A DNA stretch of 64,000 bases from Pseudolabrys sp. (GTDB taxonomy: Bacteria > Pseudomonadota > Alphaproteobacteria > Rhizobiales > Xanthobacteraceae), in assembly GCA_017849615.1 (NCBI GenBank), contig JAFIGS010000011.1:124001-188000 (forward strand), in the 5' to 3' direction. Positions 1 through 64,000 of this stretch are shown piece after piece. The position numbers and the translations under genes are program-made. The notes below the pieces were generated by a model. That model was not told where the DNA came from and did no database searches. It saw only the letters and a program-made list of their open reading frames with translations. Position 1 is the stretch's first letter; every line of letters begins with the position of its first letter.

Positions 1-721
1 CCTGGATGAGCTTGATGACCTGCTCGATGCGCGATGCGGCGAGGCCGAGATTGCGCATGGTCTCGTCGGCGCGGGCAAGCTCGGTGACGGTGCGCGTCGT
101 GGCCGCGCGCGCGGCATCGACCTGGCACGACGACGTCACCGCCAGCGCCTGCACATCGCGCGCCGCGGCAGCGACGCCGGCAACTTCTTCGGCGGCCTGC
201 GCGGCGGCGTCGGAGGAATACGTGACCTGCTGCGCCATCAGCCGGTTGGTCTGCGCCAGCTCGTCGGCGGTGCCGCGAATGCGCTCGCCCGCCATGGTAA
301 AGGCGCTGACGACATCGTCGATGGCGCTGCGAAAGTTGCCGGTGAAGAAATGGCGGCCGGCATGATGCAGCCGCGCCTCGGTTTCGCGCCGACTCTGATC
401 CACCGACAAGGTGTCGGCGTCGATCAGGGCGGCGCGTATACGGCTTGCGGTGTCGCCGAAACTGCGAATGGCGCCATCGCCGATACGCTCCGGCAGGCTG
501 ACGTAGCGATCACCGCCCGCAATCGCCCCGATCGAATCCATGACCGCGCTCAGCCGCCTTTCGGCAAACATGCCGACGGCCAGCGAACCGGCCAGGCCCG
601 CGGCAAGCGCCATCAAGGCCGAACCCGACGCATGGAATGCGAACGCGACTGCGGCGCAGACAATGAACACCGGCACCGCGATCCACAGGGCAGGCCGCGG
701 GATTCGATTTCGGGCGGACAT
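1..721 (-). CDS. Methyl-accepting chemotaxis protein, 3' part outside window
   Basis: The reading frame starts with ATG at 721 and runs off the left edge after about 240 codons. The N-terminus has two closely spaced hydrophobic segments (about residues 12-30 and 33-50). A HAMP-like stretch follows, then a long Ala/Glu/Thr-rich helical region ending in 'ASRIEQVIKLIQ', the sequence that normally leads into the conserved hairpin tip of a chemoreceptor signalling domain. It would be an inner-membrane chemoreceptor or related sensor. With so short an N-terminus there is no sizeable periplasmic ligand domain, so any input is probably membrane-borne or cytoplasmic. The ligand is unknown. The class is clear although the tip itself is cut off. 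Confidence 0.75.
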   Translation of the reverse strand, partial: MSARNRIPRPALWIAVPVFIVCAAVAFAFHASGSALMALAAGLAGSLAVGMFAERRLSAVMDSIGAIAGGDRYVSLPERIGDGAIRSFGDTASRIRAALIDADTLSVDQSRRETEARLHHAGRHFFTGNFRSAIDDVVSAFTMAGERIRGTADELAQTNRLMAQQVTYSSDAAAQAAEEVAGVAAAARDVQALAVTSSCQVDAARAATTRTVTELARADETMRNLGLAASRIEQVIKLIQ

Positions 722-872
722 TTCAGGCTCGATTGGGAAAGGATTTCGCCTTTCAAATTCGCCCGAATATGGTTTCCAAATTCTTGTTGAAGGTGCGGAA
801 ACACCGCATCAAATGTCGGCAAACGCGCTCAAGTTTTAGGCGCACCGCGATTTATAAAGAACGCCCGACGCC

Positions 873-1823
873 TCACGAGGACTTGCCACAGGACTTGCCG
901 CGGATCGAAGCCCAGTCGAGCGCCGCGACTTCGCTCTTGATCCATGTGCCGAAAGCCTTGGCAGCCGGCGGCGGCCTCCGGTTCGACGGGCCGACCAGAT
1001 AGAACGCGCGTCCGGATTCCAGCGCCAGCGGAAAGGGCATGACGAGCTGGCCGCTTCGCAAGTCGTCATAGGCGAGAATGTCATAGGTCAGCAGCACGCC
1101 GGCGCCCTGGCAGGCGGCATCGAGCGCATGGTCGGCGCTGTTGAAGCGCAGGCCGCGCCGCAGATCGACCTCGCCGACACCGGCGGTTTTGAACCACACC
1201 GCCCAGTCCGGGCGCGCAGCAGTCGGGATCAGCGAGTCGTCGTGGATCAGCCGGAAGCCGGCGAGATCCGCCGCCGAGCGGATCGGCCCATGCTTCTCGA
1301 GGAATTGCGGCGTGCACACCGGCACGAAGAAGACGTCGACCAGCATGTCGAGATCGAGACCACCGGCGGCTTTCGGCGGCACCGCCATGTTGCGCAACGC
1401 CATGTCGATGCCGTCATTGATGAAGTTGGCGTTGCTGGCGCTCGCGGAAATGCGGATGTCGATATCGGGATAGGCGGCCGCGAACCGGTAGAGCCGCGGC
1501 ACCAGCCATTTCGCGGTCAGGCCCGGCGAGGTGCTGAGCACAAGCACATTCTCGTTCTGGCCGGCGTTGAAGGAGGCCACCGCGTCGCGGATATGGCTGA
1601 AGCCGGTCTGCAGGCCCGGATAAAGCTGCCGGCCAGCCGCGGTGAGCGCGATGGCGCGGACCCGGCGCTCGAACAGCTTGACGCCCAGCATCTCCTCCAG
1701 CGCGCGGATCTGGTGGCTCAGCGCGCCCGGCGTGACGTTCAGCTCGTTCGCGGCCTGGGTCAAACTCAGGTGACGCGCCGCTGCTTCAAAGGCGCGCAGG
1801 GCGGAAAGCGGGGGCATGGCCAT
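873..1823 (-). CDS. LysR-family transcriptional regulator (GcvA-like)
   Basis: This 316-residue protein has an N-terminal winged helix-turn-helix (about residues 1-65, 'LSLTQAANELNVTPGALSHQ') and a LysR substrate-binding domain (about 90-300). The sequence is of the GcvA / AmpR-like branch. The frame is open well upstream, but LysR proteins begin a few residues before the HTH, so ATG 1823 ('MAMPPLSALRAFEAAARHLS') is chosen. It is divergent from the GntR gene at 2013. TTGA-N7-TCAA palindromes lie directly in front of its start and 66 bp further upstream, which fits autoregulation. The inducer is unknown. A role in controlling the neighbouring dioxygenase is an inference from position. Confidence 0.88.
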   Translation of the reverse strand: MAMPPLSALRAFEAAARHLSLTQAANELNVTPGALSHQIRALEEMLGVKLFERRVRAIALTAAGRQLYPGLQTGFSHIRDAVASFNAGQNENVLVLSTSPGLTAKWLVPRLYRFAAAYPDIDIRISASASNANFINDGIDMALRNMAVPPKAAGGLDLDMLVDVFFVPVCTPQFLEKHGPIRSAADLAGFRLIHDDSLIPTAARPDWAVWFKTAGVGEVDLRRGLRFNSADHALDAACQGAGVLLTYDILAYDDLRSGQLVMPFPLALESGRAFYLVGPSNRRPPPAAKAFGTWIKSEVAALDWASIRGKSCGKSS

Positions 1824-1824
1824 G

Positions 1825-1906
1825 GTTGAACCTCGCTCAACTGTCCGCCCGTGATTTGCCCTTGTCAACGGACCTGAGGCGGCCAGAGGGTTTGAGGTCC
1901 ACTCAA
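1825..1906. promoter_or_regulatory. Two LysR-type operator candidates (TTGA-N7-TCAA)
   Basis: Two short palindromes lie between the divergent LysR and GntR genes. The first is GTTGA-N7-TCAAC at 1825-1841, starting 2 bp from the LysR start codon. The second is TTGAG-N5-CTCAA at 1892-1906. Both contain the T-N11-A core of LysR-type boxes, and they are 66 bp apart. A third copy is at 3535-3551. The shared sequence and position suggest sites for the LysR protein encoded here. Confidence 0.5.
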
Positions 1907-1978
1907 CGATCGGAACAACGCCGGCACGCAAACTCGCGGGAAATCGAAGGTTTACACGTGTCCGTCCCGGACTTACGC

Positions 1979-1999
1979 TTTGGAATTCGGAATTCCAAA
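1979..1999. promoter_or_regulatory. Perfect 21-bp palindrome, probable GntR operator
   Basis: The arms TTTGGAATTC and GAATTCCAAA flank a single G, giving a perfect 10+1+10 inverted repeat that ends 13 bp before the ATG of the GntR gene. Operators of FCD-type GntR repressors are often TTGG/CCAA-bounded palindromes, so this is probably the autoregulatory site of the adjacent regulator. Its placement would block the promoter or the ribosome-binding region of the GntR-dioxygenase unit. Confidence 0.6.
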
Positions 2000-2012
2000 A
2001 TGGCGGCCTGTC

Positions 2013-2684
2013 ATGATCCCGCTGAGCGTTGCGCCGAATCTGATCCAGCAGGTCTACGACCGGATCCTCGAATCGATCGTCGATCACACGCTGAAACCCG
2101 GCCATCGCATCCGGCAGCAGGCTCTCGCGGAAACGCTCGGCGTATCGCGCCAGCCGGTCAGCCACGCCCTGCATTTGCTGCGCCGGCAGGGCCTTGTCAT
2201 TGAGAGCGGCCGCAAGGGCTTTCAGGTGACGCCGCTCGACGCGGTGCGGCTACGCCAGCTCTATGAAGTACGCGGCGCTCTCGATGCGCTCGCAGCGCGG
2301 CTGGCGGCGGACAACATCAAGGCCGACGCCCCGCGCGCCGCGTTCGAAGCCGCTCTCGCCGCCGGCGAGACCATCGATGCCGACACACCGCTCAGCAAAC
2401 TCATCGCCCTCGATCTCGACTTTCACCGCGCGCTCTACCGGCTCTCCGGCAATCCGGCGATCGAGGAAATGGCGGCGCCGCAATGGCCGCATCTGCGCCG
2501 CTCGATGGCGGCGGTGCTGATCGATGCCGACTACCGAAATCTCGCCTGGGCCGAGCACCGCGCCATTGCGCAACGCGTACTGACCGGCGCGGCCGCGGAA
2601 GCCGAAGCCGCCGCGCAGGCGCATGCGCTCGCCGCCGGGCGGACAACGGAGGAAAGACTGAGGTCGCTCGAACAGGCGGCCTGA
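2013..2684 (+). CDS. GntR-family regulator, FCD type
   Basis: This is a 223-residue regulator. An N-terminal GntR winged HTH (about residues 1-70, 'QQALAETLGVSRQPVSHALHLLRRQGLV') is followed by an all-helical FCD domain (about 80-210). The domain keeps metal-ligand-like residues ('LDLDFH', 'AEHRAI', 'AQAHAL'). A TTG at 1980 extends the frame upstream, but it lies inside the operator palindrome, so ATG 2013 is preferred. The gene ends 31 bp before the dioxygenase and probably forms an operon with it. FCD regulators usually respond to small organic acids, so a catabolic-substrate sensor is likely. The effector cannot be named from sequence. Confidence 0.88.
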   Translation: MIPLSVAPNLIQQVYDRILESIVDHTLKPGHRIRQQALAETLGVSRQPVSHALHLLRRQGLVIESGRKGFQVTPLDAVRLRQLYEVRGALDALAARLAADNIKADAPRAAFEAALAAGETIDADTPLSKLIALDLDFHRALYRLSGNPAIEEMAAPQWPHLRRSMAAVLIDADYRNLAWAEHRAIAQRVLTGAAAEAEAAAQAHALAAGRTTEERLRSLEQAA

Positions 2685-2715
2685 CTTCAAAACAACCAAA
2701 ACCAAGGAGGAGACG

Positions 2716-3513
2716 ATGAAGCTGACCCAGGAGCAGATCGATCAATTCCATACCGAAGGCTGGTTGCTGCTGCCCGAACTGTTTACCGCCGAGGAGGTCG
2801 ATCTCCTGCGGCGTGAAGCCACGACGATCTACGAGCAAAACCGTCCCGAGGTCTGGCGCGAGAAGGACGGCAAGCCGCGCACCGCATTCGCGGCCCACAA
2901 ATACAACGAAGCGTTCCGCCTGCTCGGCGCGCACCCGCGCATGATCGGGCCGGTCGAACAGGTGTTCGGCGAACGCGTTTACATGCACCAGTACAAGATC
3001 AACGCCAAATCGACCTTCACCGGCGCGGTGTGGCAATGGCACCAGGACTACGGCACCTGGAAACGCGACGACGGCATGCCGGAGCCGCGCGCGATGAACA
3101 TCTCGATCTTTCTCGACGAAGTGATGCCGATCAATGGCCCTCTGATGCTGGTGCCGCGCAGCCATCTTGCCGGCGACCTCAAGGCCTCGCACGATCTCGA
3201 AACGACGTCCTATCCGCTGTGGACGCTCGACGAAGAGACGGTGACACGGCTCGTCAATGACGGCGGCATTGTCGCGCCGACCGGAAAGCCCGGCAGCATG
3301 CTCATGTTCCACGGCAATCTGGTTCATGGCTCGGCCGGCAACATCACGCCGTATCCGCGCAAGATTGTTTATCTGACGCTGAATGCGGTCTCCAACTACA
3401 TCCGCAAGCCGACACGGCCGGAATTCATCGCGCATCAGGATTTTGCGCCGATCGAAACGGTCGATGACGACGCATTGGTCCGTCTCGCCCGCGAGCAAAA
3501 GAGGGCGGCGTAG
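2716..3513 (+). CDS. Phytanoyl-CoA dioxygenase (PhyH) family oxygenase
   Basis: This 265-residue protein belongs to the PhyH group of non-haem Fe(II)/2-oxoglutarate oxygenases. The first facial-triad pair is seen in 'WQWHQDYGTW' (His-X-Asp). A second His falls in 'MLMFHGNLVHGSAGN', followed by a candidate 2-oxoglutarate-binding Arg or Ser region. An AAGGAGG ribosome-binding site sits just before ATG 2716. The substrate is unknown. The HQDYGTW stretch recalls ectoine hydroxylase, but no ectoine genes are nearby and the rest diverges. Its position behind a GntR regulator suggests oxidation of a growth substrate or osmolyte. Confidence 0.85.
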   Translation: MKLTQEQIDQFHTEGWLLLPELFTAEEVDLLRREATTIYEQNRPEVWREKDGKPRTAFAAHKYNEAFRLLGAHPRMIGPVEQVFGERVYMHQYKINAKSTFTGAVWQWHQDYGTWKRDDGMPEPRAMNISIFLDEVMPINGPLMLVPRSHLAGDLKASHDLETTSYPLWTLDEETVTRLVNDGGIVAPTGKPGSMLMFHGNLVHGSAGNITPYPRKIVYLTLNAVSNYIRKPTRPEFIAHQDFAPIETVDDDALVRLAREQKRAA

Positions 3514-3534
3514 CGGCACAGCGGCGGGCGATGA

Positions 3535-3551
3535 GTTGAGCCCCGCTCAAC
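3535..3551. promoter_or_regulatory. Third copy of the LysR-type palindrome
   Basis: A GTTGAGC-CCC-GCTCAAC palindrome with perfect 7-bp arms lies in the 139-bp gap between the dioxygenase and the small gene at 3653. It shares TTGA-N7-TCAA with the two sites in front of the LysR gene. It could be an operator for the downstream gene. A weak terminator is possible, but no T-run follows. Confidence 0.4.
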
Positions 3552-3652
3552 CGTCGCCTGAGACCTTATCCTTTGTACGAGAGGCGCTTCAGGCAGAGAT
3601 TGACGGGCAAGAGGCCGGCTCGAGCGCCGGCTCAAACCCGGAGATCGCCACC

Positions 3653-3889
3653 ATGACCGTCACGCACCACGCTGGATTTCAGGTCATTGTCCTGCCCGCA
3701 GAGGGCCAAAAGGCGCAGAAACAGAGTCTGCTGCGAAGGCTTTCCGACATGCTGTTCGCCGCCGGCGAAACGAGGGCCCAGCGCGCCGTCGATGAATACG
3801 TCGCGCGCCACGGCGGCCGCCTGACCGACAGCCTCGAACGCGAGATCGGCGAACGCGCCCTGGACGGCGGCCTGAAATTCGGACGCTAG
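3653..3889 (+). CDS. Small hypothetical protein (78 aa)
   Basis: This 78-residue frame starts at ATG 3653. It has a short hydrophobic-basic N-terminus ('HHAGFQVIVLPAEGQKAQ') and a charged helical C-terminus ('AVDEYVARHGGRLTDSLEREIGERAL'). I do not recognise a named family, although short proteins of this build ('VARHGG-LTD-ERE-E') are familiar in Bradyrhizobium-like genomes. No signal peptide or transmembrane helix is evident. A LysR-type palindrome lies about 100 bp upstream. The frame is open further upstream, but the composition changes before 3653. Confidence 0.55.
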   Translation: MTVTHHAGFQVIVLPAEGQKAQKQSLLRRLSDMLFAAGETRAQRAVDEYVARHGGRLTDSLEREIGERALDGGLKFGR

Positions 3890-3919
3890 ACGGCGGATTG
3901 AATGCGGGGGACGGCGAGT

Positions 3920-5191
3920 TCAAGTCGTCCGGAAGTCCTCACGCAAAGGCACAGCCTCGGCGGCCTGTGCGAGCACGCGCACCGCCTGCCATGCCACCAC
4001 GGCGAAGGCCGGCATCAGCACCAGCGGCCCGACGGCAAAGCCGGTCGTCACGGCGAGGCTGACGCCGAACAGCGGCAGCAGCAGCACGCCGCCCGCCGCG
4101 ACGAGGGCGACGCGCGGGTGGTCGCCGCGCGCCGCGTAAATCCACACCGCGACGAAAGCGCCGATCACGAGGTCGTAGTCCTGCAGATACGGCGTCGCGA
4201 GACAGGTGCCGAGCGCCAGCGCGGCGCATTTGATCGCGCTCGGACAATCGGGCCGGCGCCACAGCATCACGACGACAGTCGCCGCCAGCAACGCCGCAAC
4301 GGCCTGGATGGCGTAAGCGGTCGCGACATCCGCGCCGATGCGCCGCGCCGCCACGAACACCGACATCATGCGATGCCAGACCCCGGTCCCATCCTCGAGC
4401 ACCAGCGCGCGCAGCACGCGGACATTCGCCAGATAGTCGGCCCACAGCTCGATGCCGAACAGCATCATGCTCGCAGCGATCAGCGATACGACGGTCACGG
4501 CGGCGGCGGCGATGGTGCGCCAGTAGCCGCCGGCGGCCAGCGCCAGCGGCAACAGCAGCCCCAGATGCGGCTTGTAGGCGAGACAACCGAACAGCACACC
4601 CGCCAGCAACGGCCGCCGCTCCAGCAGCGTCAGTCCGCCGCCCAGCAATGCCGCGGTCCAGGTTCCGTTCTGACCGCCGACGGCATTGACGAAGATTGCG
4701 GGCGTCGCCAGGGCCAGCCACAGCCCTTGTGCCGGCGACGCCGCGCGCAGCGCCGCATAGAACGCGCACCATCCCGACAGCAGCCAGGCAAAGAGGCCCG
4801 GCACATAGGGAAGGGCGGCCAGCGGCGCCGTGAGAAGAAGCAGAATCGGAGGATAGCTGTAGTGATAGAAATCGATCGGCATGCCGGCGACGCCGGTCTC
4901 GAAGGCGTGAAAGGCATTCCAGTCGTAGATCTCGGCGGCCCGGCCATGAAAGGCGAGCCATGCGCCCGACCAGTAATTGATGAAATCATCGCCGAACGGG
5001 CGGCCGACACGCGCGCCATCGAACAGGCGCGGCGCCAGAAGGTCGACGGCGTAGATCACCGGCGCGATCGCACACCACAGAAGCGCAAATGCTCGTAATC
5101 GAGACTGCACGGCACACCCCCACCCCGGACGCGCGCCTCTGGTTGAGCCAAGAGGACTTCGCGCCCGTTCGCGTGCAGTTATGACGGCCAC
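3920..5191 (-). CDS. GT87-type membrane glycosyltransferase (DUF2029)
   Basis: This polytopic membrane protein has up to 423 residues and roughly ten hydrophobic segments. An early acidic motif follows the first helix ('GDDFINYWSGAWLAFHGRAAEIYD'), typical of the GT87/DUF2029 group of polyprenyl-phosphate-sugar-dependent glycosyltransferases. A second lumenal-side stretch 'FYHYSYPPI' is also characteristic. The GTG start at 5191 gives a long basic N-terminus. A second GTG at 5110 ('VQSRLRAFALLW', 396 aa) fits other family members better. It probably transfers a sugar to an envelope glycolipid or polymer, acceptor unknown. It stands alone downstream of rho. Confidence 0.75.
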   Translation of the reverse strand: MAVITARERARSPLGSTRGARPGWGCAVQSRLRAFALLWCAIAPVIYAVDLLAPRLFDGARVGRPFGDDFINYWSGAWLAFHGRAAEIYDWNAFHAFETGVAGMPIDFYHYSYPPILLLLTAPLAALPYVPGLFAWLLSGWCAFYAALRAASPAQGLWLALATPAIFVNAVGGQNGTWTAALLGGGLTLLERRPLLAGVLFGCLAYKPHLGLLLPLALAAGGYWRTIAAAAVTVVSLIAASMMLFGIELWADYLANVRVLRALVLEDGTGVWHRMMSVFVAARRIGADVATAYAIQAVAALLAATVVVMLWRRPDCPSAIKCAALALGTCLATPYLQDYDLVIGAFVAVWIYAARGDHPRVALVAAGGVLLLPLFGVSLAVTTGFAVGPLVLMPAFAVVAWQAVRVLAQAAEAVPLREDFRTT

Positions 5192-5247
5192 GACCTACGA
5201 TAGCGTAACATCTGCCGGTTGCATTTGAATTGTTGTTCCATCGAACG

Positions 5248-5278
5248 ACAAAGGCCGGGCTTTGGGCCCGGCCTTTGT
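5248..5278 (-). terminator. rho transcription terminator hairpin
   Basis: A perfect 13-bp stem (ACAAAGGCCGGGC / GCCCGGCCTTTGT) with a 5-nt loop begins 39 bp beyond the rho stop codon. On the minus strand the stem ends in TTTGT and is followed by CGTTCG rather than a long T-run. Its position after rho and before the GT87 gene makes it the likely end of the hemE-hemJ-rho transcript. Confidence 0.65.
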
Positions 5279-5316
5279 GATCAGCGATAACGATCGGTGA
5301 TGTTTTTCGTAACGCC

Positions 5317-6582
5317 TCAGGTGTTCATGCTCTCGAAGAACTCGGCGTTGCTCTTGGTGTTGCGCAGCTTGTCGAGCAGGAAGTCGATCGCATCCATCGT
5401 GCCCATCGGGTTGAGGATACGGCGCAGCACGTACATCTTCTTGAGCGTGTCCTTCTCGGTGAGCAGCTCTTCCTTGCGCGTGCCCGAGCGGGTGATGTCG
5501 ATCGCCGGGAAGGTGCGTTTGTCCGCGACCTTGCGGTCGAGGATGAGTTCCGAGTTACCGGTGCCCTTGAATTCCTCGAAGATGACTTCGTCCATGCGGC
5601 TGCCGGTGTCGATCAGCGCCGTGGCGATGATGGTCAGCGAGCCGCCTTCCTCAATGTTGCGGGCGGCGCCGAAGAACCGCTTCGGACGCTGCAGCGCGTT
5701 GGCGTCCACACCGCCGGTCAGCACCTTGCCGGATGACGGCACCACGGTGTTGTAGGCGCGGCCGAGACGGGTGATCGAATCGAGCAGGATGACGACGTCG
5801 CGGCCGTGTTCAACGAGGCGCTTGGCCTTCTCGATGACCATCTCGGCCACCGCGACGTGGCGCGTCGCCGGCTCGTCGAAGGTCGATGACACGACCTCGC
5901 CCTTCACCGAACGCTGCATGTCGGTGACTTCTTCCGGACGCTCGTCGATCAGGAGAACGATCAGATAGCACTCGGGATGGTTCGCGGTGATGGCGTGCGC
6001 GATGTTCTGCAGCAGCACGGTTTTACCGGTGCGCGGCGGCGCCACGACGAGGGCGCGCTGGCCCTTGCCGATCGGCGCGACGATGTCGATGACTCGCGCC
6101 GACAGATCTTTTTTGGTCGGATCGTCATGTTCCATCTTCAGCCGCTCGTCGGGATAGAGCGGCGTCAGGTTGTCGAAGTTGATCTTGTGGCGCGCCTTCT
6201 CGGGGTCCTCGAAATTGATCGTATTGACCTTGAGCAGCGCGAAATAGCGTTCGCCTTCCTTGGGCGAGCGGATCTGGCCTTCGACGGTGTCGCCGGTGCG
6301 CAGGCCGAAGCGGCGGATCTGCGAGGGCGAGACGTAGATGTCGTCCGGGCCGGACAGGTAGTTCGATTCCGGCGAGCGCAAAAAGCCGAAACCGTCGGAG
6401 AGAACCTCGACCACGCCTTCGCCGATGATCTCGATTTCCTGCGCGGCGAGCTGCTTCAGGATCGCGAACATCAGCTCCTGCTTGCGCAAGGTGGAGGCAT
6501 TCTCGACCTGGTGCTCTTCGGCGAAGGCCAGAAGTTCGGCGGGGGTCTTTGACTTGAGGTCCTGGAGTTTCATTTCCCGCAT
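5317..6582 (-). CDS. rho: Transcription termination factor Rho
   Basis: This is the 421-residue hexameric RNA helicase for Rho-dependent termination. The order is an N-terminal Rho-N helical domain ('[23 protein letters not shown]'), a cold-shock-like RNA-binding domain ('[23 protein letters not shown]'), and a RecA-type ATPase. The ATPase has Walker A 'APPRTGKT', Walker B '[11 protein letters not shown]', and the Q/R-loop region '[22 protein letters not shown]'. Length and motifs are normal. ATG 6582 and ATG 6573 are both possible ('MREMKLQ'). It is the last gene of a leftward hemE-hemJ-rho run at the predicted origin. Confidence 0.98.
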
Positions 6583-6833
6583 GGGGGGTAGGGTCCTTGA
6601 AGGGAAACCGGCTTGGTTTGAACCTTGGCCTTTAAAAAATTCGGGGCCAGTGCCGGGTCAACAGTGGAAGTGAGTGAGTTCGCAGGTCTGGGGAGGCGCG
6701 GGGCTTTTCAGGAGAAGGTCCTGGAGCCTGCGGCGGTTCCGAACGGCTCGGTTCCGGTACGCGACTGCATCCGCCTGCGTTGGTGGGATAAATCAAAGAT
6801 AAGTGACGCCGCGATTTCGCGCAAGGGCGGAGA

Positions 6834-6866
6834 AAAGCCGATAGCCGGCGCCGTTCTAGAACGGCT
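6834..6866 (-). terminator. Possible terminator after hemJ
   Basis: A 16-bp perfect palindrome GCCGTTCTAGAACGGC (6850-6865) overlaps the hemJ stop. On the minus strand it is followed by a GCCG/CGGC mini-hairpin and then TTTTCTCC. This could end or attenuate the hemE-hemJ message before rho, which has a 273-bp leader region of its own (6583-6855) without another recognisable gene. Confidence 0.3.
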
Positions 6867-7278
6867 TTACCACCACCATGATCACGATGAAGATCATGAG
6901 CAGCGTAGGTACTTCGTTGATAATCCGAAAGAATTTTGCGTTCTTGGTGCTGCGGCCGGCGGCCAGGTCCTTGTGCCAGCGGCCGAGCATGCCGTGAACG
7001 GCGCTCATGGCGACAACCGCCAGCAGCTTGGCGTGCAGCCAGCCGGCCGTCATCCAGCCGCCCTCGAGGATGAGAACGACGCCGGCAATCCAGGTCACTG
7101 CCATGGCCGGGGTCATGATGAAATGCAGCAGGCGATGCTCCATGACCTCGAAGGTCCTGGCCTGCTGCGAGCCCGGTTCGGCGGCGACGTGATAGACGAA
7201 CAGCCGCGGCAGATAGAGCATTCCCGCCATCCACGAGATGACGGCAACGATGTGCAGGGCTTTGATCCAAAGGTACAT
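6856..7278 (-). CDS. hemJ: Protoporphyrinogen oxidase HemJ
   Basis: This 140-residue protein has four transmembrane segments and belongs to the HemJ (former UPF0093) family. HemJ carries out the oxygen-linked oxidation of protoporphyrinogen IX to protoporphyrin IX in bacteria lacking HemG and HemY. The N-terminal 'LWIKALHIVAVISWMAGMLYLPRLFVYH' contains the conserved His and Arg region. Further histidines in 'MEHRLLHFIMTP' and 'HAKLLAVVAMSAVHGML' are typical haem-ligand candidates. It lies 57 bp after hemE, consistent with co-transcription of two haem-pathway genes. Confidence 0.92.
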   Translation of the reverse strand: MYLWIKALHIVAVISWMAGMLYLPRLFVYHVAAEPGSQQARTFEVMEHRLLHFIMTPAMAVTWIAGVVLILEGGWMTAGWLHAKLLAVVAMSAVHGMLGRWHKDLAAGRSTKNAKFFRIINEVPTLLMIFIVIMVVVKPF

Positions 7279-7335
7279 GGCTTAGTGCTCGCCCGAGCGG
7301 GAGGCCGGGTCAACTCCCGCGATGAGAGTCCCCCG

Positions 7336-8376
7336 TTATCCCCGCACCCTTTTCAGCATCTGCTCGACATGCGCGATCGGCGTTGCCGGTAGGATGCCGT
7401 GGCCGAGATTGAAGATCAGCGGCCGGTCCGCCATCGTCAGAACGTCCTCGACCTCGCGGTCGAGCGCAGCCCCGCCGGCGAGCAGCGCCAGCGGATCGAC
7501 ATTGCCCTGGATCGGCACCCGCGGCTGCAGGATGTCGTGCGCCAGACTGCGCGGAAACATCCAGTCGAGGCCGATGGCATCGACGCCGGTGATTTCGACG
7601 TATGGCAGGGCCATCGCGCCGGCACCCCGGGGAAAACCGATGATCTTGGCGCCCGGCACTTGCGCGCGTACGCCGGTGACGATGCGCTCGGTCGGCTCCA
7701 TGCACCAGCGATCGAACTGTTCCGGCGGCAGAATGCCGGCCCAGGTATCGAAGATCTGCACGCAATCGGCGCCAGCCTTGAGCTGGCCGACGAGATATTC
7801 GATCGAGCCTTGCACGAGGCGATCGATGATGCGCTTGAAATTCTCCGGATCGCGATAGGCGAACAGCCTGGCCGGCGCCTGATCGGACGTCCCCTCACCG
7901 GCGACCATGTAGGTCGCCACCGTCCAGGGCGCGCCGCAGAAGCCGATCAAGGTCGTATTGTCCGGAAGTCCCGCTTTGACCCGGCGCACCGTCTCATAGA
8001 CCGGCACCAGCACATCGTGATCGACGCGCTCACGCAAGCCGGACAGCGATGCAGCATCGCTCATCGGCTCGAGCTTGGGTCCTTCGCCGGCCAGGAACTC
8101 GACCTTGCGGCCGAGCGCCAGCGGCATCACGAGAATATCGGAGAACAAAATCGCGGCGTCGAAGTTGAAACGCCTGATCGGTTGCAATGTGACTTCGGCC
8201 GCGAGTTCGGGATTGAAGCAGAGATCGAGGAAGCTGCCGGCCTTTGCGCGAAGCTCACGATACTCCGGCAGATAGCGGCCAGCTTGCCGCATCATCCAGA
8301 CCGGCGGAATCTCCTGCGCATGACCTTCGAGGACTTGCAGCAGGGGTTTTGTCCCCACGGGGTTCGCGGTCACCAT
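7336..8376 (-). CDS. hemE: Uroporphyrinogen decarboxylase
   Basis: This 346-residue cytosolic enzyme decarboxylates the four acetate side chains of uroporphyrinogen III to give coproporphyrinogen III. The signature '[16 protein letters not shown]' near the N-terminus and the active-site region '[17 protein letters not shown]' are present, as is '[17 protein letters not shown]'. Length is normal. It is the first gene of the leftward haem-rho unit. Its 5' region is the candidate chromosomal origin, as in Caulobacter and Sinorhizobium, where the origin abuts hemE. A CtrA-like site lies 8-22 bp upstream of the start. Confidence 0.97.
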
Positions 8377-8738
8377 GCTCTTCCTAAAGAATCCTTAAGA
8401 TCTATTTGTAGTAGTAGTTGGGCTGTCAGTTGGACTCATGACTCGCCATCAACAATCTGTCCACCGCTGGGCCGGGACGAATTCAGAATCCCCGCTTATC
8501 GATCGCGACAGTGTCCACGGCGCCAGGCGCTTCTAGCCGCCGTTTCGGCGAGTTATCCAGCACAATCCCCAGATCGCCATCCACATCCCGCCGTGCGCTC
8601 GCATCCGGTCTGCTTTCGTTCGTCCCGGGAGACGGCGATGTGGACAAAAATTGACCTGTCCCGCCGCGCCCGCTTACATGCCCCCCGAGGGCGGCAAACT
8701 GTCCCCGGCAATCCACATCCTGCCCGGCTGCCATACAG
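8377..8738. other. Candidate chromosomal replication origin (oriC)
   Basis: This 362-bp gene-free gap lies between divergent hemE and PPSR. Six DnaA-box-like 9-mers are visible. TTGTCCACA (8639-8647, minus) differs from TTATCCACA at one base. TTATCCAGC (8553-8561), CCATCCACA (8577-8585) and CAATCCACA (8709-8717) differ at two. CTGTCCACC (8457-8465) and GTGTCCACG (8511-8519) differ at three. The hemE-proximal 45 bp is AT-rich. Four GANTC sites lie within 102 bp (8389, 8433, 8440, 8486). Genes on both sides point away from the gap. Experimentally mapped alphaproteobacterial origins lie beside hemE, so the context is strong. The boxes are imperfect, so this stays a prediction. Confidence 0.65.
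8384..8398. promoter_or_regulatory. CtrA-like site with embedded GANTC
   Basis: CTAA-N7-TTAA matches the CtrA consensus TTAA-N7-TTAA at seven of eight bases. Its 7-bp spacer AGAATCC carries a GAATC (CcrM) methylation site. It lies 8 bp upstream of the hemE start at the edge of the origin candidate. Caulobacter combines CtrA sites, GANTC and hemE transcription at its origin in the same way. Confidence 0.45.
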
Positions 8739-9575
8739 ATGTCCGATACAGGCTATTTTCATCTGCATCTCGTGTCCGACGCGACCGGCGAGACCCTGAT
8801 TACGGTCGCGCGCGCCGCGGCGGCGCAATATGCCAATGTATCGCCTGTCGAGCATCTTTACCCGATGGTGCGCTCGAAAAAGCAGCTCGATCACTGTCTT
8901 GCCGAGATCACCGAGTCGCCCGGCCTCGTCCTCTATACGCTGCTTGAAGAGGACCTGATCCAGTTGCTCGAGAACAAGTGCCGCGATCTCGGGCTGCCCT
9001 GCATGTCGGTGCTTGGGCCGATCCTGCGCCTGTTCCAGTCCTATCTCGGTACCGAAACGATCCACCGCGCCGGCGCGCAGCACGTTCTCAACGCCGAATA
9101 CTTCAACCGCATCGACGCCCTCAACTACACGATGATGCATGACGACGGCCAGCATGTCAGCGGCCTCGACGACGCCGACGTGGTGCTGATCGGCGTGTCG
9201 CGCACATCGAAGACGCCGACTTCGATCTATCTCGCCAATCGCGGCATCAAGACCGGCAACGTGCCGCTGGTGCCCGGTGTGCCGCTGGCGTCGGAAGTCG
9301 AAAAGTTGAAGCGGCCGCTGGTGATCGGGCTTTACGCCAGCCCGGAGCGCATTGTGCAGATCCGCGAAAACCGTCTGCTCGGTCTCAAGGCGCACCGCGA
9401 TGACGATCGCTATATCGACAAGGCTGCGGTCGCCGAGGAGGTCGCTTATTCGCGGCGGCTTTGCACCAAGCACGGCTGGCCCCTGATCGACGTCACCCGG
9501 CGCTCGATCGAGGAAACCGCGGCCGCGATCGTCAAGCTGCTCAACGAGCGGCGGCGGCAGCCGGCTGCGACGTAA
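8739..9575 (+). CDS. Pyruvate phosphate dikinase regulatory protein (kinase/pyrophosphorylase)
   Basis: This 278-residue protein of the DUF299/PPSR family is a bifunctional ADP-dependent kinase and Pi-dependent pyrophosphorylase. It switches pyruvate phosphate dikinase or PEP synthase off and on. The conserved opening '[14 protein letters not shown]' and the P-loop-like '[20 protein letters not shown]' are both present, and length is typical. It is the family called RP001 in the Rickettsia origin cluster. It is the first gene on the right-hand side of the candidate origin, and maf follows after 22 bp. Confidence 0.93.
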
Positions 9576-9597
9576 TTCGTCCGACGAAAGTAAGATC

Positions 9598-10206
9598 ATG
9601 CCTCTCTGGTTAGGCCAGCAGCCTTTGGTTCTCGCGTCGAAGAGCGACATCCGCGGCAAGATTCTCGCCGCGGCCGGCCTGCGTTTCGGCATTCGCGCGG
9701 CGCAGATCGACGAGCGCGCCGTCGAAGCCGAGGCGAAAGTCAGCGATGCTATTGCCGCGGCGCGGCTTCTCGCACGCGCCAAGGCCATGGCGGTAGCGGC
9801 GCAAATGCCGGGCCATATCGTGCTCGGCGCCGATCAGACGCTGGCGTTCGGCTCGATGCGGCTGACCAAACCGGTCAATCGCAAGGATGCCGCCGCGCAA
9901 TTGCGCACCCTGCGCGGCCAGACGCACGAGCTGCATTCGGGAATCGCGGTGGTTCGCGATGGCGAAGTGCTGTTCGATCTCGTCGATACCGCGCGGCTGA
10001 CGATGCGCGATTTCTCCGATCGTTTTCTCGACGACTATCTCGACATGACCGGCGATGTGGCGATGACCAGTGTCGGCGCCTATCAGCTCGAAGGCATCGG
10101 CATTCATCTGTTCGACCGCGTCGAGGGTGACTACTTCACCATTCTCGGTCTGCCGTTGTTGCCGCTGCTGACGTTTCTGCGCGAGAGCGGTCATGTCGAT
10201 GGTTGA
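9598..10206 (+). CDS. maf: Maf-family nucleoside triphosphate pyrophosphatase
   Basis: This 202-residue Maf-like protein hydrolyses (modified) nucleoside triphosphates to monophosphates and has been linked to septum inhibition. The N-terminal motif reads 'LASKSDIRGKIL' instead of the common SASPRR, and the central motif 'VLGADQTLAF' replaces GADTVV. C-terminal 'TSVGAYQLEGIG' and 'DYFTILGLPLLPLL' are conserved. The altered motifs resemble the alphaproteobacterial Maf-like branch, so substrate preference may differ from E. coli Maf. It lies between PPSR and coaE. The aroE gene often found after maf is absent here. Confidence 0.85.
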   Translation: MPLWLGQQPLVLASKSDIRGKILAAAGLRFGIRAAQIDERAVEAEAKVSDAIAAARLLARAKAMAVAAQMPGHIVLGADQTLAFGSMRLTKPVNRKDAAAQLRTLRGQTHELHSGIAVVRDGEVLFDLVDTARLTMRDFSDRFLDDYLDMTGDVAMTSVGAYQLEGIGIHLFDRVEGDYFTILGLPLLPLLTFLRESGHVDG

Positions 10207-10239
10207 TGATGCGCCGCGTCCGGGACAAGGGATCGCGTA

Positions 10240-10839
10240 ATGTTCATTCTCGGGCTGACCGGCTCCATCGGCATGGGCAAGACGGCAACGGCGAAGATGT
10301 TCGCCGACGAAGGCGTGCCGGTGCAGGACGCCGACGCCGCTGTGCATGCGCTTTATGAAGGTAAGGCGACGCCGCTGATCGAGGCAGCCTTTCCCGGCAC
10401 GACCACGGACGGCAAGGTCGATCGCGTCAAGCTCGGCGCCATGGTCATCGGCAAGCCGGAAGCCATGGCGAGACTGGAAAAGATCGTTCATCCGCTGGTG
10501 GCGCAGGAACGCGACGGTTTTCTCGCCGCGGCGGAGCAGGCCGGCGCGGACATCGTCGTTCTCGACATTCCGCTGCTCTATGAAACCGGCAGCGACGTTA
10601 ATTGCGACGCGGTGGTCGTGGTCTCGGCCCCGGCCGAGGTGCAGCGCGAGCGGGTTCTGGCGCGCCCCGGCATGACCGAGGAACGGTTCGCCGCCATCCT
10701 GGCCAAGCAAATGCCGGATGCGGACAAGCGGGCGCGGGCCGATTTCATCGTGGATACGTCCCGAGGCTTCGACGCCGCGCGGCAGCAGGTGCGTGAAATT
10801 CTCAGCCAGTTGCGTACTATGCCGTTCAAGTCGTCCTGA
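10240..10839 (+). CDS. coaE: Dephospho-CoA kinase
   Basis: This 199-residue P-loop kinase performs the last step of coenzyme A synthesis, phosphorylating the 3'-hydroxyl of dephospho-CoA. Walker A is at the N-terminus ('[11 protein letters not shown]'). The acceptor-site Asp is in '[11 protein letters not shown]', and the LID region is '[28 protein letters not shown]'. Length is normal. It sits 33 bp after maf and 16 bp before dnaQ in a rightward operon leading away from the origin. The window also carries coaA, so the first and last enzymes of the CoA pathway are both here. Confidence 0.96.
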
Positions 10840-10855
10840 GTCGCGACACGGAACC

Positions 10856-11554
10856 ATGCGCGAAATCGTTCTCGATACCGAAACCACCGGACTCGATCCC
10901 AACCAGGGCCACCGCCTGGTCGAGCTTGGCTGCGTCGAACTGCTCAACCGCATCCCGACCGGGCAGACGTTCCACGTCTATATCAACCCCGAGCGCGACA
11001 TGCCGATGGAGGCCTTCAACGTCCACGGCCTGTCGGCGGAGTTTCTGAGCGGGCACCGCAAGTTCGGGGACGTCGTTGACGATTTTCTCGCCTTCATCGG
11101 CGACGATACGCCGCTGGTGATTCATAACGCCGAGTTCGATCACAAATTCCTTTGCGCCGAGCTCAAGCTGCTCAAGCGCGCGCTGATCGGCCGCGAGCGG
11201 CTGGTTGATACATTGGCGCTGGCGCGGCGCAAGCATTCGGCGGGCCCGTACAATCTCGATGCGCTGTGCAGCCGCTACGGCATCGACAATTCGCGTCGCA
11301 CCAAGCACGGCGCGCTGCTCGACGCCGAAATCCTGGCCGAGGTCTATCTGGAATTGCTCGGCGGCCGGCAGGCTTCGCTCGGCCTTGCCGAAAGCGTGAC
11401 GCCGAGTGTGTTTGCGGCCGGCGGCGCGGCGACGGTGCGGGTGCGGCCGGCGCCGCTCAAGCCGCGGCTGACCGAGGCCGAACTCGCGGCGCATCGCGAA
11501 TTCGTCGGCACGCTCGGCGAACAGGCGCTGTGGCTGAATTATCGCGCGAGCTGA
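10856..11554 (+). CDS. dnaQ: DNA polymerase III epsilon subunit (3'-5' exonuclease)
   Basis: This 232-residue DEDDh exonuclease is the proofreading subunit of the replicative polymerase. Exo I is 'LDTETTGLD', Exo II 'VIHNAEFDHKFL', and Exo III 'HGALLDAEILAEVY', with the catalytic His. The C-terminal tail ('TEAELAAHREFV') matches the region that contacts the polymerase alpha subunit. The open frame extends into coaE, but ATG 10856 ('MREIVLDTETT') is the family start. It is the end of the PPSR-maf-coaE-dnaQ run. Confidence 0.96.
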   Translation: MREIVLDTETTGLDPNQGHRLVELGCVELLNRIPTGQTFHVYINPERDMPMEAFNVHGLSAEFLSGHRKFGDVVDDFLAFIGDDTPLVIHNAEFDHKFLCAELKLLKRALIGRERLVDTLALARRKHSAGPYNLDALCSRYGIDNSRRTKHGALLDAEILAEVYLELLGGRQASLGLAESVTPSVFAAGGAATVRVRPAPLKPRLTEAELAAHREFVGTLGEQALWLNYRAS

Positions 11555-11567
11555 CGGCTTTGCGCCG

Positions 11568-13028
11568 CTAAGCCGGGATGGCGGCGATCTCGTCGGTCAG
11601 GCGCTGGACCTGCTCGCGAATGACGCGGCTCTGATCGGCGACGCCGGTCGAGGCATCGCTGAGCTTGGTCGCGGCCCGTGAGGCTTCGATCGCGACATTC
11701 TCGATCCGCGCCATCGACCCGCCCACCATGCTGACGCTGTCGGCCGCGGCGAAACCGTTGGCCGCGATGTCCTGCGCGCCCATGGCCTGACGATCGACGG
11801 CCTGCGCGATCTGCGCCGAAAATTCATCGACCTTCGTGATCGTCTCGGTGATCGACATGATGGCCTCGACCGACAGCGCCGTCTCGGCGCGCATGGCCTC
11901 GATGCTGCGGCCGATCTCCTCGGTCGCCCGCGTCGTCTGGCCGGCCAGCGTTTTGACTTCCTGCGCCACCACGGCGAAGCCCTTGCCGGCTTCGCCCGCG
12001 CGCGCCGCCTCGATGGTCGCGTTCAGCGCCAGAAGATTGGTTTGCGCCGCTACGGCATTGATCAGGCCGGTGACCTTGCCGATTTCCTGCGTGGTGGCGG
12101 CAAGACGGTTGATGATGTCCCTGGTGCGGCTCGCCTGGGTCATGGCGCTGCTGGCGAGGCGCGACGATTGCATGGCGTTCTGGCCGACCTCGGCGATCCC
12201 GGCGGCCAGTTTTTCCCCGGCCGCGGCGGCGCTGGCGACCATGCCGGCGGTGCGCTGCGACGCCACGGACACGGCCTTGGATTGCTCGCTGGCGTCGGTG
12301 GCGGTGCGGTCGAGACGGCCGGCGTCGTGCTGCAGCGTTTGCGCGGCGCCGTGCAGAATGTCGGTCGAGTGCGCGATGGCGTTGCGGAAATCGTTGAGCA
12401 GGTTGCCCAGATGCGCGGCGCGGTGACGGGTCGCCTCGAGTTCGAGTTCGCGGTGCTTGCCGATGCGCGCGAGCTCGGTGGCGGCGAGGTCGGACGCGCG
12501 CTGCGCGGCCTCGGCGCTATGGAATGCGGCGCGGATGGCCTGGCTGATGCCGATCAGCATCGCGGTCTCGAACGCGACGGCGATGGCGTGCACGATGACG
12601 CGCCAGGTGTTGGTGCCGCCGGCGAACACCGCCATGGGCAGCAGATAGTTGAGCGACAGATGCTGGGCCGCGATGAGCAGCGCGGTGGCGACCAGCAGCA
12701 CCGGGTCGCAGAAGCCCGACACCAGCGCCAGCACGACGAAATAGTAGAAGTGCATCTCGATCTGCCACGGATGATCCGCGAACAGAAACACGAGCAGCGA
12801 GGTCTGGCCGACCAGCGCGATGGCGATGCCGTAGGTCACCGCGGTCATCGGCCGCTTGAGCGCCATGAGCAGGGCGGGCGCCGCGGCAAGCGCGAGCGCG
12901 ATGGCCAGGGTTCCCGGCACCGAGCGCCCGAACGAGAACGCGGTGATCGCCGTGATCGGCACGGCCGCGATCGCCAGCGCGATCAGGGCAAGGGCAACCG
13001 TCCTGCGAAGCTGCTCGAGTGTGGTCAT
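11568..13028 (-). CDS. Methyl-accepting chemotaxis protein with integral-membrane sensor
   Basis: This is a 486-residue chemoreceptor. The first ~180 residues form about six transmembrane helices, with a conserved polar stretch 'EMHFYYFVVLALVSGFCDPVLLVATALLIAAQHLSLNYLLP', and there is no periplasmic loop domain. No HAMP domain is seen. A coiled-coil signalling domain follows, with the tip '[39 protein letters not shown]'. The membrane-embedded input suggests sensing of a hydrophobic, redox or gas signal, but the ligand is unknown. The start overlaps the stop of the upstream small gene by 4 bp, so the pair is translationally coupled. Confidence 0.92.
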   Translation of the reverse strand: MTTLEQLRRTVALALIALAIAAVPITAITAFSFGRSVPGTLAIALALAAAPALLMALKRPMTAVTYGIAIALVGQTSLLVFLFADHPWQIEMHFYYFVVLALVSGFCDPVLLVATALLIAAQHLSLNYLLPMAVFAGGTNTWRVIVHAIAVAFETAMLIGISQAIRAAFHSAEAAQRASDLAATELARIGKHRELELEATRHRAAHLGNLLNDFRNAIAHSTDILHGAAQTLQHDAGRLDRTATDASEQSKAVSVASQRTAGMVASAAAAGEKLAAGIAEVGQNAMQSSRLASSAMTQASRTRDIINRLAATTQEIGKVTGLINAVAAQTNLLALNATIEAARAGEAGKGFAVVAQEVKTLAGQTTRATEEIGRSIEAMRAETALSVEAIMSITETITKVDEFSAQIAQAVDRQAMGAQDIAANGFAAADSVSMVGGSMARIENVAIEASRAATKLSDASTGVADQSRVIREQVQRLTDEIAAIPA

Positions 13029-13378
13029 GAGGTCGGTTCACTGTAGGACAGCGCGGCGGCGCAAGCGGCCAGGAATTTCGGGTCCATGACCAGCCAGGCG
13101 CCGCGCGAGAGCATGCGGTCGGCGTAAGTCCGGTCGGCCGGCATCACGATGGCGACGAAGGGCAGGCCGCCGAAGCGGACGAAGCGGCCGCCGCTGTCCG
13201 TGGCCTGCGTCATGCTGTCCGCCGCCGAAGTCCAGGGCGCGAACATCACGGCGACGCCGTCATCGGATTTCAGCGGCACGAGTCCGATGCGCGCGCTGGC
13301 GACGAACGCGCCGAGCGTCAGGCAAATCAGAAAGCCGATGTCGAGGAATAGGCCGCGGCGCGGCGATAGGCATTTCAA
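13025..13378 (-). CDS. Hypothetical membrane-anchored protein coupled to a chemoreceptor
   Basis: This 117-residue protein has one N-terminal transmembrane helix ('FLDIGFLICLTLGAFVASARIGLVP') and a small soluble domain. Conserved-looking stretches are 'VAVMFAPWTSAADSM' and 'RFVRFGGLPFVAIVMPAD'. Similar proteins occur beside this type of membrane-sensor chemoreceptor in Bradyrhizobium-like genomes, but I know of no function. The 4-bp overlap with the receptor gene suggests an accessory role in sensing, which is an inference. A palindrome sits 3 bp upstream of its start. Confidence 0.7.
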   Translation of the reverse strand: MKCLSPRRGLFLDIGFLICLTLGAFVASARIGLVPLKSDDGVAVMFAPWTSAADSMTQATDSGGRFVRFGGLPFVAIVMPADRTYADRMLSRGAWLVMDPKFLAACAAALSYSEPTS

Positions 13379-13381
13379 AGC

Positions 13382-13401
13382 GTGAGACCTGCTGGTCTCA
13401 C
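13382..13401 (-). promoter_or_regulatory. Operator-like palindrome upstream of the receptor operon
   Basis: GTGAGACC-TGCT-GGTCTCAC is a perfect 8-bp inverted repeat just upstream of the start at 13378. A TATATA box (13405-13410) lies immediately beyond it on the minus strand, which would place transcription start inside the palindrome. This is a classical repressor-operator layout (TetR-like spacing). An RNA hairpin in the 5' leader is the alternative. Confidence 0.4.
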
Positions 13402-13510
13402 CGGTATATAAACAGTGTCGTTAAAGAACCCTTATGAGTCATAACGACCGCACTCACATACCGCGCCTGTTGCGCGAGATGCGATCACGTCGTGGTGACG
13501 CGATGCAACG

Positions 13511-13999
13511 TCAGTTGCCGGCCGGTGCAGGCTGCCCGGCCATTTGTTCCATCTTCTGGCGATACAGCGCGACGAAATCGACCGGGTCGAGCAGCAGCGG
13601 CGGGAACCCGCCATTGCGCACGGTGGTTGCGATGATCTCGCGCGCGAACGGGAACAGCAGACGTGGGCATTCGATCAGCACCACGGCGTTCAGGCTTTCC
13701 TGCGGCACATTGCGAATACGGAACACCCCGCCGAAGGCGAGATCGAAGCTGAACAGAAGGCTGCCCGCGTTCTCCGCCTTGCCGGACAGATGCAACACCA
13801 CTTCGATGTCGGTGTCGGACACCGGCGAAGCGTTGACGTTGATCTGGATGCCGATCTGCGGTTGCTGGCCGGTGACGAGGGACTTCGGCGCGTTCGGATT
13901 CTCGAACGAGAAATCCTTGATGTACTGCGCTACCACATTGAGCTGCGGCACCTGATCGGCGGTGAATTCTTCGGCCTGGCCGCCATTCGTGGTCGTCAT
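13511..13999 (-). CDS. secB: Protein-export chaperone SecB
   Basis: This 162-residue cytosolic tetrameric chaperone keeps preproteins unfolded and hands them to SecA. The family signatures '[19 protein letters not shown]', '[27 protein letters not shown]' and '[29 protein letters not shown]' are intact. The length is standard for alphaproteobacteria. It stands alone on the minus strand with fxsA reading the same way upstream. Confident. Confidence 0.97.
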
Positions 14000-14117
14000 C
14001 GAAGTTCCCTCTGTTTTCGCGGCGGTTGGCTAACACGCCACTCCAGTGCGAACAAGGACGCCGGCTCATATCGTCGCAGCGGCCGCGGCCTGTCGTTGCG
14101 CATCGTAAACGCGCGGC

Positions 14118-14594
14118 TCAGCGCTCGGTGCCGTTGCGCTCGCGGCCGGGCAGCCGCGGGTCCTCGACCTGACGCCATTGGTCGGGCTCGAGATCGACGA
14201 CGCCATCGGGCGCGGTGGGCGGCGCTCTGCGGCCAAGCGCCGCCCCGGTCAGGCTGCGCCAGAGCGGCACCAGCAGAACCAGCAGCCCGATGGCGCCGGT
14301 GATCAGCCCGGGAATCGCCAGCAGAAACCCGCCCAGCAGCGTCAAACCGCCGGTGCCGTCGGCACTCAGGGCGGTAAATTGCTGGCGGCCGAAGCCGTCG
14401 CGCATGGCCATGCGAACGCGCTGCACGTGCTGACCGCCGGCGCGGCGCAAAATCACGCCGCCGGCGAGCGACAGGCCGATCAGCAGCGCCAGCGCCGCGA
14501 CGAAGCCCCAAGCCGCTGCAACCGCGATAAACACCGCCAGTTCGGCCAGTGGCAGCGCCAGAAGGGCCAGCACCAGCCATTTTGCCACATTCAT
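14118..14594 (-). CDS. fxsA: FxsA-family membrane protein
   Basis: This 158-residue inner-membrane protein of the FxsA family is named for suppression of F exclusion of phage T7 when overproduced. The N-terminal half carries two or three hydrophobic segments ('WLVLALLALPLAELAVFIAVAAAWG', 'ALALLIGLSLAGGVIL'), and a third follows ('LTLLGGFLLAIPGLITGAIGLLVLL'). The C-terminus is hydrophilic. ATG 14594 is chosen because an AGAGGA site stands 6 nt before it. ATG 14600 touches that site. It is divergent from the Tim44-like gene, as in related genomes. Confidence 0.88.
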   Translation of the reverse strand: MNVAKWLVLALLALPLAELAVFIAVAAAWGFVAALALLIGLSLAGGVILRRAGGQHVQRVRMAMRDGFGRQQFTALSADGTGGLTLLGGFLLAIPGLITGAIGLLVLLVPLWRSLTGAALGRRAPPTAPDGVVDLEPDQWRQVEDPRLPGRERNGTER

Positions 14595-14812
14595 CTGCAT
14601 TCCTCTGATCGGCTGGCGATATTGGCCTTCGCGCCCCGATCGTTTATGGTCCGGCAGGTCCAAATGCGCTGCGAAAACGGCGCCAAACCTCTGGATCGGC
14701 GCGTCCGCAGGCTTAGATAGGGCGGATACGCGATAATCGCCATTTCGCCTCGCCGGCCATGCTCAAGAAGCCGGATGGGCCGGAAGCGCCTTCCGGGACG
14801 GTAGCCGAAAGA

Positions 14813-15532
14813 ATGCAAGACGTGTTCGATATCTACACCATCATCTTTCTGGCGCTCGCGGTGTTCATTTTCCTGCGGCTGCGCAGCGTGCTCGGTCAGC
14901 GGACCGGCCGCGAGAGGCCGCCATACGACCCCTATGCCGCCCGCGAGCCGGCGCGGCCCGCCACCGACAATGTGGTCCAGATCCCCAGCCGCGCCGGCGA
15001 TGCCGCGCGCAAGCCTGACGACGCGGAAGAGGAAACCGCGCCTGTGGAGCGCTGGAAGGGTATCGCGGAGCCCGACTCTGCCGTCGCCAAAGGGCTCGAC
15101 GCCGTGGCGGCCGCCGATAGCGGCTTTGACGCCAATCACTTCCTGACTGGCGCCCGCGCCGCCTATGAGATGATCGTCACGGCCTATGCCGAAGGCGACC
15201 GGCGCACCTTGCGCAACCTGCTGTCGCGCGAAGTCGCCGAAGGTTTCGAGGCGGCGATCACCGATCGCGAGAAGCGTGGCGACGTCGTTGAAAGCCGTTT
15301 CGTGTCGATCGACAAGGCGACCATTACCAATGCCGAGGTGCGTGGCCGCAGCGTGCAGATCACCGTGCGCTTCCTGTCCAAGCTGGTCACGGCGACGCGC
15401 AACAAGGCCGGCGACGTGATCGACGGCGACGCCGAGACCGTCACCGACGTCACCGATGTGTGGACCTTCGCGCGCGATGCTTCCTCGCGCGACCCGAACT
15501 GGAAACTGGTCGCGACCGAAGCCGGGCAGTGA
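14813..15532 (+). CDS. Tim44-like (TimA) domain protein
   Basis: This is a 239-residue membrane-anchored protein. One N-terminal helix ('FDIYTIIFLALAVFIFLRLRSVLG') is followed by a proline-rich linker. A C-terminal Tim44-like domain (about residues 105-239, 'FLTGARAAYEMIVTAYAEGDRRTLRNLLS') ends in 'DVWTFARDASSRDPNWKLVATEAG'. It is the bacterial relative of the mitochondrial import motor subunit, and in alphaproteobacteria it is thought to act at the inner membrane or periplasm. The open frame begins at 14759, but the family starts at 'MQDVFDIYTIIFL', hence ATG 14813. It is divergent from fxsA and followed by mltA. Confidence 0.9.
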   Translation: MQDVFDIYTIIFLALAVFIFLRLRSVLGQRTGRERPPYDPYAAREPARPATDNVVQIPSRAGDAARKPDDAEEETAPVERWKGIAEPDSAVAKGLDAVAAADSGFDANHFLTGARAAYEMIVTAYAEGDRRTLRNLLSREVAEGFEAAITDREKRGDVVESRFVSIDKATITNAEVRGRSVQITVRFLSKLVTATRNKAGDVIDGDAETVTDVTDVWTFARDASSRDPNWKLVATEAGQ

Positions 15533-15563
15533 CGGCATGCCGGGGGGCGAAGCCTTCTCAAGG

Positions 15564-15663
15564 TCATTCCGGGGCGCCACGAAGCGGCGAGCCCGGAATC
15601 CATATTCACAAACAGGGCGCATGGATTCCGGGCTCGGCGCTTTGCGCCGTCCCGGAATGACGA
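15564..15663. repeat. Intergenic palindromic repeat, family R1, copy 1
   Basis: Outer arms TCATTCCGGG / CCCGGAATGA and inner arms GAGCCCGGAATCCAT / ATGGATTCCGGGCTC give a cloverleaf-like element of about 100 bp. The same layout recurs at 24032, 41921 and 50545. Its 3' end supplies the ATG of mltA. Confidence 0.85.
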
Positions 15664-16859
15664 CGATTGCGGCCGCTATTCTTATCAGCGCGAGTGTCGT
15701 GCCTGCATCCGCGAGCGGCAACAAGACCGTGACCTTGCCCAAGGCCGCGGTCGAGCCGGTCGAATTCACCGCGCTCACCGGCTGGGAAGACGACGATCAC
15801 GCGGCGGCCTTTGCGTCCTTCCTGAAAAGCTGCGGAGCCATCCGTCATGGCACGCCGAAGATGCGCAGGGCGAAACCGATCTATGGCGGCCTCTATACCG
15901 CCTGCACGAATGCGCTGGCGCTGGGCCGGCTCGATCGCGACAAGGCGCGCGCCTTTTTCGAGAGAGAGTTCAACGCCTACCGCGTTGCCGCCACGGGGCA
16001 GAGCGAAGGCTTCTTCACCGGCTACTACGAATCCGAGGTTCTCGGCTCGCGCACGCGCACCGACGAATATAAAGTCCCCATCTACACAGCGCCGGCTCAC
16101 GCCATCAAGGCGAAGCTGAGCAAGGTTTTTCCGCATCTCGATCGCACCAGGATCGAGGAAGGCGCTCTTGCCGGCAAGGGCCTCGAGATCTGCTGGGTGA
16201 AGAATCCGGTCGATCTGTTTTTCGCCCAGATCCAGGGCTCGACGCGCGTGCGCCTCGACGACGGCAAGACGATGCGGCTCAACTACATCGCCAGCAACGG
16301 CCATCCTTATACGCCGGTGGGGCGCGACCTGATCGACCGCGGCATCATCGCCAAGGAAGACATGTCGATGGACCGCATCCGCCACTGGATGGAAGCCAAT
16401 CCGGCGGAAGGGGCCGAGCTGCGCCGCAAGAATCGCTCCTTCGTGTTCTTCAAGGAGCAGCCCCTCGAGGAGCATGAAGAATGCATCGGCGCGCAGGGCG
16501 TGCCGCTGACGCCGATGCGGTCGGTCGCGGTGGACAGGTCGCTGCATGTCTACGGCACGCCCGTGTGGGTCGATGCCGAACTGCCGATCGCCGGCGACAA
16601 GCCGGAAACGGCGCTGCGTCAGTTGATGATCGCGCAGGACACCGGCTCTGCCATTCTCGGGCCGGCGCGCGCCGATATCTATTTCGGCTTCGGCAATGAC
16701 GTCGGCAGCGTCGCCGGACGGGTCAAGCAGTTCGGCCGCTTCGTCGTGCTGGTGCCGCGTGAGGTGACGCTCGCCGGCTCCGGCGCGCTGGCCAGGGAAG
16801 TGCCGCTGCCCAAGCCGCGGCCCGGCGCGGTCGTCGCCGACGTCGCGACGCGACCCTGA
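15657..16859 (+). CDS. mltA: Membrane-bound lytic murein transglycosylase A
   Basis: This ~400-residue MltA cleaves the MurNAc-GlcNAc bond of peptidoglycan to make 1,6-anhydro ends. The MltA domain ('GFFTGYYESEVLGSR', 'FFAQIQGSTRVRLDDG') is followed by the 3D domain with the catalytic Asp in 'IAQDTGSAILGPARADIYFGFGND'. The N-terminus has an Ala-rich signal segment cut near 'VPASA-SG'. No lipobox Cys is obvious, so it may be soluble periplasmic. ATG 15657 lies in the last bases of an R1 repeat. The in-frame start at 15621 would add a basic 'LRRPG' n-region coded by the repeat. Confidence 0.92.
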   Translation: MTTIAAAILISASVVPASASGNKTVTLPKAAVEPVEFTALTGWEDDDHAAAFASFLKSCGAIRHGTPKMRRAKPIYGGLYTACTNALALGRLDRDKARAFFEREFNAYRVAATGQSEGFFTGYYESEVLGSRTRTDEYKVPIYTAPAHAIKAKLSKVFPHLDRTRIEEGALAGKGLEICWVKNPVDLFFAQIQGSTRVRLDDGKTMRLNYIASNGHPYTPVGRDLIDRGIIAKEDMSMDRIRHWMEANPAEGAELRRKNRSFVFFKEQPLEEHEECIGAQGVPLTPMRSVAVDRSLHVYGTPVWVDAELPIAGDKPETALRQLMIAQDTGSAILGPARADIYFGFGNDVGSVAGRVKQFGRFVVLVPREVTLAGSGALAREVPLPKPRPGAVVADVATRP

Positions 16860-16871
16860 CGGACGAAGGCC

Positions 16872-17456
16872 ATGAGCCGCGAGGGCAGGCGCCGCGTTCT
16901 CACCTATGACGAGCGGGTGCTGTGGTCGGCGGTAACGCAGAGCATGAAGCCGTTGCGGCCGGAAGAAGCCCAAGCTGCTGCCGAGCCGGCGGCTCCGGAA
17001 GCGCCGCAACCTCCGGGCAAGCGCGAAAAGAAAATCAGGCCGCAGCATCCCGAAACGCTGGTGGCGCCGTCGCCGCCGAAGCCTGCGCCGATCGCGCCGC
17101 CTTTGTCGCGGCGCGCCAGGCGCAGCGTGGCGCGCGGCAAGCACGAGATCGATGCGCGGCTTGATCTGCACGGCCTGACGCAGAACGAGGCGCACCACGC
17201 CTTGCTGCGTTTCCTGCGCACGGCGAGCTCGCGCGATGCGCGGCTGGTGCTGGTGATCACCGGCAAAGGTACGAAATCGGGCAAGGCGGGTTCCTACGAG
17301 AACGGCGAACGCGAGCGCGGCGTGCTGCGCCGGCAGGTGCCGCAATGGCTGTCGCTGCCGGAGTTTCGCGATTATGTTGTCGGCTTCGAGGATGCGCATA
17401 TCGCGCATGGCGGCGAAGGCGCGCTCTATGTCCGGGTGCGGCGCGCGCGGGACTGA
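16872..17456 (+). CDS. Smr-domain protein
   Basis: This 194-residue protein has a basic start ('REGRRRVLTYDERVLWSAVTQSMKPL'), a Pro/Ala-rich linker, and a C-terminal Smr (small MutS-related) domain from about residue 95. The domain shows the motif 'LDLHGLTQNEA' and the glycine loop 'VLVITGKGTKSG'. Smr domains nick or bind DNA or RNA. This stand-alone form is common after mltA in the group and has no settled function. It lies 12 bp after mltA and is probably co-transcribed. Confidence 0.9.
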   Translation: MSREGRRRVLTYDERVLWSAVTQSMKPLRPEEAQAAAEPAAPEAPQPPGKREKKIRPQHPETLVAPSPPKPAPIAPPLSRRARRSVARGKHEIDARLDLHGLTQNEAHHALLRFLRTASSRDARLVLVITGKGTKSGKAGSYENGERERGVLRRQVPQWLSLPEFRDYVVGFEDAHIAHGGEGALYVRVRRARD

Positions 17457-17483
17457 CGGTCAACAGGGTCAAAGGGGTCGAAC

Positions 17484-17777
17484 ATGGCCAGGAAGCGCAA
17501 GAAGAAGCTGAAGACCAGGACGAAAGCGAAAACGAAAGCCAGACCAAAGGTCAAAGCCAGATCGAAACTCAAGTCCAAGGCTAAGCAAAAGGCTAAGCCC
17601 AAAGCCGGGAAGAAGACCACGGCGAAGAAGGCCACCAGAAAAGTGAAGAAGAAAACTGCAACGCGCAGGTCGCAGAAGCAGGCGATCATCGAACGAGAAC
17701 TGGACGAGGGCCTTGAGGAGACGTTCCCGGCGTCCGATCCCGTGGCGCTGACCGATCCGACAACGACGATCAAGTAG
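17484..17777 (+). CDS. Lysine-rich histone-H1-like small protein with acidic C-terminal motif
   Basis: This 97-residue protein is strongly biphasic. Residues 1-67 are almost wholly Lys, Arg, Ala and Thr ('KAKTKARPKVKARSK'), like the tail of histone H1 or the HC1/HC2 and AlgP-type proteins. Residues 68-97 are acidic with 'IERELDEGLEETFPASDPVAL'. The 'LEETFPASDP' motif is a short conserved box seen in many small proteobacterial proteins of unknown role. It probably binds DNA or RNA by charge. It is 27 bp downstream of smr. A-rich lysine codons make this stretch markedly less GC-rich than its surroundings. Confidence 0.75.
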   Translation: MARKRKKKLKTRTKAKTKARPKVKARSKLKSKAKQKAKPKAGKKTTAKKATRKVKKKTATRRSQKQAIIERELDEGLEETFPASDPVALTDPTTTIK

Positions 17778-17788
17778 GGCGGGCGTCG

Positions 17789-17980
17789 TCAGGCCGGCCG
17801 GGTTCGTACAGCCGCTCGCCGCCGGCGACGGCTGTCTTTATGGGGAAATTCCGGCTCCTGCAGTCGCGACAGCAGACGCGAGATGCCGACCCACAGCTCG
17901 AACACATCGGCTTCGATTTCAGCCCGCAGCCGCCGATCCTGGGCGATGCACTGAAACGGTGTCTCCTTGCGCGCTCTCAT
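17789..17980 (-). CDS. Small hypothetical protein (63 aa)
   Basis: This short frame starts at ATG 17980, with a GGGGGG run about 9 nt upstream. A longer start at 18004 adds eight residues. The protein has a charged helical core 'IAQDRRLRAEIEADVFELWVGISRLLSRL' and a basic tail ('SRRRRRAAV'). I do not recognise a named family. The Glu/Arg-patterned helix with 'LWVGISRLL' looks conserved rather than random. A TTGACA/TATACT-like promoter with a nested inverted repeat stands upstream. It is downstream of the HTH-dCTP-deaminase-like gene on the same strand. Confidence 0.5.
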   Translation of the reverse strand: MRARKETPFQCIAQDRRLRAEIEADVFELWVGISRLLSRLQEPEFPHKDSRRRRRAAVRTRPA

Positions 17981-18024
17981 GTTTGCCAACCCCCCATTTT
18001 TCATCGGCCGCGGCCTCAACCTGA

Positions 18025-18079
18025 AGTATACGTCCGGGGCAAATGCATGTGTCAAGAGTAATTTATACTGGACTTGACA
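18025..18079 (-). promoter_or_regulatory. Promoter with TGTCAAG/CTTGACA inverted repeat
   Basis: On the minus strand TTGACA (18050-18055) and TATACT (18025-18030) are separated by 19 bp, upstream of the 63-aa gene. The -35 is one arm of an inverted repeat TGTCAAG-N16-CTTGACA (18050-18079), whose other arm is 17 bp further upstream. The region is AT-rich. A regulator bound to the repeat would cover the -35. The adjacent HTH protein is an obvious candidate, but this is inference. Confidence 0.45.
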
Positions 18080-18101
18080 TGCGGACGACATTTGGCCCGC
18101 G

Positions 18102-18818
18102 TCAGGTCGCCTCGGGGGTGGCGGCCAGCCGCACGAACTCCAGCGCGGCCACCGGATCGCCGGCGCGCAATTGAACGGCGTTCGGGCCCGCATTGAACAG
18201 CGCGAAAGAAATGGTGCCCTTGAAGCCCGGCGCCACCTGCAGCGGTGCGGCGAGGACAAGTCCGGCGGCCGACAGTGATGAAAGACCGCCGAGCCGGCCG
18301 AGATGATCGAGCGGCAATTCGACATGCTCGGCGGTGAAGGCGCTCAACATGGAGCCCGGCTGCAGTTTGAAAACGCGCGGCGCGGATGGTGCGGCTCTCG
18401 TACCCTTGCGCGATGCCGCTCCGGCCAGCGTCAGCTCGAGCGAAGCCGCCTGCAAATGCCGCGGAATAAAGGGGTCTATGGCGATGATGCCGTCGCGCAC
18501 GGCCCGCGCGATCTGGTGATTGACCAGGATGCCGTCGATCGCGGCGCGCACTGGCGCGGTGTTGTCGCCGAACCATTCCCTGAGCCAGTAATCCGAGCCG
18601 TGACCGGTCAAGCGGCCGAGCTTGCCGGCCATGGCCCGTGAAATTGCCTGCCGTCCGTTGATGATGTTGTTGACCGACTGGCGCGACACGCCGGTGGCCT
18701 TGCTGACGGCCACCTGGTCGAGCCCCAGGCGGCGCAACTCGGCGCGAAGATGCGCGCCCGGAGCGGTGCGCATGCTCGTCGTTTCGGGGTCGGTTTTGCC
18801 CCGGTTGCCTGCGGCCAT
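18102..18818 (-). CDS. HigA-like HTH fused to a dCTP-deaminase-like domain
   Basis: This is a 238-residue two-domain protein. Residues about 21-83 are a HigA-type XRE helix-turn-helix ('LGLDQVAVSKATGVSRQSVNNIINGRQAIS'). Residues about 107-231 follow the trimeric dCTP deaminase/dUTPase fold: 'GIIAIDPFIPRHLQAASLELTL' aligns with the start of E. coli Dcd, and 'GGLSSLSAAGL ... VAPGFKGTISFALFNAG' with its active-site region. The serine is kept (Ser180), but the Dcd residues Arg115 and Glu138 are Ala184 and Ala206, so catalysis is unlikely. It may be a nucleotide-responsive regulator. ATG 18818 has a GGGGAG site. Longer in-frame starts exist at 18863 and 18884. No HigB toxin gene is adjacent. Confidence 0.75.
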   Translation of the reverse strand: MAAGNRGKTDPETTSMRTAPGAHLRAELRRLGLDQVAVSKATGVSRQSVNNIINGRQAISRAMAGKLGRLTGHGSDYWLREWFGDNTAPVRAAIDGILVNHQIARAVRDGIIAIDPFIPRHLQAASLELTLAGAASRKGTRAAPSAPRVFKLQPGSMLSAFTAEHVELPLDHLGRLGGLSSLSAAGLVLAAPLQVAPGFKGTISFALFNAGPNAVQLRAGDPVAALEFVRLAATPEAT

Positions 18819-18984
18819 GCCATTAGCTCCCCGGCCAAGTTTTATTCCTACCCCGTCCGACATAAAAGCGGGGTCAAATTTCAACCGATAAGTGTAGCTA
18901 CAAAAGCGATGGGCCGCACCGCGCTCCCTTCAGACAGGGTGAACGCGTTACCTCCCGCACGCGGGTCGAGGCCCCGGGGATGGT

Positions 18985-20292
18985 TTACAGGATGAAGCGC
19001 GAGAGGTCGGCGTTCTTGGCCAGATCGCCGATGTGCTTCTCGACATAGGCGGCGTCGATGCGCACGGTCTCGCCGGCCCGGTCTGTGGCCGCGAACGAGA
19101 TATCGTCGAGGATGCGCTCCATGACGGTCTGCAGACGCCGCGCGCCGATATTCTCGATCGAGGAGTTCACCGACACGGCGATATTGGCGATGGCGTCGAT
19201 GGCGTCCTCGGAGAAATCGAGCGTGACGCCTTCGGTGCCGAGCAGCGCCACGTACTGCTTGATCAGCGAGGCTTCCGGCTCGGTGAGGATGCGGCGGAAG
19301 TCATCGCGGGTCAGCGCCTTGAGCTCGACGCGGATCGGCAGGCGGCCCTGTAGCTCGGGCAACAGGTCCGACGGCTTGGAGATGTGGAACGCGCCCGAGG
19401 CGATGAACAGGATGTGGTCGGTCTTGACCGGGCCGTGCTTGGTATTGACGGTGGTGCCTTCGATCAGCGGCAGCAGGTCGCGCTGCACGCCTTCGCGCGA
19501 CACATCGGCGCCGCCGCGGCGTTCGCTGCCGGCGATCTTGTCGATCTCGTCGAGGAAGACGATGCCGTTCTGCTCCACGGCGCGAATGGCCTCCTGCACG
19601 AGCTGATCGTTGTCGAGCAGCTTGTCGCTTTCTTCGTTGAGCAGGATGTCGTGCGATTCTTCCACCGTGACGCGCCGCGTCTTGGTGCGGCCGCCGCCCA
19701 TCTTGCCGAAGATGTCGCCGATGTTGATGGCGCCCATCTGCGCGCCCGGCATGCCGGGAATTTCGAACATCGGCATGCCCTGGCCGCCGGCCTGCAGCTC
19801 GATTTCGATTTCCTTGTCGTTGAGTTCGCCGGCGCGCAGCTTGCGGCGGAAACTCTCGCGCGTCGATGGCCCCGAGCCCGGGCCGACCAGCGCATCGAGC
19901 ACGCGCTCTTCCGCGGCCTGCTCGGCGCGGACCTGCACGTCCTTGCGCTTCTTCTCGCGCGTCAGCGAGATCGAGATCTCGACGAGATCGCGGATGATCT
20001 GCTCGACGTCGCGGCCGACATAGCCGACTTCGGTGAACTTGGTGGCCTCGACCTTGAGAAACGGCGCGCCGGCGAGCTTGGCCAGGCGCCGCGAAATCTC
20101 GGTCTTGCCGACGCCGGTCGGCCCGATCATCAGGATGTTCTTGGGCAGCACTTCCTCGCGCAGCTTGTCGTCGAGCTGCAGGCGGCGCCAGCGGTTGCGC
20201 AGCGCGATGGCCACGGCGCGCTTGGCGTCGTGCTGGCCGACGATGAAGCGGTCGAGTTCCGAAACGATTTCGCGCGGGGAGAAGTCGGTCAT
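18985..20292 (-). CDS. hslU: ATP-dependent protease ATPase subunit HslU
   Basis: This 435-residue AAA+ unfoldase feeds substrates to HslV. It has Walker A '[22 protein letters not shown]', the pore-loop motif 'GYVGRD', an I-domain insertion (about residues 110-240), Walker B '[13 protein letters not shown]', sensor motifs, and the C-terminal '[16 protein letters not shown]'. The last residues 'DLSRFIL' match the tail that docks into HslV. Its start overlaps the end of the GNAT gene by 4 bp, and hslV lies upstream of that, so the three form one coupled unit. Confidence 0.97.
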
Positions 20293-20774
20293 GCGTCACG
20301 TACCATCAGAAGAGCGCGGCCGTCGGGCGTATCGATTTCACCTGTGCGGCTGAAACCGGCCTTTTCATAGGCGCGGATCGCGCGGCCGTTGGCGGGTTGG
20401 GGATCGAGGACGATGCGCGGCGCGCCGGCCTGCAGGAGGCTGTCGCTGAAGGCGCGAATGAAGGCCGAGCCGTGGCCGCGGCCGACCATGGCCTCGTCGG
20501 CGATGAACTGATCGAGCCCGCGCGTTCCGGCCGGCTGCGGGCCGAAACCGGCGTGCCAGTCACCGAGCCGGTAGCACTGCAGATAGGCGAAGGGGCGGTC
20601 CGCATGCGAGACGATGAACTGGCCCATGTCGTGATGATCGAGGTCGCCGCTGACGAACGCGAAGTCATCGGCATCGTGCCACCACTCGGCGACATGCGGC
20701 ATGCTCAGCCAGTCGCGCACCAGCGGCAGATCGCCGGCGCTCATCGGACGAAACTGGTAGGCGGTATACGTCAT
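20289..20774 (-). CDS. GNAT acetyltransferase, AAC(6')-like
   Basis: This 161-residue acetyltransferase begins '[29 protein letters not shown]', the typical opening of the AAC(6')/RimJ-like GNAT branch. It has acetyl-CoA-binding '[17 protein letters not shown]' and C-terminal '[19 protein letters not shown]'. The substrate is unknown. Similarity to aminoglycoside acetyltransferases does not prove resistance. It sits between hslV (1-bp overlap) and hslU (4-bp overlap), so translation of all three is probably coupled. The longer open frame upstream is hslV read in another frame. Confidence 0.88.
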
Positions 20775-21343
20775 CAGGCCGTCTTCAACGACTCGATCGT
20801 CACATTGCGGTTGGTGTAGACGCAGATGTCGGCGGCGATATCGAGCGACTTGCGCACGATCGTCTCGGCGTCGGCCTCCGTGTCGATCAAGGCCCGCGCG
20901 GAGGCGAGCGCATAATTGCCGCCGGAGCCGATGCCGGCGACGCCGGCCTCGGGCTCGAGCACGTCGCCATTGCCGGTGAGCACCAGCGACACCTGGGCGT
21001 CGGCGACGATCATCATCGCCTCGAGGCGGCGCAGATAGCGGTCGGTGCGCCAGTCCTTGGCGAGCTCGACCGCGGCGCGCAGCAATTGTCCCGGATACTG
21101 CTCGAGCTTGGATTCGAGCCGCTCGAACAAGGTGAACGCATCGGCGGTGGCGCCGGCGAAGCCGCCGATCACGTCGCCCGATCCTGCTGGACCTTTGCCG
21201 AGCTTGCGCACCTTTTTGGCGTTGGCCTTGACGATGGTCGGGCCGATGGAAACCTGGCCGTCGCCGCCGATCACCACGGTGCCGCCCTTGCGGACCGTCA
21301 GGATGGTTGTGCCGTGCCAGGAGGGAATATCGTTGGATGCCAT
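20774..21343 (-). CDS. hslV: ATP-dependent protease peptidase subunit HslV
   Basis: This 189-residue threonine peptidase is proteasome beta-like and forms a double hexamer with HslU. The catalytic N-terminal Thr is exposed after removal of a short leader ('[14 protein letters not shown]'). Conserved '[22 protein letters not shown]' and '[17 protein letters not shown]' follow, and the C-terminus '[14 protein letters not shown]' is typical. It is first in the hslV-GNAT-hslU unit. A loose RpoH-like element (GTTTG-N18-CCTAAAT) lies just upstream but is too weak to call. Confidence 0.97.
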
Positions 21344-21440
21344 TGATTAAACTCGCTGCTTTTCGACATTTAGGCGTCCGCCACGGCGGATGCAAACCGC
21401 CCGGCGGGCCGTAATGCCGCACGCCGCGCCGGGCCGCGCA

Positions 21441-21468
21441 TTGACAAGCCGGGCCGGCTGCCTAAATT
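21441..21468 (+). promoter_or_regulatory. Sigma-70-type promoter for candidate small RNA
   Basis: TTGACA (21441-21446), a 16-bp spacer and TAAATT (21463-21468) give a recognisable vegetative promoter in otherwise GC-rich DNA. Transcription would begin near 21475, about 230 nt ahead of the rnk start codon. Confidence 0.45.
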
Positions 21469-21474
21469 TATCGC

Positions 21475-21586
21475 CATGATGACGCACGCGCGCCACGCAG
21501 CTCGACATTTTACCCGCGCGGGTCACCTGCACGCAGGCAGGCAGCCCGGGCGACGTCTGTCGTCCCGGGTGCGTCGTCTTTTTTCT
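21475..21586 (+). ncRNA. Candidate small RNA or long structured leader upstream of rnk
   Basis: Between the promoter at 21441 and a T6 run (21579-21584) lie about 105 nt rich in hairpins: ACCCGCGCGGGT (21512-21523), CCTGC-AC-GCAGG shortly after, and a large stem CCCGGGCGAC / GTCG-T-CCCGGG (21545-21569). The layout of promoter, two stems, terminator stem and T-run is that of a trans-acting sRNA or of a leader that attenuates rnk. The T-run is 9 nt away from the last stem, so termination is not certain. No convincing ORF fills the stretch. Confidence 0.4.
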
Positions 21587-21706
21587 AAAGCTCAAATCAT
21601 CCCGTTCAAACGTCGCCAGCCCCCGCCGATCGCGGGCCATGGTGCGCGACCACCACCCAAGCCGCTCGATGCGGCCGGCGGTCTCTTCAACGCTGGAGTG
21701 CTCCCT

Positions 21707-22117
21707 ATGCCGTCAATGCTGCGCAAGGAATTGCCGCCGATCACCGTCAGCGGCATCGACTTCGACCGCCTCGAGCGGCTGGCTGCCGCCGCCGGTCCGG
21801 ACTCGCCCACCGCCGAATTTCTGGCGCGGGAGATGGCGCGCGCCACCATCGTGCCGTCCGCCTTTCTGCTGCGCGGCGTCGTGATCATGGGCTCGGAGGT
21901 CGAGTTTCGCGACGACGCCACCGGCCGCTCGCGCACGGTTAACCTCGTTTACCCGAGTGAGGCGAATCTCGACGCCGGCCGCCTTTCGGTCCTGTCGCCG
22001 GTCGGGGCGGCCCTGATTGGCCTGTCGGTGGGGCAATCGATCGAGTGGGAGACCCCGACCGGGGTCTGGCGGTCGCTGACCGTGCTGCGGGTCGGGGACG
22101 AGGGCGCTGTGGCATAA
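21707..22117 (+). CDS. rnk: Rnk-like nucleoside diphosphate kinase regulator (GreA/GreB C-terminal family)
   Basis: This 136-residue protein matches the length of E. coli Rnk. It has an N-terminal short coiled coil ('[19 protein letters not shown]') and a GreA/GreB-type FKBP-like C-terminal domain with '[25 protein letters not shown]' and '[25 protein letters not shown]'. Rnk-type proteins bind RNA polymerase near the secondary channel without stimulating cleavage, and they affect nucleoside diphosphate kinase levels. The open frame reaches back to 21476 through the sRNA candidate, but a GGAG site and family length support ATG 21707. Confidence 0.88.
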
Positions 22118-22164
22118 CCCCGCAACCCCTGATAAAAGGCCGCCGAAACGAGGATTTAGCCGCG

Positions 22165-22758
22165 ATGCGGACCGCCACCATCAAGCGCAAGACCAAGGAG
22201 ACCGACATCGAGGTCAGCGTCGACCTCGACGGCAAGGGCCGCTCGCAAATCGCGACCGGCATCGGCTTCCTCGACCACATGCTCGACCTGCTGGCGCGCC
22301 ATTCGCGCATCGACATGACGGTGAAGGCGGTCGGCGACCTGCACATCGACTTCCACCACACGGCGGAGGACACCGGCATCGCGCTCGGTCAGGCGGTGAA
22401 GCAGGCGCTCGGCGACATGAAGGGCATCGGCCGCTATGCCGACGTCCACATGCCGATGGACGAGACGCTGACCCGCGTGGCGCTCGATATTTCGGGCCGG
22501 CCCTTCCTGGTGTTCAAGGCCGAGTTCGGCCGCGACAAGGTCGGCCAGTTCGACACCGAGCTGGTGCAGGAGTGGTTCCAGGCTTTCGCCATGAACGCCG
22601 GCGTGACGCTGCATGTTGAGTGTCTCTATGGCACCAACGACCATCATATCGCCGAATCCTGCTTCAAGGGTTTGGCGCGCTGCCTGCGCCGCGCCGTCGC
22701 CATCGACGAGCGCACTAGGGACGAAGTGCCGTCCACGAAGGGAACGCTGGGGAATTGA
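22165..22758 (+). CDS. hisB: Imidazoleglycerol-phosphate dehydratase
   Basis: This 197-residue Mn-dependent enzyme converts imidazole glycerol phosphate to imidazole acetol phosphate in histidine synthesis. Metal-binding signatures '[18 protein letters not shown]' and '[21 protein letters not shown]' are intact, as is '[14 protein letters not shown]'. It is the monofunctional type without the phosphatase domain. ATG 22165 ('[17 protein letters not shown]') is the family start. First of the local his genes. Confidence 0.97.
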
Positions 22759-22759
22759 C

Positions 22760-22840
22760 GACGTCATCGTCCGCGCAGGCGGACGATTCGGCCCTTGGCG
22801 ATCAGCGCTGGATGCTCCGCCTTCGCGGAGCATGACGGAG
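22760..22840. repeat. Intergenic palindromic repeat, family R5
   Basis: Two nested hairpins (CGTCCGCGCAGGCGGACG and GCTCCGCCTTCGCGGAGC) are bounded by CGTCAT / ATGACGG ends. It lies between hisB and the DUF2628 gene. It is distinct in sequence from the other repeat families but of the same architecture. Confidence 0.65.
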
Positions 22841-22858
22841 AACGTAACGAGTAATCCT

Positions 22859-23371
22859 ATGCCCACCTACACCGTGCACGAACCGCCGCGGCGGAAGAAT
22901 GAAAGCGCCGCCAGTCCCGAGCGCTTCGTGTTCGTGCGCGATGGCTTCCACTTCTGGGCATTCCTGCTGCCGCCGGTCTGGTTCATCGTGAAACGGCTGT
23001 GGCTGGCGCTGATCCTTTACATGATCGTGGCCGTCGGCCTCGCTTACGCGTTGAGCTGGGCCAAGGTGCCTTCGACGGGCCGCTTCATCGCCGAGTTCAT
23101 GTTCATGCTCGTGGTCGGTTTCGAGGCCGGCACCATTCAGCGCTGGAGCTTGCGCAAGTGGAAGACGCTCGGCTTCGTCGTGGCTGAGGACGAAGAATTG
23201 GCCGAGCGCCGCTTCTTCTCGGTCTGGCGGCGCGGCGCCACTGTAAACGATAAACCGTCCGAGCCCGCGCCGGCCTATGCGGCGCCGGTGCTGCGCGGTC
23301 GGCCGTCGCCATCCGATGTCATCGGCCTGTTTCCCGAGCCGGGCAATTCGTCCCTGGGAACGTCGCGATGA
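22859..23371 (+). CDS. DUF2628 membrane protein within the his cluster
   Basis: This 170-residue protein is of the DUF2628 type. A soluble N-terminus ('[38 protein letters not shown]') is followed by two or three hydrophobic segments (about residues 40-105) and a hydrophilic tail. ATG 22859 is preferred. An ATG at 22832 lies within the R5 repeat. It overlaps hisH by 4 bp and so is coupled to it. The role is unknown. This protein is regularly found between hisB and hisH in related genomes. Confidence 0.85.
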
Positions 23372-24018
23372 GCGTCGCCATTGTCGATTACGGTTCGGGC
23401 AATCTGCACTCGGCGGCCAAGGCGTTCGAACGTGCCGCGCGCGAGAGCGGCCACGACCAGCCGATCCTCGTCACGTCAAATCCGGAGGACGTTGCGAAGG
23501 CCGATCGCGTCGTGCTGCCCGGCGTCGGCGCCTATGCCGATTGCAAGCGCGGTCTGGAGGCGGTGCCCGGCATGATCGACGCGCTCGAACAGACCGTGCG
23601 CCGGCGCGGCCGTCCGTTCTTCGGCATCTGCGTCGGCATGCAGTTGATGGCCGAGCGCGGCCTTGAATATCAGGTGACGCCGGGGCTCGGCTGGATCGCG
23701 GGCGAGGTCGATAAAATCGCGCCGTCCGATCCGGCGCTCAAGATTCCGCACATGGGCTGGAACACGCTCGACCTGACGACGATGCATCCGTTGCTCGACG
23801 AGATTCCGCTGGGGCCGGATGGCCTGCACGCCTATTTCGTCCACTCCTACGCGTTCAGGACGGCGCGCAAGGAAGACCTGATCGCGCAGGCCGATTACGG
23901 CGGTCCGGTCACCGCCATCATCGGGCGCGGCAACATGGTCGGCACGCAGTTTCATCCCGAGAAGAGCCAGAAGCTCGGCCTGCGGCTGATCGCGAATTTT
24001 TTGAAATGGACGCCGTGA
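23368..24018 (+). CDS. hisH: Imidazole glycerol phosphate synthase, glutaminase subunit
   Basis: This 216-residue class I glutamine amidotransferase supplies ammonia to HisF. The nucleophile Cys is in '[11 protein letters not shown]'. The His/Glu pair is in '[14 protein letters not shown]'. The N-terminal '[13 protein letters not shown]' is the family opening. It overlaps DUF2628 by 4 bp. An R1 repeat separates it from hisA. Confidence 0.97.
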
Positions 24019-24031
24019 TGCAAATTCAGTT

Positions 24032-24120
24032 GTCATTCCGGGGCGCGAGTGCAACGCGCGAACCCGGAATCCAGCGCTGGATTCCGGATCGACTTGCTTC
24101 GCAAGTCGTCCGGAATGACG
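24032..24120. repeat. Intergenic palindromic repeat, family R1, copy 2
   Basis: TCATTCCGGGGCGCGAG ... ACCCGGAATCCAGCGCTGG ... TCCGGAATGACGG between hisH and hisA. It is the same design as the element at 15564, with a different inner hairpin (GACTTGCTTCGCAAGTC). Confidence 0.85.
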
Positions 24121-24130
24121 GAGTAACAGC

Positions 24131-24871
24131 ATGATCCTCTTCCCCGCCATCGACCTCAAGGAAGGCCTCGCCGTGCGTCTGGAGCAGGGCGACATGGCGC
24201 GCGCCACCGTGTTTCATCGCGACCCGGCGGCGCAGGCGCGCGCTTTCGAGATGCAGGGCTTCCGTTATCTGCACATCGTCGATCTCGACGGCGCCTTCGC
24301 CGGCAAGCCGGTGAACGCCGATGCGGTCGATCGCATTCTCGAGACTATCGGCATTCCGGTGCAGCTCGGCGGCGGCGTGCGCGACGTGGCGACTGTCGAA
24401 GGCTGGCTCGGCAAGGGCGTTGACCGCGTCATCATCGGCACCGCCGCGGTGCGCGACCCCGCTTTCGTCAAGGAAGCCGCGAAGACATATCACGGCCGCG
24501 TCGCCGTCGGCCTCGATGCGCGCGACGGCAAGGTCGCGGTTCAAGGCTGGGCCGAAGCGTCCGAACTGACCGTGCTCGACATCGCGCGGCGGTTCGAGGA
24601 CGCCGGCGTATCGGCGATCATCTACACCGATATTGCGCGCGACGGCATGCTCCAGGGCATCAACTGGGATGCGACCATCGCGCTCGCCGAAGCCATTTCC
24701 ATTCCGGTGATCGCTTCCGGCGGTTTCGCCTCGATGGACGATATCCGCTCGCTGCTGGAGCCGCGTGCGCGCAAGCTCGAAGGCGCCATCGCCGGCCGCG
24801 CCATCTATGACGGCCGGCTCGACGTGCCGGAAGCGCTGCGCATGCTGCGCGACGCCGAGGTTGCGGGCTGA
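24131..24871 (+). CDS. hisA: ProFAR isomerase
   Basis: This 246-residue TIM-barrel enzyme isomerises N'-formimino-aminoimidazole carboxamide ribotide (ProFAR) to PRFAR. The catalytic Asp is near the N-terminus in '[15 protein letters not shown]', the second Asp region is '[17 protein letters not shown]', and the phosphate-binding loops 'QLGGGVRD' and '[11 protein letters not shown]' are present. Its stop codon shares one base with the hisF start, so the two are coupled. Confidence 0.97.
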
Positions 24872-25647
24872 TGTTCAAGGTCCGCGTCATCCCCTGCCTC
24901 GACGTCAAGGACGGCCGCGTCGTGAAGGGCGTCAACTTCGTCGATCTGCGCGACGCCGGCGATCCGGTCGAGGCGGCGGTGGCTTATGACGCCGCCGGCG
25001 CCGACGAACTGTGCTTCCTTGACATCACCGCCAGCCACGAAAACCGCGACACCATCTTCGATGTGGTGACGCGCACCGCCGAGGCCTGCTTCATGCCGCT
25101 CACGGTGGGCGGCGGCGTGCGCACCGTCGATGACATTCGCAAGCTGCTCACCTGCGGCGCCGACAAGGTGTCGATCAACACCGCGGCGGTGACGCGGCGC
25201 GCCTTCGTCAAGGAAGCGGCGGAGAAGTTCGGCGATCAGTGCATCGTCGTCGCGATCGACGCCAAGAAGGTGTCGAAGGAGGGCGAGCCGCCGCGCTGGG
25301 AGATTTTCACCCATGGCGGCCGCAAGCCGACCGGGCTGGACGCCGTCGATTATGCGCGTGAGGTGGTGTCGCTGGGCGCCGGCGAAATCCTGCTGACCTC
25401 GATGGACCGTGACGGCACCAAATCCGGCTTCGACATCGCGCTGACGCGAGCCGTGGCCGATGCGGTGCCGGTGCCGGTCATCGCCTCGGGCGGCGTCGGC
25501 AATCTGGATCACATGGTGGCCGGTATTCGCGATGGCCACGCCACGGCGGTGCTGGCGGCTTCGATTTTCCATTTCGGCGAATATTCGGTGCGCGAAGCCA
25601 AGGAATACATGGCCAAGGCCGCCCTGCCGATGCGGCTGGATCCGTGA
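24871..25647 (+). CDS. hisF: Imidazole glycerol phosphate synthase, cyclase subunit
   Basis: This 258-residue TIM-barrel partner of HisH makes imidazole glycerol phosphate and AICAR. Catalytic Asp residues are in '[19 protein letters not shown]' and '[11 protein letters not shown]'. The loops '[16 protein letters not shown]' and '[11 protein letters not shown]' bind phosphate. The start overlaps the hisA stop by one base. Normal length, complete. Confidence 0.98.
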
Positions 25648-25652
25648 ATCCG

Positions 25653-25743
25653 CCTCATCCTGAGGAGCGGCCGCAGGCCGCGTCTCGAAGGATGGGGCGG
25701 CCACATGGTTCGAGACGGCGCTTCGCGCCTCCTCACCATGAGG
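25653..25743. repeat. Intergenic palindromic repeat, family R2, copy 1
   Basis: CTCATCCTGAGGAGC ... CGTCTCGAAGGATG ... GTTCGAGACG ... CTCCTCACCATGAGG lies between hisF and hisE. Two complementary halves bracket the central CTCGAAG/TTCGAG pairing. Further copies are at 53895, 57552 and 58551. Confidence 0.85.
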
Positions 25744-25783
25744 CCGGTTGAAGCCGGAATGACGACGGTGGAAAGAACTGCTA

Positions 25784-26119
25784 ATGACGCAAGCCATGAC
25801 CCAATTCACCCTCGCCGACCTTGAAAAACGCATCGAGGAACGCGCGCGCGCCAGCGCCGAGCAGTCCTATACGCGCGCTTTGATCGACAAGGGCGCGGCG
25901 CACTGCGCCAAGAAGATGGGCGAAGAGGCCTTCGAAACGGCGATAGCCGCCGTGCAGGAAGACAAGGGCCGGCTCGTGTCGGAGGCCGCCGATCTGGTCT
26001 ATCATCTCATGGTCCTGATGAAGGTGCGCGGCGTGACGCTGGCCGATGTCGAAGCCGAGCTTGATCGGCGCACGGCGCAATCCGGTCATGCCGAGAAGGC
26101 CTCGCGTCCCAAAGGCTAA
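25784..26119 (+). CDS. hisE: Phosphoribosyl-ATP pyrophosphatase
   Basis: This 111-residue MazG-like all-helical enzyme hydrolyses phosphoribosyl-ATP to phosphoribosyl-AMP, step 2 of histidine synthesis. The metal-binding helix motifs '[18 protein letters not shown]' and '[16 protein letters not shown]' are conserved. Starts at 25784 and 25796 are both possible. It follows an R2 repeat and precedes an R4 repeat and coaA. Confidence 0.95.
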
Positions 26120-26120
26120 C

Positions 26121-26169
26121 GCGCATGATCCCGAAAAGTGGGAGCCGGTTTTCGGATCAGATCATGCGC
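26121..26169. repeat. Rhizobiales-type REP element, family R4
   Basis: GCATGATCCCGAAAAGTGG and CCGGTTTTCGGATCAGATCATGC form an imperfect palindrome of about 47 bp in the 64-bp gap between hisE and coaA. The sequence is of a repeat type that is very common in Hyphomicrobiales genomes. Confidence 0.8.
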
Positions 26170-26183
26170 AAAGAGAGAAGCTG

Positions 26184-27137
26184 ATGGAACAGCGCACCGC
26201 CGACAATCTCTCGCCTTACCGCAGCTTCTCGCGCGCGGAATGGGCGGCGTTGCGCGAAGACGCGCCGATGACGCTCACCTCCGACGAGGTGACGCGGCTG
26301 CGCTCGCTCCACGATCGTCTCGACATGAGGGAGGTGGAGGACATCTATCTGCCGCTGTCGCGGTTGTTGTCGCTCTATGTCACGGCGACGCAGCGGCTGT
26401 TCCGCGCGCAGGAGCGTTTCCTTCACGCCACCGACGAGAAGATGCCGTTCATCATCGGCGTCGCCGGCTCCGTCGCGGTCGGCAAGTCGACCACGGCGCG
26501 CGTGCTGCAGGCGCTGTTGGCGCGCTGGCCCGGTTCGCCGCAGGTCGATCTCGTCACCACCGACGGCTTCCTGTTTCCGAACGCGGTGCTCGATCGCGAA
26601 GGCCTGATGGAGAAGAAGGGCTTTCCGGAAAGCTACGACGTCGCGACGCTTTTGCGTTTTCTGTCGGACGTGAAGGCCGGCCGCCGGCCGGCGCGTGCGC
26701 CGATCTATTCGCATCTGACCTACGACGTCGTGCCGAACCAGTGGGTCGAGGTGAACCGGCCCGACATCCTCATCGTCGAGGGCCTGAACGTTTTGCAGAC
26801 AGGGCGGCTGCCGAAGGACGGCAAGGCCATTCCCTTCGTGTCCGACTTCTTCGATTTCTCGGTTTATATCGACGCCGACGAGGATGTGCTGCTCGCCTGG
26901 TATGTTGATCGCTTTCTTACCTTGCGCGGCACGGCGTTCCGCGATCCCAAATCATACTTCCACCGCTACTCGGCCTTGTCGGACAAGGAAGCAACCGAGA
27001 CGGCGATGTCGATATGGCAACGCATCAATCTCGTGAACCTGCACGAGAATATCCTGCCGACGCGGCAGCGCGCCGACCTCATTCTCAAGAAGACCGGCTC
27101 GCACCAGGTCGATCAGGTCTCGCTGCGCAGGCTTTAG
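26184..27137 (+). CDS. coaA: Pantothenate kinase (type I)
   Basis: This 317-residue enzyme catalyses the first, rate-setting step of CoA synthesis (pantothenate to 4'-phosphopantothenate) and is normally feedback-inhibited by CoA. Walker A is '[19 protein letters not shown]'. Signatures '[13 protein letters not shown]', '[16 protein letters not shown]' and '[11 protein letters not shown]' are intact. The open frame extends back through the R4 repeat into hisE. ATG 26184, with GAGAGAAG just upstream, gives normal length. It converges on the acyltransferase gene with only 8 bp between. Confidence 0.97.
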
Positions 27138-27145
27138 CTTGCTAG

Positions 27146-28114
27146 CTAAGCCGCCCTGCGGCTCAGGTCGAAGTGCTCCATATAGCGCTGCTTGATCGCA
27201 GACACAGGCAGCACGATCAGCACGTCGGTGGTGCCGAATTCATGATCGACCACCGCGCCGTCGCCGATATAGGCGCCGAGGCGGAGATAGCCCTTCACCA
27301 GCGGCGGCAGCAGACGCAACGCTTCCTTCGGATCGATCGATTCCTTGGAGATGCGGTTCATCTCGACATAACGCTCGGGCAGCGCCTGCGCGCGCCATTC
27401 CTCCGGCGCGCGGGCATAATGATGCAGGAAGGACAGCGGCAGCGCGAGGCGCTTGGGCTCGGTGCCGTCGAGGCTGGCGCAACCGATCATCACGTCGCAG
27501 CGGTTCTGCGTGATGTAGGCGTGGATGCCGTGCCAGAGCAGTTCGACGGTACGCTTGTTGCGATAGGGCGCCAGCACGCAGGAGCGGCCGAGCTCGAGGA
27601 ACTGCAGATTGCGGTGGCGCTCGATCAAGCCGCCGATGTCGAACTCGCCGGCGGTGTAGAAGCCGCCGTGATCTTCGGCGAGCGACTGACGCAGCAGCCT
27701 GTATGTGCCGACCACGGCCGGGCGGCCGCCCGGCGCGCCCTCGCGGGCGGCATGGTCGAGCACCAGAAGGTGGTCGCAGATCGCGTCGTAGCCATCGACG
27801 TCGCGGCGCGCGAACAGGCGGCCCGGGTTCGGAATGGCGGTGCCTTCCTGGTAGAAGACGCGGTAGCGCAGCTTCTGGGCCTGGCGCACTTCGGCGGCGG
27901 TCTGGGCGAGGCGGACTTCCAGCGAGCCGATCCGGCCGAGCGACTGGAGCGGGCGATGCGCCCGCGCCGCCCAGGCCTGCAGCCCGCCATAGGCCTGCAG
28001 CGACGAGATCAGCCCCGGAGCGGCCGGAGCGGCGCGGCGGCGGCTGAACGGGTTACGCGTCGGACTGGCGCTGTCGCGCATCATGGAACGGTCCCTTTGG
28101 GAGCTCATCGTCAT
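27146..28114 (-). CDS. olsB: OlsB-type ornithine-acyl[acyl carrier protein] N-acyltransferase
   Basis: This 322-residue protein is of the OlsB/hemolysin-like GNAT family. It has a basic, disordered N-terminus (about 60 residues) and an acyltransferase core with 'EVRQAQKLRYRVFYQEGTAIP', 'DICDHLLVLDH'-like and 'FLELGRSCVLAPYRNKRTVELLWHGI' segments. The likely reaction is transfer of a 3-hydroxyacyl group from ACP to the alpha-amino group of ornithine, giving lyso-ornithine lipid. OlsA is not in this window. The family is clear. The exact acceptor could instead be another amino acid. Confidence 0.78.
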   Translation of the reverse strand: MTMSSQRDRSMMRDSASPTRNPFSRRRAAPAAPGLISSLQAYGGLQAWAARAHRPLQSLGRIGSLEVRLAQTAAEVRQAQKLRYRVFYQEGTAIPNPGRLFARRDVDGYDAICDHLLVLDHAAREGAPGGRPAVVGTYRLLRQSLAEDHGGFYTAGEFDIGGLIERHRNLQFLELGRSCVLAPYRNKRTVELLWHGIHAYITQNRCDVMIGCASLDGTEPKRLALPLSFLHHYARAPEEWRAQALPERYVEMNRISKESIDPKEALRLLPPLVKGYLRLGAYIGDGAVVDHEFGTTDVLIVLPVSAIKQRYMEHFDLSRRAA

Positions 28115-28243
28115 TGGCGGTACATAGGGACCAATCCGCCCGATTGAAGACTGGCGAATCGCGACCCGGCGCCGCTGTGGCAGCGATACACCATGCCCCG
28201 AATACGGAATTATGACGATTTGGGGAAGCCTGATCGGTGAACT

Positions 28244-30466
28244 CTAGGCCGCAATCGACGTCCGCCCGGCGATCCGGTCCAATAGCTCCTGGAGACGCCG
28301 GCGGTCCAGCGGCTTGGTGAGCACGGCGTCCATGCCGGCTTCATGACCGAGAGTCATGTCTTCGGCGGACGCGTTGGCCGTCAGCGCGATCACAGGCACG
28401 GGGCGGAACGCCTCTGCTGCGGCGGCCTTAATTTCGGCCTCGCGCGCGCGAATGCGGCGGGTGGCCTCGAGACCGTCCATGCCGGGCATCTGAACGTCCA
28501 TCATGACAAGGTCGAACGGCCGGCCGCTCTCGAGCGCCGCGCTCCAGGCCAGCACGGCGCTGCCGCCGTCGCCGACCGTGGTGACGCGATGGCCGAATCG
28601 CGTCAGAAGCGCGCGGGTCAGCATGACATTGATCGGGTTATCCTCGGCGAGCAGCACATTGAGCCCGCCGCCGGGCGCGGATTCGATCTCCGGCAAGGCC
28701 ATTTCCGCCGGTTCGACCGGTTTCACCGGCTCGAACGAGTCCGGCCCGGCAAAACGCGCGGCCAGCGAGGCGGCGCGCACCGGTTTCACCAGATAGCCGG
28801 TGAATCCCGCGGCCTTCAGCGCCGGCAGGTCGGAGCGTTCGGACGGACCGATGAGGACGAGACGCCGCGTTCCGCTGTCCGGAAGGCTACCCTCCTCGGC
28901 CATCATCGCGCGGGCGAAAGCCCCATCGATAATCAGCGTGTCGAAGCGCCCCCCGGCGAGATGGCGCGCGGCCTCGGCGGCGTTGCCGACCTCGATTTGC
29001 GTCGCCATGCCCCAGGCATCGAGCCGCCGGGCCAGCACCTCGGCCTCGATCACGGTCGAAGCCACGATCAATGCGCTCTGACCGCTCAGGTCCGGCGCCT
29101 TGAACGGCGCGGCGGTCCCGGCCTGCGCCGCCGGCAATTCGATCGTGAACGAGAAAGTGGATCCCTGACCCGGCGCGCTATCGACCTCAAGCGAGCCTTG
29201 CATCGCTTCGACGATGCGTTTCGAGATGGCGAGGCCCAGTCCGGTGCCGCCGAATTTGCGCGACGGCGATGTATCGGCCTGCTCGAATTCGTGGAAGATG
29301 CGCGCTTGATCCTCGGGCGCCAGCCCGATGCCGGTGTCGCGTATCGAGAAGCGCACGGCGTTATCGCCGATGCCGGGCTCGACCATCACGGTGACGCCGC
29401 CAGTCTCGGTGAATTTCACCGCGTTGCCGGCGAGATTGAGCAGAACCTGACGCAGCCGCGCGGCATCGCCCATGACCGCCGCCGGCAGCCGCTCATCGAC
29501 GAACGAGCTGACGGCAATGCCCTTGCCATGCGCGTTCGGCGCCAGCAGTTCGATGGTCTCCTCAACGAGCGGCAACAAGGCGAAGGGCGCCGAAGCAAGC
29601 TCGAGCCTGCCGGCCTCGATCCGCGAGAAGTCGAGCACTTCCTCGATCAGCGCCAGCAGCGTCTCGCCGGAAGCCTTCGCCGCTTTCGCGTAATTGATCT
29701 GCTCGGACGTCAGCGATGTATCGAGCAGCAGATCGGTCATGCCGATAACGCCGTTGAGCGGCGTGCGAATTTCATGGCTGACGGTGGCAAGGAAGCGCGA
29801 TTTGGCGCGGCTCGCGGCCTCGGCGAGATCGCGCGCTTCGATGCGATCGGTGACATCGCGGCCGACGCTTTGCGTCTCGGTGCCGGCGTCGGTGCGAACC
29901 GTGACCTCGCGCCAGGCAACCCAGCGCGGGCCGAGCGGCGTATCGATCTTCTGGTCCTGGGCGCGGGTGCCGTCGTCCAGCAACGCGAGGTCGGTCTGTT
30001 CGATGACGGTGAGCGCGACGATCCGGCCGAGCACGTCGGACTGACGGCGGCCGGCGAAGCGGCACCACGCCTCGTTGGCGTAGGTGACAAGGCCGTGCGC
30101 GTCGCGGCGCACGATCAGATCGCCCTGCGCCTCGAGCAGGCCGCGGGCGCGGACCTCGGCCTCGCGTGCTTCCCAAAGCTGATCGGACAGGTCCTCGATG
30201 CGCCGCTCGAGGTCGTGCTGATGATCCCTGGCGAGACGGCGGCGATAGAGAAGAAACGCGATGACAGCGCAGGCCGCCGCAAACAGCGCGCCGGTGCCGA
30301 TGGCATAGGTATGCGGATCGTAGTCCGGGCGCATCGCGCGAATGCCGGCGAGGAAGCCAAGACCGCCGGAAATCACCGCCAAGGTGATGACGACCGAGCG
30401 GCCGTAGAGGATCAGCGCCGCGGTATTGCGTGCACGTGGCGCGGGGGGGCGAGTGATTTTCGTCAT
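28244..30466 (-). CDS. Membrane hybrid histidine kinase (PAS-HisKA-HATPase-REC-like-REC)
   Basis: This is a 740-residue sensor kinase. Two transmembrane helices (about 22-44 and 55-74) are followed by a coiled coil and a PAS domain (about 105-208). The HisKA phospho-acceptor is His231 ('[17 protein letters not shown]'), and the HATPase has N, G1 ('[10 protein letters not shown]') and G2 ('[11 protein letters not shown]') boxes. A degenerate receiver follows ('[10 protein letters not shown]'), then a complete C-terminal receiver ('[13 protein letters not shown]', '[14 protein letters not shown]', 'VIALTANA', 'AVLTKPLD'). It probably passes phosphate to an unlinked phosphotransfer protein. No partner gene is adjacent. 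The signal is unknown. Confidence 0.93.
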
Positions 30467-30777
30467 GACGACCCATTATTCTTCCCAAGGTCTTGCAATT
30501 CGGTGGTGACCGGATTGGTTCGGTCCGCCGGATCGAGTTGTAGTGAAAGCGTGGTTAAACGCCGGGAAGAGCATGCATAAGGTATCGTCGTGCGGCGGGC
30601 CGGCTTGGCCGGATGTCAACCGCCTCGATGTCGGCGTTTGAGATAAATTTTAATTAACAGATCGGCCTTGTTTCGGTGGGGCGATATTTAATAATTCAAT
30701 GGCAGTTTACCAAACGAGTTGATGAAACTTCGCGCCCGTGCCGTCCCAGCACGGCGCTCTCACCGCGGGTTGCATTC
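30467..30777. other. Divergent intergenic region, promoters only
   Basis: These 311 bp lie between the divergent hybrid kinase and chemoreceptor genes. It is clearly less GC-rich around 30640-30720 ('AAATTTTAATTAACAG', 'GATATTTAATAATTC'), where promoters for the receptor are expected. I see no ORF, no hairpin terminator and no full TTAA-N7-TTAA CtrA site. Confidence 0.5.
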
Positions 30778-32421
30778 ATGTCAAATTCCCATACCGCCGC
30801 GCGCCATGGGCGCCGGACGAATTCGGGCGGCACCTTGCTTGCTTTCGGTATCGCGATGGCCATCGGCATCGGAATCGCCGTGACGATCAGCGCTTACTCA
30901 ATGACCAAGGTGCGGATCGGTGGCGCGGCTTATGACAAGATCATCCAGGCCAAGGATCTGGTGGCCGACATTCTGCCGCCGCCGCTCTACATCATCGAGC
31001 CCTATCTCGAGGCCACCAAGGCGGCGCATCTCGACACGCCGGTTGTCGACGTGAAGAAGCGCATGGCGGAACTGCGCAAGGACTACGACACCCGCCGCAG
31101 CTTCTGGCAAGGAACGACGCTCGACAGTGCAATCCGCGATAAGTTGACGGAAGCATCCCACGTTTATGTCGGCAAGTTCTGGGTGGCGTTCGACGACAGA
31201 CTGGTGCCGAGTCTCGAAAGGCAGGATCACGCCGCTGCAATGGCCGCCTACGCGGAGTTGACCGCGCTCTATCAGGCGCATCGCGCGGTGATCGACGAGA
31301 TCGTTACGTCGGCCAACGCGCTTGCGGAGAAGGTTGAAGCCGATGCATCGAACCAGGGGCGGATCGCCATCTGGTCGGTGGCCGCAGTCGATGCCGCGCT
31401 GTTCCTTCTTCTTATCGCCGGCATAGTTGCGATCATCCGTCGGCTCGTCAGCCCGCTCAAGATTCTGGGCGATAGCCTCGCCAATCTGTCGAGCGGCAAT
31501 TTGACCGCACGCATCACCCAGAAGATGCCGCCGGAATACAGGCAGCTCCAGGAAAATCTCAATACGGCGATCGACCGGCTCAACGAGGTGATCGGTGCCG
31601 TCAAAAGATCGGCACGCGACGTCACCAGCGCGTCGGTCGAAATCTCGGCCAGCACGACGGACCTGTCGCAGCGCACCGAAGAACAGGCGGCGACGCTGGA
31701 AGAGACCGCGGCGTCGATGGAACAGATATCGTCGATCGTCAAATCGAACGCCGACAACGCGGTGCGCGCCGCGGCGCAGGCCAAGACCACTCAGAGCGTC
31801 GCCAATCGCGGCGGCGACATTGTTTCCAGCGCCGTGAGCGCGATGGCTCAGATTGAGGGCTCGTCGCACCGGATTTCGGATATCATCAGCGTGATCGATG
31901 AGATTGCGCGGCAGACCAATCTGCTTGCTCTCAATGCCGCCGTCGAGGCCGCCCGCGCCGGCGAAGCCGGCCGAGGCTTTGCCGTCGTCGCATCTGAAGT
32001 GCGCAGCCTGGCGCAGCGCTCGTCGCAAGCCGCCAAGGACATCAAGGACCTGATCACCAGATCCAGCACCGAGGTCAAAGACGGCGTTGATCTGGTCAAC
32101 CGCGCCGGTCAATCGCTCGGCGAGATTGTCACCTCGATCAAGGAGGTGGCTGCGATCATCGATGACATCGCCAGCGCCAGCGCCGAACAGGCCTCCGGCA
32201 TCGACCAGATCAACAAGGCATTGACGCAGATGGATACGGTGACGCAGCAGAACTCGGCGCTGGTCGAGGAGAACGCCTCGACGGCGCGTTCGCTCGAGAA
32301 TCAGGCCCGCGCCATGGACGGGCACGTCGACTTCTTCAATATCGGTCAGGTTGCGGCGACGGGTGTTCCGGCGCAGCGACGCGAGACGGATATGCGGGCC
32401 GCGGTGGCGCGGGCGGCCTGA
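30778..32421 (+). CDS. Methyl-accepting chemotaxis protein
   Basis: This is a 547-residue chemoreceptor. TM1 (about 17-40) is followed by a periplasmic four-helix-type sensor (about 41-200) with '[23 protein letters not shown]'. TM2 (about 200-222) leads into a HAMP domain ('[22 protein letters not shown]') and a long cytoplasmic signalling domain with the tip '[44 protein letters not shown]'. ATG 30778 is preferred over an upstream frame extension, since the N-terminus then matches related receptors. Ligand unknown. No che genes are nearby, so it relies on a chemotaxis core elsewhere. Confidence 0.94.
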
Positions 32422-32439
32422 GCCGCGCTGCGCGAAGCG

Positions 32440-33978
32440 TCACGCCGCGCGCCGCAGATCGTCGGCCAGCGCGCGGTAGGACAAAGCCTCGGCCAGATGC
32501 ACGCGGCCGACCGCCGCCGCGCCGTCGAGATCGGCCAGAGTGCGCGCGACCCGCAGCACCCGGTGATAACCGCGCGCCGACAACTGCATGCGGTCGGCGG
32601 CCTCGCGCAGCAGTTTGGCGCCGCCGGCATCGGTCCGCGTTATCTCTTCGAGCAAGGGGCCGGTGGCCTGGGCGTTGCAGCGAATATGCGATGCGCCAAG
32701 TGACGCATAGCGCTCGGTCTGCAGATCGCGCGCGCGGGCAACACGCGCGGCGACTTCGCGGCTGCCTTCGGACGGCGGCGGCAGGATCAGATCGGCGGCG
32801 GTGACGGCCGGCACTTCGATGTGCAAATCGATGCGGTCGATCAGCGGTCCGGACAACCGGCCCTGATAGTCGGCGGCGCAGCGCACATTCGGCGCACGAT
32901 TGCAAGCAAAGCCCGGATCGTTGGCGCGGCCGCAGCGGCAGGGATTCATGGCGCCGACCAGCATGAAACGCGCAGGGTATGTAACGCGGTGATTGGCGCG
33001 TGCGATCGCGACCTCGCCGGTCTCCAGCGGCTGGCGCAGCGAGTCGAGCACCTGGCCGGAAAACTCCGGCATCTCGTCGAGAAACAGAACGCCGTTATGC
33101 GCGAGCGACACCTCGCCGGGCCGTGCCTTGAGGCCGCCGCCGACCAGCGCCGGCATCGACGCCGAATGATGCGGCGCGCGGAACGGCCGCCGGTTGGTGA
33201 GGGCGCCGCCTTCGATCTCGCCGGCGACCGAAGCGATCATCGACACTTCGAGCAGTTCGGTCGGCGACAGCGGCGGCAGGATCGACGGCAAGCGCGCCGC
33301 CAGCATCGACTTGCCGGCGCCGGGTGGGCCGATCATCAGAAGATTATGGCCGCCGGCGGCGGCGACCTCGAGCGCGCGTTTGGCGCTCTCCTGGCCCTTG
33401 ATGTCGGCAAGATCGAGCGGCACGCCGTCGAGCTCGCGAATTCTCGGGGTCGGCCGCGTCAGCACCTGGGTGCCGCGAAAATGATTGGCGAGCTGGATCA
33501 GCGATTGTGCGGCGATGATCTCGATCTCGGGGCTGGCCCATGCCGCCTCCGGGCCGCAGGCCTGCGGACAGATCAAACCATTGCCGCGGCCATTGGCGCC
33601 GATCGCCGCCGGCAGCACGCCGGCCACCGCCGCGATCGAGCCATCGAGGCCGAGTTCGCCGAGGACGGTGAAGCCCGACAGCGCGTCCGGCGGAATGGCG
33701 CCGATCGCCGCCATCAGGCCGAGCGCGATCGGCAGATCGAAATGACTGCCTTCCTTGGGCATGTCGGCCGGCGCGAGATTGACGGTGATGCGCCGGGCCG
33801 GAAGCGCCAGACCGGACGCGACCAGCGCGGCCCGCACGCGCTCTTTCGCTTCGGATACGGCCTTGTCCGGCAGGCCGACGATGTTGAAGGCTGGCAGCCC
33901 CGGCGCGACCTGCACCTGAACGTCCACGGCGCGGGCCTCGATGCCCTCGAACGCCACGGTTGCCACCCGCTGGACCAT
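32440..33978 (-). CDS. comM: YifB/ComM-family AAA+ ATPase
   Basis: This 512-residue member of the Mg-chelatase-like ComM (YifB) family is a hexameric helicase that speeds branch migration of incoming DNA during natural transformation and recombination. It has an N-terminal Lon-protease-like domain ('EARAVDVQVQVAPGLPAFNIVGLPDKAV'), Walker A 'MIGPPGAGKSMLAARL', Walker B 'NGVLFLDEMPEF', a Cys-rich 'NPCRCG' and a C-terminal Mg-chelatase domain. ATG 33978 has a GAGGGG site. A LexA-type box lies 52-66 bp upstream, which suggests SOS induction. Confidence 0.93.
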   Translation of the reverse strand: MVQRVATVAFEGIEARAVDVQVQVAPGLPAFNIVGLPDKAVSEAKERVRAALVASGLALPARRITVNLAPADMPKEGSHFDLPIALGLMAAIGAIPPDALSGFTVLGELGLDGSIAAVAGVLPAAIGANGRGNGLICPQACGPEAAWASPEIEIIAAQSLIQLANHFRGTQVLTRPTPRIRELDGVPLDLADIKGQESAKRALEVAAAGGHNLLMIGPPGAGKSMLAARLPSILPPLSPTELLEVSMIASVAGEIEGGALTNRRPFRAPHHSASMPALVGGGLKARPGEVSLAHNGVLFLDEMPEFSGQVLDSLRQPLETGEVAIARANHRVTYPARFMLVGAMNPCRCGRANDPGFACNRAPNVRCAADYQGRLSGPLIDRIDLHIEVPAVTAADLILPPPSEGSREVAARVARARDLQTERYASLGASHIRCNAQATGPLLEEITRTDAGGAKLLREAADRMQLSARGYHRVLRVARTLADLDGAAAVGRVHLAEALSYRALADDLRRAA

Positions 33979-34029
33979 ATGCCCCTCTTTGCTACCTTTG
34001 AGTGTAGCCGAAGTTGTGGAGAGGAACAA

Positions 34030-34044
34030 GAACATTTGCAGAAC
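34030..34044. promoter_or_regulatory. LexA (SOS) box, GAAC-N7-GAAC
   Basis: GAAC-ATTTGCA-GAAC is an exact match to the alphaproteobacterial LexA consensus GTTC-N7-GTTC read on the minus strand. It lies between divergent comM and a small gene at 34098. A third GAAC precedes it at 34024. comM homologues have been reported among LexA targets in alphaproteobacteria, which supports the call. Confidence 0.65.
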
Positions 34045-34097
34045 AAAACGACTCGATTAAGATACCCCCCTGTCACGGCTCAACCGGAGTGAGTGCC

Positions 34098-34271
34098 ATG
34101 ATTGATCGCGTCAGAATGGAAACCGACCTGCAGGAAGCCCGCCGCGCCCGTCAGGACGCTGAGGCCGCCAACCAGGACGTCGAGGAATTGATCTGGGAGC
34201 TGCAGCACGTTCAGCTCGGGCGTCAGCGCGTCGTGTTCTCGATTGCAGGCTTCGAGCAGGAAGCGGCCTGA
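34098..34271 (+). CDS. Small coiled-coil hypothetical protein (57 aa)
   Basis: This 57-residue frame starts at ATG 34098 with a GGAGTGAG site just upstream. Nearly the whole protein is one charged helix ('ETDLQEARRARQDAEAANQDVEELIWELQHVQLGRQ') with heptad-like spacing. The tail is 'VVFSIAGFEQEAA'. I do not recognise a family. It diverges from comM across a LexA box 54-68 bp upstream, so it could be damage-inducible, but that is inference. Confidence 0.55.
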   Translation: MIDRVRMETDLQEARRARQDAEAANQDVEELIWELQHVQLGRQRVVFSIAGFEQEAA

Positions 34272-34447
34272 GTTAACCCTACGCTTCCGCCGTCACGCGG
34301 TATTTCCGACCCGCGTCGCGACGGCGTGGTGAACGGCGCGTTAAGGCGTGCGGGCCATTATCTTAGCTTAGCCTAGCGCGGATATTTTCGGAGAATTAAT
34401 ACCCTGGCGTGTTTATTCAGCACCGTGGTTATGTGTGCGAGTAAACC

Positions 34448-36298
34448 GTGTCCAGTTCTGACAGCATTTCGCTTCACGCCCTGCAATCCGAAATCCTGGA
34501 GGCCATGGTCGCCGGCGAGCGCTTCGAAGCGATCGCCGAACGCCTGTGTCTGCGCGCCGAAGCGCTGGCGGCGGGCGCGACCTGCACGATCATTGGCATC
34601 AGCAGCGACGGCCGCCTCAAGCCGGTGGCGTCGCCAAGCATGCCGGCCGGCTACGCCGAGGCGATCACCGGCATCGAAATCGGACCGAATGTCGGCTCCT
34701 GCGGAACGGCGGCCTATCTTGGCGAGCCGGTCGAAGTCGATGATATCGCGACCGACCCGCTGTGGGAGGCTTACAGGGACATAGTTCTTCCGCACGGCCT
34801 CAAGGCGTGCTGGTCCTATCCGATCAAGACCCGCAGCGGCCAGGTCGCGGCGGCTTTCGGTTTCTACTTCGCGGAAAAACGCGGGCCGACCGGTTTCGAG
34901 CGATCGATCGTCAATACCTCCGTGCATTTGTGCTCCATCGCCGTCGAGCACGCGCTGACGCAGAAGCGCAATCACGCGCTTGCCTATTACGACCAGCTCA
35001 CCGGCCTGCCGAACCGGCGCAGCTTCGACGACATGATGTTCGATCGTATCGTCTCGATGGACCCCGCCTTCGGGCTTCTCGTCGTCGATATCGACGATCT
35101 CAAGATCGCCAACGACACGATGGGCCACGTCGTCGGCGATACCCTGATCCAGGAAGTTGCGGCGCGGTTGTCGGACTGCGTGCCGAACGGCGCGAGCCGC
35201 ATCGGCGGCGACGAATTCGGATTGCTTATCGACGGCTGCGCCAGCCACGATGAGCTGGCGGCGATGTCGGACCGCATTATCGCGGCCATGCAGGCGCCGT
35301 TCGACTGCGGCGGCTTTACGCTCACGCCGCAGATCACCATGGGCGGCGTGGTGTACGGCATCGACGGCGTCGATCGCGATCTGCTGCGGCAGAACGCGGA
35401 CTTCGCCATCTACCACGCCAAGAGCATCAACCGCGGCGGCTATGCGCTGTTCAAGCGCGAGATGCGCACGTCGATCGCGACCCGCATGTCCACGATCCGC
35501 AGCGTCGGCGAGGCGCTCAACGAAGGGCGCGTGCTGCCGTTCTATCAGCCGCTGGTGAATCTCGCCGACGGCGCGATCCACGGTTTCGAGGCGCTGGCGC
35601 GCATTCGCATGGACAACGGCGCCATCGTGTCCGCGGGGCAGTTCGCGGCGGCGCTGTCCGACGCGAGCATCGCCTTCCGCCTCACCGACCAGATGCTTGG
35701 CCACATCGCACGCGACATGCGCGGCTGGCTGGATCAAGGCTTCGACATCCGCCATATCGGCATCAATCTCTCGACCGCCGACTTCCACCGTGGCGACATC
35801 GAGCATCGCCTGCTTGCCGCCTTCGAGCCGGCAGGCGTGCCGCTTGACCGTATCGTCGTCGAGGTCACCGAAGGCGTGTTCATGGATGGCACCGACGACA
35901 AGGTCGTCCATGTCATCGAGAGCCTGCGCCAGAAGGGCATCACCGTCGCGCTCGACGATTTCGGCACCGGCTTCGCGTCGCTGACGCATCTGATCCGGTT
36001 TCCGGTCGACTGCATCAAGATCGACAAGTCGTTCGTCGATCGCATGATCACCGACCATCCGAGCCAGCTCGTCGTCGAATTGCTGGTCGATCTGTCGCGC
36101 AAGCTGCACATGCATACCGTCGCCGAGGGCATCGAGACCCAGGCGCAGGCCGGCTGGCTCAAGGCGCTCGGCTGCAACACCGGGCAGGGCTATTATTTCG
36201 GCAGGCCCGTCGGCGTCGAGGCGACCACGAAGCTGATGCGCGAATGGCAGGGCGGCTTTCCGCAGGCCGCCAACCTAGCGCAGAAAAAGCGGGCCTGA
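34448..36298 (+). CDS. GAF-GGDEF-EAL cyclic-di-GMP turnover protein
   Basis: This is a 616-residue soluble protein with a GTG start. A GAF domain (about 15-170) has 'GPNVGSCGTAAYLGEPVEVDDIATDPLW'. The diguanylate cyclase domain has 'GLPNRRSF' and an intact GGDEF at 253-257. The autoinhibitory RxxD is missing ('PNGA' precedes). The phosphodiesterase domain has EAL at 381-383, 'INLSTADF', 'ALDDFGTGFASL', 'IKIDKSFV' and 'GYYFGRP'. Both activities look possible, with the balance set by the GAF ligand. It ends 3 bp before the convergent gshB stop. Confidence 0.94.
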   Translation: MSSSDSISLHALQSEILEAMVAGERFEAIAERLCLRAEALAAGATCTIIGISSDGRLKPVASPSMPAGYAEAITGIEIGPNVGSCGTAAYLGEPVEVDDIATDPLWEAYRDIVLPHGLKACWSYPIKTRSGQVAAAFGFYFAEKRGPTGFERSIVNTSVHLCSIAVEHALTQKRNHALAYYDQLTGLPNRRSFDDMMFDRIVSMDPAFGLLVVDIDDLKIANDTMGHVVGDTLIQEVAARLSDCVPNGASRIGGDEFGLLIDGCASHDELAAMSDRIIAAMQAPFDCGGFTLTPQITMGGVVYGIDGVDRDLLRQNADFAIYHAKSINRGGYALFKREMRTSIATRMSTIRSVGEALNEGRVLPFYQPLVNLADGAIHGFEALARIRMDNGAIVSAGQFAAALSDASIAFRLTDQMLGHIARDMRGWLDQGFDIRHIGINLSTADFHRGDIEHRLLAAFEPAGVPLDRIVVEVTEGVFMDGTDDKVVHVIESLRQKGITVALDDFGTGFASLTHLIRFPVDCIKIDKSFVDRMITDHPSQLVVELLVDLSRKLHMHTVAEGIETQAQAGWLKALGCNTGQGYYFGRPVGVEATTKLMREWQGGFPQAANLAQKKRA

Positions 36299-36301
36299 GG
36301 C

Positions 36302-37252
36302 TCAGCGCCGGCTTTTACGCTTTGCCTCGATCGCGTCCCAGGTCAGCGCCGCGGCGTCAGGGCCGCCGAGATTCTTCACGGCGCGAATGCCGGTCGGCGA
36401 GGTGACGTTGATCTCGGTAAGCCAGTCGCCGATCACGTCGATGCCGACGAAGATCAGCCCGCGCGACACCAGAGCCGGCTTGAGCGTCGCAATGATCTCG
36501 CGCTCGCGCGGCGTGAGGTCGGTGGCTTTCGGCGAGCCGCCGCGCACCATGTTGGAGCGCAGGTCGTCGTCGGCGGGCACGCGATTGACCGCGCCGGCAA
36601 ACTCGCCGTTGACCAGCAGGATGCGCTTGTCGCCCTGCTTCACCGCGGGCAGGAATTTCTGGATTACCCATGGTTCGCGGAAGGTCGCCGCGAACATGTC
36701 GTAGAGCGAGCCGAAATTGAGGTCGTCGCGGGTGATGCGGAACACGCCGCCGCCGCCATGGCCGTAGAGCGGCTTCATGACGATGTCCTGATGCTCGGCG
36801 CGGAAGGCCTTGATCTCCTCCTTGTCGCGCGTGATCAGGGTCGGCGGCATCAAATTGGGAAAGCTCGTGACGAGCACCTTCTCCGGCGCGTTGCGCACCT
36901 CGGCCGGGTCGTTGACCACCAGCGTCTTGGGGTGGACGCGCTCCAGCATGTGCGTGGTGGTGATGTAGGACAGGTCGAAGGGCGGGTCCTGACGCAGCAG
37001 GATGACATCGAAGGAATCGAGCGGCACGCGCTCGGCCTCGCCGAGGGTGAAGTGGTCGCCGGCCTTGTCGCGAACCGACAGCGGCTCGGCCCGGGCGTAA
37101 AGCCGGTCGCCGACCTGGGCCATGCGGTCGGGGGTGTAATAGCTGAGCGGGTAGCCGCGGGCCTGGGCCTCGAGCAGCAGGGCGAAGGTTGAATCGCCCT
37201 TGATGTTGATCCGTTCGATCGGATCCATCTGCACGGCAACTTTGAGCGTCAT
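36302..37252 (-). CDS. gshB: Glutathione synthetase
   Basis: This 316-residue ATP-grasp enzyme joins gamma-glutamylcysteine and glycine. It opens '[31 protein letters not shown]', a typical GshB start. ATP-grasp motifs '[18 protein letters not shown]', '[18 protein letters not shown]' and '[17 protein letters not shown]' are intact. ATG 37252 is chosen because upstream residues ('SKGRREVFP') are not part of the family. It is divergent from a chemoreceptor at 37349. Confidence 0.96.
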
Positions 37253-37348
37253 GGGGAAGACTTCCCGGCGGCCCTTGGACACGCCACCAAAGGTTAAGGA
37301 AAACAGAAAGTTAACGTATTCCGGCGACTATGCGGGAACCCACGATTT

Positions 37349-39043
37349 ATGCCGCGCTCAACGGGGCCGCAAGTGACATTGCCCAAGCTTTCGATTGCCG
37401 CCAAGCTCTATGCGATCTTCGCCCTGATGGCCATCACCGCGCTGGCGCTGTCCGGGTCCGCCGTCATCAATGCCCGGCATTACGCGGCGCTGTCCGAGAA
37501 CTACGAATCGGCGATCTCCGGCACCCAGAACATCGAGCGCATCAACGGCTTGATCTATGCCGTGGTCGCCGAGTCCCGTGGAATTTATATACCGAACGAG
37601 GACCCGGCGCGCCGGCAGTTCGTGGATGGGCTCGGCACGTTCCTGAACCGTATCGAAGCCCTGATGGCCGACTGGAAGAAAACCGTCGGTCCCGACGACG
37701 CCATTCTGTTCGATCGCTTTTCCAAGCGCGTTGCCGAGTTCGTCGCCTTCCGGCGCGAGCTGGCGCGGTTGACCGTCGAGGTCAGCGCCCAGGCGGCCCG
37801 TGAATGGGGCGAGGCGAGCCGCGACGCCCGCAAGGCGCTTAACGCCGACCTGAGCGCCCTGTCCGAGCATTATGCCGCGCGCGCCGACCAGGTCTACAGC
37901 CAGATCAACGGCAACATCGACCAGAGCGTCTGGTGGCTCGCGCTGTTCGCGGCGCTTGCGGCATGCGCGACCATTGCCCTTCTGTTTATTGCCCGCGGCA
38001 TCATCAAGCCGCTGACCGCGATCACCCGCGTGACCGAGGCCGTGGCCGGCGGCGCGCAGGTCGCCTCGATCCCGTTCAGCGACCGCCGCGACGAAATCGG
38101 CGCCATGGCGCGATCGATCGAGATTTTCCATCGCGCCATGCTGCACAATCGCGAGCTGAACCAGACCGTGCTTCAGGACGCCGAATCCCGCGCCGCCCGT
38201 CAGCGTGACATCAATCAGGAGATCTCGCGCTTCTCCAGCGACGTCGAGATGACATTGTCCGAGCTCGGGCAGATTTCCGATCAGATGCTCGCCGCTTCGA
38301 CGCAGCTTGCCCAGGCCGCCGACGCGGCGTCGGCCAAGACCGCGCGGGCGGAAAACGCCTCGTCGGAAGCTTCCGCCAATGTGCGCGACATTGCCTCGGC
38401 CGCCGACCAGCTTTCGGCCTCGGTCAACGAGATAGACCGGCAGGTGGCGCAGTCGAATGCCATCGCATCGAAGGCGGTGAGCGAAGCGGGCCAGACCAAT
38501 CTCGCGGTGAAGGAGCTCGGCGAGGCGGCGGCGCGCATCGGCGACGTCGTCAAGCTGATCACCGATATCGCCGAGCAGACCAACCTCTTGGCGCTCAACG
38601 CCACCATCGAGGCGGCGCGCGCCGGTGAAGCCGGCCGCGGCTTTGCCGTGGTCGCGGGCGAGGTGAAGGCGCTGGCCGGCCAGACCAGCCGGGCCACCGA
38701 AGAGATCAGCGCGCAGATCGCCGGCATGCAGCGCGCGACGACGACGTCGATTGCCGCCATCAGCACCATCGAGCAGACCATCCGCGAGATCGGCAACATC
38801 TCCAGCGCCATCGCCGCGGCGGTGACCGAGCAGGGCGCCGCCACCAGCGAGATCGCGCGCAGCGTCGAAACGGCGGCGCAGCGCACCAGCGAGACCGCCA
38901 ACGAAGTAAACCTCGTCGGCACCGCGACCGCCGACACCCGCAGCAGCGCCGGTACGGTCAAGGCCGTCGCCGACGATCTCGGCCAGGTCGCGCACCGCAT
39001 CCGCTCGCAGGTCGATCAGTTCTTCGAACGGCTGAGCGCTTAA
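37349..39043 (+). CDS. Methyl-accepting chemotaxis protein with HAMP domain
   Basis: This is a 564-residue receptor. TM1 (about 16-40) precedes a periplasmic helical sensor with 'IERINGLIYAVVAESRGIYIPNEDP'. TM2 (about 190-212) is followed by HAMP ('RGIIKPLTAITRVTEAVAGG') and the signalling tip '[47 protein letters not shown]'. ATG 37349 has no strong ribosome site. GTG 37373 is an alternative. It is the fourth receptor-like gene in the window. The sensed compound is unknown. Confidence 0.93.
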   Translation: MPRSTGPQVTLPKLSIAAKLYAIFALMAITALALSGSAVINARHYAALSENYESAISGTQNIERINGLIYAVVAESRGIYIPNEDPARRQFVDGLGTFLNRIEALMADWKKTVGPDDAILFDRFSKRVAEFVAFRRELARLTVEVSAQAAREWGEASRDARKALNADLSALSEHYAARADQVYSQINGNIDQSVWWLALFAALAACATIALLFIARGIIKPLTAITRVTEAVAGGAQVASIPFSDRRDEIGAMARSIEIFHRAMLHNRELNQTVLQDAESRAARQRDINQEISRFSSDVEMTLSELGQISDQMLAASTQLAQAADAASAKTARAENASSEASANVRDIASAADQLSASVNEIDRQVAQSNAIASKAVSEAGQTNLAVKELGEAAARIGDVVKLITDIAEQTNLLALNATIEAARAGEAGRGFAVVAGEVKALAGQTSRATEEISAQIAGMQRATTTSIAAISTIEQTIREIGNISSAIAAAVTEQGAATSEIARSVETAAQRTSETANEVNLVGTATADTRSSAGTVKAVADDLGQVAHRIRSQVDQFFERLSA

Positions 39044-39046
39044 CTT

Positions 39047-39093
39047 GTCCCGGATGCAGCGCGGCATGAAATGACGCGCTGCTGAACCGGGAC
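39047..39093. terminator. Long imperfect hairpin after the chemoreceptor
   Basis: Outer arms GTCCCGG / CCGGGAC and inner arms GCAGCGCG / CGCGCTGC pair across 47 bp directly behind the receptor stop. No T-run follows. It could be a Rho-independent-like end or another intergenic palindrome between these convergent genes. Confidence 0.4.
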
Positions 39094-39113
39094 CGTAACG
39101 CACTCATTTGAGA

Positions 39114-39173
39114 CGACCCCGGATCTGCATCGCACCACTCCGCTGGGCTTCGTGCTGCGCCGCGTCCGGGGAA
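39114..39173. repeat. Intergenic palindromic repeat, family R6
   Basis: CCCCGGATCTGC ... GCGTCCGGGG ends enclose inner GC-rich pairing ('GCTGGGCTTCGTGCTGC'), 3 bp before the yraN stop. The 'CCCCGGAT...TCCGGGG' type is familiar as an interspersed repeat in Bradyrhizobium-like genomes. A single copy is seen here. Confidence 0.5.
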
Positions 39174-39175
39174 AG

Positions 39176-39616
39176 TTACGTCTCGAACGCGCCCTGGATA
39201 TGCCGCGGCAGTTTGCCGGGCGCGATCAGGATGGCGTCGAAACGCAAATCCTTGAATGCGACTTTCGGATTCTGCGCCAGCCAGATCTCGGCGGCGGTGG
39301 CGATGCGCGCGCGCTGGCGCGGCGTTACCGACTCGGCGGCTTCGTCGAGCGAAGCGCGCGCTTTCACCTCGACGAAGATGATGGTGTGCCGCCGCCCGGC
39401 GACGATGTCGATCTCGCCGGCGCCGGAGCGAAAGCGCCGCGCCAGGATGCGATAGCCCTTGCCGATCAGCCACGCGGCGGCAAGGCTCTCGGCCGAGATG
39501 CCGCGATTGAATGCGGCCTGACGGTTCGGATCGGCCTCGACCTGGCCTTTCGGACGCAAACCCGGCACGCGGGGATTGCGCGGAAGCGGAGGCGATGGGC
39601 CCTCGTCCTTCGCCAT
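39176..39616 (-). CDS. yraN: UPF0102 family protein YraN
   Basis: This 146-residue protein has a restriction-endonuclease-like fold. After a Pro-rich N-terminus it shows '[50 protein letters not shown]', where Glu/Asp and 'VEVKAR' form the PD-(D/E)XK-like site. The biological role is unsettled. ATG 39616 is used. A TTG at 39622 would overlap the rsmI stop. It follows rsmI immediately, the usual pairing, and gshB is the next minus-strand gene in many relatives. Here a chemoreceptor has come between. Confidence 0.9.
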
Positions 39617-39618
39617 GA

Positions 39619-40518
39619 TCAATCGCTCTGATTTTTGCTCAGCTCGAGCGCGCGCTGATAGACGTCGCGCCGCGCCCGGCCCGTGGCGGAGGCGACTTCG
39701 CCGACGGCGTCCTTCACCGAAACGCGCGCCAGCGCATCGCGCAGCATGGCGTCGATATCGCTGTTGGCGGTTTGTCGCTCCGGCGGCGGCGCGATGACGA
39801 TGACGATTTCGCCGCGCGTTTCGGCGTCGCCGGCATAGTGCTTCGCCAGCGTCTGCAGCGGCGCGCGCCGAACTTCTTCATGCAGCTTGGTGAGTTCGCG
39901 GCACACCGCCGCCTCGCGAGGGCCCAGACCTTCGGCCAGATCGGCCAGCGATGCGCCAAGCCGCGGCCCGGTCTCGAACACGATCAAGGTCGCCGGGATC
40001 GCGGCGAGTTCGGCAATGCGCTTCTGCCGCGCCGCCTGCTTGGGCGGCAGGAAGCCCTCGAACAGAAAGCGGTCGTTCGGCAGACCGGACAAGGACAGCG
40101 CCGCCAGCGCCGACGATGCGCCGGGCACCGCCGTGACGTTGTGGCCGGCTTCGACGACCGCGCGCACCAGCCGGTAGCCGGGGTCCGACACCAGCGGCGT
40201 GCCGGCGTCTGACACCAGCGCGACGGCCTGTCCCTCGTCGAGCCGCGCGAGAATCTTCGGCAGCGCCTCGTCCGAATTGTGCTCGTGATAAGCCGTAAGT
40301 GGCGTCGCGACGCCGTAGCGGTCGGTGAGTTTGCGGGTGACGCGGGTATCCTCGCAGGCAATCAGGTCGGCGGCCGCCAAAGTCGCCAGCGCGCGCAGGC
40401 TGATGTCGCCAAGATTGCCGATCGGCGTCGCCACCACATAGAGGCCTGGCTCGAGCCTTGGGGCCTCGATGTCGCTGCCGAAAGGCGCGTAGCGCCGCGA
40501 TGTCGCTTTGTCCGTCAT
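39619..40518 (-). CDS. rsmI: 16S rRNA (cytidine-1402-2'-O)-methyltransferase
   Basis: This 299-residue SAM-dependent enzyme of the tetrapyrrole-methylase fold methylates the ribose of C1402 in the ribosomal decoding centre. N-terminal '[20 protein letters not shown]' and '[15 protein letters not shown]' are diagnostic. '[20 protein letters not shown]' and '[20 protein letters not shown]' form the cofactor pocket. Complete. It is divergent from the LpoA-like lipoprotein. Confidence 0.96.
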
Positions 40519-40717
40519 GCCGTCACTTTAGCTCGCGTTCGACCTCCGGCGCGCTCGTTGTGCGCCGATTTTGGCCCGCCTTCGGCCCATGCGGAGAAAG
40601 GCGCGGCAAATTGCCAAATTCCCTCAGCTTTTCATCATCTTAACTTTTGCGGGACAAAATGGGCGATAGGGGTTACGACTCGACGATCAACCGTCGCGGG
40701 ATGAGGGAACGGGGTTA

Positions 40718-41911
40718 TTGGTTACGCGCACTGAGACACCGGGGGCAACACGGCGTCGATTTGGCGGGGTGGCACTGGCCGCCACGCTGTCGCTGTTCAT
40801 GGCCGCCTGTACGGGCGGCGCGCTGGACCGCCTCGGCGGTGAAGCGCCGCAGCCGGCCGCCGAGCCGGTGCAGCCTGCACAGATCGGCGCCGGGCAGATT
40901 CGCGTCGGCCTGATCTTGCCGCTGTCGGCGCAGGGCAATGCCGGCATCGCCGCGCTCTCGATGAAGAACGCCGCCGAGATGGCGCTCGCCGAGTTCAAGG
41001 AGCCGAACATCCAGCTCCTGGTGAAGGACGACGGCGGCACACCGCAGGGCGCGCAGGCCGCGGCCCAGCAGGCGCTGGCCGAAGGCGCCGAAATCATTCT
41101 CGGGCCGCTGTTCGCGCAGTCGGTCAGCGCGGTAGGCGGCGTTGCGCGCCAGCGCAACATTCCGGTCATCGCCTTCTCGACCGACGCCAGCGTCGCCGCG
41201 CGCGGCGTCTATCTCCTGAGCTTCCTGCCGGAGTCGGACGTCAAGCGTATCGTCGATTTCTCGGTGTCGCGCGGCAAGCGCTCCTTTGCGGCGCTGTTGC
41301 CGGACAACGCCTATGGCGCCGTGATCGAAGCCGCGTTCCAGCAGGAAGTGGCGCGCCGCGGCGGCCGTGTCGTCGCGCTGGAGAAATATCCGCTCGATCC
41401 GGCGCGCATGGGCGCTGCCGTACGGCGCATCGCGCAGGCTTCAAGCCGCGCCGACGCCATTTTCATTCCCGATGGCGCCGATGCCGTGCCGCAAGTGGTG
41501 CAGCAGCTCTCCGCCAACAACGTCAATCTCAAGCGCGTTCAGTTGCTCGGCACCGGCCTGTGGGACGAGCCGCGCATTTTCGAGAACCAGGCTCTTGCCG
41601 GCGGCTGGTATGCGGCGCCGGACAATTCCGGCTTCCGCAGCTTCGCGCAGCGTTATCGCTCGCGCTACGGCCAGGATCCGGTGCGCACGGCGACGCTGGC
41701 TTACGATGCGGTGGCGCTGGTCGCGGCGCTGGTGAAGACGCAGGGGCCGCAGCGCTTCAGCGAGCAGATTCTCACCAACGGTTCGGGCTTCGCCGGCATC
41801 GACGGCGTGTTCCGCTTCAAGAGCGACGGCGCCAATGAGCGCGGCCTTGCCGTGCTGCGCGTCGCGCCCGGCGGCGGACAGCCGGTCAGCCCCGCGCCGA
41901 AGGGATTTTAG
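40718..41911 (+). CDS. LpoA-like penicillin-binding protein activator (lipoprotein)
   Basis: This is a 397-residue lipoprotein. A twin-Arg-containing N-terminus leads to a hydrophobic segment and a lipobox 'LFMAAC'. A periplasmic-binding-protein type I fold follows ('IRVGLILPLSAQGNAGIAALSMKNAAEMAL', 'GAEIILGPLFAQSVSAVGGVARQRNIPVIAFSTD'). It resembles the domain of outer-membrane LpoA, which activates PBP1a, and branched-chain amino-acid-binding proteins. The start is TTG at 40718, with GAGGGA and GGGG upstream. An ATG at 40701 is out of frame. It lies beside rsmI, as LpoA does in enterobacteria. Confidence 0.85.
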   Translation: MVTRTETPGATRRRFGGVALAATLSLFMAACTGGALDRLGGEAPQPAAEPVQPAQIGAGQIRVGLILPLSAQGNAGIAALSMKNAAEMALAEFKEPNIQLLVKDDGGTPQGAQAAAQQALAEGAEIILGPLFAQSVSAVGGVARQRNIPVIAFSTDASVAARGVYLLSFLPESDVKRIVDFSVSRGKRSFAALLPDNAYGAVIEAAFQQEVARRGGRVVALEKYPLDPARMGAAVRRIAQASSRADAIFIPDGADAVPQVVQQLSANNVNLKRVQLLGTGLWDEPRIFENQALAGGWYAAPDNSGFRSFAQRYRSRYGQDPVRTATLAYDAVALVAALVKTQGPQRFSEQILTNGSGFAGIDGVFRFKSDGANERGLAVLRVAPGGGQPVSPAPKGF

Positions 41912-41920
41912 GAGACACGG

Positions 41921-42015
41921 TCATTCCGGGGCGCGCGTAGCGCGAGCCCGGAATCCGGAAACAATTGAAAGCGTCGCTGGATTCCGGATACGCGCTGACG
42001 CGCGTTCCGGAATGA
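41921..42015. repeat. Intergenic palindromic repeat, family R1, copy 3
   Basis: TCATTCCGGGGCGCG ... GAGCCCGGAATCC ... CTGGATTCCGGATACGCG ... GCGTTCCGGAATGACA fills the whole gap between the convergent LpoA-like gene and hemW. It may act as a bidirectional transcript end. Confidence 0.85.
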
Positions 42016-42017
42016 CA

Positions 42018-43199
42018 TCACGCCGCGAGATCCGCCACCACCGCATCGAGCAGCGGGAAGCCCGAGGGCGTGACGCGCAGGCGGCCATTGCTCATGGTCT
42101 CGACCGCGCCGCCATCCATCAGGAACGCCAGGCGGCTGGGATCGAGCGTGCGGCCCGACAGCGCGGCGAAGCGCTTCGGGTCGATGCCTTCGACGAGGCG
42201 AAGCCCCATCAGCAAAAATTCATCGGCGACTTCGCCGGGCTGCAACTTGTCATCGACGGTGAGGCCGGTGCCATTGGCGTCGATGAGATCGAGCCAGGCT
42301 TCCGGCTTGCGCTCGGTCTCGGTGGCGTAGCGGCGGCCATCGACATTCAGCCGGCCATGCGCGCCGGGGCCGACGCCTGCATATTCGTGGCCGCGCCAGT
42401 AGACGAGATTGTGCCGGCACTCGGCGCCCGGCCGCGCGTGATTGGAAACTTCGTAAGCCGGCAGGCCGGCATCGCCGCACACCTGCTGCGTCAGATCGAA
42501 CAGATCGCGGGCGAGGCCTTCTTCCGGCATGATGAGCTTGCCGGCCTTGTGCAGGCCATGGAATGCCGTGCCCGGCTCGATGGTGAGCTGATACAGCGAC
42601 AGATGCTCGGCGGCTTCCGCAATGGCGCGGTTGAGTTCGATCGCCCATGACTCGAGCGTCTGCCGCGGCCGCGTATAGATGAGATCGAACGAGTAGCGAT
42701 CGAAGATCGAGCGCGCCACCGCGATGGCGGCGAGCGCTTCATCGGCGCTGTGTAGACGGCCGAGTTCTTTCAGCGATTGATCGTCGAGCGCCTGCACGCC
42801 GAGCGACACGCGGTTGACGCCGGCGGCGCGATAGCCGCGGAAGCGCGTCGCCTCGACGCTGGTCGGATTGGCTTCGAGGGAAATCTCGGCGCCGTTCTTG
42901 AGCGTCCAATGCCGGCCGATGGTCTTGATGATGCCTTCGACGGTCGAAGGCTGCATCAATGACGGCGTGCCGCCGCCGAAGAACACGCTCGACACGGTGC
43001 GCGGCCCAATGCGCGCGGCGGTGCTGGCAAGCTCGGTCTGGATGGCGGTGAGATAACGTGTCTCGTCGTAACCGCCATGCCGCACATGGCTGTTGAAGTC
43101 GCAGTACGGGCACTTCGACAGGCAGAACGGCCAGTGGACGTAGACGGCGAAGTCCTGATCGGGTGCGACGGTATCCGGCGAAATGTTGGTTAACGACAT
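42018..43199 (-). CDS. hemW: Radical SAM haem chaperone HemW
   Basis: This 393-residue radical SAM protein is of the HemW/HemN-like type. The cluster motif is 'HWPFCLSKCPYCDFNSH' (CxxxCxxC). Conserved 'VFFGGGTPSLMQPSTV' and 'LGVQALDDQSLKELGRLHSADEAL' follow, with a HemW-type C-terminus. HemW binds haem and delivers it to respiratory proteins. It is not an oxygen-independent coproporphyrinogen oxidase despite older names. ATG 43199 is chosen, and residues upstream of it are not conserved. It follows rph-rdgB on the same strand after an R3 repeat. Confidence 0.94.
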   Translation of the reverse strand: MSLTNISPDTVAPDQDFAVYVHWPFCLSKCPYCDFNSHVRHGGYDETRYLTAIQTELASTAARIGPRTVSSVFFGGGTPSLMQPSTVEGIIKTIGRHWTLKNGAEISLEANPTSVEATRFRGYRAAGVNRVSLGVQALDDQSLKELGRLHSADEALAAIAVARSIFDRYSFDLIYTRPRQTLESWAIELNRAIAEAAEHLSLYQLTIEPGTAFHGLHKAGKLIMPEEGLARDLFDLTQQVCGDAGLPAYEVSNHARPGAECRHNLVYWRGHEYAGVGPGAHGRLNVDGRRYATETERKPEAWLDLIDANGTGLTVDDKLQPGEVADEFLLMGLRLVEGIDPKRFAALSGRTLDPSRLAFLMDGGAVETMSNGRLRVTPSGFPLLDAVVADLAA

Positions 43200-43292
43200 G
43201 TGAATCAATATAGGCCGCGCGCTGCCCCGCGGCCAGCAAAACCGCAACTGGGCTGCGGACAAGTATTTAAAATTTTAGCGAATTTTCCTCTT

Positions 43293-43372
43293 CGTCATGC
43301 CCGGCTTTATGCCGGGCATCCACGTCTTTACAGCGGAAGTCGTGGATGGCCGGGACAAGCCCGGCCATGACG
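43293..43372. repeat. Intergenic palindromic repeat, family R3
   Basis: CGTCATGCCCGGCTTTATGCCGGGCATCCACG ... CGTGGATGGCCGGGACAAGCCCGGCCATGACG is a double hairpin whose two halves are also mutually complementary. It fills the space between rdgB and hemW. Confidence 0.8.
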
Positions 43373-43374
43373 GC

Positions 43375-44010
43375 TCAACCTCGCAAACACTTCTCCGCCA
43401 GCATCACGAAGGCGCGGGCGCGGTGCGAGAGGCCCATGCCTTTGGGCGGCAGGCCGTGCTTTTCGTCGGCGGTCATCTCGCCGAAAGTGCGGTCGTGGCC
43501 GTCGGGCAGGAACAGCGGATCGTAGCCGAAGCCCGCGGTTCCCTTGGGTGGCCAGACGATGACGCCGTCGACGCGGCCTTCGACTTCCTCGACATGGCCG
43601 TCCGGCCAGGCGATGCACAATGCGGCGACGAAATGCGCGCGGCGTTGCGCGGGCGACGTCGCGCCTTTCTCGACCAGCCGCGTCTGAATCTGATTCATCG
43701 CGCCGCGGAAATCCTTGTCCGGTCCGGCCCAGCGCGCCGAATAAATGCCGGGATCGCCGCCGAGCGCATCGACGCACAGGCCGGAGTCGTCGGCGAAGGC
43801 GGGTTGTCCCGTTGCTGTCGCAGCGGCCATCGCCTTGATGCGCGCATTGGCGGCGAAGGTCTTTCCGGTTTCGTCGGGCTCGGCAAGATTGAGTTCGGCC
43901 GCCGACGTCGCCGTTATGTTGTAAGGCGACAGCAGGTCGCGCATCTCGGCGAGCTTGCCGGGATTGTGCGTGGCGATGACGACGGCGCCGGTGAGCTGGC
44001 GATGCGCCAC
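43375..44010 (-). CDS. rdgB: dITP/XTP pyrophosphatase (RdgB/HAM1 family)
   Basis: This 211-residue housecleaning enzyme removes non-canonical purine triphosphates. It has the 'VIATHNPGKLAEMRDLL' opening, 'FAANARIKAMAAATATGQPAFADDSGLCVDALGGDPGIYSARWAG' and 'GTAGFGYDPLFLPDGHDRTFGEM'. The start is GTG 44010, sharing one base with the rph stop (TAGTG), so the two are coupled. The much longer open frame upstream is rph in another frame. rph-rdgB-hemW is a standard gene order in the group. Confidence 0.95.
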   Translation of the reverse strand: MAHRQLTGAVVIATHNPGKLAEMRDLLSPYNITATSAAELNLAEPDETGKTFAANARIKAMAAATATGQPAFADDSGLCVDALGGDPGIYSARWAGPDKDFRGAMNQIQTRLVEKGATSPAQRRAHFVAALCIAWPDGHVEEVEGRVDGVIVWPPKGTAGFGYDPLFLPDGHDRTFGEMTADEKHGLPPKGMGLSHRARAFVMLAEKCLRG

Positions 44011-44729
44011 TAACCCACCGCCATCTTCTGCAGTTCGATGAGCTTGCCGGTGCCCTTGCGCGCCAGCGCCAGCAGCGCGAGCAACTGCTCTTCGCTGAAC
44101 GGCTCCTTCTCGGCGGTGCCCTGCACCTCGATGATCTTGCCGGAGCCGGTCATGACGAAATTGGCATCCGTGTCGGCTTCGGAATCTTCGGCGTAGTCGA
44201 GGTCGAGCACGGCGGTGCCGCGGAACACGCCGCATGACACCGCGGCGACGTGATCGCGCAGCACCTTGGCATCGGTCTTGAACATGTCGCGCGTCTTCAT
44301 CCAGGCGAGGCAATCGGCCAGCGCAACCCAGGCGCCGGTGATCGAAGCGGTGCGGGTGCCGCCGTCGGCTTGGATGACGTCGCAGTCGATGGTGATCTGG
44401 CGTTCGCCGAGCGCCTGGAGATCGACGATGGTGCGCACCGAGCGGCCGATCAGGCGCTGGATTTCGACGGTGCGGCCGCCCTGTTTGCCGGAGGCGGCCT
44501 CGCGGCGGGTGCGGCTGTGGGTGGCGCGCGGCAGCATGCCGTATTCGGCGGTGACCCAACCCTTGCCCTGGCCCTTGAGCCACGGCGGCAGGCGCTCCTC
44601 GAGGCTGGCAGTCACCAGGACGTGAGTTTCGCCGAATTTCACGAAACAGGAGCCTTCGGCGTATTTGACCACGCCTCGTTCCAGCGACACGGCGCGCATT
44701 TCATCGGGCTGGCGCTGGCTGGGGCGCAT
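44010..44729 (-). CDS. rph: Ribonuclease PH
   Basis: This 239-residue phosphorolytic 3' exoribonuclease trims tRNA precursors and helps degrade structured RNA. It shows '[48 protein letters not shown]', the phosphate-binding region '[15 protein letters not shown]', and '[18 protein letters not shown]'. Length is typical. ATG 44729 follows a GAAAGGA site at 8 nt, so the upstream in-frame ATG at 44765 is rejected. It is divergent from hrcA. Confidence 0.97.
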
Positions 44730-44784
44730 TGAAAAGGTCCTTTCGGGTGTTGGCGAATGGCGCACACCATAACCATATGGCCCG

Positions 44785-44812
44785 CTTGAACAAGTCCGTC
44801 TGGAGCGCCATT
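44785..44812 (+). promoter_or_regulatory. RpoH-like promoter of hrcA-grpE
   Basis: CTTGAAC (44785-44791), a 14-bp gap and CGCCATT (44806-44812) resemble the sigma-32 pattern CTTGAA-N-CCCATNT. Transcription would start near 44820. That position excludes the TTG at 44811 as a start for hrcA and favours TTG 44844. No CIRCE element is visible in this gap. Confidence 0.35.
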
Positions 44813-44843
44813 GTTGGGGTGCCCCGGCCAGGAGTTCGTACCG

Positions 44844-45938
44844 TTGGCTTCACACGACGTCCCGATCGGTTCTTCGCAGGTCAGCCTCGCCGCGCTGAAT
44901 GAGCGCTCGCGCGAGATTTTCCGCTCGATCGTCGAGAGCTACCTGACCACCGGCGAGCCGGTCGGCTCGCGGAACCTCGCCCGTATTCTGCCGATCACCT
45001 TGTCGCCGGCTTCGGTGCGCAACGTGATGTCGGACCTCGAACATCTCGGCCTCGTCTTCGCGCCGCATACCTCGGCCGGCCGGTTGCCGACCGAACTCGG
45101 CCTGCGCTTTTTCGTCGATGCGCTGATGCAGGTCGGCGACCTCACCGAAGAGAACCGCCGCAACATCGAAGCGCAGGTGAAGGGCGCCGGCGGCGACAAA
45201 TCGGTCGAGGCGGTGCTGACCGAAGCCTCGCAGATGCTGTCGGGCCTCACGCGCTCGGCCGGCGTCGTTCTCACCACCAAGGCGAATGCGCGGCTCAAGC
45301 ACATCGAATTCGTGCGGCTCGAGCCGGAGCGCGCGCTCGCCGTGCTGGTCGGCGAAGATGGCCAGGTGGAAAACCGCGTGCTCAATGTGCCCGCCGGGGT
45401 GCCGACCTCGGCGCTTACGGAAGCGGCGAATTTTCTCAACGCGCATATCCGCGGCAAGACCCTGTCGGACCTGCGCGCCGAGATCGAGGCGACCTTGGCG
45501 AAGGGTCAGGCCGAACTCGATCAACTCACGCAGAAGATCATCTCGGCGGGGCTCGCCAGCTGGTCGGGCGGCGACACCGACGAGCGCCAGCTCATCGTGC
45601 GCGGCCACGCCAATCTGCTCGAGGATCTGCACGCGCTCGAGGATCTCGAACGCGTGCGCTCGCTGTTCGACGCGCTGGAGACGCAGCGCGGCGTCATCGA
45701 CCTGCTCGGCCGCGCCGAAGGCGGCGACGGCGTGCGCATCTTCATCGGCTCGGAAAACAAGCTGTTTTCGCTGTCCGGCTCCTCGACCATCGTCGCGCCG
45801 TACCGCGATAGTGCAGGGCGTATTGTCGGCGTGATCGGTGTCATCGGCCCGACGCGGCTGAACTATGCCCGCATCATACCGATGGTCGATTACACGGCCC
45901 GCGTGGTCAGCCGGCTTCTGTCCGGCTCGGGTCACTAA
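44844..45938 (+). CDS. hrcA: Heat-inducible transcription repressor HrcA
   Basis: This 364-residue repressor binds CIRCE operators and is kept active by GroEL. An N-terminal winged helix ('[53 protein letters not shown]') is followed by a GAF-like core and the C-terminal '[44 protein letters not shown]'. A TTG start at 44844 has an AGGAG site 9 nt upstream. The targets, probably groESL, are outside this window. grpE follows after 111 bp. Confidence 0.95.
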
Positions 45939-46049
45939 AGCGGCGTATCGCAAGGGTTTTCCCGGGTTCGGGGCCGAAAAGCTTGATTTTTGAAGCGCCA
46001 GCCCTGATATCCGGGGCAAATCTCCATCTGTACAAATTGGATTGTGAAG

Positions 46050-46667
46050 ATGACGGACCCGACCGAGCGTAAGGCTGAGAACGACAAGCCGGACGCCGCC
46101 GCTCAGCAGACGCCGAACCCCGCCAATCCGAAGCCCTATGTGATGCCCGACGATCCGGAAGAGCAGCAGGCCGATCCGCTCGTGGCCGCGCAGAAGGAAG
46201 CCGCCGAGTACAAGGACAAGCTGCTGCGCACCTTGGCGGAGATGGAGAACCTGCGCCGCCGCACCGAGCGCGAAGTCGCCGATGCGCGTACTTACGGCAT
46301 TACCGGCTTCGCCCGCGACGTGCTCACCGTCGCCGACAACATCAATCGCGCGCTGTCGACGCTGACGCAGGAAGCCCGCGACGCTGCCGATGCGGCGGTG
46401 AAGAGCGTGCTCGAAGGCGTCGAACTCACCGAGCGCGAACTGCTCAAGTCACTCGAAAAGTACAACGTCAAGCAGTTCACGCCGCAGGGCGAGAAGTTCG
46501 ATCCGAACAAGCATCAGGCCATGTTCGAGGTGCCGACGGCCGACGTGCCGCCCGGTCATGTCGCGCAGGTGATCCAGTCCGGCTACACGATCGGCGAGCG
46601 CGTGCTGCGTCCGGCCCTGGTCGGCGTCGCCAAGGCGCAGCCGAAGCCGGCGGCCGGCGAGGGCTGA
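46050..46667 (+). CDS. grpE: Nucleotide exchange factor GrpE
   Basis: This is the 205-residue DnaK co-chaperone. An acidic, disordered N-terminus (about 1-45) leads to the long coiled-coil helix ('[32 protein letters not shown]') and the beta domain that contacts DnaK ('[44 protein letters not shown]'). ATG 46050 is used. GTG 46044 is in frame. A CTTG...CTGATAT pair upstream could be a second heat-shock promoter but is a poor match. Confidence 0.96.
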
Positions 46668-46717
46668 CGCCCGCTCGTTGCGACAAAGTCTTTGCGACAA
46701 AGCATGAAGGCCATGAG

Positions 46718-46758
46718 CGCGCCCCGGTGATACCGGGGCGCGTAAGCCGTTGTTTTCT
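46718..46758 (+). terminator. Intrinsic terminator after grpE
   Basis: A perfect 11-bp GC-rich stem (CGCGCCCCGGT / ACCGGGGCGCG) with a 3-nt loop stands 50 bp after the grpE stop. It is followed by TAAGCCGTTGTTTTCTC, a weak T-rich tail. Confidence 0.65.
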
Positions 46759-46780
46759 CTGACGGCGCGCCTGCGGCAAG

Positions 46781-46809
46781 TTGTCGCTAGATTAGAACCG
46801 TTATAACAT
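46781..46809 (+). promoter_or_regulatory. Promoter of the imelysin gene with an Irr/ICE-like palindrome
   Basis: TTGTCG (46781-46786), 17 bp and TAACAT (46804-46809) form a vegetative-type promoter. Overlapping the spacer and -10 is TTAGAA-CCG-TTATAA (46792-46806), close to the iron-control element TTTAGAA-N3-TTCTAAA bound by Irr in Bradyrhizobium, with one arm mismatch. Iron- or haem-dependent control would suit the genes downstream. The match is imperfect. Confidence 0.35.
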
Positions 46810-46890
46810 ATTGATATTTAATGATTTTTTCGTTGACGCCGGGTGCGGCAGCGAACACTGTCCGGCCATTCACCGGTCAGGAGATCGCCC

Positions 46891-47718
46891 ATGTCCATCG
46901 TTCCCGCCGCTGCCGCGCGTCTTGCGAGACTCGGTTACGCCCTGCTCGCGGTTGCCGCGCTCGCCGCTCCGGCCGCCGCCGCGACCATGCAGGACGGCGC
47001 CAAGGCCTATAAGCCCTACATCGTCGAGCGCATCGGCGCGGCGATTGCCGGCGCCAAGGAATTGCAGGCCGCGGTCAAGGCCGGCGACGTCAAGGCGGCG
47101 CAGGCGGCCTGGATCAAGTCGCGCAAGGGCTGGGAAGCCATGGAGCCGGTGACGGCGTCCTATTTCGGCGATCTCGACAAGCTCATCGACGCCTGGCCCG
47201 ACGGCAAGACCGGCTATCACGCCATCGAAGCCGTGCTGTTCTCGGCGAACAAGACCGAGGGTCTCGAGCAGCCGATCGCCGATATGCTCGCCAACATGGA
47301 CAAGTTCGAGCAGCGCGTGAAGGCGCCGAAGTTCGCCTTCACCCCGCAGAAGCTGCTCGAGGGCACCGCGAACCTTGCCTACGAAGTCGGCGAGGAAAAA
47401 TCCGGCGGCGGCGAGTCGCCCTATGCGGCCACCTCGATCGTGGACATGCAGGAGAACGTCGCCGGCATCGAGCACGCCTGGAACACGGTGTTCGCCGATA
47501 CGCTCAAGAAGAAGGACGCCAAGCTGGCCGGCCTTATCGACGAGCGCACGCAGAACCTGAAGAAGCTGGTCGGCGTCGCCGACATCAAGAGCATGGACGC
47601 CAGGAAGGTGCACCTCGCCGGCGAGGAGCTTGCCGCGCTGATGCTGACCGCGGCGCCGAAGCTCGGCCTCAAGCCGTTCAAGGTCGGCGACGAGGGCGAA
47701 GAAAAGAAGAAAGACTGA
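46891..47718 (+). CDS. Imelysin / EfeO-family periplasmic protein
   Basis: This 275-residue exported protein has a cleavable signal peptide ('LARLGYALLAVAALAAPAAAA') followed by an all-helical imelysin-like (former peptidase M75) domain. Recognisable boxes are 'AWIKSRKGWEAMEPVTASYFGDLDKLIDAWPDGKTGYHAIEAVLFS' (GxHxxE) and 'ENVAGIEHAWNTVF'. The family (EfeO, IrpA, algal-type) binds iron or other metal in the periplasm. No cupredoxin domain or EfeU/EfeB gene is adjacent. It is followed after 22 bp by a di-haem cytochrome gene, so a redox partnership is likely. Confidence 0.88.
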   Translation: MSIVPAAAARLARLGYALLAVAALAAPAAAATMQDGAKAYKPYIVERIGAAIAGAKELQAAVKAGDVKAAQAAWIKSRKGWEAMEPVTASYFGDLDKLIDAWPDGKTGYHAIEAVLFSANKTEGLEQPIADMLANMDKFEQRVKAPKFAFTPQKLLEGTANLAYEVGEEKSGGGESPYAATSIVDMQENVAGIEHAWNTVFADTLKKKDAKLAGLIDERTQNLKKLVGVADIKSMDARKVHLAGEELAALMLTAAPKLGLKPFKVGDEGEEKKKD

Positions 47719-47740
47719 TCGGCCAACCCGGGCGCGAGTC

Positions 47741-49101
47741 ATGAGAACGCAGCAAGTCATTCTGGCGGCGTCAATTGCCGCGATGCTGTTCGCGGCCGCG
47801 CCGGCTGATGCCGCGCCGGTGATCAGCAAGGACGCCACCCTGCCGGTCGGCAGCGAGTTGAACGCGGAACTGCTTAACCAGCCCACCGAGATGTTCTCGA
47901 TGGAGATGGCGGGGGGCAAGCGCTCCTATCTGTTCAATCTCGGCGACATGCTGTTCTCGTCCTCCGCCATTTTCGGCGGCAAGGCGCGCGAGGCCGGCAT
48001 GAGCTGCAATTCGTGCCATCGGCAGGGCGCCAACAACGCCAGGCTGTTCGTGCCCGGCCATTCGTCGAAGCCCGGCACCTTCGACACGTCGGGGCCTTTC
48101 TTCAATCCCAAGGCCGACAACGGCATCTTCGATCCGGTGACGACGCCGAGCCTGCGCGGCGCCAAATATCTCGCGCCCTACGGCCATGACGGCCGCATCG
48201 CCTCGCTGCGCGAATTCGTGCGCAACGTCATCGTCAACGAATTCGCCGGCGCCGAGCCTTCGGGCCAGGTGCTCGACGGCCTCGTGGCCTACATCAACGA
48301 GATCAGCTTTCTGCCGAACGAGAAGATCACGTCCGACGGCAAGCTGACCGCCAAGGCGCCGGATGCCGCGCGGCGCGGCGAAGCCTTGTTCAACAAGCCG
48401 TTCCGCCGCGACGCGAGCATGAGCTGCGCCACCTGCCATGTCGGCAACGCCGCCTTCGTCGATCGCAAGGTGCACGACATCGGTTCGGGCGGCTTCTTCA
48501 AGACCAAGACCTTGCTCAACGCCAAATTCAACGCGCCGTATTTTCATGACGGTCGCTATGACACCTTCGGCGAAGTGGTGGCGCATTTCGACCGCCACTT
48601 CGATCTCGGCCTGACACCGGCCGAGCGAGACGATCTCGCCGCCTATCTCGACGCGCTCGGCGATGCCGACCAGCCCTTCACGCAGAACACCGTCCAGGCC
48701 GAGATCGACGAACTCGCGCAGTTCGCCAGCGTGCTCGATGTCGCCATTCCGGCGGGGATACCGAAGTCGTCGTTCTGGCCGTGGACTCGGTCGGCGCCGA
48801 GTGGCGCGAGGTCGCCGAGAAATTCCCCGACCAGAGGAACACCTCGGCCGAGGGCGGCCTGGCCGAGCGGCTGAAAGCCCGCGCCGCCGTGCGCGATATG
48901 GTCCTGACCTTGCGCCGCATTGCCATGGCCGCGCAGACCGGCGATGTCTCCGAAGCCGCCCGGCTCCACGCCGAGTACAAACAAACGGTCGCCGCGGCGA
49001 CGCCGTATCTCAAAGCGGCCGAACCGTGGTCGCTCTACAACCCGGCGGTGCACGAGCGGCACTTCTCGGCGCTGCGCAAGCTCGCGGAACTGGCCAAATA
49101 A
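47741..49101 (+). pseudogene. Di-haem cytochrome c peroxidase family protein, frameshifted
   Basis: The first frame (47741-48874) has a signal peptide and two haem-attachment motifs, 'CNSCH' and 'CATCH'. The surroundings are typical of MauG/CcpA-type peroxidases ('TPSLRGAKYLAPYGHDGRIASLREFV', 'KTKTLLNAKFNAPYFHDGRYDTF'). After 'DVAIPAG' it runs into non-conserved sequence. The true C-terminus resumes in the next frame ('DTEVVVLAVDSVGAEWREVAEKFPDQ ... LAELAK', stop 49101). One extra G in the GGGG run at 48754-48757 would restore a 453-residue protein. A sequencing or assembly slip in this run is as likely as a real mutation. Both haem motifs precede the break. Confidence 0.82.
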
Positions 49102-49146
49102 AATATTTGGTTTAGAAATGCCGTGGTACCGGGGCTTGGGGGTCCT

Positions 49147-50538
49147 ATGTCTGCTGATTCTTTGACGTCGCGCTTCCGGTGCACCGCGCTTGCCGCGGCC
49201 GCCGCGCTCACGGTCGCGCAGGGTGGCGCCTTCGCCGCGGACAAGGCGAAACCGGAGCCGTCGCTCTGGCAGCGCGAGACGTTGACGGGCGACTGGGGCG
49301 GCCAGCGCACCGCGCTGAAAGAGAACTACGGCATCGAGATCACGCTGATCTATATCGGCGAAGTGCTCGGCGTCATGTCGGGCGGCGTCAACCGCACCAC
49401 CAGCTATGAAGGCCGCGCCGAATTCACGGTCGATACCGATCTGCAGAAGCTGATCGGGCTCGCCGGCGCCAAGAGCCATTTCAAGATCTATCAGATCCAC
49501 GACGGCGGCCGGAACGCGGTGGCCAATGTCGGCTCCATCGCCGACCCGAGCAATATCGACGCGCTCTCGACGACCCGCCTGTTCACGGCCTGGTACGAGC
49601 AGAGCTTCGCCGACCGCTTTTCGCTGCGCATCGGCCAGCTCGCCGCCGACGACGAGTTCATCACCAGCCCGACGGCGGGCGGCCTGATCAACGGCACCTT
49701 CGGCTGGGCCGGCTTGCTGGCCGCGAACATCACCAGTGGCGGCCCGGCCTATCCGCTCGCCGCGCCAGGCGTGCGGCTGGCGACCACATTGACCGACAAG
49801 GTCACGCTGTTGACCGCGGTGTTCGCCGGCGATCCGGCGGGCCGCACCACCTGCACCGTCACGCCGCAGGAATGCAACGAGCGCGGGTTGAACTTCGGTC
49901 TGGTCGGCGGCGCGCTCTGGATGAGCGAACTGCAATACGCGGTCAATCAGAGCAAGGGCGCGGCCGGCCTGCCGGCGGTTTATAAACTCGGCGGCTGGTA
50001 CTCGACCAACAGCCGGTTCGCCGATCAGCGCTTCGGCCGCAACGCGGCGGGTTCGCGCGTGCTGCTGAGCGATCCGGCCTCGACCGGCCCGTACCTGCAC
50101 AAAGGCAATTGGGGTCTCTACGGCGTCATCGACCAGACTGTGTTTCAGTCGAGCGAACGCGCGCTGAGCCTGTTCATGCGCGGCGGCTTCTCGCCGTCGG
50201 ATCGCAACCTGATTTCCTATTACATCGATGGCGGCGCCGGCCTCAAAGGCCTGTTCAACGGCCGCCCGGACGATACGCTGACCTTCGGCGTTGCCTACGC
50301 CAAGATCAGCAAGGACGCGGCGGCGGCCGATATCGACGCCGGCAATGCTATCGTGCGCAGTCAGGAAGTCGTGTTCGAATTGAGCTACGCGGCGCAGTTG
50401 GCGCCGTGGTGGATTCTGCAGCCCGACCTGCAATACATCGTGCGACCCGGCGGCAATGTCGCCAATCCGAACGATCCCAATGGCGCCGCAATCAAGAACG
50501 CGTTCGTGGCGGGGCTGCGCTCGACGATCAAGTTTTAG
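49147..50538 (+). CDS. OprB-family carbohydrate-selective porin
   Basis: This 463-residue outer-membrane beta-barrel starts with a signal peptide (about 30 residues) and the family hallmark 'LTGDWGGQRTALKENYGIEITLIYIGEVLG'. Alternating beta-strand sequence ends in 'AFVAGLRSTIKF' with a terminal Phe, the usual outer-membrane assembly signal. Barrel motifs such as 'FKIYQIHDGGRN' and 'RIGQLAADDEF' are typical. Although annotated for sugars, OprB-like porins near imelysin and cytochrome peroxidase genes may serve another solute. It lies 45 bp behind the cytochrome gene and is probably co-transcribed. Confidence 0.88.
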   Translation: MSADSLTSRFRCTALAAAAALTVAQGGAFAADKAKPEPSLWQRETLTGDWGGQRTALKENYGIEITLIYIGEVLGVMSGGVNRTTSYEGRAEFTVDTDLQKLIGLAGAKSHFKIYQIHDGGRNAVANVGSIADPSNIDALSTTRLFTAWYEQSFADRFSLRIGQLAADDEFITSPTAGGLINGTFGWAGLLAANITSGGPAYPLAAPGVRLATTLTDKVTLLTAVFAGDPAGRTTCTVTPQECNERGLNFGLVGGALWMSELQYAVNQSKGAAGLPAVYKLGGWYSTNSRFADQRFGRNAAGSRVLLSDPASTGPYLHKGNWGLYGVIDQTVFQSSERALSLFMRGGFSPSDRNLISYYIDGGAGLKGLFNGRPDDTLTFGVAYAKISKDAAAADIDAGNAIVRSQEVVFELSYAAQLAPWWILQPDLQYIVRPGGNVANPNDPNGAAIKNAFVAGLRSTIKF

Positions 50539-50544
50539 CCCTCG

Positions 50545-50650
50545 TCATTCCGGGGCGCAGCGAAGCTGCGAACCCGGAATCCAGCGGCATCTTCAGAGCT
50601 CGTTTCTGGATTCCGGGTTCGCGGGCTGAAGCCCGCGCGCCGGAATGACG
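50545..50650. repeat. Intergenic palindromic repeat, family R1, copy 4
   Basis: TCATTCCGGGGCGCAG ... GAACCCGGAATCCAG ... CTGGATTCCGGGTTCGCGGGC ... CGCCGGAATGACG lies between the convergent porin and the 323-residue secreted-protein gene. Confidence 0.85.
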
Positions 50651-50653
50651 GAG

Positions 50654-51625
50654 TCACCCCCTCGGCTCGACGGAGTCGCGGATGGCGCGGAAGCGGTTGA
50701 ACACGCCGTCCCACTGCGCCTCCGACGCGACGCCGATGACGCGCAGGAAGCCCGAGCCGCCGAAGCGCACCCATTGGACTACCTTTACCGGCTTGCCGTT
50801 GACGCTCTCGGCTTGGGCGCGGATTTCATGACCCGCGCCATTCGAGATGCGCTGCGGTTCCGAGCTTTGCATGCGCATGTTGCGCAGCGGCGCCTGCGAT
50901 AGAAGGTCGGCGGCGAACTGGGCGCGGTTGTCCGCATCCGGCGCGCCGCGGCCGACGGCGATGATCACATAGGGATAGCTGGTGAGGTCGTCTTCGACAC
51001 TGTCGATCAGGATGACGCCGCCGCCCGGCAGCACCGACATGACGCGGAAGCCGGACAGGTCGTCGAGCTTGAAGGGCAGCATCGCGAGCTGTTCCTGCAG
51101 TGGCGCCGGGCGGAACGCGACGCTGCGCAACGCATCGCGCACCACCTTGTCTGTGTAGACATTGATCGCCTTGTCCGGCACCTGGACGCTGACCAACGTC
51201 GCCAGGTCGCGGACCGGGCCGGTCGCCGACGAGGCGATCAGAAACCACTTGTGCACCTTCTCGCCGTTTTCGGTCTTGGTGCCGCTGACCAGAACGCCCA
51301 TGCCGGTCTCGAACGGGAAGGCCTCGCGCTTGATGTTCTCGACCTCGGTTTGCGATTCGGCGTGGGCCGCGCGCTCCAGACTTTCCAGCGCCGCGATCGG
51401 CAGGTCGAGGATGGTGATGCTCGCCTTGCGGTCGGTGTCCTCGAAGCCCGGAAACCGGGCCGACGGCGTCATACCGGGAGGAACACTCAGGCCGACCCGC
51501 AGCCCGGGCGGATAGCGGGTCTGGGCGTGGGCGGGAAGGGCGGAGAGGAAGATCACGAGGGCAGCGCCGGCCAGCCATGCCGCGAAAGTTCGATATGCCA
51601 ACCGGGTTGCCTTTCGATGTGCCAT
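50654..51625 (-). CDS. Exported hypothetical protein
   Basis: This 323-residue protein has a classical signal peptide ('TFAAWLAGAALVIFLSALPAHA-QTRY'). The mature part contains 'GLRVGLSVPPGMTPSARFPGFEDTDRKASITILDLP' and 'NGAGHEIRAQAESVNGKPVKVVQWVRFG', reminiscent of periplasmic lipid- or stress-linked hypothetical proteins in Bradyrhizobium-like genomes. I do not know its function. ATG 51625 (with a GGGGCGG stretch upstream) fits the signal peptide better than the start at 51688. It is divergent from dnaK. Confidence 0.8.
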   Translation of the reverse strand: MAHRKATRLAYRTFAAWLAGAALVIFLSALPAHAQTRYPPGLRVGLSVPPGMTPSARFPGFEDTDRKASITILDLPIAALESLERAAHAESQTEVENIKREAFPFETGMGVLVSGTKTENGEKVHKWFLIASSATGPVRDLATLVSVQVPDKAINVYTDKVVRDALRSVAFRPAPLQEQLAMLPFKLDDLSGFRVMSVLPGGGVILIDSVEDDLTSYPYVIIAVGRGAPDADNRAQFAADLLSQAPLRNMRMQSSEPQRISNGAGHEIRAQAESVNGKPVKVVQWVRFGGSGFLRVIGVASEAQWDGVFNRFRAIRDSVEPRG

Positions 51626-51774
51626 GAGCCGCCCCTGTCCGAATGCCATCCGGCCCGGTTGCCTAGCCGGGCCTGAGCGGAACGGCAACGGATAGGCCCC
51701 GGGCGCGGCTTTTTCGCGGTCGCCTACGGCGTTAACCGGGGGGCCGTTCCGCTCGCATTTTCGTGAACGGCCCG

Positions 51775-51805
51775 CTTGCGGCCCCTATGGCCCCTCCTAT
51801 ATGAG
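51775..51805 (+). promoter_or_regulatory. RpoH (sigma-32) heat-shock promoter of dnaK
   Basis: CTTG (51775-51778), exactly 17 bp, then CCTATATGAG (51796-51805) fully matches the alphaproteobacterial RpoH pattern CTTG-N17/18-CYTATNTNNG. It lies in the 338-bp gap between the divergent exported-protein gene and dnaK and would give a leader of about 150 nt. Nothing else recognisable was found in that gap (51626-51963). Confidence 0.75.
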
Positions 51806-51963
51806 CTTCGAGCCGCTGAAATGGCGGTTATCGCTTATCCAGGGGGCTGGATCAGGGGTTCGCGGGCGAGCCGCGGACACACCTTCGGGCGCCAAATAAC
51901 CCAAGGGCAAATCCAAGGGTTTCAGAGGCCCGTCCGGTCTGCCGCAATTGAGAGGTGTTTAAC

Positions 51964-53877
<1,914 letters not shown>

Positions 53878-53894
53878 TGCAGCGTACAGTGGCC

Positions 53895-54003
53895 CTCATG
53901 CCGAGCGTGTCTCGAAGCATGGGGGCCAAATTGTTTATACCTATCGGACGGGGGCCTCATCCTTCGAGAAGCGATCCTGGAGGATCGCACCTCAGGATGA
54001 GGA
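53895..54003. repeat. Intergenic palindromic repeat, family R2, copy 2
   Basis: CTCATGCCGAGC ... GTCTCGAAGCATGG ... CCTCATCCTTCGAGA ... CTCAGGATGAGG lies between dnaK and dnaJ. The centre carries an extra AT-rich 20 bp absent from the other copies. It might process or weaken the read-through transcript. Confidence 0.8.
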
Positions 54004-54026
54004 GGTAGGTCAAAGGCAGGATTGGC

Positions 54027-55169
54027 ATGTCTAAGCGCGACTATTACGAGGTGCTCGGCGTTACGCGCACCTGCACCGAAGTCGAGCTCAAGGCTGCGTT
54101 CCGCAAGCTCGCCATGCAGCACCACCCGGACCGCAATCCGGGCGACAAGGACTGCGAGCACAAATTCCGCGAACTCAACGAAGCCTATGAGGTGCTCAAG
54201 GACGGCGACAAGCGCGCCGCCTATGACCGCTTCGGCCATGCCGCCTTCGAGCAGGGCGGTGGCGGCGGCCACGGTTTCGGCGCCGATTTCGCCTCGACCT
54301 TCTCCGACATCTTCGAAGACCTGTTCGGCATGAGCGGCCGGCGCGGCGGCGGCTCGGGCCGCGAGCGCGGCTCGGACCTGCGCTACAACATGGAGATCAC
54401 GCTCGAGGAAGCCTTCGCCGGCAAGAATGCGCAGGTGAGGATTCCGACCTCGGTCACCTGCGAGGTCTGCTCCGGCACCGGCGCGAAGGCCGGGACCACC
54501 CCGAAGACCTGCTACACCTGCGGCGGCGCCGGCAAAGTTCGTCACGCCCAGGGTTTCTTCACGCTGGAGCGCACCTGCCCGACCTGCCACGGCCGCGGCC
54601 AGGTGATCGAAGATCCCTGCGCGGCCTGCGCGGGCGCCGGCCGCGTCACGCGCGAGCGCACGCTGCAGGTCAACATCCCGGCCGGCGTCGAGGACGGCAC
54701 CCGCATCCGCCTGTCCGGCGAGGGCGAGGCCGGTGTGCGCGGCGGTCCGCCGGGCGACCTCTATATTTTCCTGTCGCTCGAGCCTCACGAGCTCTATCAG
54801 CGCGATGGCGCCGACCTGCATTGCCGGGTGCCGATCTCGATGGTGACGGCCGCGCTCGGTAGCGAAATTGAGGTGCCTGCCATCGACGGTAGCGAAGCCA
54901 AGGTCAAAATACCGGCCGGCACCCAGTCGGGCTCGCGTTTCCGCGTCAACGGTAAAGGCATGCCGGTGCTGAGATCGAAACAAACCGGCGACCTGTACGT
55001 TCAAGTTGCGGTGGAAACGCCGCAGAAATTAACCAAGCGCCAGAAGGAACTGCTGGCCGAGTTCGAGAAACTGTCCTCCGACCATACCCAGCCTGAATCG
55101 TCCGGTTTCCTGAGCCGGGTGCGGACGTTCCTGGACGGGCTCGGAAATCGCGGCAGCTATTCGGCCTGA
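54027..55169 (+). CDS. dnaJ: Chaperone DnaJ (Hsp40)
   Basis: This is a 380-residue type I J-protein. The J-domain has the HPD motif ('[13 protein letters not shown]'). A Gly/Phe-rich linker ('[12 protein letters not shown]') is followed by four CxxCxGxG-type zinc repeats (starting '[12 protein letters not shown]', '[11 protein letters not shown]', '[10 protein letters not shown]', '[10 protein letters not shown]') and the substrate-binding beta domains. It stimulates DnaK ATPase and delivers clients. It is separated from dnaK by 149 bp that is mostly repeat. Confidence 0.98.
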
Positions 55170-55262
55170 CGCCTTGAGACCCATGCGCGGGTGGCCTATA
55201 CCCCGTGACCGTTACGTGACATTATCGGGCAGTTCCTCGCCCGGCCCGGGTGCCCAGTTCCA

Positions 55263-55865
55263 ATGCAACCCCGTCCAGTAGCCCGTGTTCTGAAGAAGCC
55301 CCTGCGTCTCGACGACGAGGTGCAATTTCTCCGGACATGGTTTGAAAAACCGCTCCGTACCGGCGCGGTCATGCCCTCGGGCAAAGCGCTCGCGCGCCGG
55401 ATGGCCAAGTGCGTCGATCCGGAATCGACCGGCCCGGTGATCGAGCTGGGGCCCGGCACCGGCCCGGTGACCGAAGCGCTGGTTCAGCGCGGCATCGATC
55501 CCAAGCGGCTTGTCCTCGTCGAGTTCGATCCCGATTTCTGTCGCCTGCTGCGCACGCGCTATCCGGAAGCCACCGTGGTGCAGGGCGATGCCTATCGCCT
55601 GCGCCGCCTGCTCGAGGGCATCGTGCGCGAGCCGGCCGCCGCGGTCGTCTCCGGTCTGCCGCTGATGACCAAGCCGCTGCGCACGCGCCTGCGCCTCATC
55701 TCGGACGCTCTGGCGCTGCTCAAGCCCGAAGCGCCCTTCGTCCAGTTCACCTACGCCGTCGGCTCGCCGATCCCGAAGGACTTGCACGGCCTGTCGGGCA
55801 AGCCGTCGGAGCTGATCTGGCGCAACGTCCCGCCGGCGCGGGTCTGGACCTACCGCGGCGTTTGA
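55263..55865 (+). CDS. pmtA: PmtA-like phospholipid N-methyltransferase
   Basis: This 200-residue SAM-dependent methyltransferase has the rhizobial PmtA opening 'LRLDDEVQFLRTWFEKPLRTGAVMPSGKALARRMAKCVDP'. The SAM motif is 'VIELGPGTGPVTEALVQRG', followed by 'LVLVEFDPDFCRLL' and 'VVQGDAYRL'. PmtA enzymes methylate phosphatidylethanolamine toward phosphatidylcholine at the membrane. Relatives are sometimes annotated as rRNA adenine methyltransferases because of the shared fold. The lipid role is likely but not certain. It lies about 90 bp after dnaJ and is probably independent. Confidence 0.78.
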   Translation: MQPRPVARVLKKPLRLDDEVQFLRTWFEKPLRTGAVMPSGKALARRMAKCVDPESTGPVIELGPGTGPVTEALVQRGIDPKRLVLVEFDPDFCRLLRTRYPEATVVQGDAYRLRRLLEGIVREPAAAVVSGLPLMTKPLRTRLRLISDALALLKPEAPFVQFTYAVGSPIPKDLHGLSGKPSELIWRNVPPARVWTYRGV

Positions 55866-55901
55866 TTCCGGAGCCCCGCGCGCGTGTGCTAAACACGCGC
55901 C

Positions 55902-56483
55902 ATGCCCACGCCGAAAATCCTCACCTTCGCGGGATCGACCCGCATCGGCTCGTCCAACGCCAAGCTCGCCGCCTTGGCGGCGAAGGAGTTGACCCTGCTC
56001 GACATCGAGGTGACTCGCATCTCGCTGCAGGATTATGCGCTGCCGCTCTACGATCCCGACCTCGAGGCACGCAGCGGGCCGCCCGACGCCGCCGTCAAGC
56101 TCAAGCACATGATGATGGCGCATCGCGGCGTGTTCATCGCCAGTCCGGATTATTCCGCTTCGGTCACGCCGCTTCTCAAGAACGCCATCGACTGGGTGTC
56201 GCGCGTGCGCGAGAAGGGCGATCCGCTCTACGCCGCGTTCCGCAACCGCGCCTTCGCCATCGGCTCGGTGTCGCCGGATCCGTCCGGCGGCCTGCATTCG
56301 CTGCAGGCGCTGCGGCAGATCCTCGAGATCGGCTGCGGCGCGCTCGTCATCCCCGAGCAGCTCGCCGTAGCCGGCGCCGACGACGCCTTTGACGAAATGG
56401 GCAACATCGCCGATACCCATCTCGCCAACAAGTTTCATGCCCAGCTTGCGCGCCTCGTCGAGATGGCGCGGCTGATGGGCTAG
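55902..56483 (+). CDS. NADPH-dependent FMN reductase family protein
   Basis: This 193-residue flavodoxin-like oxidoreductase has the FMN phosphate loop 'LTFAGSTRIGSSNAKLA', the second FMN region 'FIASPDYSASVTPLLKNAIDWVSR' and 'AIGSVSPDPSGGLHSLQALRQIL'. It would reduce FMN, quinones or chromate-like acceptors with NAD(P)H in the cytosol. The physiological acceptor is unknown. It is 21 bp before pyrF and co-directional, so co-transcription is likely. Confidence 0.9.
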   Translation: MPTPKILTFAGSTRIGSSNAKLAALAAKELTLLDIEVTRISLQDYALPLYDPDLEARSGPPDAAVKLKHMMMAHRGVFIASPDYSASVTPLLKNAIDWVSRVREKGDPLYAAFRNRAFAIGSVSPDPSGGLHSLQALRQILEIGCGALVIPEQLAVAGADDAFDEMGNIADTHLANKFHAQLARLVEMARLMG

Positions 56484-56504
56484 CGCGCCGACAGGGAGCT
56501 GCCG

Positions 56505-57227
56505 TTGCCGATCGATCCCATAGACCGCCTGATTGTTGCCCTGGACGTGCCGACGGTGGGTGACGCCGAAGCCATGGTATCGCGGATCGGCCCGGCGGCG
56601 AGCTTCTACAAGATCGGCTATCAGCTTGGCCTTGCCGGCGGGCTGCCTTTCGCGGCCGGGCTGATCGCGGCAGGCAAGCAGGTGTTTCTCGATTTCAAGC
56701 TTCACGACATCGGCAACACCATCACGCATGGCGTCGCCAGCGTCGCCAATATGGGTGCGACCTTCCTCACCGTGCACGCCTATCCGCAAACGATGAAAGC
56801 CGCTGCCGAAGGCGCGCGCGGATCGAAGCTGAAGGTCCTCGCGGTGACGGTGCTTACGTCATACGACGACAACGATCTCGCGGAGGCCGGTTACGCCATG
56901 AGCGTCGGTCCGCTGGTGGCGAAACGCGCGGCGCAGGCCCGCAGCATCGGCATCGACGGTCTTGTCTGTTCGCCGGAAGAAGCGGCGAACCTGCGCGGCA
57001 TCGTCGGTGACGGCATGGCGCTGGTGACGCCCGGCATTCGTCCGGCCGGCAGCGCCGCGGGCGATCAGAAGCGCATCATGACGCCAGCCCGCGCCATTGC
57101 CGCCGGCGCCGATTATCTCGTCGTCGGCCGGCCGATCGTCGAAGCCGCCGATCCGAAGGCGGCCGCGCAAGCGATCGTCGATGAAATTGCGCAGGCAAAA
57201 GCGCAACAGCAACAGCAGCAACAATAA
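56505..57227 (+). CDS. pyrF: Orotidine 5'-phosphate decarboxylase
   Basis: This 240-residue TIM-barrel enzyme makes UMP from OMP, the last step of pyrimidine synthesis. The catalytic Lys/Asp tetrad lies in '[17 protein letters not shown]'. The N-terminal 'LIVALDVP' and the phosphate loop '[16 protein letters not shown]' are typical. The start is TTG 56505 with an AGGGAG site. The protein ends in an odd run of seven glutamines (57204-57224, CAA/CAG codons), unlike the usual family C-terminus. Confidence 0.95.
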
Positions 57228-57245
57228 ACGGGAAGAGGAAACGAC

Positions 57246-57548
57246 ATGGCCAAGGGCTACTGGATCGCGCGCGTCGATGTTCACGACGAGGAGGGCTACA
57301 AGCCGTACTCGCTGGCGAACCCGACCATCTTCGCCAGGTTCAACGCCCGCTTTATCGTCCGCGGCGGCCCGTTCGACGCGCCGGAGGGTACGGCCCGCAG
57401 CCGCAATGTGGTGATCGAGTTTCCCGATCTGGCCACCGCCAAGGCCTGCTACAACTCGCCGGAATACCAGGCCAACATGAAGATCCGGCAGGCGCATTCG
57501 CTCGCCGAGCTGATCATCATCGAGGGCTATGACGGCCCGCAGCCGTGA
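57246..57548 (+). CDS. DUF1330 family protein
   Basis: This 100-residue protein of the ferredoxin-like alpha+beta dimer group opens 'GYWIARVDVHDEEGYKPYSLANPTIFARFNARFIVRGGPFDAPEG' and closes 'NVVIEFPDLATAKACYNSPEYQANMKIRQ', both diagnostic of DUF1330. The function is unproven. The fold is that of small antibiotic-monooxygenase-like domains. A GGGAAGAGG ribosome site precedes ATG 57246, 18 bp after pyrF. Confidence 0.93.
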   Translation: MAKGYWIARVDVHDEEGYKPYSLANPTIFARFNARFIVRGGPFDAPEGTARSRNVVIEFPDLATAKACYNSPEYQANMKIRQAHSLAELIIIEGYDGPQP

Positions 57549-57551
57549 CCT

Positions 57552-57650
57552 TGTCCTGAGGAGCGCCGCGCAAGCGGCGCGTCTCGAAGGACGAGAAAAA
57601 CGGCCTTCATCCTTCGAGACGGCGGCTGCGCCGCCTCCTCAGGATGAGGG
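57552..57650. repeat. Intergenic palindromic repeat, family R2, copy 3
   Basis: GTCCTGAGGAGCGCCGCGCAAGCGGCGCG-TCTCGAAGGAC ... TCATCCTTCGAGACGGCGGC ... CTCCTCAGGATGAGG lies between the DUF1330 gene and dapB. Confidence 0.85.
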
Positions 57651-57721
57651 GAGACGCCGACGGCTTTTCTTGGTGGTTTCCCCCCGCTATACCCGTTGCC
57701 TCACCCCGGGAGCCTTGAGCC

Positions 57722-58540
57722 ATGGCTGAAATGCGTTTGATCGTCACGGGAGCCGGCGGCCGCATGGGCCGCACGCTGGTCAAGGCCATTGCCGAAGCCA
57801 AGGACTTCACGCTGGCCGGCGCGCTGGAAGATGCGCGCTCGCCGCTGATCGGCTGGGACGCGGGCCATCTTGCCGGCGTCGGCGAGAACGGCGTCAAGCT
57901 GACCGGCGACATTGCCCCGCTGCTGGCCAATGCCGACGGCATTGTCGATTTCACCGCGCCGGCTGCCTCGCTGGAATACGCCGCCCGCGCCGCGGCCGCC
58001 GGCAAGGTCCATGTCATTGGCACCACCGGCATGAGCGCCGCCGATGATGTGAAGTTGGCCGAGGCGGCGAAGGGCGGCGCTATCATCGTCAAGTCAGGCA
58101 ATATGAGCCTTGGCGTCAATCTGCTGGCGGCGCTGACGAAGCGCGTGGCGAAGACGCTGGACCAGATCTACGACATCGAAATTCTCGAGATGCATCACAA
58201 CCAGAAGGTCGATGCGCCATCGGGCACCGCGCTGATGCTCGGCCGGGCGGCGGCGGACGGCCGCGGCGTCGATCTCGACAAGCGCGGCGTACGATCGCGC
58301 GATGGCCACACCGGCGCGCGCGTGCCGGGCGATATCGGCTTTGCCACCTTGCGCGGCGGCACCGTGGTTGGCGAGCATACGGTGATGTTTGCGGGTCCTG
58401 CCGAGCGTATCGAGCTCACGCACAAGGCCGAGGACCGGATGCTGTTCGCCAACGGCGCGTTGCATGCCGCGCGCTGGGCATCGAGGCAGAAGCCCGGGTT
58501 TTATTCGATGATGGACGTGCTCGGGCTGAAGGATTTTTGA
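57722..58540 (+). CDS. dapB: 4-hydroxy-tetrahydrodipicolinate reductase
   Basis: This 272-residue NAD(P)H-dependent reductase of lysine and diaminopimelate synthesis feeds peptidoglycan. The nucleotide motif is '[18 protein letters not shown]'. The substrate region is '[23 protein letters not shown]', with the catalytic His and Lys. '[32 protein letters not shown]' closes the active site. Complete. It is flanked on both sides by R2 repeats. Confidence 0.97.
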
Positions 58541-58550
58541 TTGTCTCCGC

Positions 58551-58650
58551 CCTCATCCTGAGGAGCCGCGCGAAGCGCGGCGTCTCGAAGGATGGGGGCG
58601 GCCTCATGCTTCGAGACGCGTCGCTGCGCGACGCTCCTCAGCATGAGGAA
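58551..58650. repeat. Intergenic palindromic repeat, family R2, copy 4
   Basis: CTCATCCTGAGGAGCCGCGCGAAGCGCGG-CGTCTCGAAGGATG ... CATGCTTCGAGACG ... CTCCTCAGCATGAGG sits between the convergent dapB and gpmI and could serve as a shared transcript end. Confidence 0.85.
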
Positions 58651-58658
58651 CTAAGGCT

Positions 58659-60182
58659 TTACCCCTGCAGCAGCGATTGCCCCGTCATCTCCGCCGGCTT
58701 CGGCAATCCCATCAGCTCGAGCATTGTCGGCGCGATGTCGGCGAGCCGGCCTTCCTTGACGACGATGCGGTTGCCGGCACCGACGAGGATCAAAGGCACC
58801 GGATTGAGCGTGTGCGCCGTGTGCGGGCCGCCGGTTTCAGGATCGACCATCATCTCGGCATTGCCGTGATCGGCCGTGACCAGCAGCGCGCCGCCCATCT
58901 GTTCAATGGCCTTGGCGATCCTGCCCAGCCCCGTATCGACTGTTTCCACCGCCTTGACCGCCGCCGGAATGCTGCCGGTGTGGCCGACCATATCGGCATT
59001 GGCGAAGTTCAAAACGATCATGTCGTATTTGCCGGACGTGATCGCCTCCACCGCCTTGTCGGTCAGTTCGGGCGCAGACATTTCCGGCTGGAGGTCATAG
59101 GTCGCGACCTTGGGCGAGGGCACCATGATGCGGTCTTCGCCGTTGAACGGCTCTTCGCGCCCGCCGTTGAGGAAGTATGTGACGTGCGGATACTTCTCCG
59201 TTTCCGCCATGCGGAGCTGCGTGCGCTGTGCGTGAGCGACGACCTCGCCGAGGATGTTGGGAAAGCTCTGCGGCGGAAAGATCGTCGCCATCACCCTGTC
59301 GAGGCTTTCGCTGTACTGCGCCATGCCGACGGCGGCGGCGACTTTCACGGTGCGCTTGCGCGCGAAGCCGTCGAAGGCCGGGTCGAGCATGGCGTCGAGG
59401 ATCTCGCGCACGCGGTCGGCGCGGAAGTTGAAGCACAGCACGCCGTCGCCATCCTTCATGCCGGCGTAATCGCCGATCGCCGCCGGCACGATGAACTCGT
59501 CGGTGACCTTGCTCGCATAGGCGTCGGCGATGGCGGCCTGCGTATCGGCAAAGCGCGCGCCTTCGCCCGAGACGATCGCGTCATAGGCCTTCGACACGCG
59601 GTCCCAGCGTTTGTCGCGGTCCATGGCGTAATAGCGGCCGATCACCGTCGCGATCTTCGCCGATGCCGGCAGCGAAGCGGTGAAGGTCTTGAGATAGCCG
59701 GTCGCCGCTTGCGGCGGCGTATCGCGGCCGTCGGTGAGCGCATGCACCGCTACCGTGATGCCGGCGTCCGTCAGAATTCTGGCCAGTGCCACCGCATGGT
59801 TCTGGTGCGAATGCACGCCGCCGGGTGAGACGAGACCGACGAGATGGCAGGTGCCGCCGCTCGCCTTCAGCTTCGCGATCAGGCCGGTGACGGCCGGCGC
59901 CCTGGCGATCTCGCCCGACGCGATGGCGTTGTCGATGCGCGGCAGGTCCTGCATCACCACGCGGCCTGCGCCGATGTTGAGATGGCCGACTTCGGAATTG
60001 CCCATCTGCCCGGTTGGCAGGCCGACATCGTTGCCGGACGTGCGCAGGAAGCCGTGCGGGCAGGACGCCCAGAGCCGGTCGAAGGTCGGGGTCTTCGCCT
60101 CGCGCACGGCGTTCGCGGTAGCGTCCTCGCGCCAGCCCCAGCCGTCGAGCACAACCAGCATGACAGGACGGCGCTTCTGCAT
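58659..60182 (-). CDS. gpmI: 2,3-bisphosphoglycerate-independent phosphoglycerate mutase
   Basis: This 507-residue Mn-dependent enzyme interconverts 3- and 2-phosphoglycerate in glycolysis. It is an alkaline-phosphatase-superfamily protein with 'VMLVVLDGWGWREDATANAV' (metal Asp), the catalytic Ser in 'GLPTGQMGNSEVGHLNIGAGRVV', 'ALTDGRDTPPQAATGYL' and the late metal site 'MIVLNFANADMVGHTGS ... LVTADHGNAEMMVDP'. Complete. It is divergent from the CoA-transferase across 114 bp. Confidence 0.97.
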   Translation of the reverse strand: MQKRRPVMLVVLDGWGWREDATANAVREAKTPTFDRLWASCPHGFLRTSGNDVGLPTGQMGNSEVGHLNIGAGRVVMQDLPRIDNAIASGEIARAPAVTGLIAKLKASGGTCHLVGLVSPGGVHSHQNHAVALARILTDAGITVAVHALTDGRDTPPQAATGYLKTFTASLPASAKIATVIGRYYAMDRDKRWDRVSKAYDAIVSGEGARFADTQAAIADAYASKVTDEFIVPAAIGDYAGMKDGDGVLCFNFRADRVREILDAMLDPAFDGFARKRTVKVAAAVGMAQYSESLDRVMATIFPPQSFPNILGEVVAHAQRTQLRMAETEKYPHVTYFLNGGREEPFNGEDRIMVPSPKVATYDLQPEMSAPELTDKAVEAITSGKYDMIVLNFANADMVGHTGSIPAAVKAVETVDTGLGRIAKAIEQMGGALLVTADHGNAEMMVDPETGGPHTAHTLNPVPLILVGAGNRIVVKEGRLADIAPTMLELMGLPKPAEMTGQSLLQG

Positions 60183-60296
60183 TGGAATATCCCGGTTTCA
60201 GCCAATTTCGGGGGTTTTGAAGGATCGCCGTTCTATCGTCAACTAACCCGCAAACGGGCTGGTGCAAGAGCGCCGCCCGGCTTAAAGGCCTCCGCC

Positions 60297-61721
60297 ATGA
60301 TCGATCCGCACACTGTGCTCAGCGCCATCTGGACCGGGCTCGGCCACGATCCGGCGGCGCTGGGTCGCGTCGAACTCACCGGCGCCGAGCCGGTATTGCC
60401 GTCATCCTTCGCAGTCGGCACGGCGATGCAAGCCAGCGTCGCCGCCTCGGCGCTGGCCGCCGCTGAAGTCTGGCGGACGCGCACCGGCAAGGCGCAGCGC
60501 GTCGGCGTCGACATGCGCGCGGCGGCGATCGCGGCGCGCAGCGAGCGATATCTTCAAATCGACGGCAAGCCCGCGCCCGAGCTGTGGGACAAGATCGCCG
60601 GCGCCTATCCATGCGGCGATGGCCGTTATGTGCGGCTGCACACCAATTTTCCGCATCATCGCGACGGCGTCCTGAAGCTGCTTGACTGCGCCTATGACAA
60701 GACCGCCGTCGCCGAGGCACTCAAGGACTGGAAGGCGTTCGACTTTGAGGACGCGGCGGCGAAGGCGGGTCTCGTCGTCGCTGCGATGCGCACATTCGAT
60801 GAATGGGACGGGCATCCGCAGGGCCAGGCGATCGCGGCCCTGCCGCTGATGTCGGTCGAGCGCATTGGCGATGCCGCGCCGCGTGCGTGGCCGGAAAGTG
60901 CCTGGCCGCAAGGTATTTGGCCGCAAGGCGCGCGTCCGCTCGCCGGCATCAAGGTGCTCGATCTGACCCGTATCATTGCCGGCCCGGTCGGCACCATGAC
61001 GCTCGCCGCGCATGGCGCCGATGTCATGCTGGTGACCTCGCCGAACCTGCCGTCGGTGGCGCCGCTGATCATCGACACCGGCCGCGGCAAGCTTTCGGCC
61101 CATATCGATCTGCATGACTTCAAAGGCCGCGATACCTTCACCGCCTTGCTGCGCGAGGCTGACATCGTGGTGCAGGGCTATCGGCCCGGTGGTCTCGCGG
61201 CGCTCGGCTTTGGACCCGAAGACGCCGCGCGGATCAATCCCGGTATCGTCTATGTGTCGCTGAGTGCCTATTCGCATGAGGGGCCGTGGGCCGGACGGCG
61301 CGGCTTCGACTCGCTGGTGCAGACGGCAAGCGGCTTCAATAGTGCCGAGGCGAAGGCCGCCGGCATCGACGGGCCGAAGCCGTTGCCGGCGCAAGTCCTC
61401 GACCACGCCTCGGGCTATCTACTGGCTTACGGCGCCATGACCGCGCTCAAGCGCCAGCGCGCCGGCGGCGGCTCCTGGCATGTGCGGGTCTCGCTGGCGC
61501 AGACCGGACGCTGGCTGCGCTCGCTCGGCCGTATTGACGGCACGAGAGCGCCCGACCCGGCGCGGGGCGATGTGTTAGATTGTCTGGAAGAGAGTTCGTC
61601 CGGCTTCGGCCGCCTGTCGGCGGTACGGCACCCGGCGACGATGAGCGAGACGCCGCCGCACTGGTCGCGACCGTCGGTGCCGCTCGGCACCCATCCGCCG
61701 AGCTGGCCGGCTGACGCTTGA
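60297..61721 (+). CDS. CaiB/BaiF (class III) CoA-transferase family protein
   Basis: This is a 474-residue protein. The N-terminal third has a degenerate half ('VGTAMQASVAASALAAAEVWRTRTGKAQRVGVDMRAAAIA'). The main class III domain follows with 'LAGIKVLDLTRIIAGPVGTMTLAAHGADVMLVTSP' and 'YSHEGPWAGRRGFDSLVQTASGFN', where the Asp would carry the acyl-anhydride intermediate. It moves CoA between carboxylic acids, but the substrates are unknown. ATG 60297 is chosen. The frame is open far upstream across gpmI but has no family similarity there. It ends at a strong bidirectional terminator. Confidence 0.88.
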   Translation: MIDPHTVLSAIWTGLGHDPAALGRVELTGAEPVLPSSFAVGTAMQASVAASALAAAEVWRTRTGKAQRVGVDMRAAAIAARSERYLQIDGKPAPELWDKIAGAYPCGDGRYVRLHTNFPHHRDGVLKLLDCAYDKTAVAEALKDWKAFDFEDAAAKAGLVVAAMRTFDEWDGHPQGQAIAALPLMSVERIGDAAPRAWPESAWPQGIWPQGARPLAGIKVLDLTRIIAGPVGTMTLAAHGADVMLVTSPNLPSVAPLIIDTGRGKLSAHIDLHDFKGRDTFTALLREADIVVQGYRPGGLAALGFGPEDAARINPGIVYVSLSAYSHEGPWAGRRGFDSLVQTASGFNSAEAKAAGIDGPKPLPAQVLDHASGYLLAYGAMTALKRQRAGGGSWHVRVSLAQTGRWLRSLGRIDGTRAPDPARGDVLDCLEESSSGFGRLSAVRHPATMSETPPHWSRPSVPLGTHPPSWPADA

Positions 61722-61764
61722 CAAGCGAAAGGCTCCGCGGGGGGACACGGAGCCTTTGCTTGTC
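61720..61764. terminator. Bidirectional terminator between CoA-transferase and DUF1236 genes
   Basis: The arms GACAAGC-G-AAAGGCTCCG and CGGAGCCTTT-GCTTGTC pair over 17 bp with one bulge and a 10-nt loop. A/T stretches on both sides of the stem suit termination of both convergent transcripts. It overlaps the CoA-transferase stop codon. Confidence 0.75.
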
Positions 61765-61783
61765 GACCAGGTCGGGGGAGAGC

Positions 61784-62176
61784 CTAGTCGATAATCTTCA
61801 CGACATTGCCGCGCTGATCGACGATCACGCGCTCCTTGTTGACGAAGGCGTAGCGGAACTCGGCGTGGTTCGGCACCGGACGGAGCTGCACGGTGCGCGG
61901 TACCGGCTTGCCGACCACGATTTCTTCCTGAACCACGACGGTATCGGTCGGAACTTTTTCGGCTTCGACGTAGGTCACCACTTCGCGCGGCGGCTCGACG
62001 GCGCTGCCGACACCGGCACCAACGCCGGCACCAACAACGGCACCGACGGGACCGCCAACAACACCACCAACAACGGCGCCGGTGGCGGCACCACCAACGG
62101 TCGACCCCTGCGCGAAAGCCGCGGCAGGCGCCAGCGTAAGAGCGGCCGCAGCCGCCAGCATCGGAAGTTTCATCAT
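61784..62176 (-). CDS. DUF1236 exported protein with glycine-zipper
   Basis: This 130-residue protein has a signal peptide ('KLPMLAAAAALTLAPAAAFA-QGS'). A Gly/Val-rich zipper-like segment follows ('GAVVGGVVGGPVGAVVGAG', about residues 30-57), then a C-terminal DUF1236 repeat ('VPNHAEFRYAFVNKERVIVDQRGNVVKII'). The likely location is periplasm or outer membrane. Function unknown; the family is abundant in Rhizobiales. A GGAGGA site precedes ATG 62176. Confidence 0.88.
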   Translation of the reverse strand: MMKLPMLAAAAALTLAPAAAFAQGSTVGGAATGAVVGGVVGGPVGAVVGAGVGAGVGSAVEPPREVVTYVEAEKVPTDTVVVQEEIVVGKPVPRTVQLRPVPNHAEFRYAFVNKERVIVDQRGNVVKIID

Positions 62177-62310
62177 GATGTTCCTCCAGAGTCGCTGAAT
62201 GTCACGCTCCTTCGAAGGAGCGCAAACCAAACGTCGCATCGTGAGGAGTCGTTCCGGGTTCCGCGTCACGAATTTTACAAATGACACGCGAAATGTGAGC
62301 GGAACAAATA

Positions 62311-63234
62311 TTAGGTCGAACAGAAGCCGGCTTCCCAGCCGAGCATGGCGCGCTTGCGCGTGATGCCCCAGTGATAGCCGGTGAGTTCGCCGCTCTTGCC
62401 GATGACCCGGTGGCACGGCACCACGAATGAAATCGGGTTTTTGCCGACGGCTGCGCCGACCGCGCGTGGTGCTTTCGGTGCGCCGGCACAAGCGGCGAGA
62501 TCGGAATAGGTCGTCAGCTTGCCGAGCGGAATGGTGAGCAGCTTCTCCCACACGCGCACCTCGAAGTCGGTGCCGATGAGCACGACGCGCAGCGGCTGGT
62601 CTTCCTTCCACAAAGTGGGATCGAAGATCCGACGCGCCGTCGGCGCGGTGGCGGCATAGTCCTCGACGTAAGTGGCGCGCGGCCAGCGCCGCTTCATGTC
62701 GTCGAGCGCGGCGCGCTCCTCGCCCGGATCGGCGAAAGCCAGGCCGGCGAGTCCGCGCGGCGCCAGCATCACCAGCGCCATGCCGAAAGGCGAGGGGTGA
62801 TAGCCGTAATTGATGATGAGGCCTTCGCCTCCGGTCTTCCATTCGCCGGGCGACATCGATTCATGCGTGACGAACAGATCATGCAGACGGCCGGGGCCGG
62901 ACAGCCCGACTTCATAAGCGGTGTCGAGAACGCTTGCGCAGGAGCGCAGCAGTTCGCGCGCGCTGTCGAGGGTCAGCGCCTGCAGGAAAGCTTTGGGCGG
63001 CAGGCCACACCAGCGGCGGAATAGATGGTGCAACTCGGTCGGTGTGACGCCGGCGGCATCGGCGATAGCCTCGACCTCGGGCTGGTCACGCCAGTTGCCG
63101 CGGATATGGGCGATGGCGCGGCGCACGATGTCGTAATCCGCCGCCGCGGTGGACAGTTCGGCGAAATCGCCAAAGCGGCTCCGGATGGCCGACTGTGCCG
63201 AGGGGGTGACAATATCTGTGCTCATGCCGGTCAT
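62311..63234 (-). CDS. ada: Ada-like methylated-DNA-cysteine S-methyltransferase with AraC HTH
   Basis: This is a 307-residue fusion of an AraC-type HTH (about residues 30-125, 'IADAAGVTPTELHHLFRRWCGLPPKAFLQ') and an O6-alkylguanine transferase domain. The acceptor Cys is in 'FVVPCHRVIG'. The Cys-rich N-terminal Ada domain that takes methyl groups from phosphotriesters is absent, so this protein cannot be switched on as E. coli Ada is. It repairs O6-methylguanine directly and may regulate by another route. Starts at 63234 and 63225 are both possible. Confidence 0.9.
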   Translation of the reverse strand: MTGMSTDIVTPSAQSAIRSRFGDFAELSTAAADYDIVRRAIAHIRGNWRDQPEVEAIADAAGVTPTELHHLFRRWCGLPPKAFLQALTLDSARELLRSCASVLDTAYEVGLSGPGRLHDLFVTHESMSPGEWKTGGEGLIINYGYHPSPFGMALVMLAPRGLAGLAFADPGEERAALDDMKRRWPRATYVEDYAATAPTARRIFDPTLWKEDQPLRVVLIGTDFEVRVWEKLLTIPLGKLTTYSDLAACAGAPKAPRAVGAAVGKNPISFVVPCHRVIGKSGELTGYHWGITRKRAMLGWEAGFCST

Positions 63235-63274
63235 CTAAAACGGAGCGCGGTGGCGGGCCACCCGGTTTCTGAGG

Positions 63275-63802
63275 TCAGGACACCGCCGTCCGCACCGGCC
63301 CGCGTTTTGCGTCGCCAAGGGCGCGGGTCAGCGCGTCGGCAAAGCCGGCCTTTTCGTCGGGGCCGAGGAAACTGGCGATGGTGAGCTGTTTGCCATGGCT
63401 GACCAGGAACAGCCGGGAGATGCCGTATTCCTCATACTCGTCCTTCTCCAGCCGCGCCCACAGCGGATTGAGCGACCATTCGCGTGCCCGGCCATTGTGG
63501 CTGACCTTTCGAACGGTGAGCGCCGACGGCGTCACCGTCACTTCCTCGAAGGCGGCGGCGCGGCGATAGTTGATGCGGAAGGCGATGAACAGCAGCAGCA
63601 CGTCGAGGCCGAAGAAACCGAACACCGGCCATGCGCCCATCGCCAGGAAGGTAACGCCGGCGAAAAAGCTCGCCACGCCGAAAACGATCATCAGCACCAG
63701 AAAGCCGAGATTGCCGAGCGAACGGTGCGGCGTGATCACCGCGTAAAACAGCGTCGGCTCCAGCGTGTCGCGCAGATCGTGGCTGATATTGTCCGCCGTC
63801 AT
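63275..63802 (-). CDS. DUF2244 membrane protein
   Basis: This 175-residue protein has two adjacent transmembrane helices (about residues 30-75, 'GNLGFLVLMIVFGVASFFAGVTFLAMGAWPVFGFFGLDVLLLFIAF') and a cytosolic beta-rich C-terminus with 'SLNPLWARLEKDEYEEYGISRLFLVSHGKQLTIASFLGPDEK'. That is the DUF2244 signature. Function unknown. ATG 63802 is used because the conserved part starts there ('HDLRDTLEPTLFYAVITPHRSLG'). The upstream residues are a run-through. It is divergent from the lysine-rich gene at 63825 by 22 bp. Confidence 0.9.
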   Translation of the reverse strand: MTADNISHDLRDTLEPTLFYAVITPHRSLGNLGFLVLMIVFGVASFFAGVTFLAMGAWPVFGFFGLDVLLLFIAFRINYRRAAAFEEVTVTPSALTVRKVSHNGRAREWSLNPLWARLEKDEYEEYGISRLFLVSHGKQLTIASFLGPDEKAGFADALTRALGDAKRGPVRTAVS

Positions 63803-63824
63803 GGGGCCGATTATACCGGAAATC

Positions 63825-64000
63825 ATGGCGAAAAAATCGGTCGGCAAAGAGGTTTCAGGTGCACCAAAACTGGCTGGGCGGAAGCCCTCCGTGCAGAAGG
63901 CATTGGCGAAGGCCAAAAAGGGCAATGCCGCCAAGGTGAAGCCGGCACCTAAGCGGCAGCAGGCCGACCTCAAGGCAGCGCATGGCGCCTCGAAGCCGAT
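63825..64000 (+). CDS. Lysine-rich N-terminus of a truncated gene, possibly endonuclease III
   Basis: This frame runs from ATG 63825 to the window edge (58 codons). It is rich in Lys, Ala and Pro ('KEVSGAPKLAGRKPSVQKALAKAKKG'). In related genomes nth (endonuclease III) carries a basic extension of this kind and lies beside the DUF2244 gene, so nth is the best guess. None of the catalytic domain is visible, so the identity is not shown here. Confidence 0.5.
   Translation, partial: MAKKSVGKEVSGAPKLAGRKPSVQKALAKAKKGNAAKVKPAPKRQQADLKAAHGASKP

Follow-up and report, generated by a model that had tools for sequence, protein, structure and literature searches.

A predicted chromosomal replication origin in the gap between hemE and the PPSR gene of a Pseudolabrys-type bacterium

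Replication origins of the hemE/COG1806 kind have been set experimentally in Caulobacter and assigned in Rickettsia (PMC1914354). The Caulobacter crescentus origin, Cori, shares its boundary genes with the locus described here and, like it, contains DnaA boxes and an AT-rich part of ~40 bp; where Cori has five sites for CtrA and one for IHF, however, our locus shows a single CtrA-like site and nothing resembling an IHF site within one mismatch, and CtrA sites are not present in every origin of this kind (PMC1914354). The boxes also differ, the high-affinity one of Caulobacter being TGATCCACA (PMC4285127) and those of the present locus TTGTCCACA and TCTGTCCAC. A 12-gene origin cluster shared by Azorhizobium, Bradyrhizobium japonicum, Rhodopseudomonas palustris and Xanthobacter has been drawn (PMC2443382) and is taken here to be the cluster that we see, whilst the USDA110 origin has been placed between bll0636 and blr0637, in a gap of which 391 bp are 82% identical in USDA6 (PMC3927601). 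Going by their names bll0636 and blr0637 are divergent, and we infer that they correspond to hemJ and PPSR. The hemE/COG1806 cluster has already been printed as the origin of related genera, and the Pseudolabrys gap is very probably an ordinary, well-supported case of it. In our literature search, which reached only a small part of the subscription journals, no paper was found in which 'Pseudolabrys' and 'replication origin' occur together.

The DNA analysed, called the window throughout, is a stretch of 64,000 nucleotides (C27:124001-188000) from a genome of 4.4 Mb in 35 contigs. An earlier note on this DNA had predicted a chromosomal origin in the gap between hemE and PPSR (Table 1). Related loci were drawn from the best 80 of 223, amongst which the closest to bear the genus name is that of Pseudolabrys sp. 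Root1462; thirteen of them plus the window make up the 14 Pseudolabrys-type loci of our counts, from which L013, a locus where hemE was not found at this place, was left out although it was aligned.

Table 1. Features of the predicted origin and its boundary genes (positions in the window; a dot marks features given no strand)
Feature	Position	Strand	Remarks
Predicted chromosomal origin (oriC)	8377..8738	.	Whole hemE-PPSR gap, 362 bases
hemE	7336..8376	-	Left boundary gene; NCBIfam TIGR01464 above cut-off
PPSR (COG1806/RP001-type) regulatory kinase/phosphorylase	8739..9575	+	Right boundary gene; NF003742 above cut-off
Softest 40-mer, candidate DNA unwinding element	8380..8419	.	Start lies 0-6 nt inside the gap in 14/14 Pseudolabrys-type loci
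CtrA-like site CTAAAGAATCCTTAA	8384..8398	.	One mismatch from TTAA-N7-TTAA; GANTC in spacer
GANTC 1	8389..8393	.	Gap position 13-14 in 13/14 loci
GACTCATGACTC, two GANTC 7 bp apart	8433..8444	.	GACTCATG in 14/14 loci
GANTC 4	8486..8490	.	
DnaA-box-like site 1, TCTGTCCAC	8456..8464	+	In 14/14 loci
DnaA-box-like site 2, GTGTCCACG	8511..8519	+	
DnaA-box-like site 3, TTATCCAGC	8553..8561	+	TT[AT]TCC in 14/14 gaps
DnaA-box-like site 4, CAATCCCCA	8563..8571	+	TCC[CT]CA[AG] in 14/14 gaps
DnaA-box-like site 5, CCATCCACA	8577..8585	+	Aligned position conserved
DnaA-box-like site 6, TTGTCCACA	8639..8647	-	Best match; TGTGGA in 12/14 gaps
DnaA-box-like site 7, CAATCCACA	8709..8717	+	Just before PPSR; T[CT]CACA kept in 14/14 loci

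Both boundary genes are transcribed outward, placing the gap at a divergence point as the earlier note had it. Beyond hemE lie rho and hemJ, and beyond PPSR a maf-like gene, coaE and dnaQ. The order hemE, RP001 family, maf, coaE, dnaQ given in that note is upheld by NCBIfam models, with coaE (TIGR00152) and dnaQ (TIGR01406), as well as hemJ (TIGR00701) and rho (TIGR00767), above cut-off; the weak member is the Maf-like protein, whose best models give scores short of their curated cut-offs. No other gene separates maf-like from coaE (window 9598-10839), whereas in many relatives aroE sits between the two. The description of the gap as gene-free also stands: a 466-aa ORF (7399-8799, plus strand) does cross it in the window but is interrupted in 12 of the 13 relatives, where all three plus frames of the gap contain stops (the exception is L004), and stops are present in every minus frame in all 14 loci.

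Compared with TTATCCACA, the gap contains one site at no more than one mismatch (TTGTCCACA), four at no more than two and nine at no more than three. These counts were reached by 7, 1 and 13, respectively, of 828 control tiles of 362 bp laid over C27:1-300000. With four core patterns picked after the sequence was seen, the gap counts are 3 (TGTCCAC), 4 (T[AG]TCC[AC]C), 5 (NTCCAC) and 8 (TCC[AC]C), and for each of the four none of the 828 tiles reaches the gap count. Over the whole 64-kb window box-like sites are not enriched, so the clustering alone is the signal. Exact TTATCCACA is found neither in the gap nor in the window, and is scarce in the genome as a whole, which has 4 copies of it but 15 of the reversed control word. 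The earlier note had listed six DnaA-box-like 9-mers, the best at 8639 with one mismatch; the best site is as described, whilst the number hangs on the cut-off chosen. That site, TTGTCCACA, differs from the E. coli box at a single position and serves two other high-GC species, M. tuberculosis and S. coelicolor, as their high-affinity box (PMC4285127). To judge from the sequence, then, the gap appears to hold a DnaA-box cluster that is conserved in near relatives.

The dnaA gene itself is on another contig (L101, G000:C2), away from the gap. Its product matches DnaA chains of known structure, including 1j1v, and carries GGRDHTTVLHA, the ordinary box-reading signature of DnaA, in the DNA-binding domain. 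On the same strand dnaA is followed by another ORF, presumably DnaN-like.

At the hemE-proximal edge, which the earlier note had called AT-rich, lies some of the softest DNA of the surrounding 300 kb: only a fraction of 0.00008 (0.008%) of positions are softer than the 40-mer listed in Table 1. The CtrA-like site overlaps this soft DNA; one-mismatch sites of its kind are rare (12 per 300 kb), and one is present at gap offset 7 or 8 in eight of the 14 loci, window included. The GANTC cluster that had been noticed is likewise real, the four GANTC of the gap comparing with a mean of 0.60 per tile and only 4 of the 828 tiles reaching four. One GANTC falls at gap position 57-58 in all 14 loci and a second at 64-65 in ten; that an unvarying GANTC element separates the soft DNA from the first box is possibly a new observation. 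The genome also encodes a CcrM-like methylase of 380 aa with a RAMA domain.

Two further kinds of element were looked for. The IHF consensus is WATCAANNNNTTR, and no site within one mismatch of it was found in 11 of the 14 gaps, that of the window included, which speaks against a conserved site at this level, though a more diverged one may be present. The basal unwinding system consists of box, spacer and DnaA-trios, and the soft element of the window does contain TAGTAGTAG. This was rejected as a DnaA-trio because it is not conserved in relatives and lies ~39 bp from the first box, where the published search allows at most 16 bp (PMC8287927). A search 0-16 bp from a box returned one weak candidate, away from the soft DNA.

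Comparison of the 14 Pseudolabrys-type loci reveals a gap of nearly constant length (360-362 bp in all 14) and a fixed order of soft edge, GACTCATG element and boxes, with most of the spacer scrambled. The conserved blocks are the soft edge, GACTCATG, TCTGTCCAC, a triple of box-like sites, TGTGGA and T[CT]CACA. Columns conserved at 85% or more make up 47 of 72 in the boxes and 95 of 290 outside them (Fisher 5e-7, a value to be read with the columns not being independent). The earlier note had made its prediction depend on conservation of the DnaA-like boxes in sister species, and across these loci they are conserved. A strict signature (GACTCATGMCT, 4-20 bases, TGTCCAC) occurs as a single copy in each of 32 out of 391 family genomes, namely 31 of the 43 from the same genus, leaving 12 of the 43 without it, and one of the 348 others; its reversed control occurs in none of the 391. 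In the nine signature-bearing genomes with a PPSR position, the signature starts 328-332 bp before the PPSR domain.

Conservation extends to loci with a different left boundary. In contrast to the window, most Bradyrhizobium and Afipia loci (for example L020, L025 and L050) have hemJ facing PPSR, as does L013, with hemE not found at this place; Bradyrhizobium L022 keeps hemE opposite PPSR. We counted motifs upstream of PPSR in 77 of the 80 loci, L026, L039 and L066 being dropped for short upstream DNA. Here, with L013 in and the window out, GACTCA[TC] is found within 700 bp before PPSR in 14/14 Pseudolabrys-type and 46/63 other loci, as against 14 of 1145 control tiles, and box words in 14/14 and 59/63, as against 79 of 1145. 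Each of 31 aligned hemJ-PPSR gaps holds between one and five box-like sites (TCC core, at most two mismatches), and an AT-rich stretch is visible in their alignment.

These data bear on whether the gap is instead a promoter region shared by hemE and PPSR, with conserved operators perhaps serving DnaA as a transcription factor. Two facts would fit this: the genes diverge, and the best box continues into TGTGGACAAAAATTGAC, a possible carrier of the PPSR -35 element, in 9 of the 14 loci. However, a promoter and terminator scan of 8250-8900 passed no promoter-like pair and no terminator, and the GACTCA element and box words often precede PPSR even where hemE is not found, as in most Bradyrhizobium and Afipia loci, which have hemJ on the left. 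A shared promoter would also leave unexplained the turn in GC skew described below, and we regard this explanation as extremely improbable.

Cumulative skew was computed on joined stretches from seven genomes, with a 90% bootstrap interval for the change point; in G200, G071, G391 and G013 the place of the gap was estimated from the PPSR match. The minimum lies 1.1 kb from the gap and 19.5 kb from gidA in G142, 0.56 and 44.2 kb in G200, 5.0 and 13.1 kb in G071, and 5.7 and 28.0 kb in G260. In all four the interval holds the gap and excludes gidA, whilst the reverse pattern is seen in none of the seven. The interval holds both in G391 (4.1 kb from the gap, 8.6 kb from gidA) and on our own contig (12.2 and 6.3 kb), and neither in G013 (25.9 and 37.7 kb); the PPSR match of G013 begins at base 453, so this record starts near the gap. 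Overall, the minimum is less than 6 kb from the gap in five of the seven genomes tested finely. The cumulative-skew check proposed in the earlier note thus places the turn near the gap in relatives where it can be resolved, but 12.2 kb off on the window's own contig and 25.9 kb off in G013.

Coarser sampling gives a similar picture. In G142, where the straddling stretch was left out, skew is negative in 5/6 of the 20-kb stretches to the left and positive in 9/9 to the right. The G391 stretches are at or below zero in 10/10 on the left and positive in 8/10 on the right, and those of G392 (Afipia clevelandensis) negative in 10/10 on the left arm and positive in 9/10 on the right. Wrong-sign stretches number 1 of 15, 2 of 20 and 1 of 20, respectively, and none of 500 block shuffles reached the observed split in our own genome, G142 or G391. 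Strand-corrected four-fold-site skew is less clear than plain skew, its minimum being 0.7 kb from the gap in G142, 12-13 kb away in our own genome and ~12.7 kb away, at gidA, in G391. KOPS (GGGNAGGG) are too sparse near the gap for placing the turn, but in distant samples they are polar, with plus/minus counts on the left of 4/9 in G142, 5/15 in G391 and 1/25 in G392, and on the right of 17/1, 14/3 and 18/1, respectively (the straddling stretch of G142 again being omitted).

The main competitor for the origin is gidA, which Ori-Finder predicted in 2008 to adjoin the origin in ten Bradyrhizobiaceae genomes (PMC2275245), a prediction repeated for Oligotropha (PMC3091675). On this reading the origin lies beside gidA at palindromes TGTTTCACGTGAAACA and the hemE gap is merely a neighbour. 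Both lie in the same chromosomal neighbourhood: on the contig of the gap, 17-19 kb separate it from parS and gidA, a distance due to extra genes between rho and the gidA/parS block (window 1-5200, C27:124001-129200). We take these genes to be LysR-like and GntR-like regulators and a membrane protein; the same interval contains a dioxygenase whose score falls short of the cut-off set for the ectoine hydroxylase model. Within two mismatches TGTTTCACGTGAAACA occurs in the genome only at C27:113091 and 115107, exact parS sites that flank gidA, and a whole-genome search at this threshold found none in the gap. The position of the skew minimum on our own contig, closer to gidA than to the gap, and the four-fold-site minimum of G391 at gidA also favour this alternative.

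The palindrome has another identity, however. The 'DnaA box' of Ori-Finder 2008, TGTTTCACG, was taken from TGTTTCACGTGAAACA (PMC2275245). This very sequence was the wild-type parS oligonucleotide on which purified ParB of H. neptunium was tested (PMC6650430), and a table in a review names it as parS too (PMC7022226); TGTTTCACG is half of this ParB-bound palindrome. In H. neptunium the marker-frequency peak is close to hemE (PMC6650430). The distance from gidA to PPSR, obtained from part of 149 genomes, in some of which the two genes are on different contigs, is 4 kb in Afipia clevelandensis (G392/G197) and 44 kb in G200, where the skew minimum is ~0.6 kb from the gap, and the G142, G071 and G260 intervals likewise exclude gidA. 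All six genomes compared have fewer box-like sites per kb around parS than in the gap. One of these, G260, has an exact TTATCCACA within ~520 bases of the parS beside gidA (C1 near 198400-201500). Since the palindrome is parS, the genome's own DnaA has an ordinary box-reading domain and TTGTCCACA is a known box, the most fitting reading of the sites beside gidA is that they are the centromere, and an origin at gidA is in our view very unlikely. The equality of the 2008 'box' and parS is possibly new: no statement to this effect was found in the literature within our coverage, which takes in few subscription journals and most papers only in part, and the accessible part of PMC10225481 makes no mention of the gidA rule for Bradyrhizobiaceae.

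Taken together, its position, box clustering, soft DNA, conservation and nearby skew turn, with two exact parS sites 17-19 kb away, support the prediction that this Pseudolabrys-type bacterium starts bidirectional replication of its chromosome in the hemE-PPSR gap, at an origin of the Caulobacter hemE/COG1806 kind; for this sequence-based reading we estimate a probability of about 0.93. DnaA, made from its gene elsewhere in the genome, would bind the array at 8456-8717 and open the soft DNA at 8380-8419, where helicases would load and from which two forks would leave, one past hemE and the other past PPSR. Firing would probably be timed via CcrM methylation and CtrA, through the CtrA-like site and the GANTC sites that lie within the soft DNA and next to it. 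Given such GANTC sites and an encoded CcrM-like RAMA methylase, methylation timing of the origin is plausible. A more specific, family-wide design, in which soft DNA, the GACTCATG GANTC element and boxes form a methylation gate, with CcrM hemimethylation beside the opening site setting the time of melting, is a tentative and rather doubtful proposal. If it were true, the gidA-side origins printed for the family would be centromere (parS) sites.

The analysis narrows the predicted origin to ~360 bp in a little-studied genus and provides a precise footprint for the family. Genomes in which the two candidates are up to 44 kb apart indicate that what Ori-Finder's 2008 rule for Bradyrhizobiaceae picks out is parS rather than the origin, and doubt over the gidA rule bears on the genome start points and origin predictions of soil and nodule bacteria.
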